This document shows positions 1 through 51,806 of a stretch of DNA of 51,806 nucleotides, piece after piece. The notes under the pieces were generated by a model, which did no database searches, was not told the DNA's origin, and saw nothing but the letters and a program-made list of their open reading frames with translations. This DNA is from Verrucomicrobiaceae bacterium (GTDB taxonomy: Bacteria > Verrucomicrobiota > Verrucomicrobiia > Chthoniobacterales > Chthoniobacteraceae): contig SXWH01000080.1 of the NCBI GenBank assembly GCA_005791535.1, positions 1 to 51,806 of the forward strand, written 5' to 3'. The translations under genes and the position numbers were made by a program. The number at the start of each line of letters is the position of its first letter. Position 1 is the first letter of the stretch.

Positions 1-949
1 AACTTCCCACCACCACGGTGTCGCCGTCGATGGTCGCCGATATACCAAAGCCCTGCATGAATGTCGGGGCATCCGGCTTGAGGTAGGCCTGCTGTGACCA
101 AGCGTCATTTACGCGGGTGAAGACATAAGCCGCGCCGGCTTGACCGACGCTGTTGTCCGCCTGGTTGCCATTCACGCCGCTGGCGCCGCTGTCTTCACCC
201 GACGCGCCAACCACCAGGGTGTCGCCCGAGAGGGCCACCGCCGAGCCGAAGCTGTCATTCGCGCCCGTATTGCTGGCTTTCACGTAAGCCTGCATGTGCC
301 ATCTCGCGCCCTGGCGCTCGAAGACATAGACAGCGCCCGAAGCCCCCGCGGTGAGGTCGCTCTCGTTGCCGTCCACTCCCGTCGCACTTCCATTCTCACC
401 GCCCCAGCCGCCCAAGGAGGCAAACCCGATCTTGGCCCTCGGGAATGCCGACCCAACCGCCACCGTATTCCCCGAGATGGCCACCGCGCTGCCGAATGCG
501 GCACCTCCGTGTGGATTGCTGGCCTTGAGACGGGCCTGTTGCGTCCACGTCGTCCCACTGCGAGTGAAGACGTAGGCGGCGCCGGTTTCGCCGGTCTCTC
601 CCGGTGCCCCGACCACGATCGTGTTGCCGTCGATGGCGACCGCGTTGCCAAACCAATTGAGGTTCGCGGGATTGCTGCCGGTGAGCACGGCCTGCTGCGT
701 CCACGTCCCGCCACTGCGGACATAGACGTGAGCTGCGCCCGGTTGATTGTCCCCGGACTGTGTTCCGCCGGCCGCGGAGGCACCGACGACGGCTGTGTCG
801 CCCGACACCGCCACGCCATAGCCGAGCAAAGCCCCCGGTCTGGGACCGGTGAAGACGGCCTCCTCGACCGGCGCGGCGGTGAGTGGAAGAGGGGAAGCAA
901 GGCCTAAGGCAAAGAGCGATAGCACGGAGAGCGAGTGGATGAGTTTCAT
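1..949 (-). CDS. FG-GAP (integrin-alpha-like) repeat secreted protein, 3' end cut by the window edge
   Basis: Read on the minus strand from the ATG at 949-947, the frame stays open to base 1, giving about 316 residues with the C-terminus missing. It starts with a signal peptide (MKLIHSLSVLSLFALGLASP, then a likely cleavage near LTAAP). After that come at least four repeats of about 60 residues with the FG-GAP pattern: FGxxVAIxGxTxVVGAP, then GAAYVFxRxGxxWxQQAxLKASN. Such repeats fold as a beta-propeller and bind ligands or calcium outside the cell. The kinase gene lies 95 bp upstream on the same strand, so the two may be co-transcribed. The gene is easily missed because it has no stop in the window. 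The fold is well supported; the ligand is unknown. Confidence 0.85.
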   Translation of the reverse strand, partial: MKLIHSLSVLSLFALGLASPLPLTAAPVEEAVFTGPRPGALLGYGVAVSGDTAVVGASAAGGTQSGDNQPGAAHVYVRSGGTWTQQAVLTGSNPANLNWFGNAVAIDGNTIVVGAPGETGETGAAYVFTRSGTTWTQQARLKASNPHGGAAFGSAVAISGNTVAVGSAFPRAKIGFASLGGWGGENGSATGVDGNESDLTAGASGAVYVFERQGARWHMQAYVKASNTGANDSFGSAVALSGDTLVVGASGEDSGASGVNGNQADNSVGQAGAAYVFTRVNDAWSQQAYLKPDAPTFMQGFGISATIDGDTVVVGS

Positions 950-1044
950 GATGTGAAGATTGGTTGTTCATCATGTTCTTCTCCGCTCCCGGCGCCGTGT
1001 GACGCGGGACACCAAAGTTTTTTAAACGGGGGAGCCGGCGACTT

Positions 1045-2919
1045 TTATTTCAAGGCCACGCTATGCCGGCAGCCCGCCGCGATGGCCTTCACGCCGGTGA
1101 GTCCTGCGGGCACTTCTGTCTGCCCGAGAGGATCGCCCCACTCCAGCTTTCCCTTGATGCCCCAGGCCACCACGGTGCCATCGGTCTTGAGAGCGAGGCT
1201 GTGTTTGACTCCCGCGGCGATCGACTGCACGCCCGTCAAGCCGGCCGGCACCGTTGCCTGCCCGTCGGAATTGATTCCCCACGCAACGACGGTGCCGTCT
1301 TTTTTCAAGGCAAGTAAATGGCGCCAGCCGAGCGCGACGGTGCGCACATCGGACAGGCCGGGCGGAACCGCAAACACGCCGTCGCCAAAAGATCCCCACC
1401 CGACGACGGTGCCGTCGTCCTTCACTGCCGCCGCGATTCCCTCGCCTGCGGCGATGCTCGTCACGCCGGTCAAACCCGCGGGCACGTTGCACTGACCCGA
1501 AGCATTCGCGCCCCATGTGATGACGGTTCCATCACGTTTCAGAGCCATGGAAAATTCCGTGCCCGCTGCGATGGCTTGCACGTCTTTGAGCCCTCTGGGC
1601 ACGTAGCTCTGTCCGCTCTCGTAAGCTCCCCACGCCTCCACCGTGCCGTCGGTCTTGAGTGCCAGAACGTGATACCCGCCCGCGGCAATCGCACGAACGC
1701 CGGAAAGCCCCGCCGGCACGTCGCGCTGTCCTTTTTCATTGCGTCCCCACGCCGCGACGGTGCCGTCGCCTTTCAGCGCGACGGTGAATCCATCTCCCGC
1801 CGCGATCGCCTGCACTTCTCCCAAGTCCGCCCGCGATGCCCCCGAGCCGAAATCATTTCCGCCCCACGCCACAATCGACCGGCCCGATACCGGTGCCGCG
1901 ACGGCTTGTGATCCCGCTGCGGCTTGCGGAAGCGAGTTCCATTTCCAAATCGAGAAGCCCGTGCCGGCCGCGAGCAGCACAACCGCCGCCGCCGCGAGCG
2001 GAATCAAGCGTGAAGAAAGCGCACGGCTTTCGCCCGAGCGGCTCAGTGCCGCGCGGAAGTCGTTCGCGGTTTGAAAGCGCCGGGCCGGGTCGCTCTGCAT
2101 CGCGGTATGCACCACGGAATCCAGCGCCGGAGCCACGTCGGCGTTCACTTTCGACGGCGGGTCGAAGATTCCACGCGGGAGCTGGCCGGTGAGCACTTCG
2201 TAGCAAATGACGCCCACGCTGTAGAGGTCGCTGCGTGTGTCCACCGCAATACCCGCCGCCTGCTCGGGAGCGGCGTATTCGAGTGTGCCGACTGCGATGC
2301 CGGTGAAAGTGAGACGCTCCTTCGGTTGATCATCGAGCACCGCGATACCGAAGTCCGCGACCTTCACCGTGCCGTCGGCCGTGAGCAGGATGTTCGAGGG
2401 TTTGATGTCGCGATGAATGACACCCTGCGCGTGCGCCGCCTCCAGAGCTGCGCAAATTTCCTTCACCAACCGCAGCGCCTCGCCCTGCGGCAGCGGTCCC
2501 GTCTTTAACCGCGCGCCGAGATCGCCGCCCTCGACGTATTGCATCGAGTAAAACAGATGCCCCGCCGTGCTCTCGCCAAAATCGAACACCTCCAGAATAT
2601 TCCCATGCTCCAGCCGCCCCAGCGCACGCGCCTCACGGCGAAACCGCTCGGCGAAAGCCTCATTCGCGCCCAGCTCAGGCGGCAGAACTTTCAGCGCCAC
2701 TCGCCTTCCGAGATTCACCTGCCGCGCCTCGTAAACCGCTCCCATTCCGCCGCGTCCGATCAACCGGACAATGTCGTAGCCCGGCAGCAGCCCCGACAGA
2801 TCCTCCGGTTTCGGCGGCTCCCACGCGACCGGCGATAGGCGCGTCGCCTCGCGCAGCCCTTCGGCGAGCAGCGCATCGAGACTGAGGCCGCTGAGTTTTG
2901 TTGATGATGGTGAAGTCAT
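1045..2919 (-). CDS. Transmembrane Ser/Thr protein kinase with RCC1-repeat ectodomain
   Basis: The N-terminal half is a complete PknB-type kinase: glycine loop GRGGMG at residues 55-60, Lys77 in VALK, catalytic HRDIKPSN at 169-176 and DFG at 189-191, so it should be active. One membrane segment follows at about 305-325. The C-terminal half (about 350-624) holds seven repeats of about 40 residues with the core VVAWGxNxxGQxxVPxGL and IAAGxxHxxALKxDGTV, an RCC1/BNR-like beta-propeller expected outside the cytoplasm. The propeller would sense a signal and the kinase would pass it on. The divergent neighbour is an ECF-like sigma factor, a pairing common in Planctomycetes and Verrucomicrobia. The protein stops right after the core of repeat seven. 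Confidence 0.9.
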   Translation of the reverse strand: MTSPSSTKLSGLSLDALLAEGLREATRLSPVAWEPPKPEDLSGLLPGYDIVRLIGRGGMGAVYEARQVNLGRRVALKVLPPELGANEAFAERFRREARALGRLEHGNILEVFDFGESTAGHLFYSMQYVEGGDLGARLKTGPLPQGEALRLVKEICAALEAAHAQGVIHRDIKPSNILLTADGTVKVADFGIAVLDDQPKERLTFTGIAVGTLEYAAPEQAAGIAVDTRSDLYSVGVICYEVLTGQLPRGIFDPPSKVNADVAPALDSVVHTAMQSDPARRFQTANDFRAALSRSGESRALSSRLIPLAAAAVVLLAAGTGFSIWKWNSLPQAAAGSQAVAAPVSGRSIVAWGGNDFGSGASRADLGEVQAIAAGDGFTVALKGDGTVAAWGRNEKGQRDVPAGLSGVRAIAAGGYHVLALKTDGTVEAWGAYESGQSYVPRGLKDVQAIAAGTEFSMALKRDGTVITWGANASGQCNVPAGLTGVTSIAAGEGIAAAVKDDGTVVGWGSFGDGVFAVPPGLSDVRTVALGWRHLLALKKDGTVVAWGINSDGQATVPAGLTGVQSIAAGVKHSLALKTDGTVVAWGIKGKLEWGDPLGQTEVPAGLTGVKAIAAGCRHSVALK

Positions 2920-3016
2920 GTCTTCACAAAATGATTCGCTGCTTTAGCCATCTTGTGACACCCTCCGCGAGCTTTTGCGTAGCCGCGCCCGCACGGGAGC
3001 ATCCATTTTCTTCATC

Positions 3017-3739
3017 GTGACATCGTCCTTTCCCGCCACTCGCTGGTCTGTCATCGCCGCCGTCGCCGCCGGGGGCGAGCACGCCGGTGCGCGAACCGCC
3101 CTCGGTGAATTGTGCCGCGCTTATTGGTTTCCGCTTTACGCCTTCGCGCGGCGGAAAAACCTCAGCCCCGAAGACGCCGAGGACGCCACGCAGAGTTTCC
3201 TGCTGACCGTTTTGGAAAAGAAAGTCTTTGCCGCTGCCGACCCCGCGCTCGGGCGGCTCCGCACCTTCCTGCTCACGGCATTTTCCCGCGACCTCACCGA
3301 TGCCCGACGCGACGCAGCGCGGCAGAAACGCGGCGGCGGAATCGAATTCATCCCGCTCGACACCACCGGGGCCGAGGACCGCTTCCAGGGCGAGTCACAC
3401 AGCCCCGACGCGACTCGCCAGTTCGAAACCGACTGGGCGACCGCGCTGCTCGAAGGCGTAATGACGAAGTTGGAGGCCGACTACGCCGCCAGCGACCGCG
3501 CCGCGCTTTTTAGCGCCCTCCGTCCTTTTCTCGGCACGGCGGAAGAGCTCCCCGACCAGGCCACGCTCGCCGGGCAACTCGGCATGAGCCACGCCGCCTT
3601 CCGCCAGACGCTCGCCCGATTCCGCGATCGCTTCCGCACCACCCTCCGTGCGCAAATCGCCGACACTCTCCGCGAGCCCACCGAGGCCGCCATTGACGAA
3701 GAACTCCGAGCCCTCCGCGCCGCCCTCGCGGGCAGGTGA
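3017..3739 (+). CDS. ECF-like RNA polymerase sigma factor
   Basis: A protein of about 240 residues with a sigma region 2-like stretch near the N-terminus (FPATRWSVIAA, YWFPLYAFARRKNLSPEDAEDATQ) and a helix-turn-helix region 4-like stretch near the C-terminus (LAGQLGMSHAAFRQTLARFRDRFR). This is the sigma-like family that in planctomycetes and verrucomicrobia sits beside Ser/Thr kinases. I chose the GTG at 3017 because family members begin a few residues before the FPxTRWS motif. The frame extends upstream to a TTG at 2975, which would add 14 unlikely residues. It is divergent from the kinase-RCC1 gene with 97 bp between them, so a shared control region is likely. Regulation of sigma activity by that kinase is inferred. 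Confidence 0.8.
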   Translation: MTSSFPATRWSVIAAVAAGGEHAGARTALGELCRAYWFPLYAFARRKNLSPEDAEDATQSFLLTVLEKKVFAAADPALGRLRTFLLTAFSRDLTDARRDAARQKRGGGIEFIPLDTTGAEDRFQGESHSPDATRQFETDWATALLEGVMTKLEADYAASDRAALFSALRPFLGTAEELPDQATLAGQLGMSHAAFRQTLARFRDRFRTTLRAQIADTLREPTEAAIDEELRALRAALAGR

Positions 3740-3844
3740 CTGTTTCCGCCGTTTTCGAGCAGGTTGGAGCGGTTCTGCGTTTTGACTCGCGACTCAGCGC
3801 CCGCCTAAGCATCGCGGGCGCGGATGGTTTTCTGTCGCACACTT

Positions 3845-6800
3845 ATGCGTTTTTCTTTCCTGCTCAGCACTCTCGTCCCAGCCGTTTCTTGGGCGAATGC
3901 CATTCAGCCGATGCAGCCCGAGGCTCCGGAGCAATTGCCGAAGCAGGCGATTGTTTCCGTGGAGATTTCGCCGGCGGAAGTGAAGCTGTCGAACGCCCGC
4001 GAGTATGCGCAGGTGCTCGTCACGGCGCGGCTCGCAGATGGCGGGACGGCGGATGTGACGCGGCTGGCGAAGTTTTCCGCGGACGGTGCCTCGGTTTCGG
4101 CGACTGGAATCGTGACGCCAAAGGCCGATGGCGCGGGCAAGGTGCGCGCGGAGGTGGCGGGGAAAACAGCGGAGGTGGCGCTGACGGTGAGCGGCTCGGC
4201 GACAAAGCCGGCGGTGGATTTCATCCAGGATGTGAACCCCGTGATGACGAAGATGGGCTGCAACGCGGGAGCCTGCCACGGAGCGAAGGACGGGAAATAT
4301 GGATTCAAGCTTTCGCTGCGCGGTTACGATCCGCTTTATGATGTGCGTTCGCTGAAGGACGATCTGGCCGGGAGGCGCTTGAATCCAGCGTCGCCGGATG
4401 ATTCGCTGATGCTGCTGAAGGCAAGCGGCGCGGTGCCGCACGAAGGCGGTCAGCGGACGCGGCTGGGGGACAAATACTACGAAATCGTCCGCGCGTGGAT
4501 CGCGGACGGCGCACGGCTGGAACTGAATGTTCCGCGCGTCACGGCGATCGAGGTGTTTCCAAAAAATCCGGTCATCGCCGAGCCCGGCGCGCGGCAGCAG
4601 TTCCGTGTGCTCGCGACGTTTGCGGACGGGAAGCAGCGCGATGTGACGCAGGAGGCGTTTGTCGAGAGCGGCAACATGGACGTGCTCTCGGTGTCGGCGG
4701 AAACTTCGGGTCTCACGAAGACGCTGCGTCGCGGCGAGGCGCCGATTTTAGCACGCTATGAAGGCAGCTACGCGGCGACGACGCTGACGGTGATGGGCGA
4801 CCGCTCGGAGTTTGTGTGGAAGCAGCCGGAGACGTGGAGCCGCGTGGACGAACTCGTCGCCTCGAAATGGCAGCGCATGAAGATCGAACCGAGCGGGCTT
4901 TGCACGGATGCGGAGTTCGTGCGTCGCGTGTATCTCGACCTCACGGGGCTCCCGCCATCCGCCGAAGTGGTGCGCGCATTTATCGCGGACGCCGCGCCGG
5001 TCCGCACGAAGCGCGATGCGCTGGTGGATCAGCTCATCGGCTCGCCGGAATTCATCGAGCACTGGACCAACAAATGGGCGGACCTTTTGCAGGTGAATTC
5101 GAAATTCCTCGGCGGCGGAGTGGGCCCATTCCGGGCGTGGATCCGCGGCGAGGTCGCGGCGAATACGCCGTATGATGAGTTTGTGCGCAAGATCGTCACG
5201 GCCTCCGGTTCGAACAAGGAGAACCCCGCTGCGAGCTACTGGAAAATCCTTCGCGAGCCGGCGGAGGCGATGGAGAACACGACGCATCTTTTCCTCGCGA
5301 CACGGTTTAATTGCAACAAGTGCCACGACCATCCGTTCGAGCGCTGGACGCAGGATCAATACTACACGCTCGGCGCATTTTTCGCGCAGACGCAGATTGC
5401 CGATGACCCCGCGAGCGGCGGCGCGAAAATCGCCGGGACCGCGGTGGAGAAATCACGCGCGCTTTATGAAATCGTAAGCGACAAGGCCGAGGGCGAGATG
5501 ATTCATCTCCGCACGAACAAGGTCGCGCCGCCGACATTTCCATATCCCGCGAAGGCCGATGCGCAGGGCACTCGCAGGCAGCAACTCGCGGCGTGGATTA
5601 CTTCGCCGGACAACCGCTATTTTGCGTCGAGCTACGTGAATCGTCTGTGGGGCTACCTGATGGGCGTCGGACTGATCGAGCCGCTGGACGACATCCGCGC
5701 CGGAAACCCGCCATCGAATCCCGAGCTGCTCGATTTCCTGACGAAGGAATTCATCGGATCGAAGTTCGACATGCGCCACGTGTTGCGCACGATTTGCAAA
5801 TCGCGGACGTATCAACTTTCCATCGCGACGAACCGCTGGAACGAAGACGACAAGACGAATTACAGTCACGCACTCGCGCGGCGACTGCCCGCCGAGGTGC
5901 TCTACGACAGCGTGCTCGCGGTCACCGGCGCGGGCTCGCGTCTTCCCGGCGGCGTGCGCGCTTCGATGCTGGCGGATTCGCAGGCCGACCTCGCGAGCGG
6001 CTTTCTCGCGAACACCGGCCGTCCCACTCGTGAAAGCGCCTGCGAGTGCGAGCGGAGCAGCGACTTGCGCCTCGGCAGCGTGATGGCGCTGCTCAGCGGA
6101 TCAGCCGTAGCGGATGCGATTGGTGATCCCGCCAACGCGCTCGCAAAGCTCGTCGCCGCGCAGGCGGATGATCGTAAGCTCGTGGATGACCTCTTTATCC
6201 GCGTGCTGAGCCGCCCTGCGACTGAAGCTGAAATCGACAAGACGCTCACGGTATTCGTCGATGCTGAGAAGGATCACGCGGCAATCGTTGCGGCGCTTGA
6301 AGCGAAGGAAAAAGAGCAGGTTCCCGTGACCGCGAAAGCAGAGGCCGACCGGCTCGCCGCAATCGATGCTGCAAAAAAGGAACTCGCCCGCTTTGAAGCC
6401 GAGGTCGCACCGACGCTCGCGGAAGATGAGAAAAAACGCCTCGCTGCGGCCGATGCGGCTGATGCTGCGGTGAAGGATTACGAGACGAAGAATCTCGCGG
6501 CCTCGACAGCGGCATTCGCAACAAACGCGCCAATTGCCCGCACATACACCGGCTGGCAGCCGCTGGATTTGGTGGAAGTCCGCGCGACTGGAGGAATCAC
6601 GCTCACGAAACAGGCCGATGGCAGCTACCGCGCGGGCGGTGAGCGTCCCTCGCAGGCGGATTACGTCGTGAAGGCCGATACCAAACTCGCTGCGATTACC
6701 GGTCTCATGCTCGAAGTAATCCCTTCGCCCGAAGAGGCAGCATTCGGCCCCGGTCGCTTTACTGATGGCAATTTCGTGCTTGGCGAATTCTCGGTAAAAG

Positions 6801-7456
6801 TCGGCGACTTCGGAACCGGCGCAAACGCCGTCGACGCACGATTCAAAAGCGCTGAGGCGGATTTCAATCAGCCAAATTTCGAGGTGGCGAAAGCCATTGA
6901 TGGAAAGCGTGGCGACGCGAACAACGGATGGGCAATTTCGGGTGGTCAGGGTGTCCCGCGCTACGCGGCATTTACACTCGAAAGTCCAATCGGCAACGCG
7001 GAGAAGGGTGTTCGCCTTCGTATCGAAATGAATCAACCGCGGGCTGGGGGCTTCGCAATCGCGGGCTTTCGTATTTGGGCGTCCACCGGAGTCGCGCCTG
7101 TGCAGGTTGGATTTCCGCAACCGGTTGTCGAAGCGCTGCGGAAAATTCCGGCTGCGCGAACGGATGCCGATCGCGCGGCGATTTCGGCATATTGGGCGGC
7201 CTACGATCCGGAGCTTCTGAAGCGCCGTCTTGCGGCCGGGAAGCTTCGCATTCCGCCGCCGGTGCATCCCGGAATCGTCCAGCGTCGAGAATCGGTCGCA
7301 AAGGCGGAATTTCCCGTGCGGATTGATCCCGGCCTGCTCCAACTCCGCGCCGATGTCCAGCAGAGCGCAGCACAGCTTGGAAATAAGCGGCTTACGGGTG
7401 CGCAGGATATCGTGTGGGCACTGGTGAATACCCCGGCGTTTCTGTTCAACCGTTGA
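3845..7456 (+). CDS. PSD1-type secreted protein: Ig-like, cytochrome-c-like, DUF1549 and DUF1553 domains
   Basis: 1203 residues from the ATG at 3845, chosen because it gives a clean signal peptide (MRFSFLLSTLVPAVSWANA); an in-frame ATG at 3824 does not. Order: Big_2-like Ig domain (about 35-115), a cytochrome-like segment with CNAGACHG at 139-146 (a CX3CH spacing), a second Ig-like domain (about 232-325), DUF1549 with a regular haem-binding CNKCH at 490-494, DUF1553, a coiled-coil Ala/Lys/Glu-rich insert (about 815-900), a beta-rich insert, and the family ending NTPAFLFNR. These proteins are periplasmic or outer-surface and are thought to take part in sulfated polysaccharide degradation or electron transfer; no reaction is proven. 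The usual Tat-exported DUF1501 partner is absent next door. Confidence 0.88.
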   Translation: MRFSFLLSTLVPAVSWANAIQPMQPEAPEQLPKQAIVSVEISPAEVKLSNAREYAQVLVTARLADGGTADVTRLAKFSADGASVSATGIVTPKADGAGKVRAEVAGKTAEVALTVSGSATKPAVDFIQDVNPVMTKMGCNAGACHGAKDGKYGFKLSLRGYDPLYDVRSLKDDLAGRRLNPASPDDSLMLLKASGAVPHEGGQRTRLGDKYYEIVRAWIADGARLELNVPRVTAIEVFPKNPVIAEPGARQQFRVLATFADGKQRDVTQEAFVESGNMDVLSVSAETSGLTKTLRRGEAPILARYEGSYAATTLTVMGDRSEFVWKQPETWSRVDELVASKWQRMKIEPSGLCTDAEFVRRVYLDLTGLPPSAEVVRAFIADAAPVRTKRDALVDQLIGSPEFIEHWTNKWADLLQVNSKFLGGGVGPFRAWIRGEVAANTPYDEFVRKIVTASGSNKENPAASYWKILREPAEAMENTTHLFLATRFNCNKCHDHPFERWTQDQYYTLGAFFAQTQIADDPASGGAKIAGTAVEKSRALYEIVSDKAEGEMIHLRTNKVAPPTFPYPAKADAQGTRRQQLAAWITSPDNRYFASSYVNRLWGYLMGVGLIEPLDDIRAGNPPSNPELLDFLTKEFIGSKFDMRHVLRTICKSRTYQLSIATNRWNEDDKTNYSHALARRLPAEVLYDSVLAVTGAGSRLPGGVRASMLADSQADLASGFLANTGRPTRESACECERSSDLRLGSVMALLSGSAVADAIGDPANALAKLVAAQADDRKLVDDLFIRVLSRPATEAEIDKTLTVFVDAEKDHAAIVAALEAKEKEQVPVTAKAEADRLAAIDAAKKELARFEAEVAPTLAEDEKKRLAAADAADAAVKDYETKNLAASTAAFATNAPIARTYTGWQPLDLVEVRATGGITLTKQADGSYRAGGERPSQADYVVKADTKLAAITGLMLEVIPSPEEAAFGPGRFTDGNFVLGEFSVKVGDFGTGANAVDARFKSAEADFNQPNFEVAKAIDGKRGDANNGWAISGGQGVPRYAAFTLESPIGNAEKGVRLRIEMNQPRAGGFAIAGFRIWASTGVAPVQVGFPQPVVEALRKIPAARTDADRAAISAYWAAYDPELLKRRLAAGKLRIPPPVHPGIVQRRESVAKAEFPVRIDPGLLQLRADVQQSAAQLGNKRLTGAQDIVWALVNTPAFLFNR

Positions 7457-7596
7457 TGTGGATTCGAGCGGTTTGCTGGCGAGGCGTTGCGGCGTGATCG
7501 GAGTCCGGATTTGGAAATGAAACGCGCCTCTTACTGAAAACGTTTTTGATCAAATATGCGTGCGGAAAAAAAGATCATGAAATCCCAAAAAAACCA

Positions 7597-7623
7597 TTGA
7601 CAACTTGGGGGATGTGGTATTAA
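7597..7623 (+). promoter_or_regulatory. Sigma-70-like promoter candidate for the 947-residue orphan
   Basis: A perfect TTGACA at 7597-7602 is followed by TATTAA at 7618-7623, a spacing of 15 bp (a little short; TTAACA at 7620 gives 17). It lies 75 bp upstream of the start at 7698 in an AT-rich stretch that contrasts with the surrounding high-GC DNA. Seen by eye only. Confidence 0.4.
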
Positions 7624-7697
7624 CACGGAGACAGCGGAGGTAATTTTCAATTTCCGCGTTAAAACTCCAGAAAAAAACCACACTAGAACACTGCAAT

Positions 7698-10541
7698 ATG
7701 AAATCCATTGTCATGAGAAAACAACTGAATCGTCACCTTTTTACGTTATTTGCGAGCGCTGCTTTTTCCGGTTTTTCACTTTCGCACGTTTATGCCGTTC
7801 CAAACTACATTCCTGACTCTGCGAGTCCTGTAGGTTCGGTTGCTAATTCTCAGGACGGTGGGGTTGGGCTCAGTTATGGGTTGGGGTTAATTAATGATCA
7901 GTTGGTTTCGGCCACGCTTGCTATTCCAGCTTCCGGTGTGGGATTGCCGAGTGCCACCAAGGATCAATTTAACGAAGCGTTTGTTCTGGCTTTCCAAAGT
8001 GCTGGTAGCATTGAGGATAAAGTTGCTATTATGTCGGCTGCAGTGCATTATGCACCAGTCGTGAAGTCTACGACGTTGCTTCTTGTGCAGAAGGCGATGA
8101 ATGTTTATTTAGTTGATGGTGATTATTCCGAAGAGGGTGCATTGTCTATTTTGTCCGGGGCCTTGGGAACGGAGTCTGGATCATCAGCTGATGTGATCAA
8201 GGGATTGATTTTGGCTGTCGGTGAATTTGGTGATGAGTTTCAGGAGGCAGCTACTGGTTCGTTGGCTGCTGGTTTGTACGTGGAATCATTTGAGCGCACA
8301 GGTTACGATGATGCCGTGAATGCTGGCAAGCTTGTCGGGGCCTTTGCTGAAGCGGCAGTGAAAAGCGTAGTGAAGCCGGGTGCAAAAGGGTATAGCCCTG
8401 AGTCTTTTTCCGGTGCGGTTAATTCTGTAGCGTATGAATTAGTCCGAGCGGTCTTGGAGTCAAATTCTGACTTGGTGTTGAGTGATGTATCTACGGGGGT
8501 GATGAAAGGTTACAAGGCATTGCTCGCAACCAAATTGGTGGATTACTCGGATGGGTTTCAATCTATTTCCTCCGCTCTTGCAGACGCGTCGTTGGGGCAG
8601 CGGGCATCGGCGGTATTGGGTGCCTCGAAGGTTTTCGCTGCGTCTGATACTGTTAATTTTGAACTGCTGAAAGCCGCTTTCGATAGTGTTCCCGAGACTA
8701 ATGCTGTGGCTGACGGCTTCAAGGCGACGCTCGGTAACACCGGTGGCGCGGCATCTCGTGTGGCTGGGTTCACTACTTATGCATCGGCGAATCCTCTGCT
8801 GGCGCCTTATTACGCGCTCGGTGCCGTCGGTGCATCGGCTGCCCTTTCTCCGGCGATCGTCACTGCTGGTATGGGTAGTCTCTCTAACACAGAAACCAAG
8901 AGTTTGCTTTTGGAAGTTCTTTCGAGAGAGGTTCCAGAGCAGGCGGCGAAGTCTTCAGCTGCTGCGGTGTCTGCTGTGGGTGGGCTTTCTGCAGAGCAGG
9001 CTTTGAATGCATCTCTCCCCAATGCAATTTCCCTCTATTCTGGTTCAATAGTGAAGGAGGTGGCGAAGGTATCGCCAGCAACTTCGACATCGCTGCTGGC
9101 CAGCACGGTCATTAATGCTCTGACTTCCGCACCTGCAGTTGGACCTGAGGATGATTTTAAATCAGGTGTTATCGATGGGATTTCCGAAATTATGAAGTTG
9201 AGGAAGGGCTCAGGGGATTTCACTTCTATTATAAACTCCGGTATAGCGGCCGGTTACGGGACTAGCATGGTCTGTGAGGCGGTTGCTGTAGCAATCGGTA
9301 GAGGTGATGCTAAGGTAGATCATTCAGCAGTTCTCACTGAGGCTTTGATTTCTCAAGGTGCTTCGAGTGATGAGATTCAGTCAGTTTTACTTGCTGAGAG
9401 GGTTTCGCGGATTTCAGTAGTAAGTAAGGCCCCGATCAAAACAACCTTAGCGGAGATTAGGAATGCTCCGATTTCAAGTCTAGCGGCTGCGGTACTTGCT
9501 GGCGGTGCTGTTGACGAAGCATCTACCCCCATATTCCTTGCTGCTGCGTTGCGTCAGGGATGGGGATCGGCGTCGTATGAGCAGAATTTGGATATACTCA
9601 AAAGCGCTAAGTCAGTTTCCAAGAAACTTGAGGACGACATTCAGATTGCATATGAAACAGCTGAGAAGGTTCTGGCTGACTCGGATCAGCTGTTTGAAAT
9701 TGTTTCGAACCAGACAATTAAGTTTCCTAAGAGGGGCGTCGTTGTGGCCGCCGCCGCCGCTGCAGCGGCTCCAGGTTACGCAAATTTCGTGGCCCGTGCA
9801 GCGGGGTTCAGGGCCACAACTGCTACCGTCGGTAAGTTGCCAGCAGCTATATTTGATGCAGCAGACATGGACGCCAACTTGAACAGTAATCCCTCTGCTG
9901 CGGCGGCAATATCGGCCGGTTTTGTTTCCGGGATTATTGATCAGAAACAGTCGGCGGTAAATCAGGAGAAGTTACTGGCTGCTGTCGTGTTTGCATTAGT
10001 TAAAGAGGCTTCTTCTTATGGATTCAAGGGGACTCCGAAGGTCGGTACTACTCCAGCTTCTGGGGGCTTCAGGACTGTTGATATATTGACAGGGGCTGCT
10101 CCAACCAGTTCTACTGGTGCAGAGTACGGAACGGCCGCCGCGGTTACTGGTGCCACATCAGTTCTATCTAATACTGGTGATAATGGTTTATTTGCTCTAA
10201 ATAACTCATCTCCCCTCTACGTCATGCTTCGCGCAGCGGGTAAAGCGGTGGGCAAGGCTGTTGGTTCTGAGATGACTGTGATAGCTCAAGCTGCTGCTCA
10301 GGCCGCAGTATGGGTTTCAGGGGTGGGTGCTATTTATGATGTTAGCAATATAGCAATCGCGATTAGTCAAGGTGCATTTAATACCACATCGCTCATACCA
10401 GACTCAAGGATCCTTGAAGCTGCAAACTCAGGAAAAGCTGAGGCTCTCTTAGGATTTAAGGGTGCGGGTGCTGCCGGCGTGGTGGATTACGCCCACTTCA
10501 ATACTAATAATAGCCCGGTAACCGACATCTCGAACTTCTAA
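7698..10541 (+). CDS. Exported Ala/Ser/Val-rich orphan protein of 947 residues
   Basis: I do not recognise this family. The N-terminus is basic and then hydrophobic (RHLFTLFASAAFSGFSLSHVYA), fitting a signal peptide cleaved near VYA/VPN. A second ATG at 7713 is an alternative start, and neither has a clear ribosome-binding site. The rest is low in aromatic residues, rich in Ala, Ser, Val and Gly, has very few cysteines (one near 9269) and reads as many short predicted helices separated by Gly/Ser/Asp turns, suggesting a helical solenoid or filament. No enzyme motif or C-terminal sorting signal is visible. Codon third positions are strikingly T-rich (GTT, GCT, TCT) compared with the GC-ending codons of all neighbours. 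It has its own promoter candidate and a strong terminator, so it is a single-gene unit. Recent transfer or a highly expressed surface protein are both possible. Confidence 0.75.
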   Translation: MKSIVMRKQLNRHLFTLFASAAFSGFSLSHVYAVPNYIPDSASPVGSVANSQDGGVGLSYGLGLINDQLVSATLAIPASGVGLPSATKDQFNEAFVLAFQSAGSIEDKVAIMSAAVHYAPVVKSTTLLLVQKAMNVYLVDGDYSEEGALSILSGALGTESGSSADVIKGLILAVGEFGDEFQEAATGSLAAGLYVESFERTGYDDAVNAGKLVGAFAEAAVKSVVKPGAKGYSPESFSGAVNSVAYELVRAVLESNSDLVLSDVSTGVMKGYKALLATKLVDYSDGFQSISSALADASLGQRASAVLGASKVFAASDTVNFELLKAAFDSVPETNAVADGFKATLGNTGGAASRVAGFTTYASANPLLAPYYALGAVGASAALSPAIVTAGMGSLSNTETKSLLLEVLSREVPEQAAKSSAAAVSAVGGLSAEQALNASLPNAISLYSGSIVKEVAKVSPATSTSLLASTVINALTSAPAVGPEDDFKSGVIDGISEIMKLRKGSGDFTSIINSGIAAGYGTSMVCEAVAVAIGRGDAKVDHSAVLTEALISQGASSDEIQSVLLAERVSRISVVSKAPIKTTLAEIRNAPISSLAAAVLAGGAVDEASTPIFLAAALRQGWGSASYEQNLDILKSAKSVSKKLEDDIQIAYETAEKVLADSDQLFEIVSNQTIKFPKRGVVVAAAAAAAAPGYANFVARAAGFRATTATVGKLPAAIFDAADMDANLNSNPSAAAAISAGFVSGIIDQKQSAVNQEKLLAAVVFALVKEASSYGFKGTPKVGTTPASGGFRTVDILTGAAPTSSTGAEYGTAAAVTGATSVLSNTGDNGLFALNNSSPLYVMLRAAGKAVGKAVGSEMTVIAQAAAQAAVWVSGVGAIYDVSNIAIAISQGAFNTTSLIPDSRILEAANSGKAEALLGFKGAGAAGVVDYAHFNTNNSPVTDISNF

Positions 10542-10565
10542 TTCGGGAGCGGGTAAATATTTCGC

Positions 10566-10597
10566 AAACACCCCTGCAGGGAACTGCAGGGGTGTTT
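10566..10597 (+). terminator. Rho-independent terminator after the orphan gene
   Basis: A perfect 14-bp inverted repeat, AAACACCCCTGCAG at 10566-10579 and its complement at 10584-10597, with a GGAA loop. It begins 24 bp after the stop at 10541. The U-tract is short (TTT, inside the stem), but the stem is very stable. It separates the orphan gene from the glycan operon downstream. Confidence 0.8.
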
Positions 10598-10707
10598 CGC
10601 GTACCGAGACATCGTAGCGAGCTTGTTTCCCGCGAACATGCATCCCCGTCTCTGGATGAAATGAACACAACATTGACGCGCTTCGGCGCATCGGACACTC
10701 ACTCTTT

Positions 10708-12840
10708 GTGCAATATCTGATCGTAGCACTGACGCTCATCGCATTTCTGGTCGGCCAGGCCCTCATTGGGGGGGCGAAGCCCGTATTTGCGATACCGGCC
10801 TACTTAATTATCGCCATTGCATCCGTTGTGACCTTGTTTGCAGTGTTTCGAAAAGGGACGGTCGGAGTGCGTTCGCTCCCCTTGATCTCAACATTGCTGC
10901 TCGCGAGTTACGTAATCTGGCGTGCGCTAACCTCGCCGATTCCCTACCTTGCCCTGTCCGATCTACTCATGGTCGGCGGAGCGCTGTGTGTGTATCTGCT
11001 GATCGCGCTGTATGTCTCCACTCCAAAGGCCCGACTCTGGTTGCTTGGAGGGTTCTTCTTAATCGGATTTCTCCATGTCGTCGCCGGCGTAATCCAGTTT
11101 CGGTACGAAGATGACTTTATGTTCCTTTCGTATCTTCCGGATGCGTTTCCGATTCCCCAGATTTTCCGGAATGCAAGCGGATGGCGGGCCAGCGGATTTT
11201 ACGTCTGTCCGAATCACATGGCGGGTTACCTTGAATCGCTGGCGGTTTTTGCCCTCGCGTATTGCTGCTGGGGAAAGTTTTCGCCAATCGCGAGGATGCT
11301 CCTCGGCTACGTCGTAATTTACTGTTTGGTAGGAATTGCGCTGACCGGAAGTCGCGGCGGATACTTGAGTTCGGCATTTGCACTGGTCTTTCTGATGGGA
11401 ATGTCGCTTTGGTTTCTGAAAAAGCTTCGCAGCAGCCGGCTTGGTGCAATGATGGCTGTCTCGGTCGCCCTTGGCGTGGTAGTGATCGGGGGCGGTGCGT
11501 TCGCGATGAATCGAAATGCGACCATCGGCAACCGGATGAGCGACATCAGCTACGATGCCGGTTCGGTGCGTTTCGACATGTGGCAGGCTGCGGTGAAGCA
11601 GGCTAGATTAAACCCTGTGTGCGGCACAGGAGCGGGGACTTACCTGTACTACGGACGCGAGTTTCGCTCGCCGAATGTGCAGCGCGATCCGATTCATGTT
11701 CACTGCGATTACTTGGAACTGCTCGCTGAATACGGGATCATCGGCTGCGTATTCATGGCATTTTTCATAGGAACCCATGCAGTCGCTGGGTTTAAAAGCG
11801 CGTCCCTGATCATCCGAAACCGCCTCCGTCCGTCGGGTCGCTCGTTTTCCAGCGAACTCGCGGTGATTGCGGGGGCTCTTGCCACCGTCGCTGCGCTGCT
11901 CGCGCACTCCGTCGTGGACTTCAACTTTCATCTGCCTGCGAACACCCTCTTCTTTGCCGCTGTGTTTGGCATTCTCGCATGCCCGACGACCGACCCGAAA
12001 TTGCTGCCGGAGCGAAATGGCACGGGTGTCGCGCGCATCTCCCGATTTGTGCTGCCGGTGGCGGCTGTGTTGCTTTCGATAAAGTGCATGTCTGTTTTCC
12101 GTGGCGAATACCATGCGGAGTGGGCGCGCGTTCATCTGCGGAACAAGCTCTTTGTTGACAACGTAAAATCCTTTCAGGCAGCCGCTTCCTGGAGTCTTGC
12201 GCCGATGGCCGCCGGAGTCATCGCGCCATCGCCGGGAACCGAGGCTCAGTGGTCTGTAGATTACCAGCGCCAGCATCTTTTCCCGCTCGTCCGCGCAGAG
12301 GCGGAGAAGGCGCGGACTTTGAGCCCCGGAAATGTGGATGCGCCCTATTATCTGGCCGAGGCATTGCATTTCAGTGGCGTTTATGATCCGGAGCCTTCAA
12401 AACAGAGAGATTACTTTGAAGCGGCGGTGAAAGAGTTCATCAAAGGCGAGGAGATTTTTCCTCAGGATACCCGTTATAACCTGAAACTTGCCCGAACGTA
12501 TCTCCGTTTGAATCGCTTTGCCGAAGCGGAATCCGAAGTGCTGAAAGCGATCAAATCCGACCCGAATTTCGGGAACACCTACGCATTCTATGGCTTGGTT
12601 CTTTGGCAGCAGCGCAAGTTCTTGCGTGCGGAGGCATTTTACACGAAAGCCAACAGCTTTCCCGGCGGAAACGATCTTGCCAGGGTAGGTATGCAGGATG
12701 TGGCGCGGGTTCGGGCGCTCGCCAAGAACCCGGACCAGGTGGAGCGGTTCGGCGATCCATTTGACCAGTTTGATATGGAGCCGCCGACCGAGGCTGACAT
12801 CGCAATCGGGGTTGGAGCGAAGCAGGAAGAGTCGCAATGA
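10708..12840 (+). CDS. O-antigen ligase/polymerase (Wzy_C) family membrane protein with C-terminal TPRs
   Basis: 710 residues starting at GTG 10708, with about 12 hydrophobic segments over the first 450 residues. The Wzy_C/WaaL signature is visible: an N-terminal half with PNHMAGYLE, then LTGSRGGYLS, then GTGAGTYLYYGREF and HVHCDYLELLAEYGIIG, the periplasmic-loop region that in this superfamily handles lipid-linked glycans. From about residue 550 there are TPR-like helices (RYNLKLARTYLRLNRFAEAE, YAFYGLVLWQQRKF). The superfamily includes O-antigen ligases, polysaccharide polymerases and protein O-oligosaccharyltransferases, and sequence alone does not decide which. It is the first gene of a four-gene unit whose genes overlap by 4 bp or nearly touch. 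Confidence 0.85.
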   Translation: MQYLIVALTLIAFLVGQALIGGAKPVFAIPAYLIIAIASVVTLFAVFRKGTVGVRSLPLISTLLLASYVIWRALTSPIPYLALSDLLMVGGALCVYLLIALYVSTPKARLWLLGGFFLIGFLHVVAGVIQFRYEDDFMFLSYLPDAFPIPQIFRNASGWRASGFYVCPNHMAGYLESLAVFALAYCCWGKFSPIARMLLGYVVIYCLVGIALTGSRGGYLSSAFALVFLMGMSLWFLKKLRSSRLGAMMAVSVALGVVVIGGGAFAMNRNATIGNRMSDISYDAGSVRFDMWQAAVKQARLNPVCGTGAGTYLYYGREFRSPNVQRDPIHVHCDYLELLAEYGIIGCVFMAFFIGTHAVAGFKSASLIIRNRLRPSGRSFSSELAVIAGALATVAALLAHSVVDFNFHLPANTLFFAAVFGILACPTTDPKLLPERNGTGVARISRFVLPVAAVLLSIKCMSVFRGEYHAEWARVHLRNKLFVDNVKSFQAAASWSLAPMAAGVIAPSPGTEAQWSVDYQRQHLFPLVRAEAEKARTLSPGNVDAPYYLAEALHFSGVYDPEPSKQRDYFEAAVKEFIKGEEIFPQDTRYNLKLARTYLRLNRFAEAESEVLKAIKSDPNFGNTYAFYGLVLWQQRKFLRAEAFYTKANSFPGGNDLARVGMQDVARVRALAKNPDQVERFGDPFDQFDMEPPTEADIAIGVGAKQEESQ

Positions 12841-13889
12841 GCGACGATCGCGTGAAGTCGGGACGTACGCTTTTCAATCTCGAACGGGCAAGTCTCGCGT
12901 ATTGCTGCGGCATGTTGCTTCTGCTCGCGTGCGTGGAATGGGCGGCCGAGTCGTGGATTCCATTCACCATCCTGCTTTACGCCCCGCCGGCGTTGTATGC
13001 CGCCGGCTTCTTCGTGCTCACGCCTCTGATGATCTGGCGGCGCAAGTGGCGTCACGTAGGCCTTCATGCGGCCTGCCTGCTCTTTCTGTTCACCGGCTTC
13101 ATGACCTATCGAATGCACCGTCCGACAGCCGCGGTTGCGGGCCGAATCACGGTGATTTCGCACAACATCGGGCAGGGCGATCGTGAAGCCTTTGCGGATT
13201 ATTTTCCAGGCGAGGAGCCGGACGTGGTGCTGCTTCAGGACGCGGGTCGAGGGCGTGAGGCGTTCGCGAAGCGCTTTCCTCGTCACCGAATCCGCGCGCT
13301 TGATCAATTTGTGATTCTCACACCGCACACGATCCTCCGCGCCGATGTGCTCGACTCGGTGCGATGGAAGGAGCGTTCGGTCGCGGTGCGATACGAACTC
13401 ATGGTGAACGGGCGCGAAGTTGCCGTGTATAATGTCCACCTCCCGACGCCGCGGGCATCTCTTCGCGGGAGTCTTTCCCCGCGCGTGTGGCTTGAGGCTT
13501 TGGGACTGCGCGCCGCGCCAACCGAGGGCTTTCCAGGTTATCGCGCGTGGATTGATGCGCGCATAGCACTCGCGCGCAGCCTGCTCGCCGAGATTTCAAA
13601 AGAAAAACTGCCCTACATCGTCGGCGGCGATTTTAACATGCCGGACCACGGCCGGATGTATCGTATGATTGCGGCGGAAATGGCGGACGCGTTTGCAAAT
13701 GCCGGAAATGGATGGGGGCTCACTTTTTCCGGGAGTAAAGATAGCGCGGTCGCGGCAGCATTCGGACCGTGGCTGCGGATCGACTATTTGTTTGCCGGAA
13801 AGGGGTGGAAACCTGTTAATTGCAGGACTGCGGACGACCCGCGCTCGCAGCACAGGGCGTTGCTTGCACGCTTCGCACCCACACCCTGA
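12837..13889 (+). CDS. Membrane-anchored endonuclease/exonuclease/phosphatase (EEP) family hydrolase
   Basis: Starts inside the stop of the ligase gene (ATGA overlap), so translation is probably coupled. About 95 N-terminal residues form three membrane helices; the EEP domain follows: SHNIGQGD with Asn110, VVLLQDAG, a VHLP segment, GGDFNMPD with the catalytic Asp/Asn pair, and RIDYLF. The final EEP motif, normally SDHxP, reads SQHRA here, so the Asp that polarises the catalytic His is replaced by Gln. The domain probably faces the periplasm. Family members cut phosphodiesters in nucleic acids, phospholipids or inositol phosphates. Next to a Wzy-type protein and glycosyltransferases, a lipid- or glycan-phosphodiester substrate is more likely than DNA (inference). 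Confidence 0.83.
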   Translation: MSDDRVKSGRTLFNLERASLAYCCGMLLLLACVEWAAESWIPFTILLYAPPALYAAGFFVLTPLMIWRRKWRHVGLHAACLLFLFTGFMTYRMHRPTAAVAGRITVISHNIGQGDREAFADYFPGEEPDVVLLQDAGRGREAFAKRFPRHRIRALDQFVILTPHTILRADVLDSVRWKERSVAVRYELMVNGREVAVYNVHLPTPRASLRGSLSPRVWLEALGLRAAPTEGFPGYRAWIDARIALARSLLAEISKEKLPYIVGGDFNMPDHGRMYRMIAAEMADAFANAGNGWGLTFSGSKDSAVAAAFGPWLRIDYLFAGKGWKPVNCRTADDPRSQHRALLARFAPTP

Positions 13890-13893
13890 ATTT

Positions 13894-15567
13894 ATGCCCG
13901 AGTCCGCTTCAAACCAAACCCGCATCAAGGCCATCCTATGGCTGTTGATCGTATTTGCGCTCTGTTTCGACACGGCTTTTCTCTGGCAGCGCGCGGGTGG
14001 CGCGTACGAAAGCGAATACGGCGCGCATCCCGATGAGGCGGCGCATTACGTCACCGGTCTGTTTGTGCGGGATGCGGTGACGACGATTCCGGAAGCTGTG
14101 AAATTGCGTTCCATCACGCCGATGAAGGCATTTGGAGCCGACGCGCCAAACGGCTTCTACGCTCACTATCCAAAGGTTGCACTCGGCGTCTGGCCGCCCG
14201 GTTTTTATGTGGTGCAGACAGCATGGACGCTGCCGTTTGGTGTCTCGCGAAACTCCATCATGCTGCTGATGGCCGCGATCGCAGCGGGCGTCGGAGTCTT
14301 GATTTTTCAAATGGTGCGCCGCGAGTTTGGAATCTCGGCCGGCGCGATTGCGGCTCTGCTCTGGCTATCGGCGCCTTTAATCCGTATGTACTATGGAATG
14401 GTGATGGCCGAAATGCTTTGCGCATTCACGATGTTTGCCGCGACGATTTTCTGGGGCCGGTATCTCGATTCCCGCAAAACGTGCGATGCCGTGCTGTTCG
14501 GTGTCCTCGGGGCGGCTGCAATTTTGACGAAGGGAACCGGGCTCGCTCTCGCGCTTATGGTCGTGTTCTCGATTTTGCTGAGTGGTAAGTTAGCGATTCT
14601 GGGTGAACGCGGCACGTGGATTGGTGCTGCCCTTGTAGCAATCATCGCCGGGCCATGGACGTGGTATTTTCGCAATGCCGGCACGCAGGTGGGCGGATGG
14701 TCCGACAATTCGGGTGGCTTCTCCATCGATTTCACGCTCAAGGCTCTCCCGTTCTATGCGCGGCATCTGGTGCTGGCTACGGGAATCGCTATTGCTGTTC
14801 TCGCGATTGTCGGCATCTACGCGCGGTGCGTGAAACGTGGCGAAAATCACGGGCGATGGGCCGCATTCGCCTCGCTCGTTTTCGGCGTTTACGTATTTCA
14901 GTGTTTGATTCCTGTTGGCGACGAGTCCCGTCACATCATCGCCGCGACTCCTGCGCTTGTGGTCCTCGCGTTTGCGGGGCTTGATTGGCTTCTGTCATCA
15001 TCCCGGTTCCCTGCGGTTGCGCGCCTCGCTCCGGAAAATAAGCGCCGGGTGATGGCGTTGCTTCTTGTTTTTCTGTCAATGCCGGTCTTCGCGATGACGC
15101 GCGTAAAGAAGGATACTGCGGGGTTTGCCGCGCCTGCCGAATGGATCATTGAGAACGCTCCGGCTTCGCGCGTTCTCGTTTGTTCCGATGCCGAAGGCGA
15201 GGGGATGTTCATATCCGAGATTGCGATGCGCGATGAGCGACCGGGAATCACGGTCGAGCGTGGCAGCAAATCACTCGTCGACCCGAAGGGTCGCACTTGG
15301 GATGGCAGGAATCTGAAGGAGCGATTCGATGCCGATGGCTTGGTTGAATATCTCAGCGCCGGAAAAATCGATTTTATTGTGCTCGATTCCGCCGTTCCGG
15401 AACGGCGGCGCGCAGGCTACCATGACCAACTCACTCGTGCGATTGAGGACAACCCGATGCAATTCTGGAAGGTTCTGGAGTCGCCTGTCACGCGCGCCGG
15501 CGAGCCAATGTATCGACCGCTTCGTCTGTTCAGGATAAGAGGAACCAAGAACCCGATTTCACAATGA
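13894..15567 (+). CDS. Glycosyltransferase family 39 (PMT/ArnT-like) membrane protein
   Basis: 557 residues from the ATG at 13894, only 4 bp after the previous stop; the open frame reaches further upstream but overlaps that gene. One N-terminal helix is followed by a periplasmic loop carrying the acidic motif HPDEAAHY, where the Asp-Glu pair matches the catalytic acids of PMT/ArnT-type enzymes, then about ten further membrane helices to about residue 400. The C-terminal 150 residues are a soluble domain. Such enzymes move a sugar from a polyprenyl-phosphate carrier to lipid, glycan or protein on the outer face of the inner membrane. The next gene overlaps by 4 bp. Confidence 0.85.
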   Translation: MPESASNQTRIKAILWLLIVFALCFDTAFLWQRAGGAYESEYGAHPDEAAHYVTGLFVRDAVTTIPEAVKLRSITPMKAFGADAPNGFYAHYPKVALGVWPPGFYVVQTAWTLPFGVSRNSIMLLMAAIAAGVGVLIFQMVRREFGISAGAIAALLWLSAPLIRMYYGMVMAEMLCAFTMFAATIFWGRYLDSRKTCDAVLFGVLGAAAILTKGTGLALALMVVFSILLSGKLAILGERGTWIGAALVAIIAGPWTWYFRNAGTQVGGWSDNSGGFSIDFTLKALPFYARHLVLATGIAIAVLAIVGIYARCVKRGENHGRWAAFASLVFGVYVFQCLIPVGDESRHIIAATPALVVLAFAGLDWLLSSSRFPAVARLAPENKRRVMALLLVFLSMPVFAMTRVKKDTAGFAAPAEWIIENAPASRVLVCSDAEGEGMFISEIAMRDERPGITVERGSKSLVDPKGRTWDGRNLKERFDADGLVEYLSAGKIDFIVLDSAVPERRRAGYHDQLTRAIEDNPMQFWKVLESPVTRAGEPMYRPLRLFRIRGTKNPISQ

Positions 15568-16982
15568 TGCGTCCGAAGTTTTCAAAGCTTTCAATCTTAA
15601 TGGCTGCCTACAACGAGGAGGAGACGCTTCGTTCGTGCGTTGCAGCGGTGCTCTCATCGCCTCTTCCGGAGGGGCTCGCACGCGAAGTAGTCATCGTGAA
15701 CGACGGTAGCAAGGATGCGACATGGGAGGTGATGCAGGATTTGGAAAAGGATCATCCCGGCGTAATCCGGATTTTCCAGCAACCCGAGAACATGGGTAAA
15801 GGCGCGGCGATTCGCCGGGCGATTAGCGAGATGTCCGGTGACCTCGCCATTTTTCAAGATGCGGACCTTGAGTACGATCCGAACGAGTATTCGAAGATCC
15901 TCGCGCCGATTCTCGATGGTCGCGCCGAGGTGGTCTTCGGCAGCCGATTTGCAGGAGCGGAGCGGAAGGTTCTGCTCTTCTGGCATACCGTGGTGAACAA
16001 GTTCCTCACCTTGCTGAGCAACATGCTCAACGACACAAACTGGACTGATATGGAAACGTGCTACAAGGCTTTCACGGCTACGGCGCTGAAATCCATGCCG
16101 CTGTTTTCAAATCGTTTTGGCATCGAACCGGAGATTACTGCGAAAGTCGCGCTCAACCGCTTCCGCATGTTTGAGGTGCCGATCAATTACAACGGACGCG
16201 GATACGACGAGGGAAAGAAGATTAATTGGAAGGACGGCGTGGCCGCGTTGTGGTTCATTTTCAAATACCGCTTTAGTTCGAAGTACTGCGATGCGGGAAA
16301 GGTCACGCTCGATGCGATTGAGCAGGCACCGAAGTTTAATCGCTGGATGTACGAAAGCGTAAAGCCGTACCTCGGCAAGCGTGTCGCCGAACTTGGCTGT
16401 GGCCGCGGCAATCTCAGTAACTTCTTCCGAAAGCACGAAACCGTGCTGCTGACCGACTATCGCGATGATTACCTTGATCCCTTGCGCGCAAAGTGGGGGC
16501 TGAAAAGGAATCTCTCATTTTCGAAGCTCGATATGAGCCTGCGTGATGACTATGCGGTGCTCACGAAGTTCGCGCCGGACTCCGTCGTGTTTCTCAATGT
16601 TCTTGAGCACATCGAAGACGATCGTGCGGTATTGAAAAACCTTTTCGATCACGTTCCGTCCGGCTGCCGTTTGGTGATTCTCGTTCCATTCGGGATGAAA
16701 CTCTTCAGCGAGTTCGATAAGGAACTTGGTCATTTCCGTCGCTACGAAAAGGGCGAGTTGGAGGGGAAAATGAAGGACGCCGGATTCGAAGTGGAGCGCC
16801 AGTTCTACTTCAATAAAGCGGGAAAGTTGGCCTGGTTCTTCGCCAACACGCTCGGGCGGCGTACAAAGCTCACGCCGCTCCAATTGCGGATCTACAATTT
16901 CCTCACGCCCGCATTTAAAATTTGGGACAAGATCGCCCCCGGAACGGGGTTGAGCACCATTGCCGTCTGCCGCAAGCCTTAG
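15564..16982 (+). CDS. Fusion of a family-2 glycosyltransferase and a SAM-dependent methyltransferase
   Basis: 472 residues. Residues about 8-235 are a GT-A glycosyltransferase of the DPM1/polyprenyl-phosphate glycosyltransferase type: LSILMAAYNEEETL, VIVNDGSKDAT, NMGKGAAIRRA and the metal-binding FQDADLEYDP. Residues about 255-472 are a class I methyltransferase: VAELGCGRGNLSNFF for SAM and FLNVLEHIEDD. The GT half would make a polyprenyl-phosphate-linked sugar, the donor needed by the GT39 enzyme encoded just upstream. The methyltransferase half may methylate a sugar or cap the glycan. It is the last gene of the unit; its stop overlaps the convergent AraC gene's stop by 4 bp. Confidence 0.88.
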   Translation: MMRPKFSKLSILMAAYNEEETLRSCVAAVLSSPLPEGLAREVVIVNDGSKDATWEVMQDLEKDHPGVIRIFQQPENMGKGAAIRRAISEMSGDLAIFQDADLEYDPNEYSKILAPILDGRAEVVFGSRFAGAERKVLLFWHTVVNKFLTLLSNMLNDTNWTDMETCYKAFTATALKSMPLFSNRFGIEPEITAKVALNRFRMFEVPINYNGRGYDEGKKINWKDGVAALWFIFKYRFSSKYCDAGKVTLDAIEQAPKFNRWMYESVKPYLGKRVAELGCGRGNLSNFFRKHETVLLTDYRDDYLDPLRAKWGLKRNLSFSKLDMSLRDDYAVLTKFAPDSVVFLNVLEHIEDDRAVLKNLFDHVPSGCRLVILVPFGMKLFSEFDKELGHFRRYEKGELEGKMKDAGFEVERQFYFNKAGKLAWFFANTLGRRTKLTPLQLRIYNFLTPAFKIWDKIAPGTGLSTIAVCRKP

Positions 16983-17872
16983 TCGATGCGGCGCGCTCGC
17001 ATCGTGCTCGGACTGACGCCAAATTCGCGGTGGAACAAGCGGTTGAAGAACGACAACTGATTGAATCCGTTTGCAAACGCGATCGCGCTTACCGGTTCTG
17101 CCGTCTCACGCAGAGCCCTGCAGACGGCCTGGAGGCGCACTTGATTCAGAAACACGGAGAACGATTTGCCTGCGTGCCTCGTGAACTGGCGGGCGAACGT
17201 CGCACGGCTCATACCCGTGAGTGCCAGCAGTGACTCCAGACGGATTGGTTCCCGGTAGTGCGCGAGGATGAAGCTTACTGCCCGCTGGACAGCCTCCTGA
17301 TGCTCCACCGTTCCGTCGAGCGCGAACGGACGCTCCGCCAAGGCCCGCGTGTGTGAAGGCGGCGTCGAGGCGAGTAGGTCGAGCAATTTGAAGAACAACG
17401 CCAGTCTCCCAAGCCCCGAATGGCTCTGCAACTCGCTCATCAATGCCGCGGCAGCGCGGGCGGTGCTTTCGCGAAAATAAAGGCCTCTCTGTGCTTTACC
17501 TGCCAGAGTGCGGAGCGATGTGTGGATTTCACCGAGACTCCAGACACCGTGCTCCAGTGGAAAATCCCACTGCAACGAGAGTCCTGCAGATTCACCGCGC
17601 TGGTGCCAGTAGTGCGGAACATTCGATCCGATCAGCACGAGATCGCCTGCTTCGAACAATGCGATGTGATCTGCGACAAAGCGCGTCCCGGCACCTCGTT
17701 GAATCAATGTCAGTTCCATCGCGCGGTGATAATGCCATCGGTCGCCTTGTCCTGAAATCGCACGCGCGACACCGTTTCGAAGCACCTGCACGCGGTCGAC
17801 GCTGCGTGTCCACTTTAGCAAACGAAACGTCTCATCAGACGAAAACCGGATTTCTTCGCGTTGAACGGGCAT
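16979..17872 (-). CDS. AraC-family transcriptional regulator with cupin-like sensor domain
   Basis: 297 residues from the ATG at 17872; the frame also continues to a GTG at 17905, adding 11 residues. The N-terminal half is an AraC-type cupin (HYHRAMELTLIQRGAGTRFVADH, then GDLVLIGSNVPHYW). The C-terminal 100 residues hold two helix-turn-helix units: LESLLALTGMSRATFARQF, and ISAIAFANGF-like VSAIAFANGFNQLSFFNRLFHREFG ending in SPSTMR, written here in parts of the family consensus. It is divergent from the sugar isomerase and aldolase genes, so it is most likely their sugar-responsive activator. The last four bases overlap the stop of the convergent glycosyltransferase gene. Confidence 0.88.
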   Translation of the reverse strand: MPVQREEIRFSSDETFRLLKWTRSVDRVQVLRNGVARAISGQGDRWHYHRAMELTLIQRGAGTRFVADHIALFEAGDLVLIGSNVPHYWHQRGESAGLSLQWDFPLEHGVWSLGEIHTSLRTLAGKAQRGLYFRESTARAAAALMSELQSHSGLGRLALFFKLLDLLASTPPSHTRALAERPFALDGTVEHQEAVQRAVSFILAHYREPIRLESLLALTGMSRATFARQFTRHAGKSFSVFLNQVRLQAVCRALRETAEPVSAIAFANGFNQLSFFNRLFHREFGVSPSTMRARRID

Positions 17873-17910
17873 ACATGCGCATTTGAAGGCATCGGCGTGC
17901 TGCACTGCAA

Positions 17911-17962
17911 TGATACGATTCTCCCTTTTTCAGCGAAGCGTGAGCGCTATACGTGATACGAT
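17911..17962. promoter_or_regulatory. Direct repeat of TGATACGAT between the AraC and isomerase genes
   Basis: The 9-mer TGATACGAT occurs at 17911-17919 and again, in the same orientation, at 17954-17962. The 43-bp start-to-start distance is about four helical turns. AraC-type proteins bind direct repeats, and this lies in the divergent control region, 64 bp upstream of the isomerase start. Proposed operator; no binding data. Confidence 0.4.
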
Positions 17963-18025
17963 AGTGGAAGCGTTTGCGTTTCGAGGCGTAGCGGAAGGGC
18001 CATAGGTCTGGCACTGTTGTGGGTC

Positions 18026-19069
18026 ATGAGCACGAACACCACGTACCGTTTTTCATTCGGACCCTGGAACATCAGCGAGGGCGCGGACCCATTTGGAACC
18101 GAGGTCCGACAGGCCTTTCCTCATGAGGAGAAGTTTGCACTCTATCGACCGCTCGGTTTTGAAGGCGTGCAGTTCCATGACGACGACGTGGTGCCCGGGA
18201 TGGATGCGCTTTCCCACGCGCAGATTATGGCGAAGGCGGGCGAAGTGAAGGCGATGCTCGCAAATCAAGGGCTCACGCCGGAGTTCGTCGCGCCACGTTT
18301 GTGGTTTGCGGAGCAGACGACGGATGGCGCCTATACTTCGAACAGCGCGAGCGACCGCGCGTATGCGTGGGACCGGACGAAGAAGGCAATCGACATAGCG
18401 CGTGCAATTGACTGCAAGGGAATCGTGCTCTGGCTTTCGCGCGAGGGCACATACATCCGCGAAGCGAAGGATGCGAAACTCGCCTACCAGCGTCTTCTTG
18501 AGACGGTGAACGCGATGCTCGATTACGACAAGACGATCGAGATTTGGATCGAGCCAAAGCCGAATGAGCCAACGGACCAGGCCTACGTGCCGACGATTGG
18601 GCATGCCATTGCGCTGGCTTACGCCTCAAAGGATCACGGTCGCGTGAAAGGATTGATCGAGAGCGCCCATGCGATGCTCGCGGGACTCGATGCAAGCGAT
18701 GAGATGGCTTTCGCGCTGGCACACGACAAACTCGCGAGTGTTCACCTCAACGATCAGAACGGACTGAAGTATGATCAGGATAAGAATTTCGGCGGGGCGA
18801 ATTTGCGCGCTGCGTTCAATCAGGTGCGGGTGCTGGAGGAGAGTGGATACGGCAGTCGCGGCGAGTTCATCGGCCTTGATGTGAAAGCGATGCGCACCCA
18901 GCGCGGATTCCCTGTGACCGACCATTTGAAAAACAGCAGGGAGCTTTTCCTGCACCTCGTTGAAAAGGTTCGGACGCTGGATCAGAAGCTCGTCGCACAA
19001 TTCCGTGACGCCCGCGATTACGAGGCGCTGGAGCTTTACATTCTCCGCCACATCATGGGAATTCGCTGA
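18026..19069 (+). CDS. xylA: Xylose-isomerase-like (short, actinobacterial-type) sugar isomerase
   Basis: 347 residues from the ATG at 18026. It follows short xylose isomerases along most of its length: FSFGPWNISEGADPFG, the catalytic FHDDD (His51, Asp54), IEPKPNEP (Glu176, Lys178), E-x-x-H (Glu212, His215) and QNGLKYDQD (Asp250, Asp252). It would interconvert an aldose and a ketose using two divalent metals in a TIM barrel. One metal-site segment differs: where Streptomyces-type enzymes read HIDLNGQ, this reads SVHLNDQ, a His-x-Asn-Asp pattern recalling L-rhamnose isomerases. The substrate may therefore not be xylose. It lies 9 bp upstream of an aldolase gene and opposite an AraC regulator. 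Family sure; substrate and the symbol tentative. Confidence 0.78.
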   Translation: MSTNTTYRFSFGPWNISEGADPFGTEVRQAFPHEEKFALYRPLGFEGVQFHDDDVVPGMDALSHAQIMAKAGEVKAMLANQGLTPEFVAPRLWFAEQTTDGAYTSNSASDRAYAWDRTKKAIDIARAIDCKGIVLWLSREGTYIREAKDAKLAYQRLLETVNAMLDYDKTIEIWIEPKPNEPTDQAYVPTIGHAIALAYASKDHGRVKGLIESAHAMLAGLDASDEMAFALAHDKLASVHLNDQNGLKYDQDKNFGGANLRAAFNQVRVLEESGYGSRGEFIGLDVKAMRTQRGFPVTDHLKNSRELFLHLVEKVRTLDQKLVAQFRDARDYEALELYILRHIMGIR

Positions 19070-19078
19070 ACCACTTTT

Positions 19079-19906
19079 ATGAAACAATTCCGCCTCAACC
19101 GTCTTTTTAACGCCAAGTCCAACCGCTGCTTCGATGTGGCAGTCGATCACGGCTTTTTCAACCAGCCCGGTTTCCTCGCGGGAATCGAAAACATCGCGAA
19201 AACCGTTCAGACGCTCATCGCCGCCGGTCCGGATGCGATTCAGCTCACGCCGGGACAGGCGCGTCATTTGCAAAGTGCGCCCGGCCATGGAAAGCCGCGT
19301 CTCGTTCTGCGCACCGACACTGCGAATGTCTATGGCAAGGAACTGCCGAAGCAGGCGTTCAGCGCGATTATTGAGGATGCGATGCTTCAGGCCGTGCGTC
19401 TCGATGCGGCGTGTGTGTGTGTGAATCTTTTCCAGATTCCCGGCGCGCCGGAAGTGACGCAGCAGTGCATTGAAAACATCTTGAAGCTCAAGGTGCAGAG
19501 CGATCATTTCGCGATGCCCATGATGGTGGAGCCGCTTGTTTTCCGTCCCAATTCGGAGGCCGGTGGATACATGGTCGATGGTGACGAAACGAAGATCGTC
19601 CATCTCGTGCGGCAGGCTGTGGAACTCGGTGCAGACGTTATTAAGGCCGACCCGACCGACGATGTCTCGCGATACCACAAGGTCATCGAAGCCGCGAGCG
19701 GCATCCCGGTTCTCGTGCGCGGCGGCGGCAAGGTAAGTGATCAGGAAATTCTCGTTCGCACCGAGGGCCTTCTCAAACAGGGCGCGAGCGGAATCGTCTA
19801 TGGTCGCAACATCATCCAGCACTCGAATCCCGCAGGAATTGTCCGCGCCTTGATGGCGATGGTCCACGACGGGGCGAGCGTGGATTCCGCGCTCGCGATG
19901 ATTTAG
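19079..19906 (+). CDS. Class I aldolase of the DhnA/FbaB-DeoC type
   Basis: 275 residues, a TIM-barrel aldolase: FDVAVDHGFF near the N-terminus (the DhnA-type DHG motif), MMVEPLVF, the Schiff-base strand ADVIKADPTDD with the likely catalytic Lys, PVLVRGGGK for phosphate binding, and GIVYGRNIIQH near the end. It would cleave a sugar phosphate or sugar acid phosphate into two short products. It sits 9 bp after the isomerase gene, surely in one transcript, so isomerisation followed by cleavage of a pentose or deoxyhexose is the likely pathway; no sugar kinase gene is adjacent. Its stop overlaps by 4 bp the stop of the convergent rhomboid-like gene. Confidence 0.82.
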   Translation: MKQFRLNRLFNAKSNRCFDVAVDHGFFNQPGFLAGIENIAKTVQTLIAAGPDAIQLTPGQARHLQSAPGHGKPRLVLRTDTANVYGKELPKQAFSAIIEDAMLQAVRLDAACVCVNLFQIPGAPEVTQQCIENILKLKVQSDHFAMPMMVEPLVFRPNSEAGGYMVDGDETKIVHLVRQAVELGADVIKADPTDDVSRYHKVIEAASGIPVLVRGGGKVSDQEILVRTEGLLKQGASGIVYGRNIIQHSNPAGIVRALMAMVHDGASVDSALAMI

Positions 19907-20781
19907 TGTTTGTCGCGGCGCTGGAGCTCTTCGCGGGCTTTTTGCAATCTCGCATGCTCGGATGGAGTGAGGCTTTGTAGCCCGCTCCGGGCGACTTTTT
20001 CCAGGATAGCATCCACTTCAGCCATCACGGGATCTTCGGGTTCCGAATCAACGGCGGTCGATTGCGCGTGGCTCTCTGCGCGTGATTCGGGACGTGGTAG
20101 AACGCGGAGCTTTGGCTTACGGCGGAAAACATTACGCACTCTGGTAGTGAACGGAACATAGTCGTCGAAGTCCCGATCGAGAGCGTGCTTTATGAAGAGC
20201 ATTGCAGCGAGACAGGCGGACCACAGCCCGACCAGACCAAGGAACCGCTTCTCCGCGACCATCATGAGCGAACCACAAAATACGCATGCGACGGCCACAT
20301 ATTTGAAAGGGATGAATCCGAAGGCGAGGGAGTTGGGATAGAGTGTTGAGAACGCCACGATCATTCCTGCGGCGATGTAGAAATTGCCGAGCAACAAGTC
20401 GGGCACATTGAGTGTGTAGGCGATGAGGGTGGAGGCCGCCGCCGGAATGGTGATGAGAAGAACGAGCAGTTGAGTCAGCGCCTTTCGCCCGAGATGCGTC
20501 TCAATGCCGATACTCCACCAGTAAAAGCAGAAGATGGCGAAAGGAGTGAAGAAGCTGAAGCGAGCGACGAGGGGATGAATCCAAAGAGTGATCGCATTTG
20601 CCCAACCGTCACGGGGAACAAGGAATCCCGCGGCGCGAAGATCGAACGAGCCTTCGGCTTCGATGAATGCGCAGGTGATTAATCCGGCGACCATCACCGC
20701 GACAATGATCGTTGTAAGGTAAATCGGAATGCCCTTCCATTTTCCGAATGGCTCAGTCTCGAGCGAAAGGTAGCGTGGCAT
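19903..20781 (-). CDS. Rhomboid-like membrane protein lacking the catalytic serine
   Basis: 292 residues with about six membrane helices over residues 20-205, laid out like a rhomboid (helix pattern with HPLVARFSFFTPFAIFCFYWW and a small-residue helix LLGNFYIAAGM). The rhomboid GxSG active-site motif is absent and no matching His is seen, so it is probably a non-proteolytic pseudorhomboid. The cytoplasmic C-terminus is a charged linker followed by VDAILEKVARSGLQSLTPSE and KAREELQ, a short helical module frequently attached to rhomboids in this phylum (DUF6576-like). Role unknown; pseudorhomboids elsewhere bind and escort client membrane proteins. Confidence 0.7.
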   Translation of the reverse strand: MPRYLSLETEPFGKWKGIPIYLTTIIVAVMVAGLITCAFIEAEGSFDLRAAGFLVPRDGWANAITLWIHPLVARFSFFTPFAIFCFYWWSIGIETHLGRKALTQLLVLLITIPAAASTLIAYTLNVPDLLLGNFYIAAGMIVAFSTLYPNSLAFGFIPFKYVAVACVFCGSLMMVAEKRFLGLVGLWSACLAAMLFIKHALDRDFDDYVPFTTRVRNVFRRKPKLRVLPRPESRAESHAQSTAVDSEPEDPVMAEVDAILEKVARSGLQSLTPSEHARLQKAREELQRRDKH

Positions 20782-20843
20782 ATCTCGGCGCTGACTTAGC
20801 GGAGTAAGCTGATGTCGTCAAAGGAGGAAGCGGGTCGTTCGAT

Positions 20844-20963
20844 TTACTCGCGGTCTTTTGGGGAAAGGTTCACGAAGGCCTTCAGAGTCACCAGGAAAAG
20901 CCCCGTGATTGCGGCGAAGCCGGCCACTGGGGCGATGATGTTGGTGATGAAGGCGGTAGTCAT
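20844..20963 (-). CDS. Small single-span membrane protein, 39 residues
   Basis: A short reading frame (ATG complement at 20961-20963, TAA at 20844-20846) encoding MTTAFITNIIAPVAGFAAIT and then GLFLVTLKAFVNLSPKDRE. One hydrophobic helix of about 24 residues is followed by a charged tail ending KDRE. A strong purine-rich ribosome-binding site (AAAGGAAGG) lies 5 bases before the ATG, unusual here because most genes in this window lack one. It is upstream of and in the same direction as the rhomboid-like gene (63 bp), so it may be a partner. Could be chance, but the Shine-Dalgarno plus helix argue for a real gene. Confidence 0.6.
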   Translation of the reverse strand: MTTAFITNIIAPVAGFAAITGLFLVTLKAFVNLSPKDRE

Positions 20964-21078
20964 GATGACCTTCCTTTGGAGCAATAGAGGTGCCATGAAC
21001 CCACGTGTTTTGAAATGGCATGGTTGACACCTGTGACGGCGCTGGCGAAGGCATGAGTGTGCGAAAGGTAACCTTCAT

Positions 21079-21840
21079 ATGAGCATCCGAGCTGCGTGGG
21101 TATTGCTCGCTGTGCTGCACACGATTCCAGTGATTGTCGGATTGCGTTTCGGCATGCTGCCGGGGCTTGCGGTTATGGTCGTGTTTCATTTGTTGCTGGT
21201 GGCCGCGATTTTTCTCCCGGTGTTGCTCGGGATCGGCTGCGGAGTCCGGCGTTTCCACACAGATGGTCGCGAAGTGTGTATCACGATCGACGATGGTCCG
21301 ACTGCCGATACGGCGGAGGTGCTCTCGATACTCGATCACGCGAATGCAAAGGCGCTTTTCTTTTTGATCGGTGCGCGTGTCGCAGAGGAGCCCGCGCTTT
21401 GCCTCAGGATCGTCGCGGGCGGGCATGAATTGGGAAATCACACGATGACGCACGCGACTGCCCTGTTCTGGAGTCTCCTGCCGTCTGCGCAGATGAGGGA
21501 AATCAGCGGTGCAACTGCGGAGATTGAGCGTGCCGCCGGCGTGTATCCGCGGCTCTTCCGCGCTCCGGTTGGCTTTCGGAACCTCTTCAATGCCGGTGTG
21601 CTCCGAGCGCTTGGAATGCGGTATGTCGGCTGGAGTGCCCGCGGTTTTGATGGGATCGATACGAACGTCGAGCGCGTCGTTTCGAGAATCATGCGGTCAC
21701 TTCAGCCGGGCGCTATCATTCTGTTGCATCAAGGACGACCGCATCACGTCGCAGTTCTGCGGCGGCTTCTGGCTGAACTTCACTCCGGTGGATGGAGCGT
21801 TGTGATTCCCGAGGTTTTGCGGGCACACACTCTTCGATGA
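21079..21840 (+). CDS. Membrane-anchored polysaccharide deacetylase (NodB domain, CE4)
   Basis: 253 residues. Two N-terminal hydrophobic segments (about 5-55) anchor a NodB domain: TIDDGPTADTAEVL (motif 1, with the catalytic and metal-binding aspartates), GHELGNHTMTHA (motif 2, the two metal-binding histidines), PRLFRAPVGFRN (motif 3) and ILLHQG (motif 5, catalytic His). All residues needed for a metal-dependent N- or O-deacetylase are present, so it should remove acetyl groups from an amino-sugar polymer such as peptidoglycan, chitin or an exopolysaccharide at the outer face of the membrane. Purines (GAAAGG) precede the ATG at 21079. It converges on the GH5 gene with 6 bp between stops. Confidence 0.88.
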   Translation: MSIRAAWVLLAVLHTIPVIVGLRFGMLPGLAVMVVFHLLLVAAIFLPVLLGIGCGVRRFHTDGREVCITIDDGPTADTAEVLSILDHANAKALFFLIGARVAEEPALCLRIVAGGHELGNHTMTHATALFWSLLPSAQMREISGATAEIERAAGVYPRLFRAPVGFRNLFNAGVLRALGMRYVGWSARGFDGIDTNVERVVSRIMRSLQPGAIILLHQGRPHHVAVLRRLLAELHSGGWSVVIPEVLRAHTLR

Positions 21841-21846
21841 TGCGCC

Positions 21847-22926
21847 CTAGCGCGGAACCTTGCTTTTCCAAAAATCGAGGAAGTCTGCGATGATCGCGTT
21901 GTTCAGCCCCGGTTCGCGCCGGTGCTCTGTGGCTGTCTTTCCGAAATAGTGGGCGACCCAGCCGTCTGCGATCGTGGAAGCGCCATCCATGAATTGCTCC
22001 AGTTCCTTCAGCGAACAACTGAGAGGGAAAGTCTCTTCGATGACGATAGGCTTTCCGATTTCGTATGCTTTCAGCGCCGTGATTGTCTCGGCGACCTTTC
22101 CAGCCTGCGGATAAAAATGCACGCTCACGAAATCGAGGTGTTTCGCCGCCTCCGGGCAGTAGAAGTCGAGTTTCGCGCCGGGCCAGACCTGCACCCACGG
22201 AATCACGCCGACTGTGATCAAGTTTTCCGGATCCACATCGCGGATGGCGGTGGTCATTTGTTTCACCCATGCGGCCGCGACTTCCTGTTGCGTGCGCTTT
22301 CCGGGCTGGTTCGCGATGCGCTGGACGAAATGAAAACCGCCGAGTTCTCCTGTGAGCCACGGATGCTCGCCAGCTTTCGCCTCCGTGACGACGGGTTCGT
22401 TCATCAGGTCGTAGCAGAAGACAGCCGGATGGCCTTTGCACGTTTCGGCGACTGCACGCCAGAATCGCTCATGCACGGCCCATCGCTCGGCTTCGGAAAG
22501 CCCGTCAAGCCACGGCGGCACACGTGCGAGTCGATAGCAACTCAGGCCCGTGAGATCGAGATACAGCGAATTTTCCTGTGCGAGATCGAGCAGCTTCCGG
22601 AGGCGGGCAAGCGCGGCGGGTTTGGTTTGATCCGGCCCGGCCATGTAGGTTTCAAGCTGGAGATGGATGCGGATGACATTGGCCCCGAGCGCGCGCATCT
22701 CGCGAAAATCCTCCGCGATGGAGTCCCACTTTTCGCCCCAGTATTCTTCCAGCAGCGTATCCTGTTCGCCGAGGTAGTTGAATCCCCACGGCACAAAACG
22801 GGCACCGCTCTCCTTGAGCACGAAGTGTTTGCTGTCCGCGCTGATGCGGACGGGCTCCATTCCGGACGCGTTCCCGGAGTGGAATATCCAAGCCAGTGCG
22901 AGGGCGATGATTCGATGGACGTGCAT
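21847..22926 (-). CDS. Secreted glycoside hydrolase family 5-like protein
   Basis: 359 residues with a signal peptide (HRIIALALAWIFHSGNASG). A (beta/alpha)8 GH5/cellulase fold follows: RFVPWGFNYLG, LGANVIRIHLQLETYM, the acid/base Glu in CYDLMNEPVV, SVHFYPQ, and the nucleophile Glu in KPIVIEETFP. Both catalytic glutamates are therefore present. It would hydrolyse a beta-1,4-glucan or mannan type substrate in the periplasm or outside; the exact subfamily is not clear. The ORF ends cleanly six bases from the deacetylase stop. Confidence 0.85.
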   Translation of the reverse strand: MHVHRIIALALAWIFHSGNASGMEPVRISADSKHFVLKESGARFVPWGFNYLGEQDTLLEEYWGEKWDSIAEDFREMRALGANVIRIHLQLETYMAGPDQTKPAALARLRKLLDLAQENSLYLDLTGLSCYRLARVPPWLDGLSEAERWAVHERFWRAVAETCKGHPAVFCYDLMNEPVVTEAKAGEHPWLTGELGGFHFVQRIANQPGKRTQQEVAAAWVKQMTTAIRDVDPENLITVGVIPWVQVWPGAKLDFYCPEAAKHLDFVSVHFYPQAGKVAETITALKAYEIGKPIVIEETFPLSCSLKELEQFMDGASTIADGWVAHYFGKTATEHRREPGLNNAIIADFLDFWKSKVPR

Positions 22927-23001
22927 GGCGCGGATTATGAAAACGCCTGCTTCCGCCGATATGCAACGCCGGATTCGTCGGGCCCGCTAAGCCTGCGCGG
23001 G

Positions 23002-23403
23002 CTACCCCGGCAACTGGACCTGAATCACCGGGAGCGGGTAGCGGATGATGAGCTGGTCATCGAGATAGATCTCGATGTGGTAGGCGCCGAGTGTCTTGAA
23101 CTGGATGTTTGTGAAGAGGTTCACATTCGTCGCCATCGCATCCATTTCCTTCAGGCGGAAATTCACCGAGCTTTCACCGAGGACTTTTTCATCCGGTGCG
23201 AGAAGCTTCGCAGTCTGCTTGAATTCACCGACACCGTTGCACCAGCGGGTCCAGAGGCATAGTTTCAGAAATCCGATGGGAATCTGCGGCGCGGGCACGG
23301 CATTGATTACGCCGACGAGGGTTTGCATGCCGGTGATTTCACGACGGATGTCTTCGCACAGGACGGATGCCTGGCAGTTTGGGAGCACGTATTTATCAAA
23401 CAC
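23002..23403 (-). CDS. DUF6941-like small protein
   Basis: 133 residues starting at a GTG (23403). The pattern ASVLCEDIRREITGMQTLVG, then PIGFLKLCLWTRW near the middle and a beta-rich C-terminal half (FKTLGAYHIEIYLDDQLI, RYPLPVIQV) resembles the DUF6941 family: small cytoplasmic beta-sandwich proteins of unknown function. No signal peptide or catalytic motif. It is divergent from the kinase-like gene at 23556 with about 150 bp between, so a shared control region is possible. Confidence 0.6.
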   Translation of the reverse strand: MFDKYVLPNCQASVLCEDIRREITGMQTLVGVINAVPAPQIPIGFLKLCLWTRWCNGVGEFKQTAKLLAPDEKVLGESSVNFRLKEMDAMATNVNLFTNIQFKTLGAYHIEIYLDDQLIIRYPLPVIQVQLPG

Positions 23404-23555
23404 GCCGCGTGCCTACGTGAGAGCGGGCGCTGCGTCAACGGGGCACTTTGCGTGCGCCCATGAAATCATGACATCCGGGCCATTTTGTCCGCGGAATGAT
23501 TCCCGTTCAAAGTGCTTTCCGTTCGCGTCGGGTTCCGGCTAATGAATCCCCATCG

Positions 23556-25574
23556 ATGAGTCGAGCCACAGAACTCTTTGAAATTCAAACCCGGCTGGCC
23601 GTGGGTGACGCCGCATTGGTTTACCGTGCCGTGGATCCGTCGGGACGCCGCGTCGCGCTAAAGCTTTTGCTGCCGGAGCATCTCATCGCGCACCCGCTCG
23701 ACGTCGAATCGCTCCTTCGCGATGCGCCTCAGTTGCAAACGATTGCCGGTGTGAACATCGTGCAATTGCTCGACGCGTTTCCAGACGAGGACGGCACGGT
23801 GCTCGTTTACGAATACGCCGAGGGTCATCGAGGTCTCGATGTCCCGAATAACCGGCCGATCGCTGCCGAGCACGCGGTGGACATCGCGGCGCAACTTCTC
23901 TCCGCGCTCCGGAGCGGCGAGCGTCAGCGGTATCCTCACGGGGACCTGAAGCCGAGCGATACGGTGATTGTCGATCTGCCGGATGGGCGGCCGCTGGTGA
24001 TGGTGCTCGACTGGGGCCTCGCAAATTACCGGAGCGAGCTGACTCCGGGTTCCTATGCGTACACCGCGCCGGAACGTCTTGCAGGCGGCCCGCCTTCGCA
24101 CGTCGCGGATCTGTTTTCAGCGGGCGCGGTGCTTCATTATCTTTTTACAGGCAAGCGACTGCTCCCGTGTGAGACGAAGGAAGAGTTTATGGCTGCCTGG
24201 CCGGGGCTCGATGTGAAGGCGCTCGCGGTGATGCGACCGGATCTCCCGAAGGCGCTGGTGGACTGGATTGCGCTGCTGATTGCGCCCGACCCCGACGCCC
24301 GACCCGAGTCGGCGGTAAAGGCGCTTGAGGCTCTGGCGGCGCTCAATCCTCCGCTGCCTCCCGCCGTGCCGGAACACATCCGTCCACGAATCGTTCGCGC
24401 GCCACAACCAGTCGTGCAGCCGGTTTCCAAGATCCAGCCGAGGCCTGTCCCGCCGCCTGTTGCCGCGCCGGTGCAGCCGGCGCCTGCTAACCCGGCTGCG
24501 TCTGCGGCCGCATTGAATCGTGCAAAACAGGAACTCGACCGCCTTGCTCGGAAGCGTCAGTCGCTCGCATTAATGACGACCTATCTCGTTGTTATTGCGG
24601 GTCTCGCGTTTGGCGGTTGGTTTATCTACAAGCGCGGACTCAATCCTTCGACAAAACCGGATGATTCAGCGCTTGCGGGCACGCCGGGACGGACGCCTGC
24701 GCGTGGTGCCGCGGAACCGGCCACGCCGACTGCGGAGCCCGCCGCGCCCGAACCGCCGGCGGCTGTTCCTGCGCCTCAGCCAGCACCGCAGCCTGCACCC
24801 GCTGTCGCCGCGGCGACGCCCGCGCCAAAAGCACCGCCACAACCGGCACCGCCGCCTCCAAAACCTCCCGAGCCCGCACCCGCGGCGAATCCCGGCTCCC
24901 GCGCTGTGGAATCGTTTCAATATGCGGGTGGAGCTCCGATCGTTGGAGCGTCCGGTGGCGTCGGCTGGGAAGGCCCGTGGACCGGCGGCAACGCTGAGAT
25001 TGAGGACGGCGCGTTTCCGAATGTGACGCCCGTTTCTCCGGGCGGAAAACTTCTGTTCAAGCCGGCCGCCAATGACACCTGGGTATCCCGGGTTGTTGAT
25101 CCAGCGGTCGGCCTCGTGGACCAGAAATCAGGCGGTGTGTATTATTTTACGCTCACGTTTTCCCACACCGATACCGTGTTTACGCCGGAGAGTGAGTTTC
25201 AGTACAATCCCATCGACCCGGCTCAGCAGAACCGGCCATTGCGGGTGATCATCGGCAACGAGGGCAAGGGCTTCGAAGTCGCGATCAATGATCGGAAAAA
25301 AGTCGTGAAGCTCCCGAACACGCCGGGCCCGATCCGGCTTGTGCAGAAGTTCTCTTTCACGCCTGAGGCGAATAATCGCTGGAAGGTTGAGTGCCGGTTG
25401 TTCGTAAATCCACCTGCCGGAAACAAAGAGCCCGGACAGCCGAACATGATTGTGACCGGCACCGGTTTTCCGATGCCTGCGAAAATCGGGATCGCATTGC
25501 GAAAGAAACCCACGCCGACCACGCGGGTGGACGAGGTGCGATTCGCGAAAGAGTGGAAGGATTTGTTTAACTAA
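23556..25574 (+). CDS. Degenerate Ser/Thr kinase-like protein with Pro/Ala linker and secreted C-terminal domain
   Basis: 672 residues from the ATG at 23556; the frame extends 20 codons upstream. The N-terminal kinase fold keeps the ATP lysine (Lys36 in VALK) and the APE-like TAPERLAGG, but other motifs are altered: the glycine loop reads VGDAALVYRA, the catalytic loop HGDLKPSD (128-135) has Gly for Arg and Asp for the metal-binding Asn, and DFG is DWG (152-154). It is probably weakly active or a pseudokinase. A membrane helix at about 338-360, a Pro/Ala-rich linker to about 450 and a beta-rich domain (VESFQYAGG, VGWEGPW, DEVRFAKEW), resembling concanavalin-like domains, follow. It looks like a transmembrane sensor. 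Confidence 0.82.
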   Translation: MSRATELFEIQTRLAVGDAALVYRAVDPSGRRVALKLLLPEHLIAHPLDVESLLRDAPQLQTIAGVNIVQLLDAFPDEDGTVLVYEYAEGHRGLDVPNNRPIAAEHAVDIAAQLLSALRSGERQRYPHGDLKPSDTVIVDLPDGRPLVMVLDWGLANYRSELTPGSYAYTAPERLAGGPPSHVADLFSAGAVLHYLFTGKRLLPCETKEEFMAAWPGLDVKALAVMRPDLPKALVDWIALLIAPDPDARPESAVKALEALAALNPPLPPAVPEHIRPRIVRAPQPVVQPVSKIQPRPVPPPVAAPVQPAPANPAASAAALNRAKQELDRLARKRQSLALMTTYLVVIAGLAFGGWFIYKRGLNPSTKPDDSALAGTPGRTPARGAAEPATPTAEPAAPEPPAAVPAPQPAPQPAPAVAAATPAPKAPPQPAPPPPKPPEPAPAANPGSRAVESFQYAGGAPIVGASGGVGWEGPWTGGNAEIEDGAFPNVTPVSPGGKLLFKPAANDTWVSRVVDPAVGLVDQKSGGVYYFTLTFSHTDTVFTPESEFQYNPIDPAQQNRPLRVIIGNEGKGFEVAINDRKKVVKLPNTPGPIRLVQKFSFTPEANNRWKVECRLFVNPPAGNKEPGQPNMIVTGTGFPMPAKIGIALRKKPTPTTRVDEVRFAKEWKDLFN

Positions 25575-25585
25575 AGGTCCGCGAA

Positions 25586-26320
25586 TCAGGGCCGCGGCTC
25601 TTTTCCGCTGCGGATATCCAGAACCTGCGCGGCGAGTGGAAGATCGCGGGCGAAGGTGATCTTGAAATTGTAGTCCTCGTTGGGCAGGAGCGCGACGCGT
25701 TTGCCGAGTTTCTGAATTGCGGAAACTTCATCGGTCACGAGCTCATTGTGCGCCATAAGCGACGCGTAGGCCTGTAGAATCAGCGGGGTGCTGAAGATCT
25801 GCGGTGTCTGCATCGCCCAGAGGTTCTGCCGCTCCACGCTTTCGGTGACCATCAGTTCGTGCGATGCGCGTTTCACCGTGTCGGGAATTGGCGATGCGCA
25901 GCATGCGGCGCCGTGGGCACGTGCAAGTGCGAGGCAGTCGGAAATAAGTCGCGGCGTGACGAGCGGGCGCGCGGCGTCGTGAATGGCGACATATTGCGAT
26001 GATTCAGTTTCCGCGGCCTTGAGGCCGTTCCATACCGACAAGTGGCGCTCCGGTCCGCCCGGAATCGCGCGGACGACCTTCGTAAGGTTTGCCGCTGCGG
26101 CGAGTGCCTCGACCTCGGCGATTCGTTCCTCGCGGGTGACGACGACGATTTTGTCGATATCCGGACACGCGTTGAAGGATGCGAGGGAATGAAACAGCAC
26201 CGGCCGCCCGTTCAATTCAGCGAAGATTTTGTCGAATCCCATCCGACGGCTGCTTCCAGCCGCGACGATGATGGCTGTGACGTGGCTTTGTGTGGATTCA
26301 GTTTGTGCCGTGTCATTCAT
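25586..26320 (-). CDS. ispD: 2-C-methyl-D-erythritol 4-phosphate cytidylyltransferase
   Basis: 244 residues from the ATG at 26320 (an in-frame TTG lies 36 bp further out). It adds CMP to methylerythritol 4-phosphate in the MEP isoprenoid pathway. The family motifs are clear: AIIVAAGSSRRMGFDK for nucleotide binding, GGPERHLSVWNGL, YVAIHDAARPLV, AMQTPQIF and VTDEVSAIQKLGKRVALLP. It lies 42 bp downstream of the PHP gene on the same strand and converges on the kinase-like gene. IspF is not next to it, though the two are often linked. Confidence 0.92.
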   Translation of the reverse strand: MNDTAQTESTQSHVTAIIVAAGSSRRMGFDKIFAELNGRPVLFHSLASFNACPDIDKIVVVTREERIAEVEALAAAANLTKVVRAIPGGPERHLSVWNGLKAAETESSQYVAIHDAARPLVTPRLISDCLALARAHGAACCASPIPDTVKRASHELMVTESVERQNLWAMQTPQIFSTPLILQAYASLMAHNELVTDEVSAIQKLGKRVALLPNEDYNFKITFARDLPLAAQVLDIRSGKEPRP

Positions 26321-26362
26321 GGCGCGGGACGGTAGCGACGGAGCAGGGCTCGGCAATTTTTT

Positions 26363-27076
26363 TCAACCCGCGACTCGATCGCGCGGCGGATGAACCCGCC
26401 GTCTGCGGAGGCGGAACCAGTTGTTCAGGGTTTTGCGCAGCTTGTCGCGGAAGGAAAGCAGCGACTCGTGCCGCTGTCCGCCGCGCTTGATGGCGTCGAG
26501 GATTCCGCGCACGGAAAAATCCGCGGTTTCAAACATCATTCGCGAGGCTCCGATCGCCGCGTAGTGGTGCGCATCGCTGCAAGCAACCATCGGAAGACCC
26601 CGCCGTTCCGCATACTCGCGGGCATGCGTGTTGTACTTCGCAAAGGAAATCGCAGCGTTGAAAACCTCGAGCGCGTCCACTTCGAGGGTATCGAGAACTT
26701 CCTCGCGAATTCCCGCACGAAACCGGTCGTAGGGGTGTGCAGGAATCGCGACTCCGCCGGCTGCCCGAATCGCAGCGGCGACCTCGCGCGCGGGGCGCCC
26801 TTTCATTTGTGGAAGCGTCGCGCCGATGCAGAGCAGGTGGCCTTCCGCGGTGGAAACTTCCACGCCTGGAAGGACGAGGAAGCCATCCACGGGCAGACCG
26901 TCTGCGCGCGCGAGCCCGGCATCCACCATATAGTGAAAGGCGTCGCACGTATTGTGGTCCGTGATCGCAAATCCGTTGAGGCCCTTCGCCTTTGCCGATG
27001 CGATGAGCTGCTCCGGGCTGCTCACGCCGTCTCCTGAAAACCAGGAATGGCAATGTAGGTCGATTTGATACGGCAT
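26363..27076 (-). CDS. PHP-domain metal-dependent phosphoesterase
   Basis: 237 residues. The PHP metal motifs are in order: DLHCHSWFSGDG at 6-17, AITDHNT near 38-44, LPGVEVST near 68, AIPAHPYDRF and VACSDAHHY. These form the three-metal centre of small PHP phosphoesterases, which act on nucleoside or other phosphates. The C-terminal 40 residues are basic (RLRRRRVHPPRDR). It probably shares a transcript with ispD downstream (42 bp). Its start is divergent from the CotH gene with 129 bp between. Confidence 0.88.
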   Translation of the reverse strand: MPYQIDLHCHSWFSGDGVSSPEQLIASAKAKGLNGFAITDHNTCDAFHYMVDAGLARADGLPVDGFLVLPGVEVSTAEGHLLCIGATLPQMKGRPAREVAAAIRAAGGVAIPAHPYDRFRAGIREEVLDTLEVDALEVFNAAISFAKYNTHAREYAERRGLPMVACSDAHHYAAIGASRMMFETADFSVRGILDAIKRGGQRHESLLSFRDKLRKTLNNWFRLRRRRVHPPRDRVAG

Positions 27077-27205
27077 GAGTGAGAGGCGTCCGGATTAGCG
27101 ATGCACGGCGGGCTGTGCAACGAAAGTTTGCCGCGCGTGCCGTTACCCGCTCACGATGAGCTGATGCCGGTCCTACGACGAACGCGCACCGCGGGTTGTG
27201 TGAAC

Positions 27206-30200
27206 ATGATTTTTTTGAGAGTAGCTGCGATTGTCTTTCCAAGTCTCTGCGCGTTTGCCGCCGAGCGCGTGGTGATCAACGAGATTCACTACGATCCGAA
27301 GGATAAGCGGCCGCTCGAATTCGTGGAATTGCACAATGCTGGAGATGCGCCTGCAAAGCTCGACGGCTGGCGGCTGGATAAGTTTGTTTTTCCTGCGGGG
27401 ACCGTGATTGCTCCGGGCGCTTTTCTCGTCGTCGCGCAGGATGCGGCGGCGCTTGAGAAGGAGTTTGGGGTAAAGGCGCTCGGTCCATTTGTCGGGAAGC
27501 TGAGCAACGAGGGTGAGAAGCTGACGCTGGCAAACGCGTCGGGTCAGGTTGTCGAGGCGGTCAATTTCGGAGCGGGTTTTCCGTGGCCGAGCGCAAGTGC
27601 GGGTCTCGGCTCATCGTTGGAGCGGATTCATCCGCTTGCCGATGCCGCGAGACCGGGCCACTGGCGGGCATCGGGATTTGCGGATGTGCAGGCTTCACCG
27701 GCGGGCGTTTTTATTCCCGCCGGAAGCGCCGGATGGAAATGGCGGCGTGGGGACTCCGAGCCGGGAGCGTGGACGTCGCGGGAGTTCAAAGAGGACGGTT
27801 CGTGGTCGGGCGGAAAGGCAGGATTTGGCTACGGCGATAGTGATGATGCGACGGTCATTCCGGATATGCAGGGTCGCTACTCGAGCGCGTTTTTTCGCCA
27901 CCGTTTTACCGTGGCGCAAGTTCCGCCGACGCTATCGCTCGCGCTGCGGGTGGACGATGGGTGCGTCGTTTGGCTGAACGGACACGAGGTCGCGCGCCTG
28001 CACGTCCCGCAGGGCGCGCTTTCGCTGAAATCCCTCGCGTTGGATCACGAGGCTGGCGATTGGGAGGAGGTTCGCATCGAGGATGCCGGGCGGTTTTTGA
28101 CGCCCGGTGAGAACGTGCTCGCGGTGCAGGCGTTCAATTCCGCGCTCGATAGCAGCGACCTTTCGATGGATGCATCGCTCGCGCTTCCTGGCCTTGTGAA
28201 AAGTGGTGGAAAGAACCCGACTCCCGGTGCCGTGAACAGCGTGGCCGCCGCGAGTGCGCCGCCGGCTTGTGCGTGGGTCCAGCATAGACCGGAGCGCCCG
28301 AAAGCCGGCGAACCGGTGGTGGTGTCGGTGGCTGTGACGGATCGCGAAGGGGTGAAGTCGGCCACGCTTCATGTGCAGTTTGTGGAGCCGGGCGCTTACG
28401 TGCGGCGCAGCGATCCGGACTACGCGACGCGCTGGCAGGATTTCCCGATGAACGATGCGAAGCTCGACGGTGACAACGTCGCTGGCGACAACGTGTGGTC
28501 CGTCACAATTCCGGCTGCGATGCAGACGAATCGCAGACTTGTGCGCTACCGTGTCACTGCTGTCGGTGGCGATGGTGCGATGGTCCAGCTCCCATACGCG
28601 GATGACCCGTCGCCGAACTTCGCCTACTACGTCTGGAACGGCGTGCCTGCATGGACGGGCGCTTCGCAGCCCGGAACGACTCCGCCCGTCACGTTCACGC
28701 CGGAATTGCAGAACTCGCTCCCCGTTTTCACGCTGATTGCGAACGCGACCGACGTTCAGCGGAGTCAGTACGATGGCGGGCAGAATCACCGGAAGTTTTC
28801 CGGGACATTCGTTCACGATGGCCAGGTCATCGATCACATGGAGTTTCACAATCGCGGCAGTGCGAGCACGTATGTCGCAGGGAAAAACAAATGGGGCTTC
28901 AAATTTGCCGCCGCGCATGAACTCGAGGTTCGTGACCAGTGGGGACGGAAGCGGAAGGAGTCGTGGAACAGCTTTTCCATGAATGCGTGCGCGAGCCCTT
29001 GGGTGCAGGTAAATCGCGGCATGTCGGGGCTCGACGAAGCGATTTCATTCCGCGCGTATCAACTCGCCGGCGTTCCTGCGTCCGATTGCCAGCCTGTGCA
29101 TTTTCGCGTGGTGACCACTTCGGATGAGCAGGGGAAGACGCAATACGACGGCGACCTGTGGGGGCTTTATCAGGCGATTGAAGACGTGGACGGCGCGTGG
29201 CTGAAGAACCAGAAGCTTGCCGACGGGATTACCATTTCACCCGAGCGGGGATTGAAGCACGTCCCCGGCGGATACAGCGGTGATGCGGGTCAGGAATGGG
29301 GATCATTCACGCGCGGCCCGCAGGGCGATGCGGAGAAGTGGTGGCGTGCGAACATGGATTTGCGGAGCTACTACGGCTTTCACGCAATCAACCGGCTGGT
29401 CTCGAACATCGATCTGCGTCCCGGCGCGAATCACTGCTTTTATCGAAATCCGCAAAAGGGATGGGCCCCGGTGCCGTGGGACCTCGATATGCAGTTCATT
29501 CCGTGCACGCATCAGCCGGGATTCATCGACCAAGCCCGCGTGCTCGAAGTGCCGGCGCTGCGCACCGAGTTCAGAAACCGGGCCCGTGAAATACTCGATC
29601 TTCTGGCGAGCGATCCGCGGCCAGCTGGTGGTCAAATCGGCCAGCTCGTTGCCGAGTATGCGCGTCTCATTGAACCGGTCGTCGGCGGAAAGCCACTCGG
29701 AAGCTGGGCTGAACTCGACCGCGCGCGATGGAATTACGCGCCGCCGACTTCGAACAAAGGCGCGTTCTTCCGCAATCCGGCGGGGGAAGGAATGGCGGGC
29801 GGCGCTTTCACGAGGACGCTCGCGACGCCGGACTTCGCGGGCTTTTGCAAATACATCGTCGATTTTTGCACCGACACACGGCCGCAGAAGAACTACGCGG
29901 TGAACGATAAAAACCCACTTGGTTACGGCTGGGGATATTTGTCGCTGGAGGCCGCGGATAAGGAAATCCCGGCCCGGCCAACAATTCGCTACGTGGGTCC
30001 CGCCGGTTTTCCCGCGGGTGCGCTGGGCTTTGAATGTTCGCCGTTTTCCGATCCGCAGGGTGCGGGAACTTTCGGAGCGATGATGTGGCGGGTGGGCGAA
30101 ATCGCGACGCCCGCCGCGAAGCCTTGGCGTTACGAAATCGAGCCGGTCTGGGAAAGCGCCGAGGCTCCCGCTTTTGTGCCGCAGGTTCACATTCCGCAGG

Positions 30201-30304
30201 GCACGTGCAAGGCCGGCCGCACGTACCGGGTGCGTGTCCGGCATCGCGACAACTCCGGACGCTGGAGCCACTGGAGTGAGGCGGTGGAGTTCGTCGCGAA
30301 GTGA
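27206..30304 (+). CDS. Secreted lamin-tail and CotH-kinase domain protein
   Basis: 1032 residues from the ATG at 27206, chosen because it gives a signal peptide (MIFLRVAAIVFPSLCAFA); the frame begins 35 codons earlier. A lamin-tail domain comes first (RVVINEIHYDP, LEFVELHNAGD, PGAFLVVAQD), then beta-sandwich repeats (about 175-350, a PA14- or galactose-binding-like segment), then an Ig-like stretch. The CotH domain follows at about 510-840, with HMEFHNRGSAS, WGFKF, WNSFSMNA, the ISFRAYQLAG block, QYDGDLWGLYQAIEDVD and the C-terminal WDLDMQF. CotH in Bacillus phosphorylates spore-coat serines; bacterial surface CotH function is not established. It probably starts a unit with the PSD1 gene 40 bp downstream. 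Confidence 0.87.
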   Translation: MIFLRVAAIVFPSLCAFAAERVVINEIHYDPKDKRPLEFVELHNAGDAPAKLDGWRLDKFVFPAGTVIAPGAFLVVAQDAAALEKEFGVKALGPFVGKLSNEGEKLTLANASGQVVEAVNFGAGFPWPSASAGLGSSLERIHPLADAARPGHWRASGFADVQASPAGVFIPAGSAGWKWRRGDSEPGAWTSREFKEDGSWSGGKAGFGYGDSDDATVIPDMQGRYSSAFFRHRFTVAQVPPTLSLALRVDDGCVVWLNGHEVARLHVPQGALSLKSLALDHEAGDWEEVRIEDAGRFLTPGENVLAVQAFNSALDSSDLSMDASLALPGLVKSGGKNPTPGAVNSVAAASAPPACAWVQHRPERPKAGEPVVVSVAVTDREGVKSATLHVQFVEPGAYVRRSDPDYATRWQDFPMNDAKLDGDNVAGDNVWSVTIPAAMQTNRRLVRYRVTAVGGDGAMVQLPYADDPSPNFAYYVWNGVPAWTGASQPGTTPPVTFTPELQNSLPVFTLIANATDVQRSQYDGGQNHRKFSGTFVHDGQVIDHMEFHNRGSASTYVAGKNKWGFKFAAAHELEVRDQWGRKRKESWNSFSMNACASPWVQVNRGMSGLDEAISFRAYQLAGVPASDCQPVHFRVVTTSDEQGKTQYDGDLWGLYQAIEDVDGAWLKNQKLADGITISPERGLKHVPGGYSGDAGQEWGSFTRGPQGDAEKWWRANMDLRSYYGFHAINRLVSNIDLRPGANHCFYRNPQKGWAPVPWDLDMQFIPCTHQPGFIDQARVLEVPALRTEFRNRAREILDLLASDPRPAGGQIGQLVAEYARLIEPVVGGKPLGSWAELDRARWNYAPPTSNKGAFFRNPAGEGMAGGAFTRTLATPDFAGFCKYIVDFCTDTRPQKNYAVNDKNPLGYGWGYLSLEAADKEIPARPTIRYVGPAGFPAGALGFECSPFSDPQGAGTFGAMMWRVGEIATPAAKPWRYEIEPVWESAEAPAFVPQVHIPQGTCKAGRTYRVRVRHRDNSGRWSHWSEAVEFVAK

Positions 30305-30344
30305 GCGTCTAAGCAGGCAGCCGTGCGCGGGTTGGTTCCGCGGA

Positions 30345-33188
30345 ATGAAGTTCATAGCAGTCAGTCTGACTGTTCTTGCGGGAGGTGCTTTTGCGGCTCC
30401 CACGCCGGAGCAGGTGGAGTTTTTCGAAAAACAGGTGCGCCCTGTTCTCGTGGATCAATGTGTGAAATGTCACGGTCCAGAGAAGCAGAAGGCTGATCTC
30501 CGGCTCGATTCACGCGAGGCGATTCTGAAGGGCGCGGACACCGGGCCGGTCGTCGTCGCAGGCGACCCTGGAAAAAGCGGGCTGATTAAAAGCATCCGGC
30601 ATGAAGGTGATGCGAAGATGCCCGACAAGGCCCCGAAAATGCCGGAGCCGCGGATTGCCGCGCTGACGGAGTGGGTGAAGATGGGATTGCCGTGGCCCGA
30701 GGGAACCGGTGCGAAGCCGGCGGCGGATATCGCGAAGACGCACTGGTCGTTCCAGCCCGTGAAGCCTGTCGCAGTGCCGCAGCCGGCCGATAAGTCGTCG
30801 TGGGTGAAGAGCGTGATTGATGCGTTTGTTTTGGAAAAGCTGAACGCCGAGAAGCTCGCGCCGTCGCCTATCGCGGACCGCCGGACGCTGATTCGTCGCG
30901 CTGCATTTGTGCTCACGGGGCTTCCGCCGTCGGAGACGGAAATTGAGGCGTTCCTTAGCGATCCTGCGCCGGAAAGGGAGGCGTTCGCGAAGGTTGTGGA
31001 TCGCTTTCTGGCCTCGCCGCGATACGGGGAACGATGGGGGCGCCACTGGCTCGACGTGGCCCGCTACGCCGATCATCGCGGTTACCTCGCGGGGAATGAT
31101 AGTCGCGAGTATCCCTTCGCATGGACTTACCGCGACTGGGTCATCCGCTCGATCAACGACGACCTTCCGTATGATCAGTTCCTCGTGAAGCAAATTGCGG
31201 CGGACCGTCCCGGCTCCGGCGGCGATCGCGACGACCTTGCTGCGCTTGGTTTTCTCACGCTGGGACGCCGCTTTTTGAACAACGGTCACGACATCATCGA
31301 CGACCGCATCGATGTCGTGATGCGTGGAACCATGGCGCTCACGGTCGGTTGCGCACGGTGTCACGATCACAAATTTGATCCCATCACGAGCAAGGATTAC
31401 TACGCGCTGTATGGCGTGTTTGCTTCGTGCGACGAGGAGCGCGAGCCCGGCAAGCTCCCGGAGCTTCCCGGCGGAAAGGCCACCGCTGCGTATGCGAAAC
31501 TGCGCGCACAACGCGAGGCGGAGGTTGCCGCGTATGATCAAAAGGCGGCGGATCAGATCACAGCAATGCTTCGTTGGTCCGGCTTTCCCGGAGAGGTTCC
31601 CGGAGTCACGATGCAAGAGCTCGCGAAGTCGCGAATCCTTACGCGGAAGTATCGGGACGAACGCCGCAAGCTTGAGACAAAGCGCTCGCAGGCGGAGCTG
31701 AATGAAGGCGCTCCACCGCGTGCACACGTACTGACGGACCGCGCGCAGCCTGTGAATCCGCGCGTTTTCATCCGTGGGAATCCCGGTCGTCCGGGCGAGG
31801 AGGTGCCGCGGAGGTTCCCGACTTTTCTCGGCGGTGAGACCGCGCCGTTCAAGGACGGGAGCGGGCGTCTGGAACTCGTGCAAGCCATCGTCAATCCCGC
31901 AAACCCGTTGACCGCGCGCGTCATCGTGAATCGCGTGTGGTCGCATCACTTCGGCGCGGGCCTTGTGCGCACGCCGGGAGATTTCGGTGCCAAAAGCGAC
32001 CCGCCGGTGTTGCAGGCGCTGCTCGATTATCTCGGGGGGCAGTTCGTCGCGAACGGATGGAGCATGAAGAAGCTCCACCGCGAAATCCTCCTTTCCTCCA
32101 CGTGGATGCAGTCCAGCGAGATCCGCGCGGATGCCCAGCAGCGCGACCCCGATAACCGCTTCCTGTGGCGTCAGAACCGCCGTCGCCTCGATTGGGAGTC
32201 GCTTCACGATTCCCTGCTTGCCGCCTCGGAGGAACTCGACGAGTCCATGTTCGGACGTCCGGTGAAGCTCTTCGAGCAGCCATTCCCGAAGCGCCGTGCG
32301 GTCTACGGATACATCGACCGCCAGAACCTCCCCGCGACTTTGCGGACGTTTGATTTCGCGAGCCCCGATTTAATGAATCCGCAGCGCTCCGTGACGAATG
32401 TCCCGCAGCAGGCGCTCTACATGTTGAATAGTCCGTTCGTCATGGAGCGGGCCGCCGCGCTGGCCGCGGGGCCGGAGTTTGAAAGCAGCGGTGCCGGTGC
32501 TGAGCAGGCGCGATTGCTCTTCGAGCGTGTGCTTCGCCGGGAGGCTGCTCCGCAGGAGATTTCGATGGCGGTCAGCTTCGTGAAAGGAACCGGCGACAGC
32601 GCGCCGCCGCCGCCGCCGCTCTGGCAGTATGGCACCGGGCGGTACGATGCGGCGTCGAAGCGCATGAGCTTCACCCCGCTCCCGCACTGGACGGGCGCGA
32701 CGTGGCAGGGCGGGGCAAAAGTGCCGGACGCTAAGTATGGCTGGGCCATCATCAGTGCGGAGGGCGGTCATCCTGCGAAAGACGACGCAGTCATCAAGCG
32801 CTTCACCGCGCCACGCGACATGGTGCTCACCATTTCGGGCCGGGTGCATCGGAAGGCCGAGGTCGGCAACGGCGTGCTCGCGCGCATCGTCAGCGGGCGG
32901 ACCGGCCAGATCGCCGAATGGGTGGCGGAGCCGAAAGCCAGCGTCGGTTCACCGGTGGGCACCGTGGAGGTGAAGGCGGGCGAGGTGCTCGACTTCGTCG
33001 TGGAGAGCCGTGGCGACGAAAACTCCGACACGTTTGAATGGCGCACCGTTCTCACTGCGCAGGACGGCGCGGTTTTCTCTGCGAAGGATCGGTTCCACGG
33101 ACCCGAGGCGCGGCCAAAGCCCATCTCCGCGTGGGCAAAGCTCGCGCACGTGCTGCTGCAGTCGAACGAATTCGCGTTTGTGGACTAA
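30345..33188 (+). CDS. PSD1-type secreted cytochrome c/DUF1549/DUF1553 protein
   Basis: 947 residues from the ATG at 30345, which gives a signal peptide (MKFIAVSLTVLAGGAFA). A PSCyt1 haem domain follows with QCVKCHGP, then DUF1549 (TGLPPSETEIEAFL, RYGERWGRHWLDVARYAD, and a second haem motif CARCHDHKFDPI) and DUF1553 (VNRVWSHHFGAGLVRTPGDFG, STWMQSSE, the SVTNVPQQALYMLNSP block). The C-terminus has the family's extra beta domain and ends LLQSNEFAFVD. It differs from the first PSD1 protein by lacking Ig domains and the coiled coil. Seen in clusters with sulfatases and CotH-type proteins in this phylum. It is 54 bp before the DUF1080 gene. The usual DUF1501 partner is absent. Confidence 0.9.
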   Translation: MKFIAVSLTVLAGGAFAAPTPEQVEFFEKQVRPVLVDQCVKCHGPEKQKADLRLDSREAILKGADTGPVVVAGDPGKSGLIKSIRHEGDAKMPDKAPKMPEPRIAALTEWVKMGLPWPEGTGAKPAADIAKTHWSFQPVKPVAVPQPADKSSWVKSVIDAFVLEKLNAEKLAPSPIADRRTLIRRAAFVLTGLPPSETEIEAFLSDPAPEREAFAKVVDRFLASPRYGERWGRHWLDVARYADHRGYLAGNDSREYPFAWTYRDWVIRSINDDLPYDQFLVKQIAADRPGSGGDRDDLAALGFLTLGRRFLNNGHDIIDDRIDVVMRGTMALTVGCARCHDHKFDPITSKDYYALYGVFASCDEEREPGKLPELPGGKATAAYAKLRAQREAEVAAYDQKAADQITAMLRWSGFPGEVPGVTMQELAKSRILTRKYRDERRKLETKRSQAELNEGAPPRAHVLTDRAQPVNPRVFIRGNPGRPGEEVPRRFPTFLGGETAPFKDGSGRLELVQAIVNPANPLTARVIVNRVWSHHFGAGLVRTPGDFGAKSDPPVLQALLDYLGGQFVANGWSMKKLHREILLSSTWMQSSEIRADAQQRDPDNRFLWRQNRRRLDWESLHDSLLAASEELDESMFGRPVKLFEQPFPKRRAVYGYIDRQNLPATLRTFDFASPDLMNPQRSVTNVPQQALYMLNSPFVMERAAALAAGPEFESSGAGAEQARLLFERVLRREAAPQEISMAVSFVKGTGDSAPPPPPLWQYGTGRYDAASKRMSFTPLPHWTGATWQGGAKVPDAKYGWAIISAEGGHPAKDDAVIKRFTAPRDMVLTISGRVHRKAEVGNGVLARIVSGRTGQIAEWVAEPKASVGSPVGTVEVKAGEVLDFVVESRGDENSDTFEWRTVLTAQDGAVFSAKDRFHGPEARPKPISAWAKLAHVLLQSNEFAFVD

Positions 33189-33242
33189 GAACTGTCGCGC
33201 AGCGCGTTCTACATCGGCGTCAGTTTTAAAACCCACACACAC

Positions 33243-33857
33243 ATGAAATCGATCATCGCCATGGCGCTCGCCGCCACATCACTCATCGCTGCGGAACCCG
33301 AATGGATCCCGCTCTTCAACGGCAAGGACCTCGACGGCTGGAAGGCCAACGAGAACCCGACCACCTTTTCCGTGAAGGACGGCGAACTCGTCGTCAAAGG
33401 CGACCGCGCCCACCTTTTCTACACCGGCAAGGCCGGCACGGAATTGAAGAACTTCGAGCTCAAGCTCGAGATCATGACCAAGCCGAAGGCGAACTCCGGC
33501 GTCTACATCCACACCGCGTTCCAGCCGTCGGGCTGGCCGGACAAAGGCTACGAGATTCAGGTGAACAACACCCACGGCGACCCGAAAAAGACCGCCGGCG
33601 TTTATGGCATCAAGGACAACTTCACCGCACCTGCGAAGGACGACGAATGGTTCACGATGCACATCATCGTGAAGGACAAAACCATCGTCGCGAAGGTGAA
33701 CGACAAGGTCATCAGCGAGTGGGTAGAGCCGGCCGATTGGACGCCGCCGAAGAACTTCGCGGGCCGCAAGCTCTCCAGCGGCACGATCGCCATCCAGGGG
33801 CATGACCCGGGCAGCGAAGTGCACTACCGCAAGATCGAGCTCAAGCCGCTCCCGTAA
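33243..33857 (+). CDS. DUF1080 (3-keto-disaccharide hydrolase-type) secreted protein
   Basis: 204 residues with a short signal peptide (MKSIIAMALAATSLIAA). The DUF1080 signature is complete: EWIPLFNGKDLDGWK at the start, FELKLEIM and KANSGVYIH for the concanavalin-like sandwich, GYEIQVNN, and the ending GTIAIQGHDPGSEVHYRKIELK. Members include 3-keto-glycoside hydrolases that act in the periplasm. It follows the PSD1 gene by 54 bp on the same strand and converges on the secretin-like gene with 25 bp between. Confidence 0.92.
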   Translation: MKSIIAMALAATSLIAAEPEWIPLFNGKDLDGWKANENPTTFSVKDGELVVKGDRAHLFYTGKAGTELKNFELKLEIMTKPKANSGVYIHTAFQPSGWPDKGYEIQVNNTHGDPKKTAGVYGIKDNFTAPAKDDEWFTMHIIVKDKTIVAKVNDKVISEWVEPADWTPPKNFAGRKLSSGTIAIQGHDPGSEVHYRKIELKPLP

Positions 33858-33882
33858 AGGCGGGCAACCGCAGGTTCGCGGG

Positions 33883-34998
33883 CTACTTGCGGGGCTGGAG
33901 AATGATGGCGCTGTGTTCGATCCGCAGTTCCGTTCCGCTCAATTCCGCGATGTAGCGCAGTGCTTCAAGTGCGGGGATGCGGTCGGCGCGCAACGTCACC
34001 TCCTCATCCGCCGCCGTGCCGTTGGCGAGCAGGTTCACGCTTTTGCGCTCGGGATCGAGTTCGGTGATTTTGCGCGAGAGAAATGTCACCGCCTCGCCCA
34101 GCCGCGCATCGCGGAACTCCAGCTTCGGGATCTCGATTGCCGCGAGCCGTTCCATCAACACGCGGCCCTTTACCGCCACGGTGTTCGTCACCGCGGGCCG
34201 TGTCGTCACGCCCGTGTGGCCGATGACCACTGCCGCGGAATCCCACCGCACGCCGGCTCCGCTCACGAGGGCGGTGAGGCGCAGGAGTTCGGCGACGGAT
34301 GTATTCTTCAGCGTAAAGGAAACGCGCTGCTCCGCGAGCGGCGTCGCCGGAGGCTCGGGGGCTTTCGGCGCTGCGGGCTCATCCAGCCCGGCGACAACGA
34401 TTCCGGCGGGCGCGGGTGCCGCGGCTTTTGCATGCTCCTCCATGCGGGCCGCGGTGGGGGAGTCGAGGATGATATTCAGCCGCGATCCATCGCCGGAGAG
34501 CGACGCGCTCTTCGCGGACACAAACTCCAGCACCTCGCGCAACGTGGCGTCCTTAAAATCCACCTGTGGCACGATCAGCTTCGACGCCCGCGCGTGCAGC
34601 ACGCGTCCGGCGGCATCCAGCGCCACGGCCGTCGCGGGCAGGTCCTTGCGGTCGGTGATGATCGCCGCGTTGCCGCTCCACGTCACAAACAACCCCGCCG
34701 ATTCCGCGCAGTAGCGCACCGCATCCGGCGCGGGCATATTCGTCACCCGCAGCGAGACGCGCTTCTCCACCGGCTGCGCGGTTTTCACGATGATATTCAG
34801 CCCCGCCTTGTCCTGCGTCAGCTCGCGCGAGGTGCATGACAAATACGTGGCCGCATCCTCGATCGAGACGCCCGCGAGATCTACCTGCGGAAAATGAATG
34901 TTCGACGCCCGCTCCAACGCCGGCCCGGATTGAGCGAGCAGCGGAGTGGAAAACGATACGAGTGCGAGCGCGGCGATGCGGAGCTGGATGGTATTCAT
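33883..34998 (-). CDS. Secreted protein with three secretin-N/STN-like modules
   Basis: 371 residues with a signal peptide (IAALALVSFSTPLLAQ). Three copies of one module can be read: about 27-118, 135-265 and 285-371. Each has an opening of the type IxxPQVDFxDATLxEVLxFxS, then LNIIL, then a second half (VSLRVTNMPAPDAVRYCAES, or EEVTLRADRIPALEALRYIA). The middle copy carries a Pro/Ala-rich linker between its halves. The fold resembles STN/secretin-N domains of outer-membrane complexes, but the secretin pore domain is missing, so it may be a periplasmic accessory or peptidoglycan-associated protein. Family known from planctomycetes and verrucomicrobia; function unknown. Confidence 0.7.
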   Translation of the reverse strand: MNTIQLRIAALALVSFSTPLLAQSGPALERASNIHFPQVDLAGVSIEDAATYLSCTSRELTQDKAGLNIIVKTAQPVEKRVSLRVTNMPAPDAVRYCAESAGLFVTWSGNAAIITDRKDLPATAVALDAAGRVLHARASKLIVPQVDFKDATLREVLEFVSAKSASLSGDGSRLNIILDSPTAARMEEHAKAAAPAPAGIVVAGLDEPAAPKAPEPPATPLAEQRVSFTLKNTSVAELLRLTALVSGAGVRWDSAAVVIGHTGVTTRPAVTNTVAVKGRVLMERLAAIEIPKLEFRDARLGEAVTFLSRKITELDPERKSVNLLANGTAADEEVTLRADRIPALEALRYIAELSGTELRIEHSAIILQPRK

Positions 34999-35174
34999 AG
35001 CGGGAGCAGTTTCCCCGTGTATACGCTCCGGCGCGGAAATGGGAAAGTGATGATTCTGTTAATGCTGTGCCAGCCGGGACGTGCGTGGTTTTCGCCGCCG
35101 ATAAGTTTCCTTAGTGCTTGATTGCGATGGGCAAAATGCTCTCTGTTCCGCGCAACCACCGCCAAACTCCATCA

Positions 35175-38100
35175 ATGAAAACACTCCGCCTTTTTACCGC
35201 GCTGCTCCTTCTGGCCTGCCTCGGCTACCTCGGGCACACTGCCGTTGCGCCCACATCCACTACCAGTAGCACAGGTGCCTCGGTCGTATCGCCCATCCCC
35301 ATCCCAAAGCCCAGCCTCGGGCTGCGCTGGATGATCGCTTTGCAGGGAGTTTTCCCCACTTCGGGTGGATCGGGCTCGGTGGAGGACGCCTACCTTGGCG
35401 AAATCCGGCTCTTTGCGGCTGGTGCTCCGTATATGGGCAATGCATGGGTGGAGTGTGCCGGCCAGATTTTGCCGATTGCGTAGAATCAAGCCCTGTTTGC
35501 CCTGCTCGGCACGACATTCGGCGGGAACGGCTCCACCACCTTCGCGTTGCCCGACCTTCGCGGGCGCACGCCCATCGGTGCAGGGCAGGGACCGGGGCTC
35601 CCGAATTATCAGGTCGGCCAGACGGGGGGGGCAGCAATACGTTGACCGTGAACGCCGCAAATCTCCCGAGCCATAGCCATACCATCATGGGCGGCAGTAC
35701 GCACCCGACCGGCGCTGGCGCGCCGGTGGACAACATGCCTCCCTACATTGCGCTATACCCGTTCATCGCGAATCAGGGGTCGTTTTATAACATAGGCACC
35801 ATCCGGTGGACGGCGTATGGAAGCACATTGAGCATCCCCGGTTTGCGGTGCGAAGGACAGCTTTACAACATTTCGCAGAACACGCTCCTTTTCTCCATCC
35901 TGGGCACGAACTACGGGGGCAACGGGAGCACGACCTTTGGCATCCCCGACCTCCGTGGGCGGATGATGGTGGGAGCCGGCGCAGGACCCGGCCTGAACCC
36001 TGTGCAACTCGGGGAGAGAGGCGGGCAGTTTCAGCGCAACATCAGCGTGGCCGAGTTGCCGGCCCATACGCATGTTTACGGCGGTGGCACGACCGGCAGC
36101 ACAGGCAGTGGAAGCGCGGTGGCTGGTCGTGCACCTTACTTGGGGCTGACTACGGGTGTGGCGCTCACTGGGATATACGGCGGGTCCGACGACTATCCAG
36201 CGATTGCCGAAGTCCGCTTCCATGCCGGCACGGCGGGGTTCTTCAGCTATCAGACTAACAACACCTACTGGCCGTGCGACGGCTCGAGCAACGCAATCAC
36301 ACCGGCGGATTCGACCTTTGAACTCTTTGGCCTCGTAGTGGGTACCACGTGGGGCGGCGACGGTGTGAACACGGTGAACGTGCCGGACCTCCGCGGGCGC
36401 TCGCCCTTTGGCGCAGGCACAGGAGGGCCGGTGGGGACTTTCCTGCTGGCTGCGAAGGGAGGCTCCGACATGAGCCCTGGCATGACGCTGGCGACGATGC
36501 CTGCGCACACGCACACCTATGTGGGCGCACCGCCGGATACCGCAGGCCCGACCGGCGGAACCTTTACCCTGTCCCCGGCGTCGCCCGTGGCGAATGGGAC
36601 GGTGCTTACCGGAAGTTTCTCCGGATGGAGCGACCCAAGTTCGCCGCTGACGTACTCGATTCACCTCGGCACAACTGCGATTGTGGCGCCGGGGAGCAAT
36701 GCTTCCCCGACATTTACGCTGCCGCCCGGCACGCATTCGGTGATCGGCCGGGTGACCGACAGCGTGGGCAACTCGACCGACACGGTTGTTTCATTCACCG
36801 TGCTTCCGCCGGACACGCAGCCGCCGACGATTGGCGGGACGTTCTCGCCGTTGAGCATCGTGGCCGGGACGCCGTTGCCGGATTACCGGGGGCAGGCGGT
36901 GACGAATGACAACGTCGGGGTGGTGAGCGTTACCCAGAGTCCTGCGCCGGGGACGCCGACGAGCGTCGGTTCGGTGACGGTGGTTTTGACCGCACGGGAT
37001 GCGGCGAACAATGCGGGGAGTGTTTCATTTAATGTCACGGTGACGCCGGCGAACCCGGTGAGCACGGTGCTGGCGAGCAAGGGCGGGGCGTTGTTCGGGG
37101 CAGGGGTGACGGGCAGCGGGATTCCGGCGGATGCGGTGTGGCAGAGCTTTGGCGTGCCGTCGGTGAATGAGGCGGGGCAGGTGGCGGTAAACGGGACTTA
37201 CAAGGCGGGCGGGAAGATTGTATCGGGCACGTTTACTGGCGGGCCGGGGACGATCAATTTGCAGATTTCGCTGAGCAAGGGAGCGCCGGCTCCGGGAATC
37301 ACGAATGCCGTCGTGAGCGCGATGAAGGATCCGCTGCTGGGGCCGGATGGTTCGCTGGCTTGGATCGTGACGCTGGCGAATGCGCCCGGAACGACGGGTG
37401 CGGTGACGAGCGCGGATAATGCGGCCATTATTCTGGACCCGGACGGCGCAGGGCCAAACCCGCCGGTGGTCGTGGCGCGGAAGGGCGCGGTGGCGACGGG
37501 TGCAGCACCGGCGCCGGTGCCGCCGGGCGTGGATGCGATGCCGGAGTGGGGGACGTTCACGTCGGTGGCGCTCGGGGGCGAGGTGCTGGCGTTTACGGCG
37601 ACGATGACGAGCAAGACGCCGGGCCTGACGGGCGCGCCGGGGCCGGGCGGTGTGACGTCGGCGACGGACGCGGGCTTGTGGGTGCTGGAGCGCAGCTCGG
37701 GGACGCTGCGGCTTGCGCTGCGCGATGGCGATGCGGTGCAGGGCTCCACGGTGAAGACGATCAATGCGCTCGTGGCGCGGCCGGGTTCGGCAGGGCAGGG
37801 GCGCGGCGTGGAGGCGGACGGCGTGCTGGATTACGCGGTGTTCCGCGTGACGCTCGCGGATAACCGCCAGATCGCCGGCTATGTGGATTACGTCGGAACG
37901 CCTTCATTTTCGTACGTCGCGGGAGCCACTGCGCCGGACTACGGAACGGGCGCGCTGTGGCAGAAATTCGGCGTGCCGACGATGGCGCGCGGCAGCACGG
38001 CGATGGCGTTCCTCGGGACGGTGAAGGCGATGACGGGAACCGCCACCAGCGGGAACAACGTGGCCATTTTCGCCGAGGACGATACGACGTACGTGGCCGC

Positions 38101-38674
38101 CGCAGTCGTGCGGAAGGGCGACGCCGCGGGCGTGAGCGGCGGAGTATTTTCGGCGCTGAAAGACCCCGTAAACGCGCAAGGCCGCAGCGTGGCATTCATG
38201 GGCACGATGAAGTCGAACAGCGCTGCGTTAATCAGCAGCGCAAACGACAGCGGAATCTGGCACCGCAGCGACAGCAGCGCGCTCACGCTCATCGCCCGCG
38301 AAGGCACACAGCCGCCCGAGGCCCCCGCCGGAGCGCAGTGGAAGACGTTCACATCGCTCGCGCTTGCAGACGGAAACCGGCCGCTGTTCGTCGCATCGAT
38401 GCACAGCAAAACCGGCACCGCATCCCCCGGCCCCGGCGGCATCACCACGGCGAACGACGTAGGCCTTTGGGCAACGGACAGCGCCGGTTCGCTGCGCCTG
38501 CTCATCCGCGAAGGCGACGCCATCGGCACCTCGACCGTGAAGACGATGACCGTGCTCTCCACCGTAAGCGGCAGCCCGTCCCAGACGCGCAGCTTCAACA
38601 ACGGCGGCCACGTCATTCTGCGCGTAACCGACGCCACCGGCGCCCAGCATTTGGTCAACATCGCCGTGCCGTAG
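35175..38674 (+). pseudogene. Three-module phage-tail-collar-like secreted protein, broken by an in-frame TAG and a frameshift
   Basis: Coding begins at ATG 35175 with a signal peptide (MKTLRLFTALLLLACLGYLG) and runs to a TAG at 35481-35483, exactly where the motif ILPIAQNQALFALL needs Gln (CAG). The frame then continues open but shifts at a run of eight G at 35624-35631; a ninth G (or six) would rejoin it to the downstream frame, which runs intact to 38674. Three tail-collar modules follow one another: each has QNQALFALLGTTxGGNG, then FxLPDLRGR and LPxHxH. After them come an Ig/HYR-like domain (about 36.8-37.1 kb) and a roughly 850-residue region made of two similar halves beginning near LWQKFGVP. 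Either a decayed gene, a phase-variable one, or two base-call errors. Confidence 0.72.
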
Positions 38675-39072
38675 GGGAGCGACATTTCGCCTATTCACGG
38701 AAAACGCGGCGCCGCTTCGGAACGCCGTAAAGAAAGTCGACTTCCAGGCATCATGAAAGCCGGAGGCATGGCTGCGGTGGTGCTACGCCGTGGGCGAGCA
38801 GGAATTGCCGACGGTCCATGCGAAATTGGAGTTCCGTCGTTCCGCTCGCACCGAAACTTGGAGGAGATAATGTCTGCCATCTCCGGCTGTACGGAGCGGT
38901 TGATGAGGATGGCGAGGAGCATCCGTAAGCCGGGCAAAATGGCATTCATTCGGTTGGGTGATGCGTGGCTGGATGCTCGTTCGATTCTGGGTGTTATTTT
39001 TTTGTAATTATTTGACTGAATTTCGAATGCTGGTGTTTAACCCCGGAAACGTTCGCGAAGCCCAATCCAACC
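38675..39072. other. Non-coding stretch between the collar gene and the giant CotH gene
   Basis: 398 bases with no convincing gene. A minus-strand frame from 38819 to 38751 encodes MDRRQFLLAHG, which looks like the start of a Tat signal peptide, but it stops after 22 codons. A plus-strand frame from 38872 (45 residues) has a GGAGGAG site but no recognisable content. A T-run and TTATTTGACTG near 39000 may be part of a promoter for the gene at 39073. Otherwise nothing seen. Confidence 0.4.
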
Positions 39073-42000
39073 ATGAATACCCGCCTCAACGTCCGGTCAC
39101 TCTCCTTGCCCGTGTCCGCATGCGTACTAGTGTGCGCAGTTTCCGCCCACGCCCAGCTCATAACCGACTCAAGCCTCGTGCTCCACTACGACGCCAGCGA
39201 CCTGAATGGCGATGGATTCCGCGACCCAGCACCTTTCGGATTGGTCAGGGTGGATCAATGGAATGATAAGTCTGCGAGCGCGGCTCACGCGCTCCGAAGC
39301 GGCACGAACGAGAACGTTTTTCTCTATCCTTCGACGCTCAACGGCCAGCCGACCGTGCATTTTGGAAACACGCACAACGGCGGAACCACGGGAATTGATC
39401 GTCTGGAATCCGCTCTGATGTCAGCGGAACAAATCACGGGTGCGAATCGAGATCAGATTTCTGTTTTCATGGTCACACGGCGGCACGCCAACGTGGTTCA
39501 CTTTCAATGGGAAACGGCCGGTACCAATCGTATCGGGTTTGAAGGTTCATCACGATGGGACTTCGTGGATACAAATGCGACGGCAACCGGTGGTCAGCTC
39601 GTCGCGAATTTCACGCAGCGCGGCGAACCGTTTATTTTCGGAGCGATTCGCACCCCCGCGTCGGCGGCTGTGAGCCCCCGCACACAATTCCAGTATTTCA
39701 ACGGAGCACTCGATTACAACACGCGGCAGACGAGCCTTACACTTGCGGCTGGAACCAGCGCGAAATGGGGAATCGGCACGCAATCAGTGGCCTCCGGCGG
39801 GGGCAATCCTTCGCACGTGGATTTCGGAGACATCGTGGTTTACAAGCGTGCATTGAGCGATGCCGAGCGACTTCAGGTGGAGGCGTATTTTCGGAAGAAA
39901 TACTTTCTCGATTCCGCTTCGCGAACCAACGGAGTGTATGTGAATCGTGGTGCCACGGAAATGCGAGCAAACCTCGGCGCATTCTGGGGGACGACCAGTG
40001 CTGCTTCGGTAACGAACTCCACTGGCACGCTGGTCGGATTCAATGCGAACGAGACTGCGGACAAGGCTTTCGATAATTTCGATCAGACAAAATATCTGAT
40101 GCCGGGAGCAAGCACCACCAGTGCCGCGCCCACCGCAGCGAGTCCGTATTACATTTACGCTCGAACCGCTGCAAATGCGGCGCTGACGGTGAGCAGTTAC
40201 GCGATTATTTCAGCGAATGATGTGCCTGCCCGTGACCCGAAAGATTGGGCGCTTCAGGGCTCGAACGATGGAACAACGTGGACAACTATCGATGCACGCA
40301 CGGCGCAGTCGTTTGCGGCACGTTTTCAGAAAAATACGTACACGGTCGCGAGTCCGGCTCCTTTCAGCCAGTACCGCCTGCGCGTGGATGCGAATAACGG
40401 GGACACGTCCACGACGGCGAGCCTCCAGTTCGCTGAGTTGCTGTTCAACGCGAACCCGGTGCTGACCTCAAGCACCACGCCGACGAATGCGCAGGAGCGA
40501 GTCAATCAGGCCTTTGATGGCCGGACGGATACGAAGTTTCTCACCACTGCGACAAACCCGTCGGGCTGGGTTCAGGCGCAGCTTCCTTCGCCGCAAATCA
40601 TCCGCGCTTACGCAGTCGCCAGCGCAAACGATGTGCCGGGGCGCGATCCTCGCAATTGGACGATGGAAGGCTCCAACGACGGCTCATCGTGGACCGTGCT
40701 GGATACTCAAACCGGAGTAGCCTGGCAGTCGCGCTACCAGATGAAGGAATTCAATATTCCGAACAGTACAGCCTACACATACTACCGTCTGAACGTCTCG
40801 AAGAACTGGGGGGAGACGCAGATGCAACTCTCCGAGTTCCAGTTGTTCAACTATTCAGCAACCACCGACAGCGACGCCGATGGAGCGCCGGATGCGAGGG
40901 AGTTTCAGGAATTTGGCAATCTTTCGACGCTGATTGCCGGCGATGATGACAGCGACGGTCTTTCAAATGGATGGGAATTCACGCATTTCGGAGCGATCGC
41001 ATCGAGCGCAGACGGCACCGGCGATGCGGACAGCGACGGACTTACGGACTTGCAGGAATTTTCAGCCGGAACGAATCCCAAAATGCCGGATACCGATGGT
41101 GATGGTCGCACGGATTCACAGGAAGCAGTTGCCGGAACCAATCCATCCAATCGCGACTCGGACGGCGATGGATTGTCGGATGGCGAGGAATTTGCCGCAG
41201 CGACAAATCCTTTAAACGCTGACTCCGACGGCGACGGTCAGGACGATGCTCTCGAGGTCGCACTCGGCTTCAATCCGAACTCCACGGCGAGCAATCCACT
41301 GCTGTTCAACTCGATCGCGATCAATTTCGCGGACAATGACGTGGATCTTGTCGGTGCTCGCGAACTTGCGGGACCATTCGGATACCAGGCGCGGAATTGG
41401 AACAACGTAGCAGGGCGTTCGAGCGCCGCTCCCTACAGTTCCAATCTCACTTCCGTTGTCTCAAACAATGGAACGACCTACCCGATGACCGTGGATTGGA
41501 CGAGCCCGGGAACCCTGCGTTTCAATAATTCGACCTATGCGAATTACAACACACCCGCGAAACGGCTGCTGAACGGCTACCTCGACGATTCGACGACGGA
41601 CGGGCAGCAATACGTCACACTCACCAATATCCCGTTTGCCCGGTATCACGTGATTGTTTTCACGGAGGGTGACAACACCGCGAATGGAGTCACCGGCAGC
41701 TATCGCATTCTCGACAGCACGGGCACCTCGACGATTGCCGCCAAGCGATATCTCGCGAACACCGGCGGCCTCGACACTACCATTCAACTCACGGACGGCA
41801 CGACCGCCACATCGGGCTTCCCGGTTGGAAACGCGCTCATCTTCCGCGACCTGAGTGCGTCGGCGATCCGGGTTCAAGGGCTTCGCGAATCAACACCCGT
41901 CGCTACGCGCTCTCCCATTGGCGGTATCATGATTGTTCCTTTCGACCCGACGACGGACAGCGACGGGGATGGTCTGGCCGACGAGCGGGAAATTGTTTTC

Positions 42001-45000
42001 TACCAGTCGCTCAATCAAAACGGAACGAGCGATACCGATGGGGACGGCCTTACTTTTGCGCAGGAGATTACCATCGGCAGCAATCCGGCGCTTGTGGATA
42101 CAGACGGCGACGGGATTTCCGATGGTGTAGAAGTCACGAACGGAACCAGCCCGCTACTTGCCGATACCGATGGCGATGGAATCAGCGACCTTGCAGAGAT
42201 CCAGATCGGAACGAACGGTAATTCGCCTGATTCAGACGGGGACACATTTGCGGACGGTCTCGAAATTGCGATGGGAAGCAACCCGGCCTCGGGTGCGTCG
42301 ACTCCGCCGTCCGATCTGCTGTTCTACGAAGGATTCAGCAGCATTCTTTACGGAGCCGGTCGGTTTGACACTCAGACCGGATCTTTGCTCTACAGTCCAC
42401 GCACTTTTACCACGACGGCTGCGACCTCTGCGGCAAGTATCTTTGAAAGTAGTCTGAGTTACGGAAATCTTTCCACCACCGGCGGTCTGCTGCGCACTCC
42501 TCCGGGGCCGAGCGGAACGAGCAGCCAATCCTTCGGTACGCTGGACATATCGGCTTCCAGCCGTTTTGCGCCGCTGGTAAATGGTGGCTTCGTTGGCGGT
42601 GGGACGGCAAGCGGAACGGTCTATTTCAGCTTCCTTGCGAAGTCGAACCGGCTCTCCCGCGACTGGCTCGGAAACATCATTTCCGGGACGTACACGGAAC
42701 CGGCACCGAGCAGTCGCGCGATTTCGCCGAGTTTCTTCGGGTTTCAGTTCTACCGCGGTGCGACGGAGGTAATCGGGATTGGCGAGAGCACGAACTCGAC
42801 AAACTACTCCGCGTTTTTCCCGGGAGCGGGCACGGGCGAGGCCGATTTCGGCACGGTGCGGCTCAACAATCAGACGCGGCTTTTCGTTGGGAAAATCACT
42901 TTCAACGCGAGCGCCAACGACAACATCCAGCTATGGCTCGACCCGAATCTCGCACTGGCCGAGGGCGCACAAACCGGTCCTACGATTATCCGGAATGGAA
43001 ACGGCGACTGTTCGTTTAACACGATCGCGTGGAGGTCCGGCTCTTCCAGCAACGACGGCTCGGTGGACTTCGATGAGATCCGGTTCGGCACCACTTGGGC
43101 GAGCGTGCTCCCGACAGTTGTCGATCCATCCACTTCCGGAGTGGTGATCAACGAGTTCGCCGCATCGAATCCCGGCACTATCCGAGATGAGGACGGCAGT
43201 TCTTCGGACTGGATTGAGCTCTACAACGGCTCGGCTTTACCCGTGACCCTGGACGGGATGTATCTCACCGACAGCGCGACGCTGCCCACAAAATGGCAGT
43301 TCCCGGATACGACACCTGACCGCGTCATCCCGCCGGGTGGATATCTCATCGTTTGGGCCTCAAACAAAGATGCTGCGAAACGCCCTTTTTATACGAGCTC
43401 CAGCCAGTTGCACACAAACTTTCAGCTCGGCACGAACACCGGGGTGACTCCGGACGTGCTGCGCCTGATTGCCGCGGATGGCACGACGGAAGTCAGCGGA
43501 TTTGGCGGCGCGTATCCGCCGCAAAGCAGCGTGGCGACTTACGGAAGAAGCGGCGCTTCCGCCGGGTTTATGCAGCCGACTCCGGGAACTGCAAACGGTG
43601 CGATTTTCCCGACTGCTCCGTCCATTCTCACGATCGCGCCGGGAAGCAGTGTGCGCACGGCGCCCACGCTCGTGACCATCACCGGTCAGTTGCCCGGACA
43701 GCAGGTGCGTTACACGCTGGATGGCTCCACGCCTTCGATTTCGAACGGCTTCACCTACACCGGGCCTTTCACGGTTTCTACAACGGCGCAGGTTCGCGCG
43801 CGTGTCTCCCAGCCGGGGATGAGCGGCCCGATCGCGAGCAGCGTGCTCATGTTCTACACCGCGACAGCGCAGAACAATCCGGTGAATACGTATCACCTCC
43901 CAATTCTTGTGATCGACACGCACGGCCGTACAATCCCGGTCGATGGAAGTGCGGATTCCAACGAGTATCCGGTTGATTGCTCTTATGTGTTGTACGATGC
44001 CCCGCCCACGGGCGTCAGCCTTCAAGCTACGACGCCGGAATTCCTGTCGCGTGGCCGGGTGTCGGCGCGCGGAAAATCAACCTCGGGCGAAGTCAAGCGG
44101 CCGTTTAACGTGGAGTTTTGGGACAACGATCGCGATGCAGACAACAGTCGCTCGGTTCTCGGAATTGGCAGCAACTCGGACTGGGTGTTGAACAATATTT
44201 ACGGTTTCGATCGCGGCGGATTGCGCAACAGCACAATGTTCACGCTCGGTCGGCAGATGGACCACCTCTCGATGGAGTACCGTTTTGTCGAGGTGTATCT
44301 CAATCAGGACGGCGGCGATATCGCGAATGCGGACTACTACGGAATGTTCCTGATGGTCCAGAAACCGAATCGCGCGAATGACCGGGTGGATGTCGAGCGA
44401 TTGGAGCCTGATCAAAATACGGGACCCGACGTGACGGGAGGCTACATTCTCCAACTCAACAAGTCGTACAATGTCCCGGCTACCGATTTTCACAACGGCA
44501 TCGCACGTGGAGTCGGCGTTGCATCTGCCGCGCTCGGCAGTTTCAATTTCGGTTTAACCAGCGCCGGTACCGGAAACAACACGTCCGACTTCCTTTTGGA
44601 GTATCCCGAGGAGGATCGAGTGACCACTCAACAGGCGGATTACATCGTGAATTACCTCAACGAAATGGAGGACTGCCTCGCGCCCGCCGCGACGAATTAC
44701 ACGAATCCCGTTACCGGTTTGAAGTTTACTGATTACGTCGATCTGCCGTCGTGGATCGATCACCACATGCTCGATACATTCTCGAACAACGTGGACGGTC
44801 TGCGCTTGAGTTGGCGGTTGTTCAAGCCCCGCAACGGCAAGCTCTTTTCCGGCCCCGGCTGGGACTATGACCGCAGTATGAACTCGGTAGACGCCCGTGA
44901 TGACAGCCCGACGCAGTGGCATGCAACAACCGGCGGTTACGGCACGCAGTTCTTCATCTACTCGTATTGGTCGCGTATTTTCGCGAATGCGGACTACATG

Positions 45001-46464
45001 CAGGCATGGATTGATCGTTGGACCAATCTGCGTCAGCCGGGCGGTGTCTTTTCCGATTCCAACATGCAGGCCGTTGTGGATGCGAATGCTGCGCTCGTTT
45101 CGCCACCGACGCTGGTTGCTGCAAACGCTGCGATTCGAAATCAGACACGATGGTCGGCGGCGGCGTATACCTCGGGCTCGCTCAATGCAGAGCGCGACCT
45201 GATCAAAAGCTGGATGGTTGCCAAGGGTGCATTCATTGACGGCCAAATCCTCCGCTTCCCGGCGTTGAACATCGCGGGCGGTCCGATCACCACCTCGACA
45301 TCGCTGACTCTTGCAAGCAGCGACTTTGTCGGTGTGGCGAAGATTTATTACACGATCGACGGTAGCGACCCGCGTCTGCCCGGCGGTGTATTGAACCCGG
45401 CAGCCACCGAATATACGGGAGCGTTTACGCTTCCAGCGGGACACCGTCTTGTTCGAGCCCGTTTGTTCAAGTCGGACGCACCCGCGTTCAATTCCACGCT
45501 GACCACCACGAAAATGTCCACGTGGTCCGGCCTGAATGAGGCTTACTTTTTCACCGATGCGGTCCCAGCTACTACGGGAAATCTTGTGGTGAGTGAACTG
45601 ATGTATCATCCGGCGGACCCGACTCCGACTGAGATCGCTGCGGGCTATCTCGATTCCGACCGGTTTGAGTACATCGAACTTCTAAACATCGGAGCCGCGC
45701 CCATCGATTTGTTCGAGTGCCGGTTCGCCAGCGGGATTGACTATCATTTCCGCAACGGCTCGATCACTCAGCTCGCCCCCGGTCAACGCATGCTGATCGT
45801 GAAGGATACCGCTGCATTTGCGTTCCGCTACGGAGCGGGTCCGGCGGCCAGTGTCGCAGGCGTGTTTGAAGGAAATGACAACTTCAACAACGCGGGTGAG
45901 ACCGTGACGATCGTAGATCGAACGGGTGCAACAATTCTAAGTTTTGCCTACGGAACAACTGCACCTTGGCCGCCGCAGGCAGACGGGCTTGGCCGCTCGC
46001 TGGTGCTGATGTTGCCGGAGGGAAATCCGAACGCTGCCCTTGCGGCGAGCTGGCGTGCGTCTGTGATCACCGGAGGTGAGCCGGGCGGCGTGGACTCGAG
46101 ATTGTTCACGGGAACCGGAACGGAGGATGCGGACGCCGATGGAATTCCCGCGCTCGTCGAGCATGTCATGGGTGCGTCCGACACGAATCCCAATTCGTAC
46201 ACGCCGCCGATTGCTGGATTCATCACAATCGGGCCGGATACATTCCAGACACTCTCGGTGATCCACGATTTGCGGGCCGATGGCGTCGCGGTTTCAGCGG
46301 AGCGCTCGGGCGATTTGCTGGCATGGGATGCGACCCCTGCGGGTATCGTGCTTGTTTCGGCGACTCCGGATGGTGCCGGTCGGGAAACACTTGTTTTCCG
46401 CAGCGTTGTTCCGTTCGTCCCGTCGGGAGCGGAATACCTGCGGATCCGGGCAACCAAGCCGTAA
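39073..46464 (+). CDS. Giant multidomain CotH, lamin-tail, discoidin-like and thrombospondin-3 secreted protein
   Basis: 2463 residues with a signal peptide (SLSLPVSACVLVCAVSAHA). In order: a LamG-like lectin domain (about 30-280, LHYDASDLNGDGF and the ending VEAYFRKKYFL); two discoidin/F5-8C-like domains (to about 590, each with WxxxGSNDG); six Asp-rich thrombospondin-3 calcium repeats (600-735, pattern DSDGDGLSD); a beta domain (to 955); five more such repeats (960-1080); a second lectin-like domain; a lamin-tail domain from 1357 (VVINEFAASNPG); a chitobiase-type domain near 1539; the CotH domain (about 1603-2030); another chitobiase-like domain near 2088; a second lamin-tail domain from 2172; and a C-terminal domain. 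It is an adhesin- or polysaccharide-binding surface protein by domain content. Confidence 0.87.
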   Translation: MNTRLNVRSLSLPVSACVLVCAVSAHAQLITDSSLVLHYDASDLNGDGFRDPAPFGLVRVDQWNDKSASAAHALRSGTNENVFLYPSTLNGQPTVHFGNTHNGGTTGIDRLESALMSAEQITGANRDQISVFMVTRRHANVVHFQWETAGTNRIGFEGSSRWDFVDTNATATGGQLVANFTQRGEPFIFGAIRTPASAAVSPRTQFQYFNGALDYNTRQTSLTLAAGTSAKWGIGTQSVASGGGNPSHVDFGDIVVYKRALSDAERLQVEAYFRKKYFLDSASRTNGVYVNRGATEMRANLGAFWGTTSAASVTNSTGTLVGFNANETADKAFDNFDQTKYLMPGASTTSAAPTAASPYYIYARTAANAALTVSSYAIISANDVPARDPKDWALQGSNDGTTWTTIDARTAQSFAARFQKNTYTVASPAPFSQYRLRVDANNGDTSTTASLQFAELLFNANPVLTSSTTPTNAQERVNQAFDGRTDTKFLTTATNPSGWVQAQLPSPQIIRAYAVASANDVPGRDPRNWTMEGSNDGSSWTVLDTQTGVAWQSRYQMKEFNIPNSTAYTYYRLNVSKNWGETQMQLSEFQLFNYSATTDSDADGAPDAREFQEFGNLSTLIAGDDDSDGLSNGWEFTHFGAIASSADGTGDADSDGLTDLQEFSAGTNPKMPDTDGDGRTDSQEAVAGTNPSNRDSDGDGLSDGEEFAAATNPLNADSDGDGQDDALEVALGFNPNSTASNPLLFNSIAINFADNDVDLVGARELAGPFGYQARNWNNVAGRSSAAPYSSNLTSVVSNNGTTYPMTVDWTSPGTLRFNNSTYANYNTPAKRLLNGYLDDSTTDGQQYVTLTNIPFARYHVIVFTEGDNTANGVTGSYRILDSTGTSTIAAKRYLANTGGLDTTIQLTDGTTATSGFPVGNALIFRDLSASAIRVQGLRESTPVATRSPIGGIMIVPFDPTTDSDGDGLADEREIVFYQSLNQNGTSDTDGDGLTFAQEITIGSNPALVDTDGDGISDGVEVTNGTSPLLADTDGDGISDLAEIQIGTNGNSPDSDGDTFADGLEIAMGSNPASGASTPPSDLLFYEGFSSILYGAGRFDTQTGSLLYSPRTFTTTAATSAASIFESSLSYGNLSTTGGLLRTPPGPSGTSSQSFGTLDISASSRFAPLVNGGFVGGGTASGTVYFSFLAKSNRLSRDWLGNIISGTYTEPAPSSRAISPSFFGFQFYRGATEVIGIGESTNSTNYSAFFPGAGTGEADFGTVRLNNQTRLFVGKITFNASANDNIQLWLDPNLALAEGAQTGPTIIRNGNGDCSFNTIAWRSGSSSNDGSVDFDEIRFGTTWASVLPTVVDPSTSGVVINEFAASNPGTIRDEDGSSSDWIELYNGSALPVTLDGMYLTDSATLPTKWQFPDTTPDRVIPPGGYLIVWASNKDAAKRPFYTSSSQLHTNFQLGTNTGVTPDVLRLIAADGTTEVSGFGGAYPPQSSVATYGRSGASAGFMQPTPGTANGAIFPTAPSILTIAPGSSVRTAPTLVTITGQLPGQQVRYTLDGSTPSISNGFTYTGPFTVSTTAQVRARVSQPGMSGPIASSVLMFYTATAQNNPVNTYHLPILVIDTHGRTIPVDGSADSNEYPVDCSYVLYDAPPTGVSLQATTPEFLSRGRVSARGKSTSGEVKRPFNVEFWDNDRDADNSRSVLGIGSNSDWVLNNIYGFDRGGLRNSTMFTLGRQMDHLSMEYRFVEVYLNQDGGDIANADYYGMFLMVQKPNRANDRVDVERLEPDQNTGPDVTGGYILQLNKSYNVPATDFHNGIARGVGVASAALGSFNFGLTSAGTGNNTSDFLLEYPEEDRVTTQQADYIVNYLNEMEDCLAPAATNYTNPVTGLKFTDYVDLPSWIDHHMLDTFSNNVDGLRLSWRLFKPRNGKLFSGPGWDYDRSMNSVDARDDSPTQWHATTGGYGTQFFIYSYWSRIFANADYMQAWIDRWTNLRQPGGVFSDSNMQAVVDANAALVSPPTLVAANAAIRNQTRWSAAAYTSGSLNAERDLIKSWMVAKGAFIDGQILRFPALNIAGGPITTSTSLTLASSDFVGVAKIYYTIDGSDPRLPGGVLNPAATEYTGAFTLPAGHRLVRARLFKSDAPAFNSTLTTTKMSTWSGLNEAYFFTDAVPATTGNLVVSELMYHPADPTPTEIAAGYLDSDRFEYIELLNIGAAPIDLFECRFASGIDYHFRNGSITQLAPGQRMLIVKDTAAFAFRYGAGPAASVAGVFEGNDNFNNAGETVTIVDRTGATILSFAYGTTAPWPPQADGLGRSLVLMLPEGNPNAALAASWRASVITGGEPGGVDSRLFTGTGTEDADADGIPALVEHVMGASDTNPNSYTPPIAGFITIGPDTFQTLSVIHDLRADGVAVSAERSGDLLAWDATPAGIVLVSATPDGAGRETLVFRSVVPFVPSGAEYLRIRATKP

Positions 46465-46521
46465 TCGCGACGCGCAGGATTTTGCTTTTCCGGATCGCGA
46501 GAATGCGCCATCCCTTCGCTG

Positions 46522-46947
46522 ATGAGTAACCCACGCCGCTTCGTCACCGCCGCAGAGAAAGTTGACTTCCAGTCTCCCTGGACGCTGGAGGAATGGCTGT
46601 GCCGTGGCGATGTGGTGGACAACAAGGAATTGCTGATGGTGCGTGCGAATATGGAGCCGCATCGGTGTCATCCGTTCCACTCGCACCCGACGCGCGAGGA
46701 ACTGATTTACATCATCTCCGGCCGCGCGGAGCAGTGGGTGGGTAAGGAGCATCGCATCCTCGGTCCGGGTGAAATGGCGTTCATTCCGATGGGCGAGATT
46801 CACGGGACGTATAATCCATTTAACGAGCGCCTCGTGTTTCTGGCGATCCTGTCGCCATCGAATGCGGCTGAGCCGGGGATTGTCGATTACTCCACGCAGG
46901 AACCGTGGGCATCGCTGCGCGGCCCCGAGTTCCCGCCCTGCACCTAG
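46522..46947 (+). CDS. Cupin-domain protein
   Basis: 141 residues, no signal peptide. A single conserved cupin: motif 1 PFHSHPTREELIYIISG with two metal-binding His and a Glu, and motif 2 GEMAFIPMGEIHG with the third His. The fold can be an enzyme, a sugar-binding protein or a regulator; nothing here decides. It is 95 bp before the lipoprotein gene on the same strand and 57 bp after the giant CotH gene, so it could be part of a longer transcript. Confidence 0.8.
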   Translation: MSNPRRFVTAAEKVDFQSPWTLEEWLCRGDVVDNKELLMVRANMEPHRCHPFHSHPTREELIYIISGRAEQWVGKEHRILGPGEMAFIPMGEIHGTYNPFNERLVFLAILSPSNAAEPGIVDYSTQEPWASLRGPEFPPCT

Positions 46948-47042
46948 GCGCCCTTCGGATCGCTGTGTGCCGGCGGCTTTCCGTCGCAGGCGGCGAGTTT
47001 ATGGTTTCCATCGAAAGCTTCTCCGGCTAATTGCGGCCCGCG

Positions 47043-48431
47043 ATGGCCAAGCGCATTGCTTTACTCACTTTTTTGACGGTGGTTTCGATGACCGCTTGCG
47101 ACCGGAAGCCCGATTCGAAGCCGAGCGGCACACCGCCTGCCGGAGCAACGCCGAAGCCCACTCCGCCGCCGACGCCGCTTCCGACTCCCACACCGACACC
47201 GCCGCCAACCCCAACGCCCGAGCCGACACCGCCGCCAACGCCGTACGTGCCGATGAAGTCTTTGCAAACGGGCACGATTTTTAACGGGGTTACGTTCAAG
47301 GCGAATATCGAAACGACGTTCGGACGGACCGCGACGGTCGAGCGTGAAGATCCCGCGAGCTACACGGTCGAGATGAATGTGCGGGTCAATATCCCGAAGC
47401 CGCACAAAATGCTGCCGGAGCTTGAGAAACTTTCGCCGAACATCGCCAAGCTGCTTCCAGCGCTTCCCGCGATGCTGGAGGCCGCCAAAGTGTCTGCGGA
47501 ATACGACGAACTGTATCGGAACAAAGTGACGTCGCTTCGCTCGAATCTAAACCGGCTCGACTCGATTCTCTCGCGGCACAACTTCTTCGACTGCGAGACC
47601 ATTCTGGAGCTCCAGCATCCGCAAACGAAGCGCAAGGCGGTTCTCGTTCAGGCGGACATGGACGTGGATACGGACGGCTCCGATGGCGACCGCATTGCGA
47701 TTGCCAATACGGGCAATTCGCGGACTTTCCAGCCTTTCACGAGCTACAACTGGCCGAAGCGAACGAAGAATCCGAACCCCGTCGAGGCGATCTGGCAGAA
47801 GCGGATCGCCGAGAACGATGCGAAGATCGCGAAAGCCGAAACTCCGGATGCCGACAAGCAGCGGATGAAGGCGGAGAACAACCGGCTCAAGTCCGAGATT
47901 CGGGATTTGCAAAGCCGCAGTTATCTCTCCGGCGCATTCGACCCGTTCATCGTGCTGCCGATGACGATGTTTGGAAAGAGCCGCACCGGATTTTCGCCTA
48001 CGATTGGTGACTATTGCGTGGTGATTGTGGGCGACATGCTTTATCCCGCCGTCGTGGGTGACGCCGGCCCAATCACCAAGATTGGTGAGGCTTCGCTGCG
48101 GATGTGCCGTGAAATTAATGAACGCTCAAACGGCGGAAACCGTGCTGTGAGCGATTTGAAGGCGACGTACATTGTCTTCACCGGCACCGCCGACAAGCCG
48201 TGGGGGCCGCCGGACTATGTGAAATGGCGCACGCGCTGCGATGCTCTCTTGAAGGAGTTCGGTGGATACACAGGCACGCTCTTCGACTGGCCCGACATCA
48301 CGCGCCTCGCGGTGCCGGAGCCACCAACGCCCGAGACGCCTGCGCCGGGCGGGAATCCCGCCGCACCAGCGCAGCCTCCCGTTGCACCTCCTGCGGCAGC
48401 GCAACCTGTAAAACCGGCACCGCCAAAGTAG
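47043..48431 (+). CDS. Lipoprotein with Pro-rich linker and GH75 chitosanase-like domain
   Basis: 462 residues from the ATG at 47043. A lipoprotein signal ends in the lipobox VSMTAC, so the protein is probably anchored in a membrane. A Thr/Pro-rich linker (about 30-70, runs of PTPTP) follows. The C-terminal half resembles GH75 chitosanases: the acidic segment ADMDVDTDG with Asp205, Asp207, Asp209 and Asp211; PFIVLPMTMFGK; the motif VVGDAGPITKIGEAS at about 337-351, where GDAGP matches the GDTGP of chitosanases; and TYIVFTGTAD. It would cut chitosan or a related amino-sugar polymer. Charged helices (about 255-290) interrupt the fold, so activity is inferred. The tail is Pro/Ala-rich. Confidence 0.65.
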   Translation: MAKRIALLTFLTVVSMTACDRKPDSKPSGTPPAGATPKPTPPPTPLPTPTPTPPPTPTPEPTPPPTPYVPMKSLQTGTIFNGVTFKANIETTFGRTATVEREDPASYTVEMNVRVNIPKPHKMLPELEKLSPNIAKLLPALPAMLEAAKVSAEYDELYRNKVTSLRSNLNRLDSILSRHNFFDCETILELQHPQTKRKAVLVQADMDVDTDGSDGDRIAIANTGNSRTFQPFTSYNWPKRTKNPNPVEAIWQKRIAENDAKIAKAETPDADKQRMKAENNRLKSEIRDLQSRSYLSGAFDPFIVLPMTMFGKSRTGFSPTIGDYCVVIVGDMLYPAVVGDAGPITKIGEASLRMCREINERSNGGNRAVSDLKATYIVFTGTADKPWGPPDYVKWRTRCDALLKEFGGYTGTLFDWPDITRLAVPEPPTPETPAPGGNPAAPAQPPVAPPAAAQPVKPAPPK

Positions 48432-48465
48432 CCGCACAGGTCCGGGAAAGGTGCCGGAGTAAAAG

Positions 48466-48485
48466 TTTGTGAAAAATTTCACAAA
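48466..48485. promoter_or_regulatory. Rex-type redox operator upstream of the ATP synthase operon
   Basis: A perfect inverted repeat TTTGTGAAAAATTTCACAAA: two 9-bp arms around AA. It matches the Rex binding consensus TTGTGAAnnnnTTCACAA at every fixed position (48467-48484). Rex represses respiratory and fermentation genes and leaves DNA when NADH rises. It lies 35 bp after the lipoprotein stop and 148 bp upstream of the atpB start. A weak TTGCAA follows at 48490-48495. Confidence 0.72.
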
Positions 48486-48632
48486 GTACTTGCAACACGT
48501 AAACCGGTGCGCTTTTCTCGCGGCCTGCTTTTGCGGGAGGATGACAAAATTGTCCTCATTCCGGCTCCTACTGACCAAGTCCGCCAGTGTTTGGTGACTG
48601 ACGGAAGCCGCATCGGCAAAGATTTCAGGACA

Positions 48633-49625
48633 ATGCTCGCTTTCTTCCAACGCCGTCATTTTTCCGCCTTCAAAGCGGCGCGCTCGCTCGCGTTCGTTTT
48701 TGTTTTCGTAGCGATGCTCACCGGGCAGGCCTTCGCGGGTGAGGCTGGTGGACATGGCGAAGCGGGCCACGGCGGTCTGCCGCCCGATGCTCCGGTTTTG
48801 TTCCACCTCGGACCGCTCCCCGTGAACAACTCGATGGTTGTAACCTGGATCGTTGCAGCAGTCGTTATCATCGGCGTTCAGCGTGCGATGCGTCGGAAGC
48901 AGGAAGTGCCTTCCGGCGGGCAGAACTTCGTCGAATGGTTGGTTGATGGTCTGCATGGGTTCCTCTCGCAGATCATGGGTCGCGACCTTGCGAAACATAC
49001 GTTCTGGTTCTTCGGTACTGTATTTCTCTTTATTCTCGCCACGAACTGGGCGGGATTGCTCCCCGGAGTTGGGACTATCGGCCTCAGCCCGCAGGAAGTT
49101 GAGGGTTCCCATGTTTTCTCCCATCACATTCAAAAGCCGCTTCTTCGCGGTGGTAATGCGGATCTGAACATGACCTCGGCGATGGCTGTCACCTTCTTTG
49201 TGTGGTGGATCATCTGGGCACTCCAAGCCAATGGACCGGTGGGCTTCTTCAAGCACATTTTCGCGCCGAAAGGAAAGTCCTCCGGCGCCATGAAGATTGC
49301 GATGATTGTTATCTTCGGCATCGTCGGTGTCTTGGAGGTTGTCTCGATTCTTTTCCGTCCCGTCTCTCTCAGCTTCCGTCTCTACGGTAACGTATTCGCC
49401 GGCGAGACAATGCTGGAGTCGATGCAGGCGCTCGTCCCTGCGCTCGGATGGCTCATTCCGGTTCCTTTCTACTTTATGGAGCTTCTCGTCGGCCTTGTGC
49501 AGGCGTTGGTTTTCATGCTTTTGACCTCGGTATTTACGCTCTTGATTTGCGAGCACTCCGATGACCATGGGCACGAAGACCATGGAGAAGGTCACGGCGA
49601 AGGCGATAAGTCGCCGGCCCATTAA
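48633..49625 (+). CDS. atpB: F1Fo ATP synthase subunit a
   Basis: 330 residues from the ATG at 48633, preceded by AGGA; an in-frame GTG at 48507 would only add 42 unlikely residues. The proton-channel half is typical: TFWFFGTVFLFILATNWAGL, and the essential Arg in LFRPVSLSFRLYGNVFAGE, then FMELLVGLVQALVFMLLTSVFT. The N-terminus looks like a cleavable signal peptide (LAFVFVFVAMLTGQAFAGEA) followed by a Gly/His-rich stretch, and the C-terminus ends in a His/Asp/Glu-rich tail; both are extra to the E. coli protein. First gene of the atp operon; no atpI is seen upstream. Confidence 0.95.
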   Translation: MLAFFQRRHFSAFKAARSLAFVFVFVAMLTGQAFAGEAGGHGEAGHGGLPPDAPVLFHLGPLPVNNSMVVTWIVAAVVIIGVQRAMRRKQEVPSGGQNFVEWLVDGLHGFLSQIMGRDLAKHTFWFFGTVFLFILATNWAGLLPGVGTIGLSPQEVEGSHVFSHHIQKPLLRGGNADLNMTSAMAVTFFVWWIIWALQANGPVGFFKHIFAPKGKSSGAMKIAMIVIFGIVGVLEVVSILFRPVSLSFRLYGNVFAGETMLESMQALVPALGWLIPVPFYFMELLVGLVQALVFMLLTSVFTLLICEHSDDHGHEDHGEGHGEGDKSPAH

Positions 49626-49704
49626 CAGATTTCGTCCATCGGACCGTGGCAAGACTGCGGGGGTGGACGGGAAAAACAAAACATAACATAAACTAACACA
49701 CACT

Positions 49705-49929
49705 ATGCTCAGCATTCTTGCTTCAGAAACAGCAGTGTCGGGTAATCTGCACATCGGTCTCGCGGCTCTCGGAGCGGCGATCGGCGTGGGTATTATCGGT
49801 ATGAAGGCCGCAGAAGCGACGGGACGCAATCCCGGCGCAGCGGGCGACATCCGGAATATCTCGATCATCCTGGCGGCGCTCGTCGAAGGTATCGTGTTCT
49901 TCGCGATCTTCCTCGCGAAAGGCCAGTAA
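49705..49929 (+). CDS. atpE: F1Fo ATP synthase subunit c
   Basis: 74 residues, two membrane helices joined by the RNPGAAGD loop. Helix 1 is Gly-rich (GAAIGVGIIGMKAAEATGRNP) and helix 2 carries the ion-binding Glu in ALVEGIVFF. There is no Gln in the helix-1 ion site and the Glu is followed by Gly, not Ser or Thr, so it is predicted to carry protons, not sodium. It is 79 bp after atpB. No clear ribosome-binding site; the leader is A/C-rich (ACACACT). Confidence 0.95.
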   Translation: MLSILASETAVSGNLHIGLAALGAAIGVGIIGMKAAEATGRNPGAAGDIRNISIILAALVEGIVFFAIFLAKGQ

Positions 49930-49935
49930 TCCTTA

Positions 49936-49963
49936 TTGCGCGGAGTCTCCGGACTCCGCGCAA
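49936..49963 (+). promoter_or_regulatory. Intercistronic stem-loop between atpE and atpF
   Basis: A perfect 12-bp stem, TTGCGCGGAGTC at 49936-49947 and its complement at 49952-49963, with a TCCG loop, starting 6 bp after the atpE stop. There is no U-tract. A stem here would protect the atpBE part of the mRNA from 3' decay or cause partial termination, raising subunit c output over the downstream subunits, as the c-ring needs about ten copies. Confidence 0.65.
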
Positions 49964-49986
49964 CCAATTTTCCAAATTCAGTCGCA

Positions 49987-50541
49987 ATGTCTCTCACACT
50001 ATTTTTTGCAACGGCCGTAGAAGCTGCCTCGAAAACGGCGGAAAAATCGCTCACTGAAGTGTTCGGATGGAATCCATGGGCGTTCCTTTCGCAGGTGATA
50101 AGCTTCTCGATCGTATGCGGCCTGCTCTACAAGTTCGCCTACAATCCGGTTCTGTCGATGCTCGAGCAGCGTCGCTTGAAGATCGAGGAAGGTCTCGCGG
50201 GTGCCGAGAAAATCAAAGCGCAACTCGCTGACGCAACGAAAGCGGCCGAGGAGATTCGCGCCAAAGCAAACGCGGACGCCCAGAAGACAATCGCAGAGGC
50301 TCAGGCCGCCGCAAAAGCAATCACCGAGCGTGAAGGACAGCGCGCTGTTGCGCAGGCTGCGGACATCATCCAGAAGGCCCGCGAAGCCGGTGAAGCCGAG
50401 CAGAAGCGTCTCATGGCAGAACTGCGCAAGGACCTCAGCCGTCTCATCGTCGATACGACGGCCAAAGTCACCGGCAAGGCTCTTACCGCGGCCGATCAAG
50501 CCGCGATTACCGAGGCCGCCAACAAGGAACTCGCCGCCTAA
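49987..50541 (+). CDS. atpF: F1Fo ATP synthase subunit b
   Basis: 184 residues from the ATG at 49987; an in-frame upstream extension to 49936 would put the stem-loop inside the gene and is rejected. One N-terminal membrane helix (WAFLSQVISFSIVCGLLYKFAY) is followed by a long, Ala/Lys/Glu/Gln-rich coiled coil (about 65-170), the peripheral stalk that holds F1 to Fo. Third gene of the operon; only 3 bp separate its stop from atpH. Confidence 0.93.
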   Translation: MSLTLFFATAVEAASKTAEKSLTEVFGWNPWAFLSQVISFSIVCGLLYKFAYNPVLSMLEQRRLKIEEGLAGAEKIKAQLADATKAAEEIRAKANADAQKTIAEAQAAAKAITEREGQRAVAQAADIIQKAREAGEAEQKRLMAELRKDLSRLIVDTTAKVTGKALTAADQAAITEAANKELAA

Positions 50542-50544
50542 GCG

Positions 50545-50943
50545 ATGAAACTCTCCAAAGAGTCACGCAAACTCTCGAAAGACTTGCTCCGCGCAAGCTT
50601 CACCAATGGCCTCCTTGATGGGGCCAAGGTGAAAAAGGTGACGGATGCCGTGGTGGAATCCAAGCCGCGTAATTATATCGGCGTTCTGAAGGAGTTCTCC
50701 CGTTTGATTCGCCTCGAAGTTGCCAAGCGCCACGCCATCATCGAAAGCGCCGCGGCTTTGAGCGATGGCGAGAAGTCTAAAATCACTGCAACGATCCAAG
50801 CCAAGTATGGTGCGGATGTGACAGCCGAATTCAAAATCAATGCTGCGCTCATCGGCGGCTTGCGTGTCCAGGTGGGCAGCAATGTCCTCGATGCATCCGT
50901 CCGCAGCCGACTGGACCGACTTGCGACCGAACTCGCAGCTTAA
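50545..50943 (+). CDS. atpH: F1Fo ATP synthase subunit delta (short form)
   Basis: 132 residues, against about 175-180 for E. coli delta. The C-terminal half fits the family (ESAAALSDGEKSKITATI, then INAALIGGLRVQVGSNVLDASV, typical of delta C-termini). The N-terminal helical bundle that binds the F1 crown appears shortened. It lies between atpF and atpA, which fixes the identity. It connects the peripheral stalk to F1. Confidence 0.88.
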   Translation: MKLSKESRKLSKDLLRASFTNGLLDGAKVKKVTDAVVESKPRNYIGVLKEFSRLIRLEVAKRHAIIESAAALSDGEKSKITATIQAKYGADVTAEFKINAALIGGLRVQVGSNVLDASVRSRLDRLATELAA

Positions 50944-50982
50944 ACACTAAATTTCAATCTCCACTTTTAACTACCATTCCGC

Positions 50983-51806
50983 ATGAGCAGCATCCTGCAA
51001 GAACTCGAAGCAAAAATCTCCGGACTCAAAACCGGCACCACAAAATCAAACGTCGGCATTGTCCGTGAAGTCGGCGACGGCGTCGCGAAGATCGAAGGTC
51101 TGAGCGATGTCATGCTCAACGAAATGCTTGAGTTCCCAGGCGGCGTTTACGGCCTGGCGCTCAACCTTGAAGAGAACGAAGTCGGCGCGGTGTTGCTTGG
51201 CGACGACAAGGGCGTGACCGAAGGAAGCGAAGTCAAGACCACGGGTCGTCTTCTCTCCGTGCCGGTCGGCAAGGGACTTCTCGGACGCGTCGTCAACACG
51301 CTCGGTCAGCCGGTTGACGGCAAAGGCCCAATCGAGGCCGCGGCGCAGTATCCGGTTGAGAAGATCGCTCCCGGCATCATCAAGCGTCAGTCGGTGAACC
51401 AGCCGGTGCAAACGGGCATCATGGCAATCGACGCGATGATTCCAAGCGGCCGCGGACAGCGTGAGCTGATCATCGGTGACCGTGCGACCGGCAAAACGAC
51501 CATCGCAATCGACGCAATCATCAATCAGGGCCGAATCAACAAGGCGAATGAGGGCAAACCCGGCTTCCGTCCGCTTTACAGCATCTACGTTGCGGTCGGT
51601 CAGAAGCAATCGAACGTGGCTCGCAATATCGCCGTTCTCGAAGAAACCGGCGCGATGCAATACACGATCATCGTGGTTGCTTCGGCGTCGGACATGGCAT
51701 CCATGCAGTATCTCGCTCCGTTCGCCGGCGCGGCAATGGGTGAGTGGTTCATGGACAACGGAATGGACGCACTCATCGTATTTGATGACCTTTCCAAGCA
51801 AGCGGT
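50983..51806 (+). CDS. atpA: F1Fo ATP synthase subunit alpha, 3' end cut by the window edge
   Basis: The ATG at 50983 begins a frame open to the last base, giving 274 residues. The family regions are clear: [68 protein letters not shown], and the nucleotide loop [15 protein letters not shown]. In the P-loop the usual Gln (GDRQTGKT) is Ala here, which is known from some bacteria. Then [12 protein letters not shown] and [12 protein letters not shown]. Forty bases after atpH; no Shine-Dalgarno visible. Confidence 0.95.

What the first reader, a model, noticed from the sequence alone, without database searches (positions are those of the whole stretch)
48466..48485. Perfect Rex operator upstream of the ATP synthase operon
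TTTGTGAAAAATTTCACAAA is a perfect palindrome that matches the Rex consensus TTGTGAAnnnnTTCACAA at all fixed positions, 148 bp before atpB. A 20-bp match of this kind is very unlikely by chance and it lies between two genes. It suggests that the NADH/NAD+ ratio controls ATP synthase expression in a verrucomicrobial-type bacterium, where Rex regulons are little described.
Basis: partly seen in the sequence, partly recalled or inferred. Interest (0 to 1): 0.72.

Follow-up and report, generated by a model that had tools for sequence, protein, structure and literature searches.

The report
NADH-sensor switch before ATP synthase
A short DNA switch in front of the ATP synthase genes of a verrucomicrobial bacterium very probably binds the NADH sensor Rex, and near-identical switches stand in front of many other respiratory genes in this bacterium and its relatives.

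Summary
TTGTGAAAAATTTCACAA (48467-48484) matches all 14 fixed Rex-consensus positions; it is not a perfect palindrome (central A/A pair). About 0.005 exact matches are expected in the 5.16-Mb genome; seven exist, all nearest to respiratory or quinone genes: atpB, nuoB, nuoD, nuoEF, an alternative-complex-III-like operon, mqnE, a polyprenyl diphosphate synthase. One rex gene was found. In 117 genomes of the order, site and rex co-occur (44 both, 64 neither, 9 discordant); 143 of 147 sites lie at such genes, atpB most often (43). In a rex-less family, 10 of 13 atpB loci keep a similar promoter without operator. CRP does not follow the site.

Rex control of ATP synthase is known from Streptomyces: a new member of a known kind. 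Searches found no paper on Verrucomicrobiota. Unexpected: quinone genes among the targets, and two geometries: 5-8 or 15-17 nt before a -35-like word (94 of 97 sites), or containing a probable GTG start codon. Binding, repression and NADH response are inferred.

The parts
48467..48484 (.).
   Evidence: Exact match at the 14 fixed consensus positions; 7 exact copies in the genome, all nearest to respiratory or quinone genes; co-occurs with rex in the order.
48490..48495 (+). -35-like box TTGCAA, 5 nt after the operator
   Evidence: By position; a CTTG[CTA] or TTG[CTA]C word follows the operator at 5-8 or 15-17 nt in 94 of 97 atp, act and nuo sites. The generic sigma-70 scan, with stricter rules, reported no promoter here.
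48513..48518 (+). -10-like box TTTTCT, 17 nt after the -35-like box; transcription start expected near 48525
   Evidence: By position and comparison with relatives; inferred.
48633..49625 (+). atpB, F0 subunit a
   Evidence: PF00119, E 3.8e-43, on the longer ORF from 48507
49705..49929 (+). atpE, F0 subunit c
   Evidence: PF00137, E 6.5e-11
49987..50541 (+). atpF, F0 subunit b
   Evidence: PF00430, E 1.2e-20
50545..50943 (+). atpH, delta subunit, only 132 aa
   Evidence: PF00213, matched over profile positions 68-172 of 172
50983..51806 (+). atpA, alpha subunit, cut by the window end
   Evidence: PF00006 and PF02874

Best explanation
The site is the operator of the NADH-sensing repressor Rex at the promoter of the ATP synthase operon. 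Rex is known as a homodimer with a winged-helix DNA-binding domain and a Rossmann domain. At low NADH it should sit on the operator, about -58 to -41 from the inferred start point, next to the -35 region, and hold RNA polymerase off. When respiration lags and NADH rises, Rex should let go and atpBEFHA... be transcribed. The same operator stands before complex I genes, an alternative-complex-III-like operon, mqnE and a polyprenyl diphosphate synthase, so one signal would tune the chain, its quinone and the ATP synthase together. Shown here, by sequence: the site, the rex gene, their co-occurrence, the target set, the conserved position before a promoter-like pair. Inferred: binding by this Rex, repression rather than activation, the NADH response, the transcription start.
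For: Seven exact sites in the genome against about 0.005 expected. One Rex, over the cut-off of six NCBIfam Rex models, aligned over residues 6-204 with the Thermus Rex structures 3IKT and 1XCB, with the segment RKDL-YFG--GTRG-GY kept; the NAD contacts Ala94 and Tyr98 of T. aquaticus Rex (named in PMC8063818, passages seen) align with Ala97 and Tyr101 by my own count. Rex and exact site in 117 genomes of the order: 44 both, 3 rex only, 6 site only, 64 neither, Fisher p 6e-22, not corrected for relatedness. In 100 genomes of other orders of the class, counted by hand: 19, 1, 2, 78 (p 3e-17). 143 of 147 sites are within -80 to +520 bp of a respiratory or quinone gene, 43 of them atpB. Family f8 has no rex and no site, and 10 of its 13 atpB loci fetched keep a CTTGTCA promoter-like pair without the operator. 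The consensus is the stated general Rex consensus (PMC5317091, passages), and Rex binds and represses atpIBEFHAGDC and nuoA1-N1 in Streptomyces avermitilis (PMC5355995, passages).
Against: No binding or expression data. Six genomes have a site but no rex: five (G021, G046, G052, G063, G086) are drafts of 89-95% completeness with a site at atpB, and a second search with the own Rex found none either; G006 has one site away from any labelled gene. Three have rex and no exact site (G014, G053, G098); G041 has rex and a site at the polyprenyl synthase but none at atpB; G040 has only a 3-mismatch site at atpB. In other classes of the phylum rex is common (179 of 227 at E<=0.001, by subtraction) but the exact site is rare (7 of 227, one each), so the wiring is not phylum-wide. 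The operator lies upstream of the -35-like box, not over the promoter core, which is not the plainest place for a repressor. In S. avermitilis atpI fell under oxygen limitation in wild type and rex mutant alike, so a rise in NADH need not raise atp expression overall.
Confidence: 0.93

Rival explanations
1. The site is bound by a CRP/FNR-family regulator, whose core TGTGA-N6-TCACA (recalled for CRP) the sequence also fits.
For: The 18-mer contains TGTGA-AAAATT-TCACA. The S. aureus Rex paper used the motif TGTGAn6TCACA and says that ArcR, a Crp/Fnr protein, can bind a motif similar to Crp sites (PMC2883068, passages). The own genome has 10 matches to the cNMP-binding domain PF00027, and 56 of 117 genomes of the order have PF13545 over cut-off, site-bearing ones such as G015, G032, G083 and G108 among them.
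Against: The own genome has one PF13545 match, 22.9 bits against a cut-off of 27; the genome is 86.6% complete, and PF00325 was not tested. In the order PF13545 does not follow the site: G005, G066, G088, G041, G072, G078, G092, G104, G013, G033 and G046 have sites and no match, while rex-less f8 genomes such as G008, G064, G095, G099, G111 and G115 have strong matches and no site. Rex does follow the site.
Confidence: 0.03
2. It is a Rex operator, but Rex bound there activates the atp, nuo and act promoters, or acts by contact with RNA polymerase, rather than by simple occlusion.
For: The gap from operator to the first -35-like word is 5-8 nt in 83 of 97 sites and 15-17 nt in 11; none at 9-14, 3 without a word. 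The two groups are about one helical turn apart, as position on one face of the helix would give. The long gap occurs in f13 and in single genomes G092 (f1), G002 (f3) and G029 (f9).
Against: Six of the 11 long gaps are from one family (f13), so independent shifts are few; the word is short and the first match is taken; a scored version put one AtpB gap at 10, two ActA gaps at 25 and one NuoD gap at 1. At the polyprenyl synthase the operator lies just after a -10-like box, where repression is the natural action, and opposite control of quinone and complexes makes little sense. In S. avermitilis, the one case that I saw with these targets, Rex represses them.
Confidence: 0.1
3. A chance palindrome or a structural element (terminator, attenuator) with no regulator.
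For: It lies between two genes, where A+T-rich palindromes are not rare (general knowledge).
Against: It stands before atpB in 43 genomes, with near-random upstream flanks in the 19 family genomes compared; no Rfam match at the gathering score in 46500-51806; the one terminator-like hit in 48350-48760 is elsewhere, 48677-48694, and no more than shuffles give; the same letters recur before different operons.
Confidence: 0.01

Closest known systems
Rex regulon of Streptomyces avermitilis (atpIBEFHAGDC, cydA1B1CD, nuoA1-N1, ndh2, hppA, rex-hemAC1DB; PMC5355995, passages seen)
   Same: Same consensus; ATP synthase, complex I, NDH-2 and cytochrome bd among the targets; aerobic respiration as the theme.
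   Different: There the protected region at atpI is -50 to -22 and includes the -35 region, its site has two departures from consensus, and the rex promoter itself is bound. Here the operator ends 5 nt before the -35-like box and matches fully; no site with 3 or fewer mismatches lies within 300 bp (less at contig ends) before rex in 34 rex loci, 32 distinct genes, of the order; an alternative-complex-III-like operon, mqnE and a polyprenyl synthase are targets.
Rex operator of Staphylococcus aureus, TTGTGAAW4TTCACAA (PMC2883068, passages seen)
   Same: Same letters; the centre is AAAT or ATTT in 73 of the 147 sites here.
   Different: Targets named in the passages are anaerobic genes such as adhE, ddh, ald1 and nirC; 'ATP synthase' does not occur in its main text.
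Ravcheev et al. 2012, comparative Rex regulons (J Bacteriol 194:1145; not held; known by recall and through passages in PMC5317091 and PMC4215793)
   Same: General consensus TTGTGAANNNNTTCACAA; repression at low NADH/NAD+.
   Different: I could not check whether it covers Verrucomicrobiota or ATP synthase.

Membership tests
Rex operator | TTGTGAA-N4-TTCACAA with no or few mismatches | tested here: met
   14 of 14 fixed positions
Rex operator | A Rex repressor in the same genome | tested here: met
   One locus, PF06971 64.8 bits; NCBIfam NF003993 245.3 bits against 217, and NF003995, NF003992, NF003996, NF003994, NF003989 over their cut-offs
Rex operator | Site in a promoter region, conserved in relatives with rex | tested here: met
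   38 of 47 rex-bearing genomes of the order have an exact site at atpB. Of the other 9, G004, G059 and G071 gave no atpB hit, G031's atpB lies at a contig start, and G014, G040, G041, G053 and G098 lack an exact site there
Rex operator | Specific binding by Rex | not testable with these tools
   Needs gel shift or footprint
Rex operator | Release by NADH | not testable with these tools
   Needs binding assays; only aligned NAD-contact residues can be pointed to
Rex regulon | Several NADH-linked energy genes under the same operator | tested here: met
   Seven sites, nearest labelled genes all respiratory or quinone genes; the nuoEF site is 456 bp away
Rex regulon | Autoregulation of rex (common, not universal; recalled, and seen for S. 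avermitilis) | tested here: not met
   0 of 34 rex loci (32 distinct genes) of the order with 3 or fewer mismatches in up to 300 bp; two genomes of other classes, G170 and G274, have an exact site about 40 bp before rex
CRP/FNR site | A CRP/FNR regulator that follows the site | tested here: not met
   PF13545; PF00325 not tested

The most novel reading that the evidence does not exclude
In this class of bacteria Rex uses one operator in two fixed geometries. At the large respiratory operons it sits at a set helical phase upstream of the -35 box and works through contact with RNA polymerase, possibly as an activator at low NADH. At the polyprenyl synthase and some mqnE genes the operator lies on the transcription start, and its own letters GTG are the start codon of a leaderless mRNA, so that one 18-bp stretch is both repressor site and translation start.
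Probability: 0.15. Interest if true: 0.75.

Novelty: new member of a known kind. Interest (0 to 1): 0.5.

Why it matters
If right, one NADH-responsive repressor sets the level of much of the aerobic chain (complex I, an alternative complex III, NDH-2 or oxidases in some lineages, menaquinone genes, ATP synthase) across several orders of a class of bacteria for which my searches found no described Rex regulon. It gives a list of targets, a natural rex-less control family with similar promoters, and makes testable how Rex acts from an upstream position and from on top of a start codon.

Tried and rejected
CRP/FNR as the binder: rejected on distribution. Terminator, attenuator or known RNA element: no support. 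Perfect palindrome: corrected. Of the 16 further places with 1 or 2 mismatches in the own genome, the six that I placed (C25:9204, C40:23109, C54:3621, C251:43007, C165:5922, C279:20174) fall inside mechanical ORFs; the other ten were not examined. The C30 site was first labelled with a nucleoside/H+ symporter and then with mqnE, which starts 9 bp away on the other strand; the symporter gene is also near, so either or both may be controlled. nuoA near rex, seen in the own genome, is not general: 2 of 34 rex loci with flanks of about 1.5 kb. Rex autoregulation: not found in the order. The generic sigma-70 scan did not report the proposed promoter. Papers: searches (Rex, redox-sensing, regulon, Verrucomicrobia; redox-sensing transcriptional repressor Rex, Verrucomicrobi; Rex repressor, menaquinone biosynthesis, operator) returned 0 papers; one search (Rex, alternative complex III, NADH) returned 2, whose Rex passages concern a hydrogenase cluster and sulfate reduction; search 50 (Verrucomicrobia regulons in general) matched 425 papers on four of five terms, of which only the 12 listed titles were seen; searches gave listings only, apart from the papers cited. 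The library holds openly licensed PMC papers only.

Full report
What is there. The 20-mer is at 48466-48485. Its core, 48467-48484, matches TTGTGAAnnnnTTCACAA at all fixed positions. It is a near-palindrome with one A/A pair in the centre. The core lies 35 bp after a GH75-like ORF (PF07335) and the 20-mer 148 bp before the probable ATG of atpB; atpE, atpF, atpH and atpA follow on the same strand. With the window's base composition about 0.005 exact matches are expected in 5.16 Mb; the own genome has 7.

The seven sites. By tblastn with own-genome proteins and by Pfam and NCBIfam they stand before: an operon that begins with a multihaem cytochrome and a 1083-aa Fe-S protein (C15; TIGR04519 over cut-off, QrcA and QrcC models below theirs; I call it alternative complex III, ActA-ActB, from recalled architecture); mqnE (C30; TIGR03700 442.1 bits against 434.55), with a nucleoside/H+ symporter on the other side; atpB (C40, the window); nuoB-nuoC (C99); a nuoE-nuoF fusion (C111); a polyprenyl diphosphate synthase (C145; PF00348 E 2.7e-67; all NCBIfam chain-length models below cut-off); nuoD (C280). 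The NuoB, NuoC and NuoD names rest on reading the sequences and on the tblastn families of relatives, not on a profile search. The nuoEF site is 456 bp from its gene, so a small gene between cannot be excluded.

The regulator. One locus matches the Rex N-terminal domain (C183). The 206-aa protein passes six NCBIfam Rex cut-offs and aligns over residues 6-204 with Thermus Rex structures. It lies beside a tRNA-Leu gene and, in the own genome, near nuoA (PF00507); nuoA is in only 2 of 34 rex loci searched.

Relatives in the order. Of 117 genomes, 50 have an exact site and 47 have rex: 44 both, 3 rex only, 6 site only, 64 neither (Fisher p 6e-22, relatedness not corrected). A second search with the own Rex protein in the nine discordant genomes found rex in the three and in none of the six. 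All 147 sites of the 50 genomes were labelled by the nearest reference gene within -80 to +520 bp: AtpB 43, NuoD 25, polyprenyl synthase 23, ActA 20, MqnE 15, NuoEF 7, NDH-2 7, NuoB 2, CydA 1, none 4. The reference set was drawn from genes found at these sites, MqnE, CydA and NDH-2 being added after a first round left sites unlabelled, so the labels describe the sites and are not a blind test. Six of the seven NDH-2 sites (G003, G009, G029, G033, G040, G101) also lie before nuoD on the other side and are counted once. 38 of the 47 rex-bearing genomes have the site at atpB. The other nine: G004, G059 and G071 gave no atpB hit; G031's hit starts at a contig end; G040 has a 3-mismatch site; G041, G014, G053 and G098 have nothing better than 4 mismatches.

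Controls. In the 19 family-f1 genomes with the atpB site, the 60 bp upstream have mean pairwise identity 0.26-0.32; the fixed operator positions are 1.0 by selection, but the four free central positions are 0.73 and the next 11 bases 0.56-0.62. Of the 30 atpB loci fetched, 15 of 16 from rex-bearing genomes have an exact site, and of the 14 from rex-less genomes the best has 3 mismatches. 11 of these 14 keep a promoter-like pair (10 CTTGTCA, in f8; one CTTGCCA, in G010); G037, G103 and G107 gave none at that score. G010 has TTATGAAAAATTTTATAA 7 nt before the box, which looks like a decayed operator. Three named verrucomicrobial loci (L089, Prosthecobacter debontii MAG, AtpB 80% identical; L090 and L091, 70%) all have the exact site; the other seven loci of that search, at 24-35% identity, were not examined for it. 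The Crp-type HTH PF13545 does not follow the site.

Wider. Of 337 genomes of the phylum, 100 belong to other orders of the class: 19 with rex and site, 1 rex only (G404), 2 site only (G185, G315, one site each), 78 neither (hand count; four weak rex matches, E 1.0e-4 to 9.4e-4, were taken as below the family cut-off, which the tallies of 206 and 201 bear out). In G427, G362, G365 and G430 I read 19 of their 20 sites: AtpB 3, ActA 4, NuoD 3, NuoB 3, NDH-2 2, NuoG 2 (one by NCBIfam below its cut-off, one by resemblance), polyprenyl synthase 1, CoxB 1 (over cut-off). Among single loci of other genomes, L261 is CoxA-like (below cut-off, cut by the locus end; L262 by resemblance) and L263 NuoG-like. 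In the other classes rex is common (179 of 227, by subtraction) but the exact site is rare (7 of 227): two of the seven stand about 40 bp before rex itself (G170, G274), two have a NuoEF-like gene 437-530 bp away at 27% identity, and three have no label; nor have the single sites of G185 and G315.

Geometry. For the 97 sites labelled atp, act or nuo, the first CTTG[CTA] or TTG[CTA]C word after the operator begins (at its TTG) after 5 nt (27), 6 (14), 7 (37), 8 (5), 15 (6), 16 (4), 17 (1); 3 have none within 30 nt. The six at 15 match family f13. A scored search gave the same picture with a few outliers: one AtpB at 10, two ActA at 25, one NuoD at 1. In the window the box is TTGCAA 48490-48495, then 17 nt, then TTTTCT 48513-48518. 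For the polyprenyl synthase a TTGA-type pair ends 3-7 nt before the operator in 21 of 23 sites, and the GTG inside TTGTGAA lies in the open frame of the gene in all 23; 12 of 23 have no in-frame start upstream of it, 6 have none in the next 35 codons, one (G094) has neither. The start codon is therefore probable, not proved. Nine mqnE sites (eight of f5, one of f3) show the same overlap; in the other six the start appears to lie after the operator.

How it most likely works. Rex holds these promoters down at low NADH, and NADH removes it. Repression is the known action on the same gene classes in S. avermitilis (PMC5355995, passages). The spacing leaves room for contact-based action or activation, which I rate at about one in ten.

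What is known. Rex, this consensus, and ATP synthase as a Rex target are known. Searches found no account for Verrucomicrobiota, but the main comparative paper (Ravcheev 2012) was not held, so I do not claim that none exists.

Noticed in passing
L022 6320-6337 and homologous sites (L100, L106, L115, L129, L180 and others): The Rex operator contains the probable GTG start of a polyprenyl diphosphate synthase, with a promoter-like pair just upstream: a possible leaderless mRNA whose start codon is part of the operator.
   Followed up: partly
L036 (G010), about 137 bp before the aligned start of AtpB: TTATGAAAAATTTTATAA at the operator position in a genome without a rex match: a decayed operator or the site of another regulator.
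   Followed up: no
L239/L286 (G170) and L238 (G274): In two genomes of other classes the exact site lies about 40 bp before rex, suggesting autoregulation there, unlike in the rex loci searched in the window's order.
   Followed up: partly
window 50545-50943: atpH (delta) is only 132 aa and matches PF00213 over positions 68-172 only, so its N-terminal part is short or missing.
   Followed up: no
window 47031-48431: Protein with a proline/threonine-rich N-terminal stretch and a GH75 (chitosanase) domain directly upstream of the atp operon.
   Followed up: no
G098 C124 (L201, L202): Two divergent rex-like genes side by side (37% and 34% identical to the own Rex) and no exact site in that genome.
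   Followed up: no
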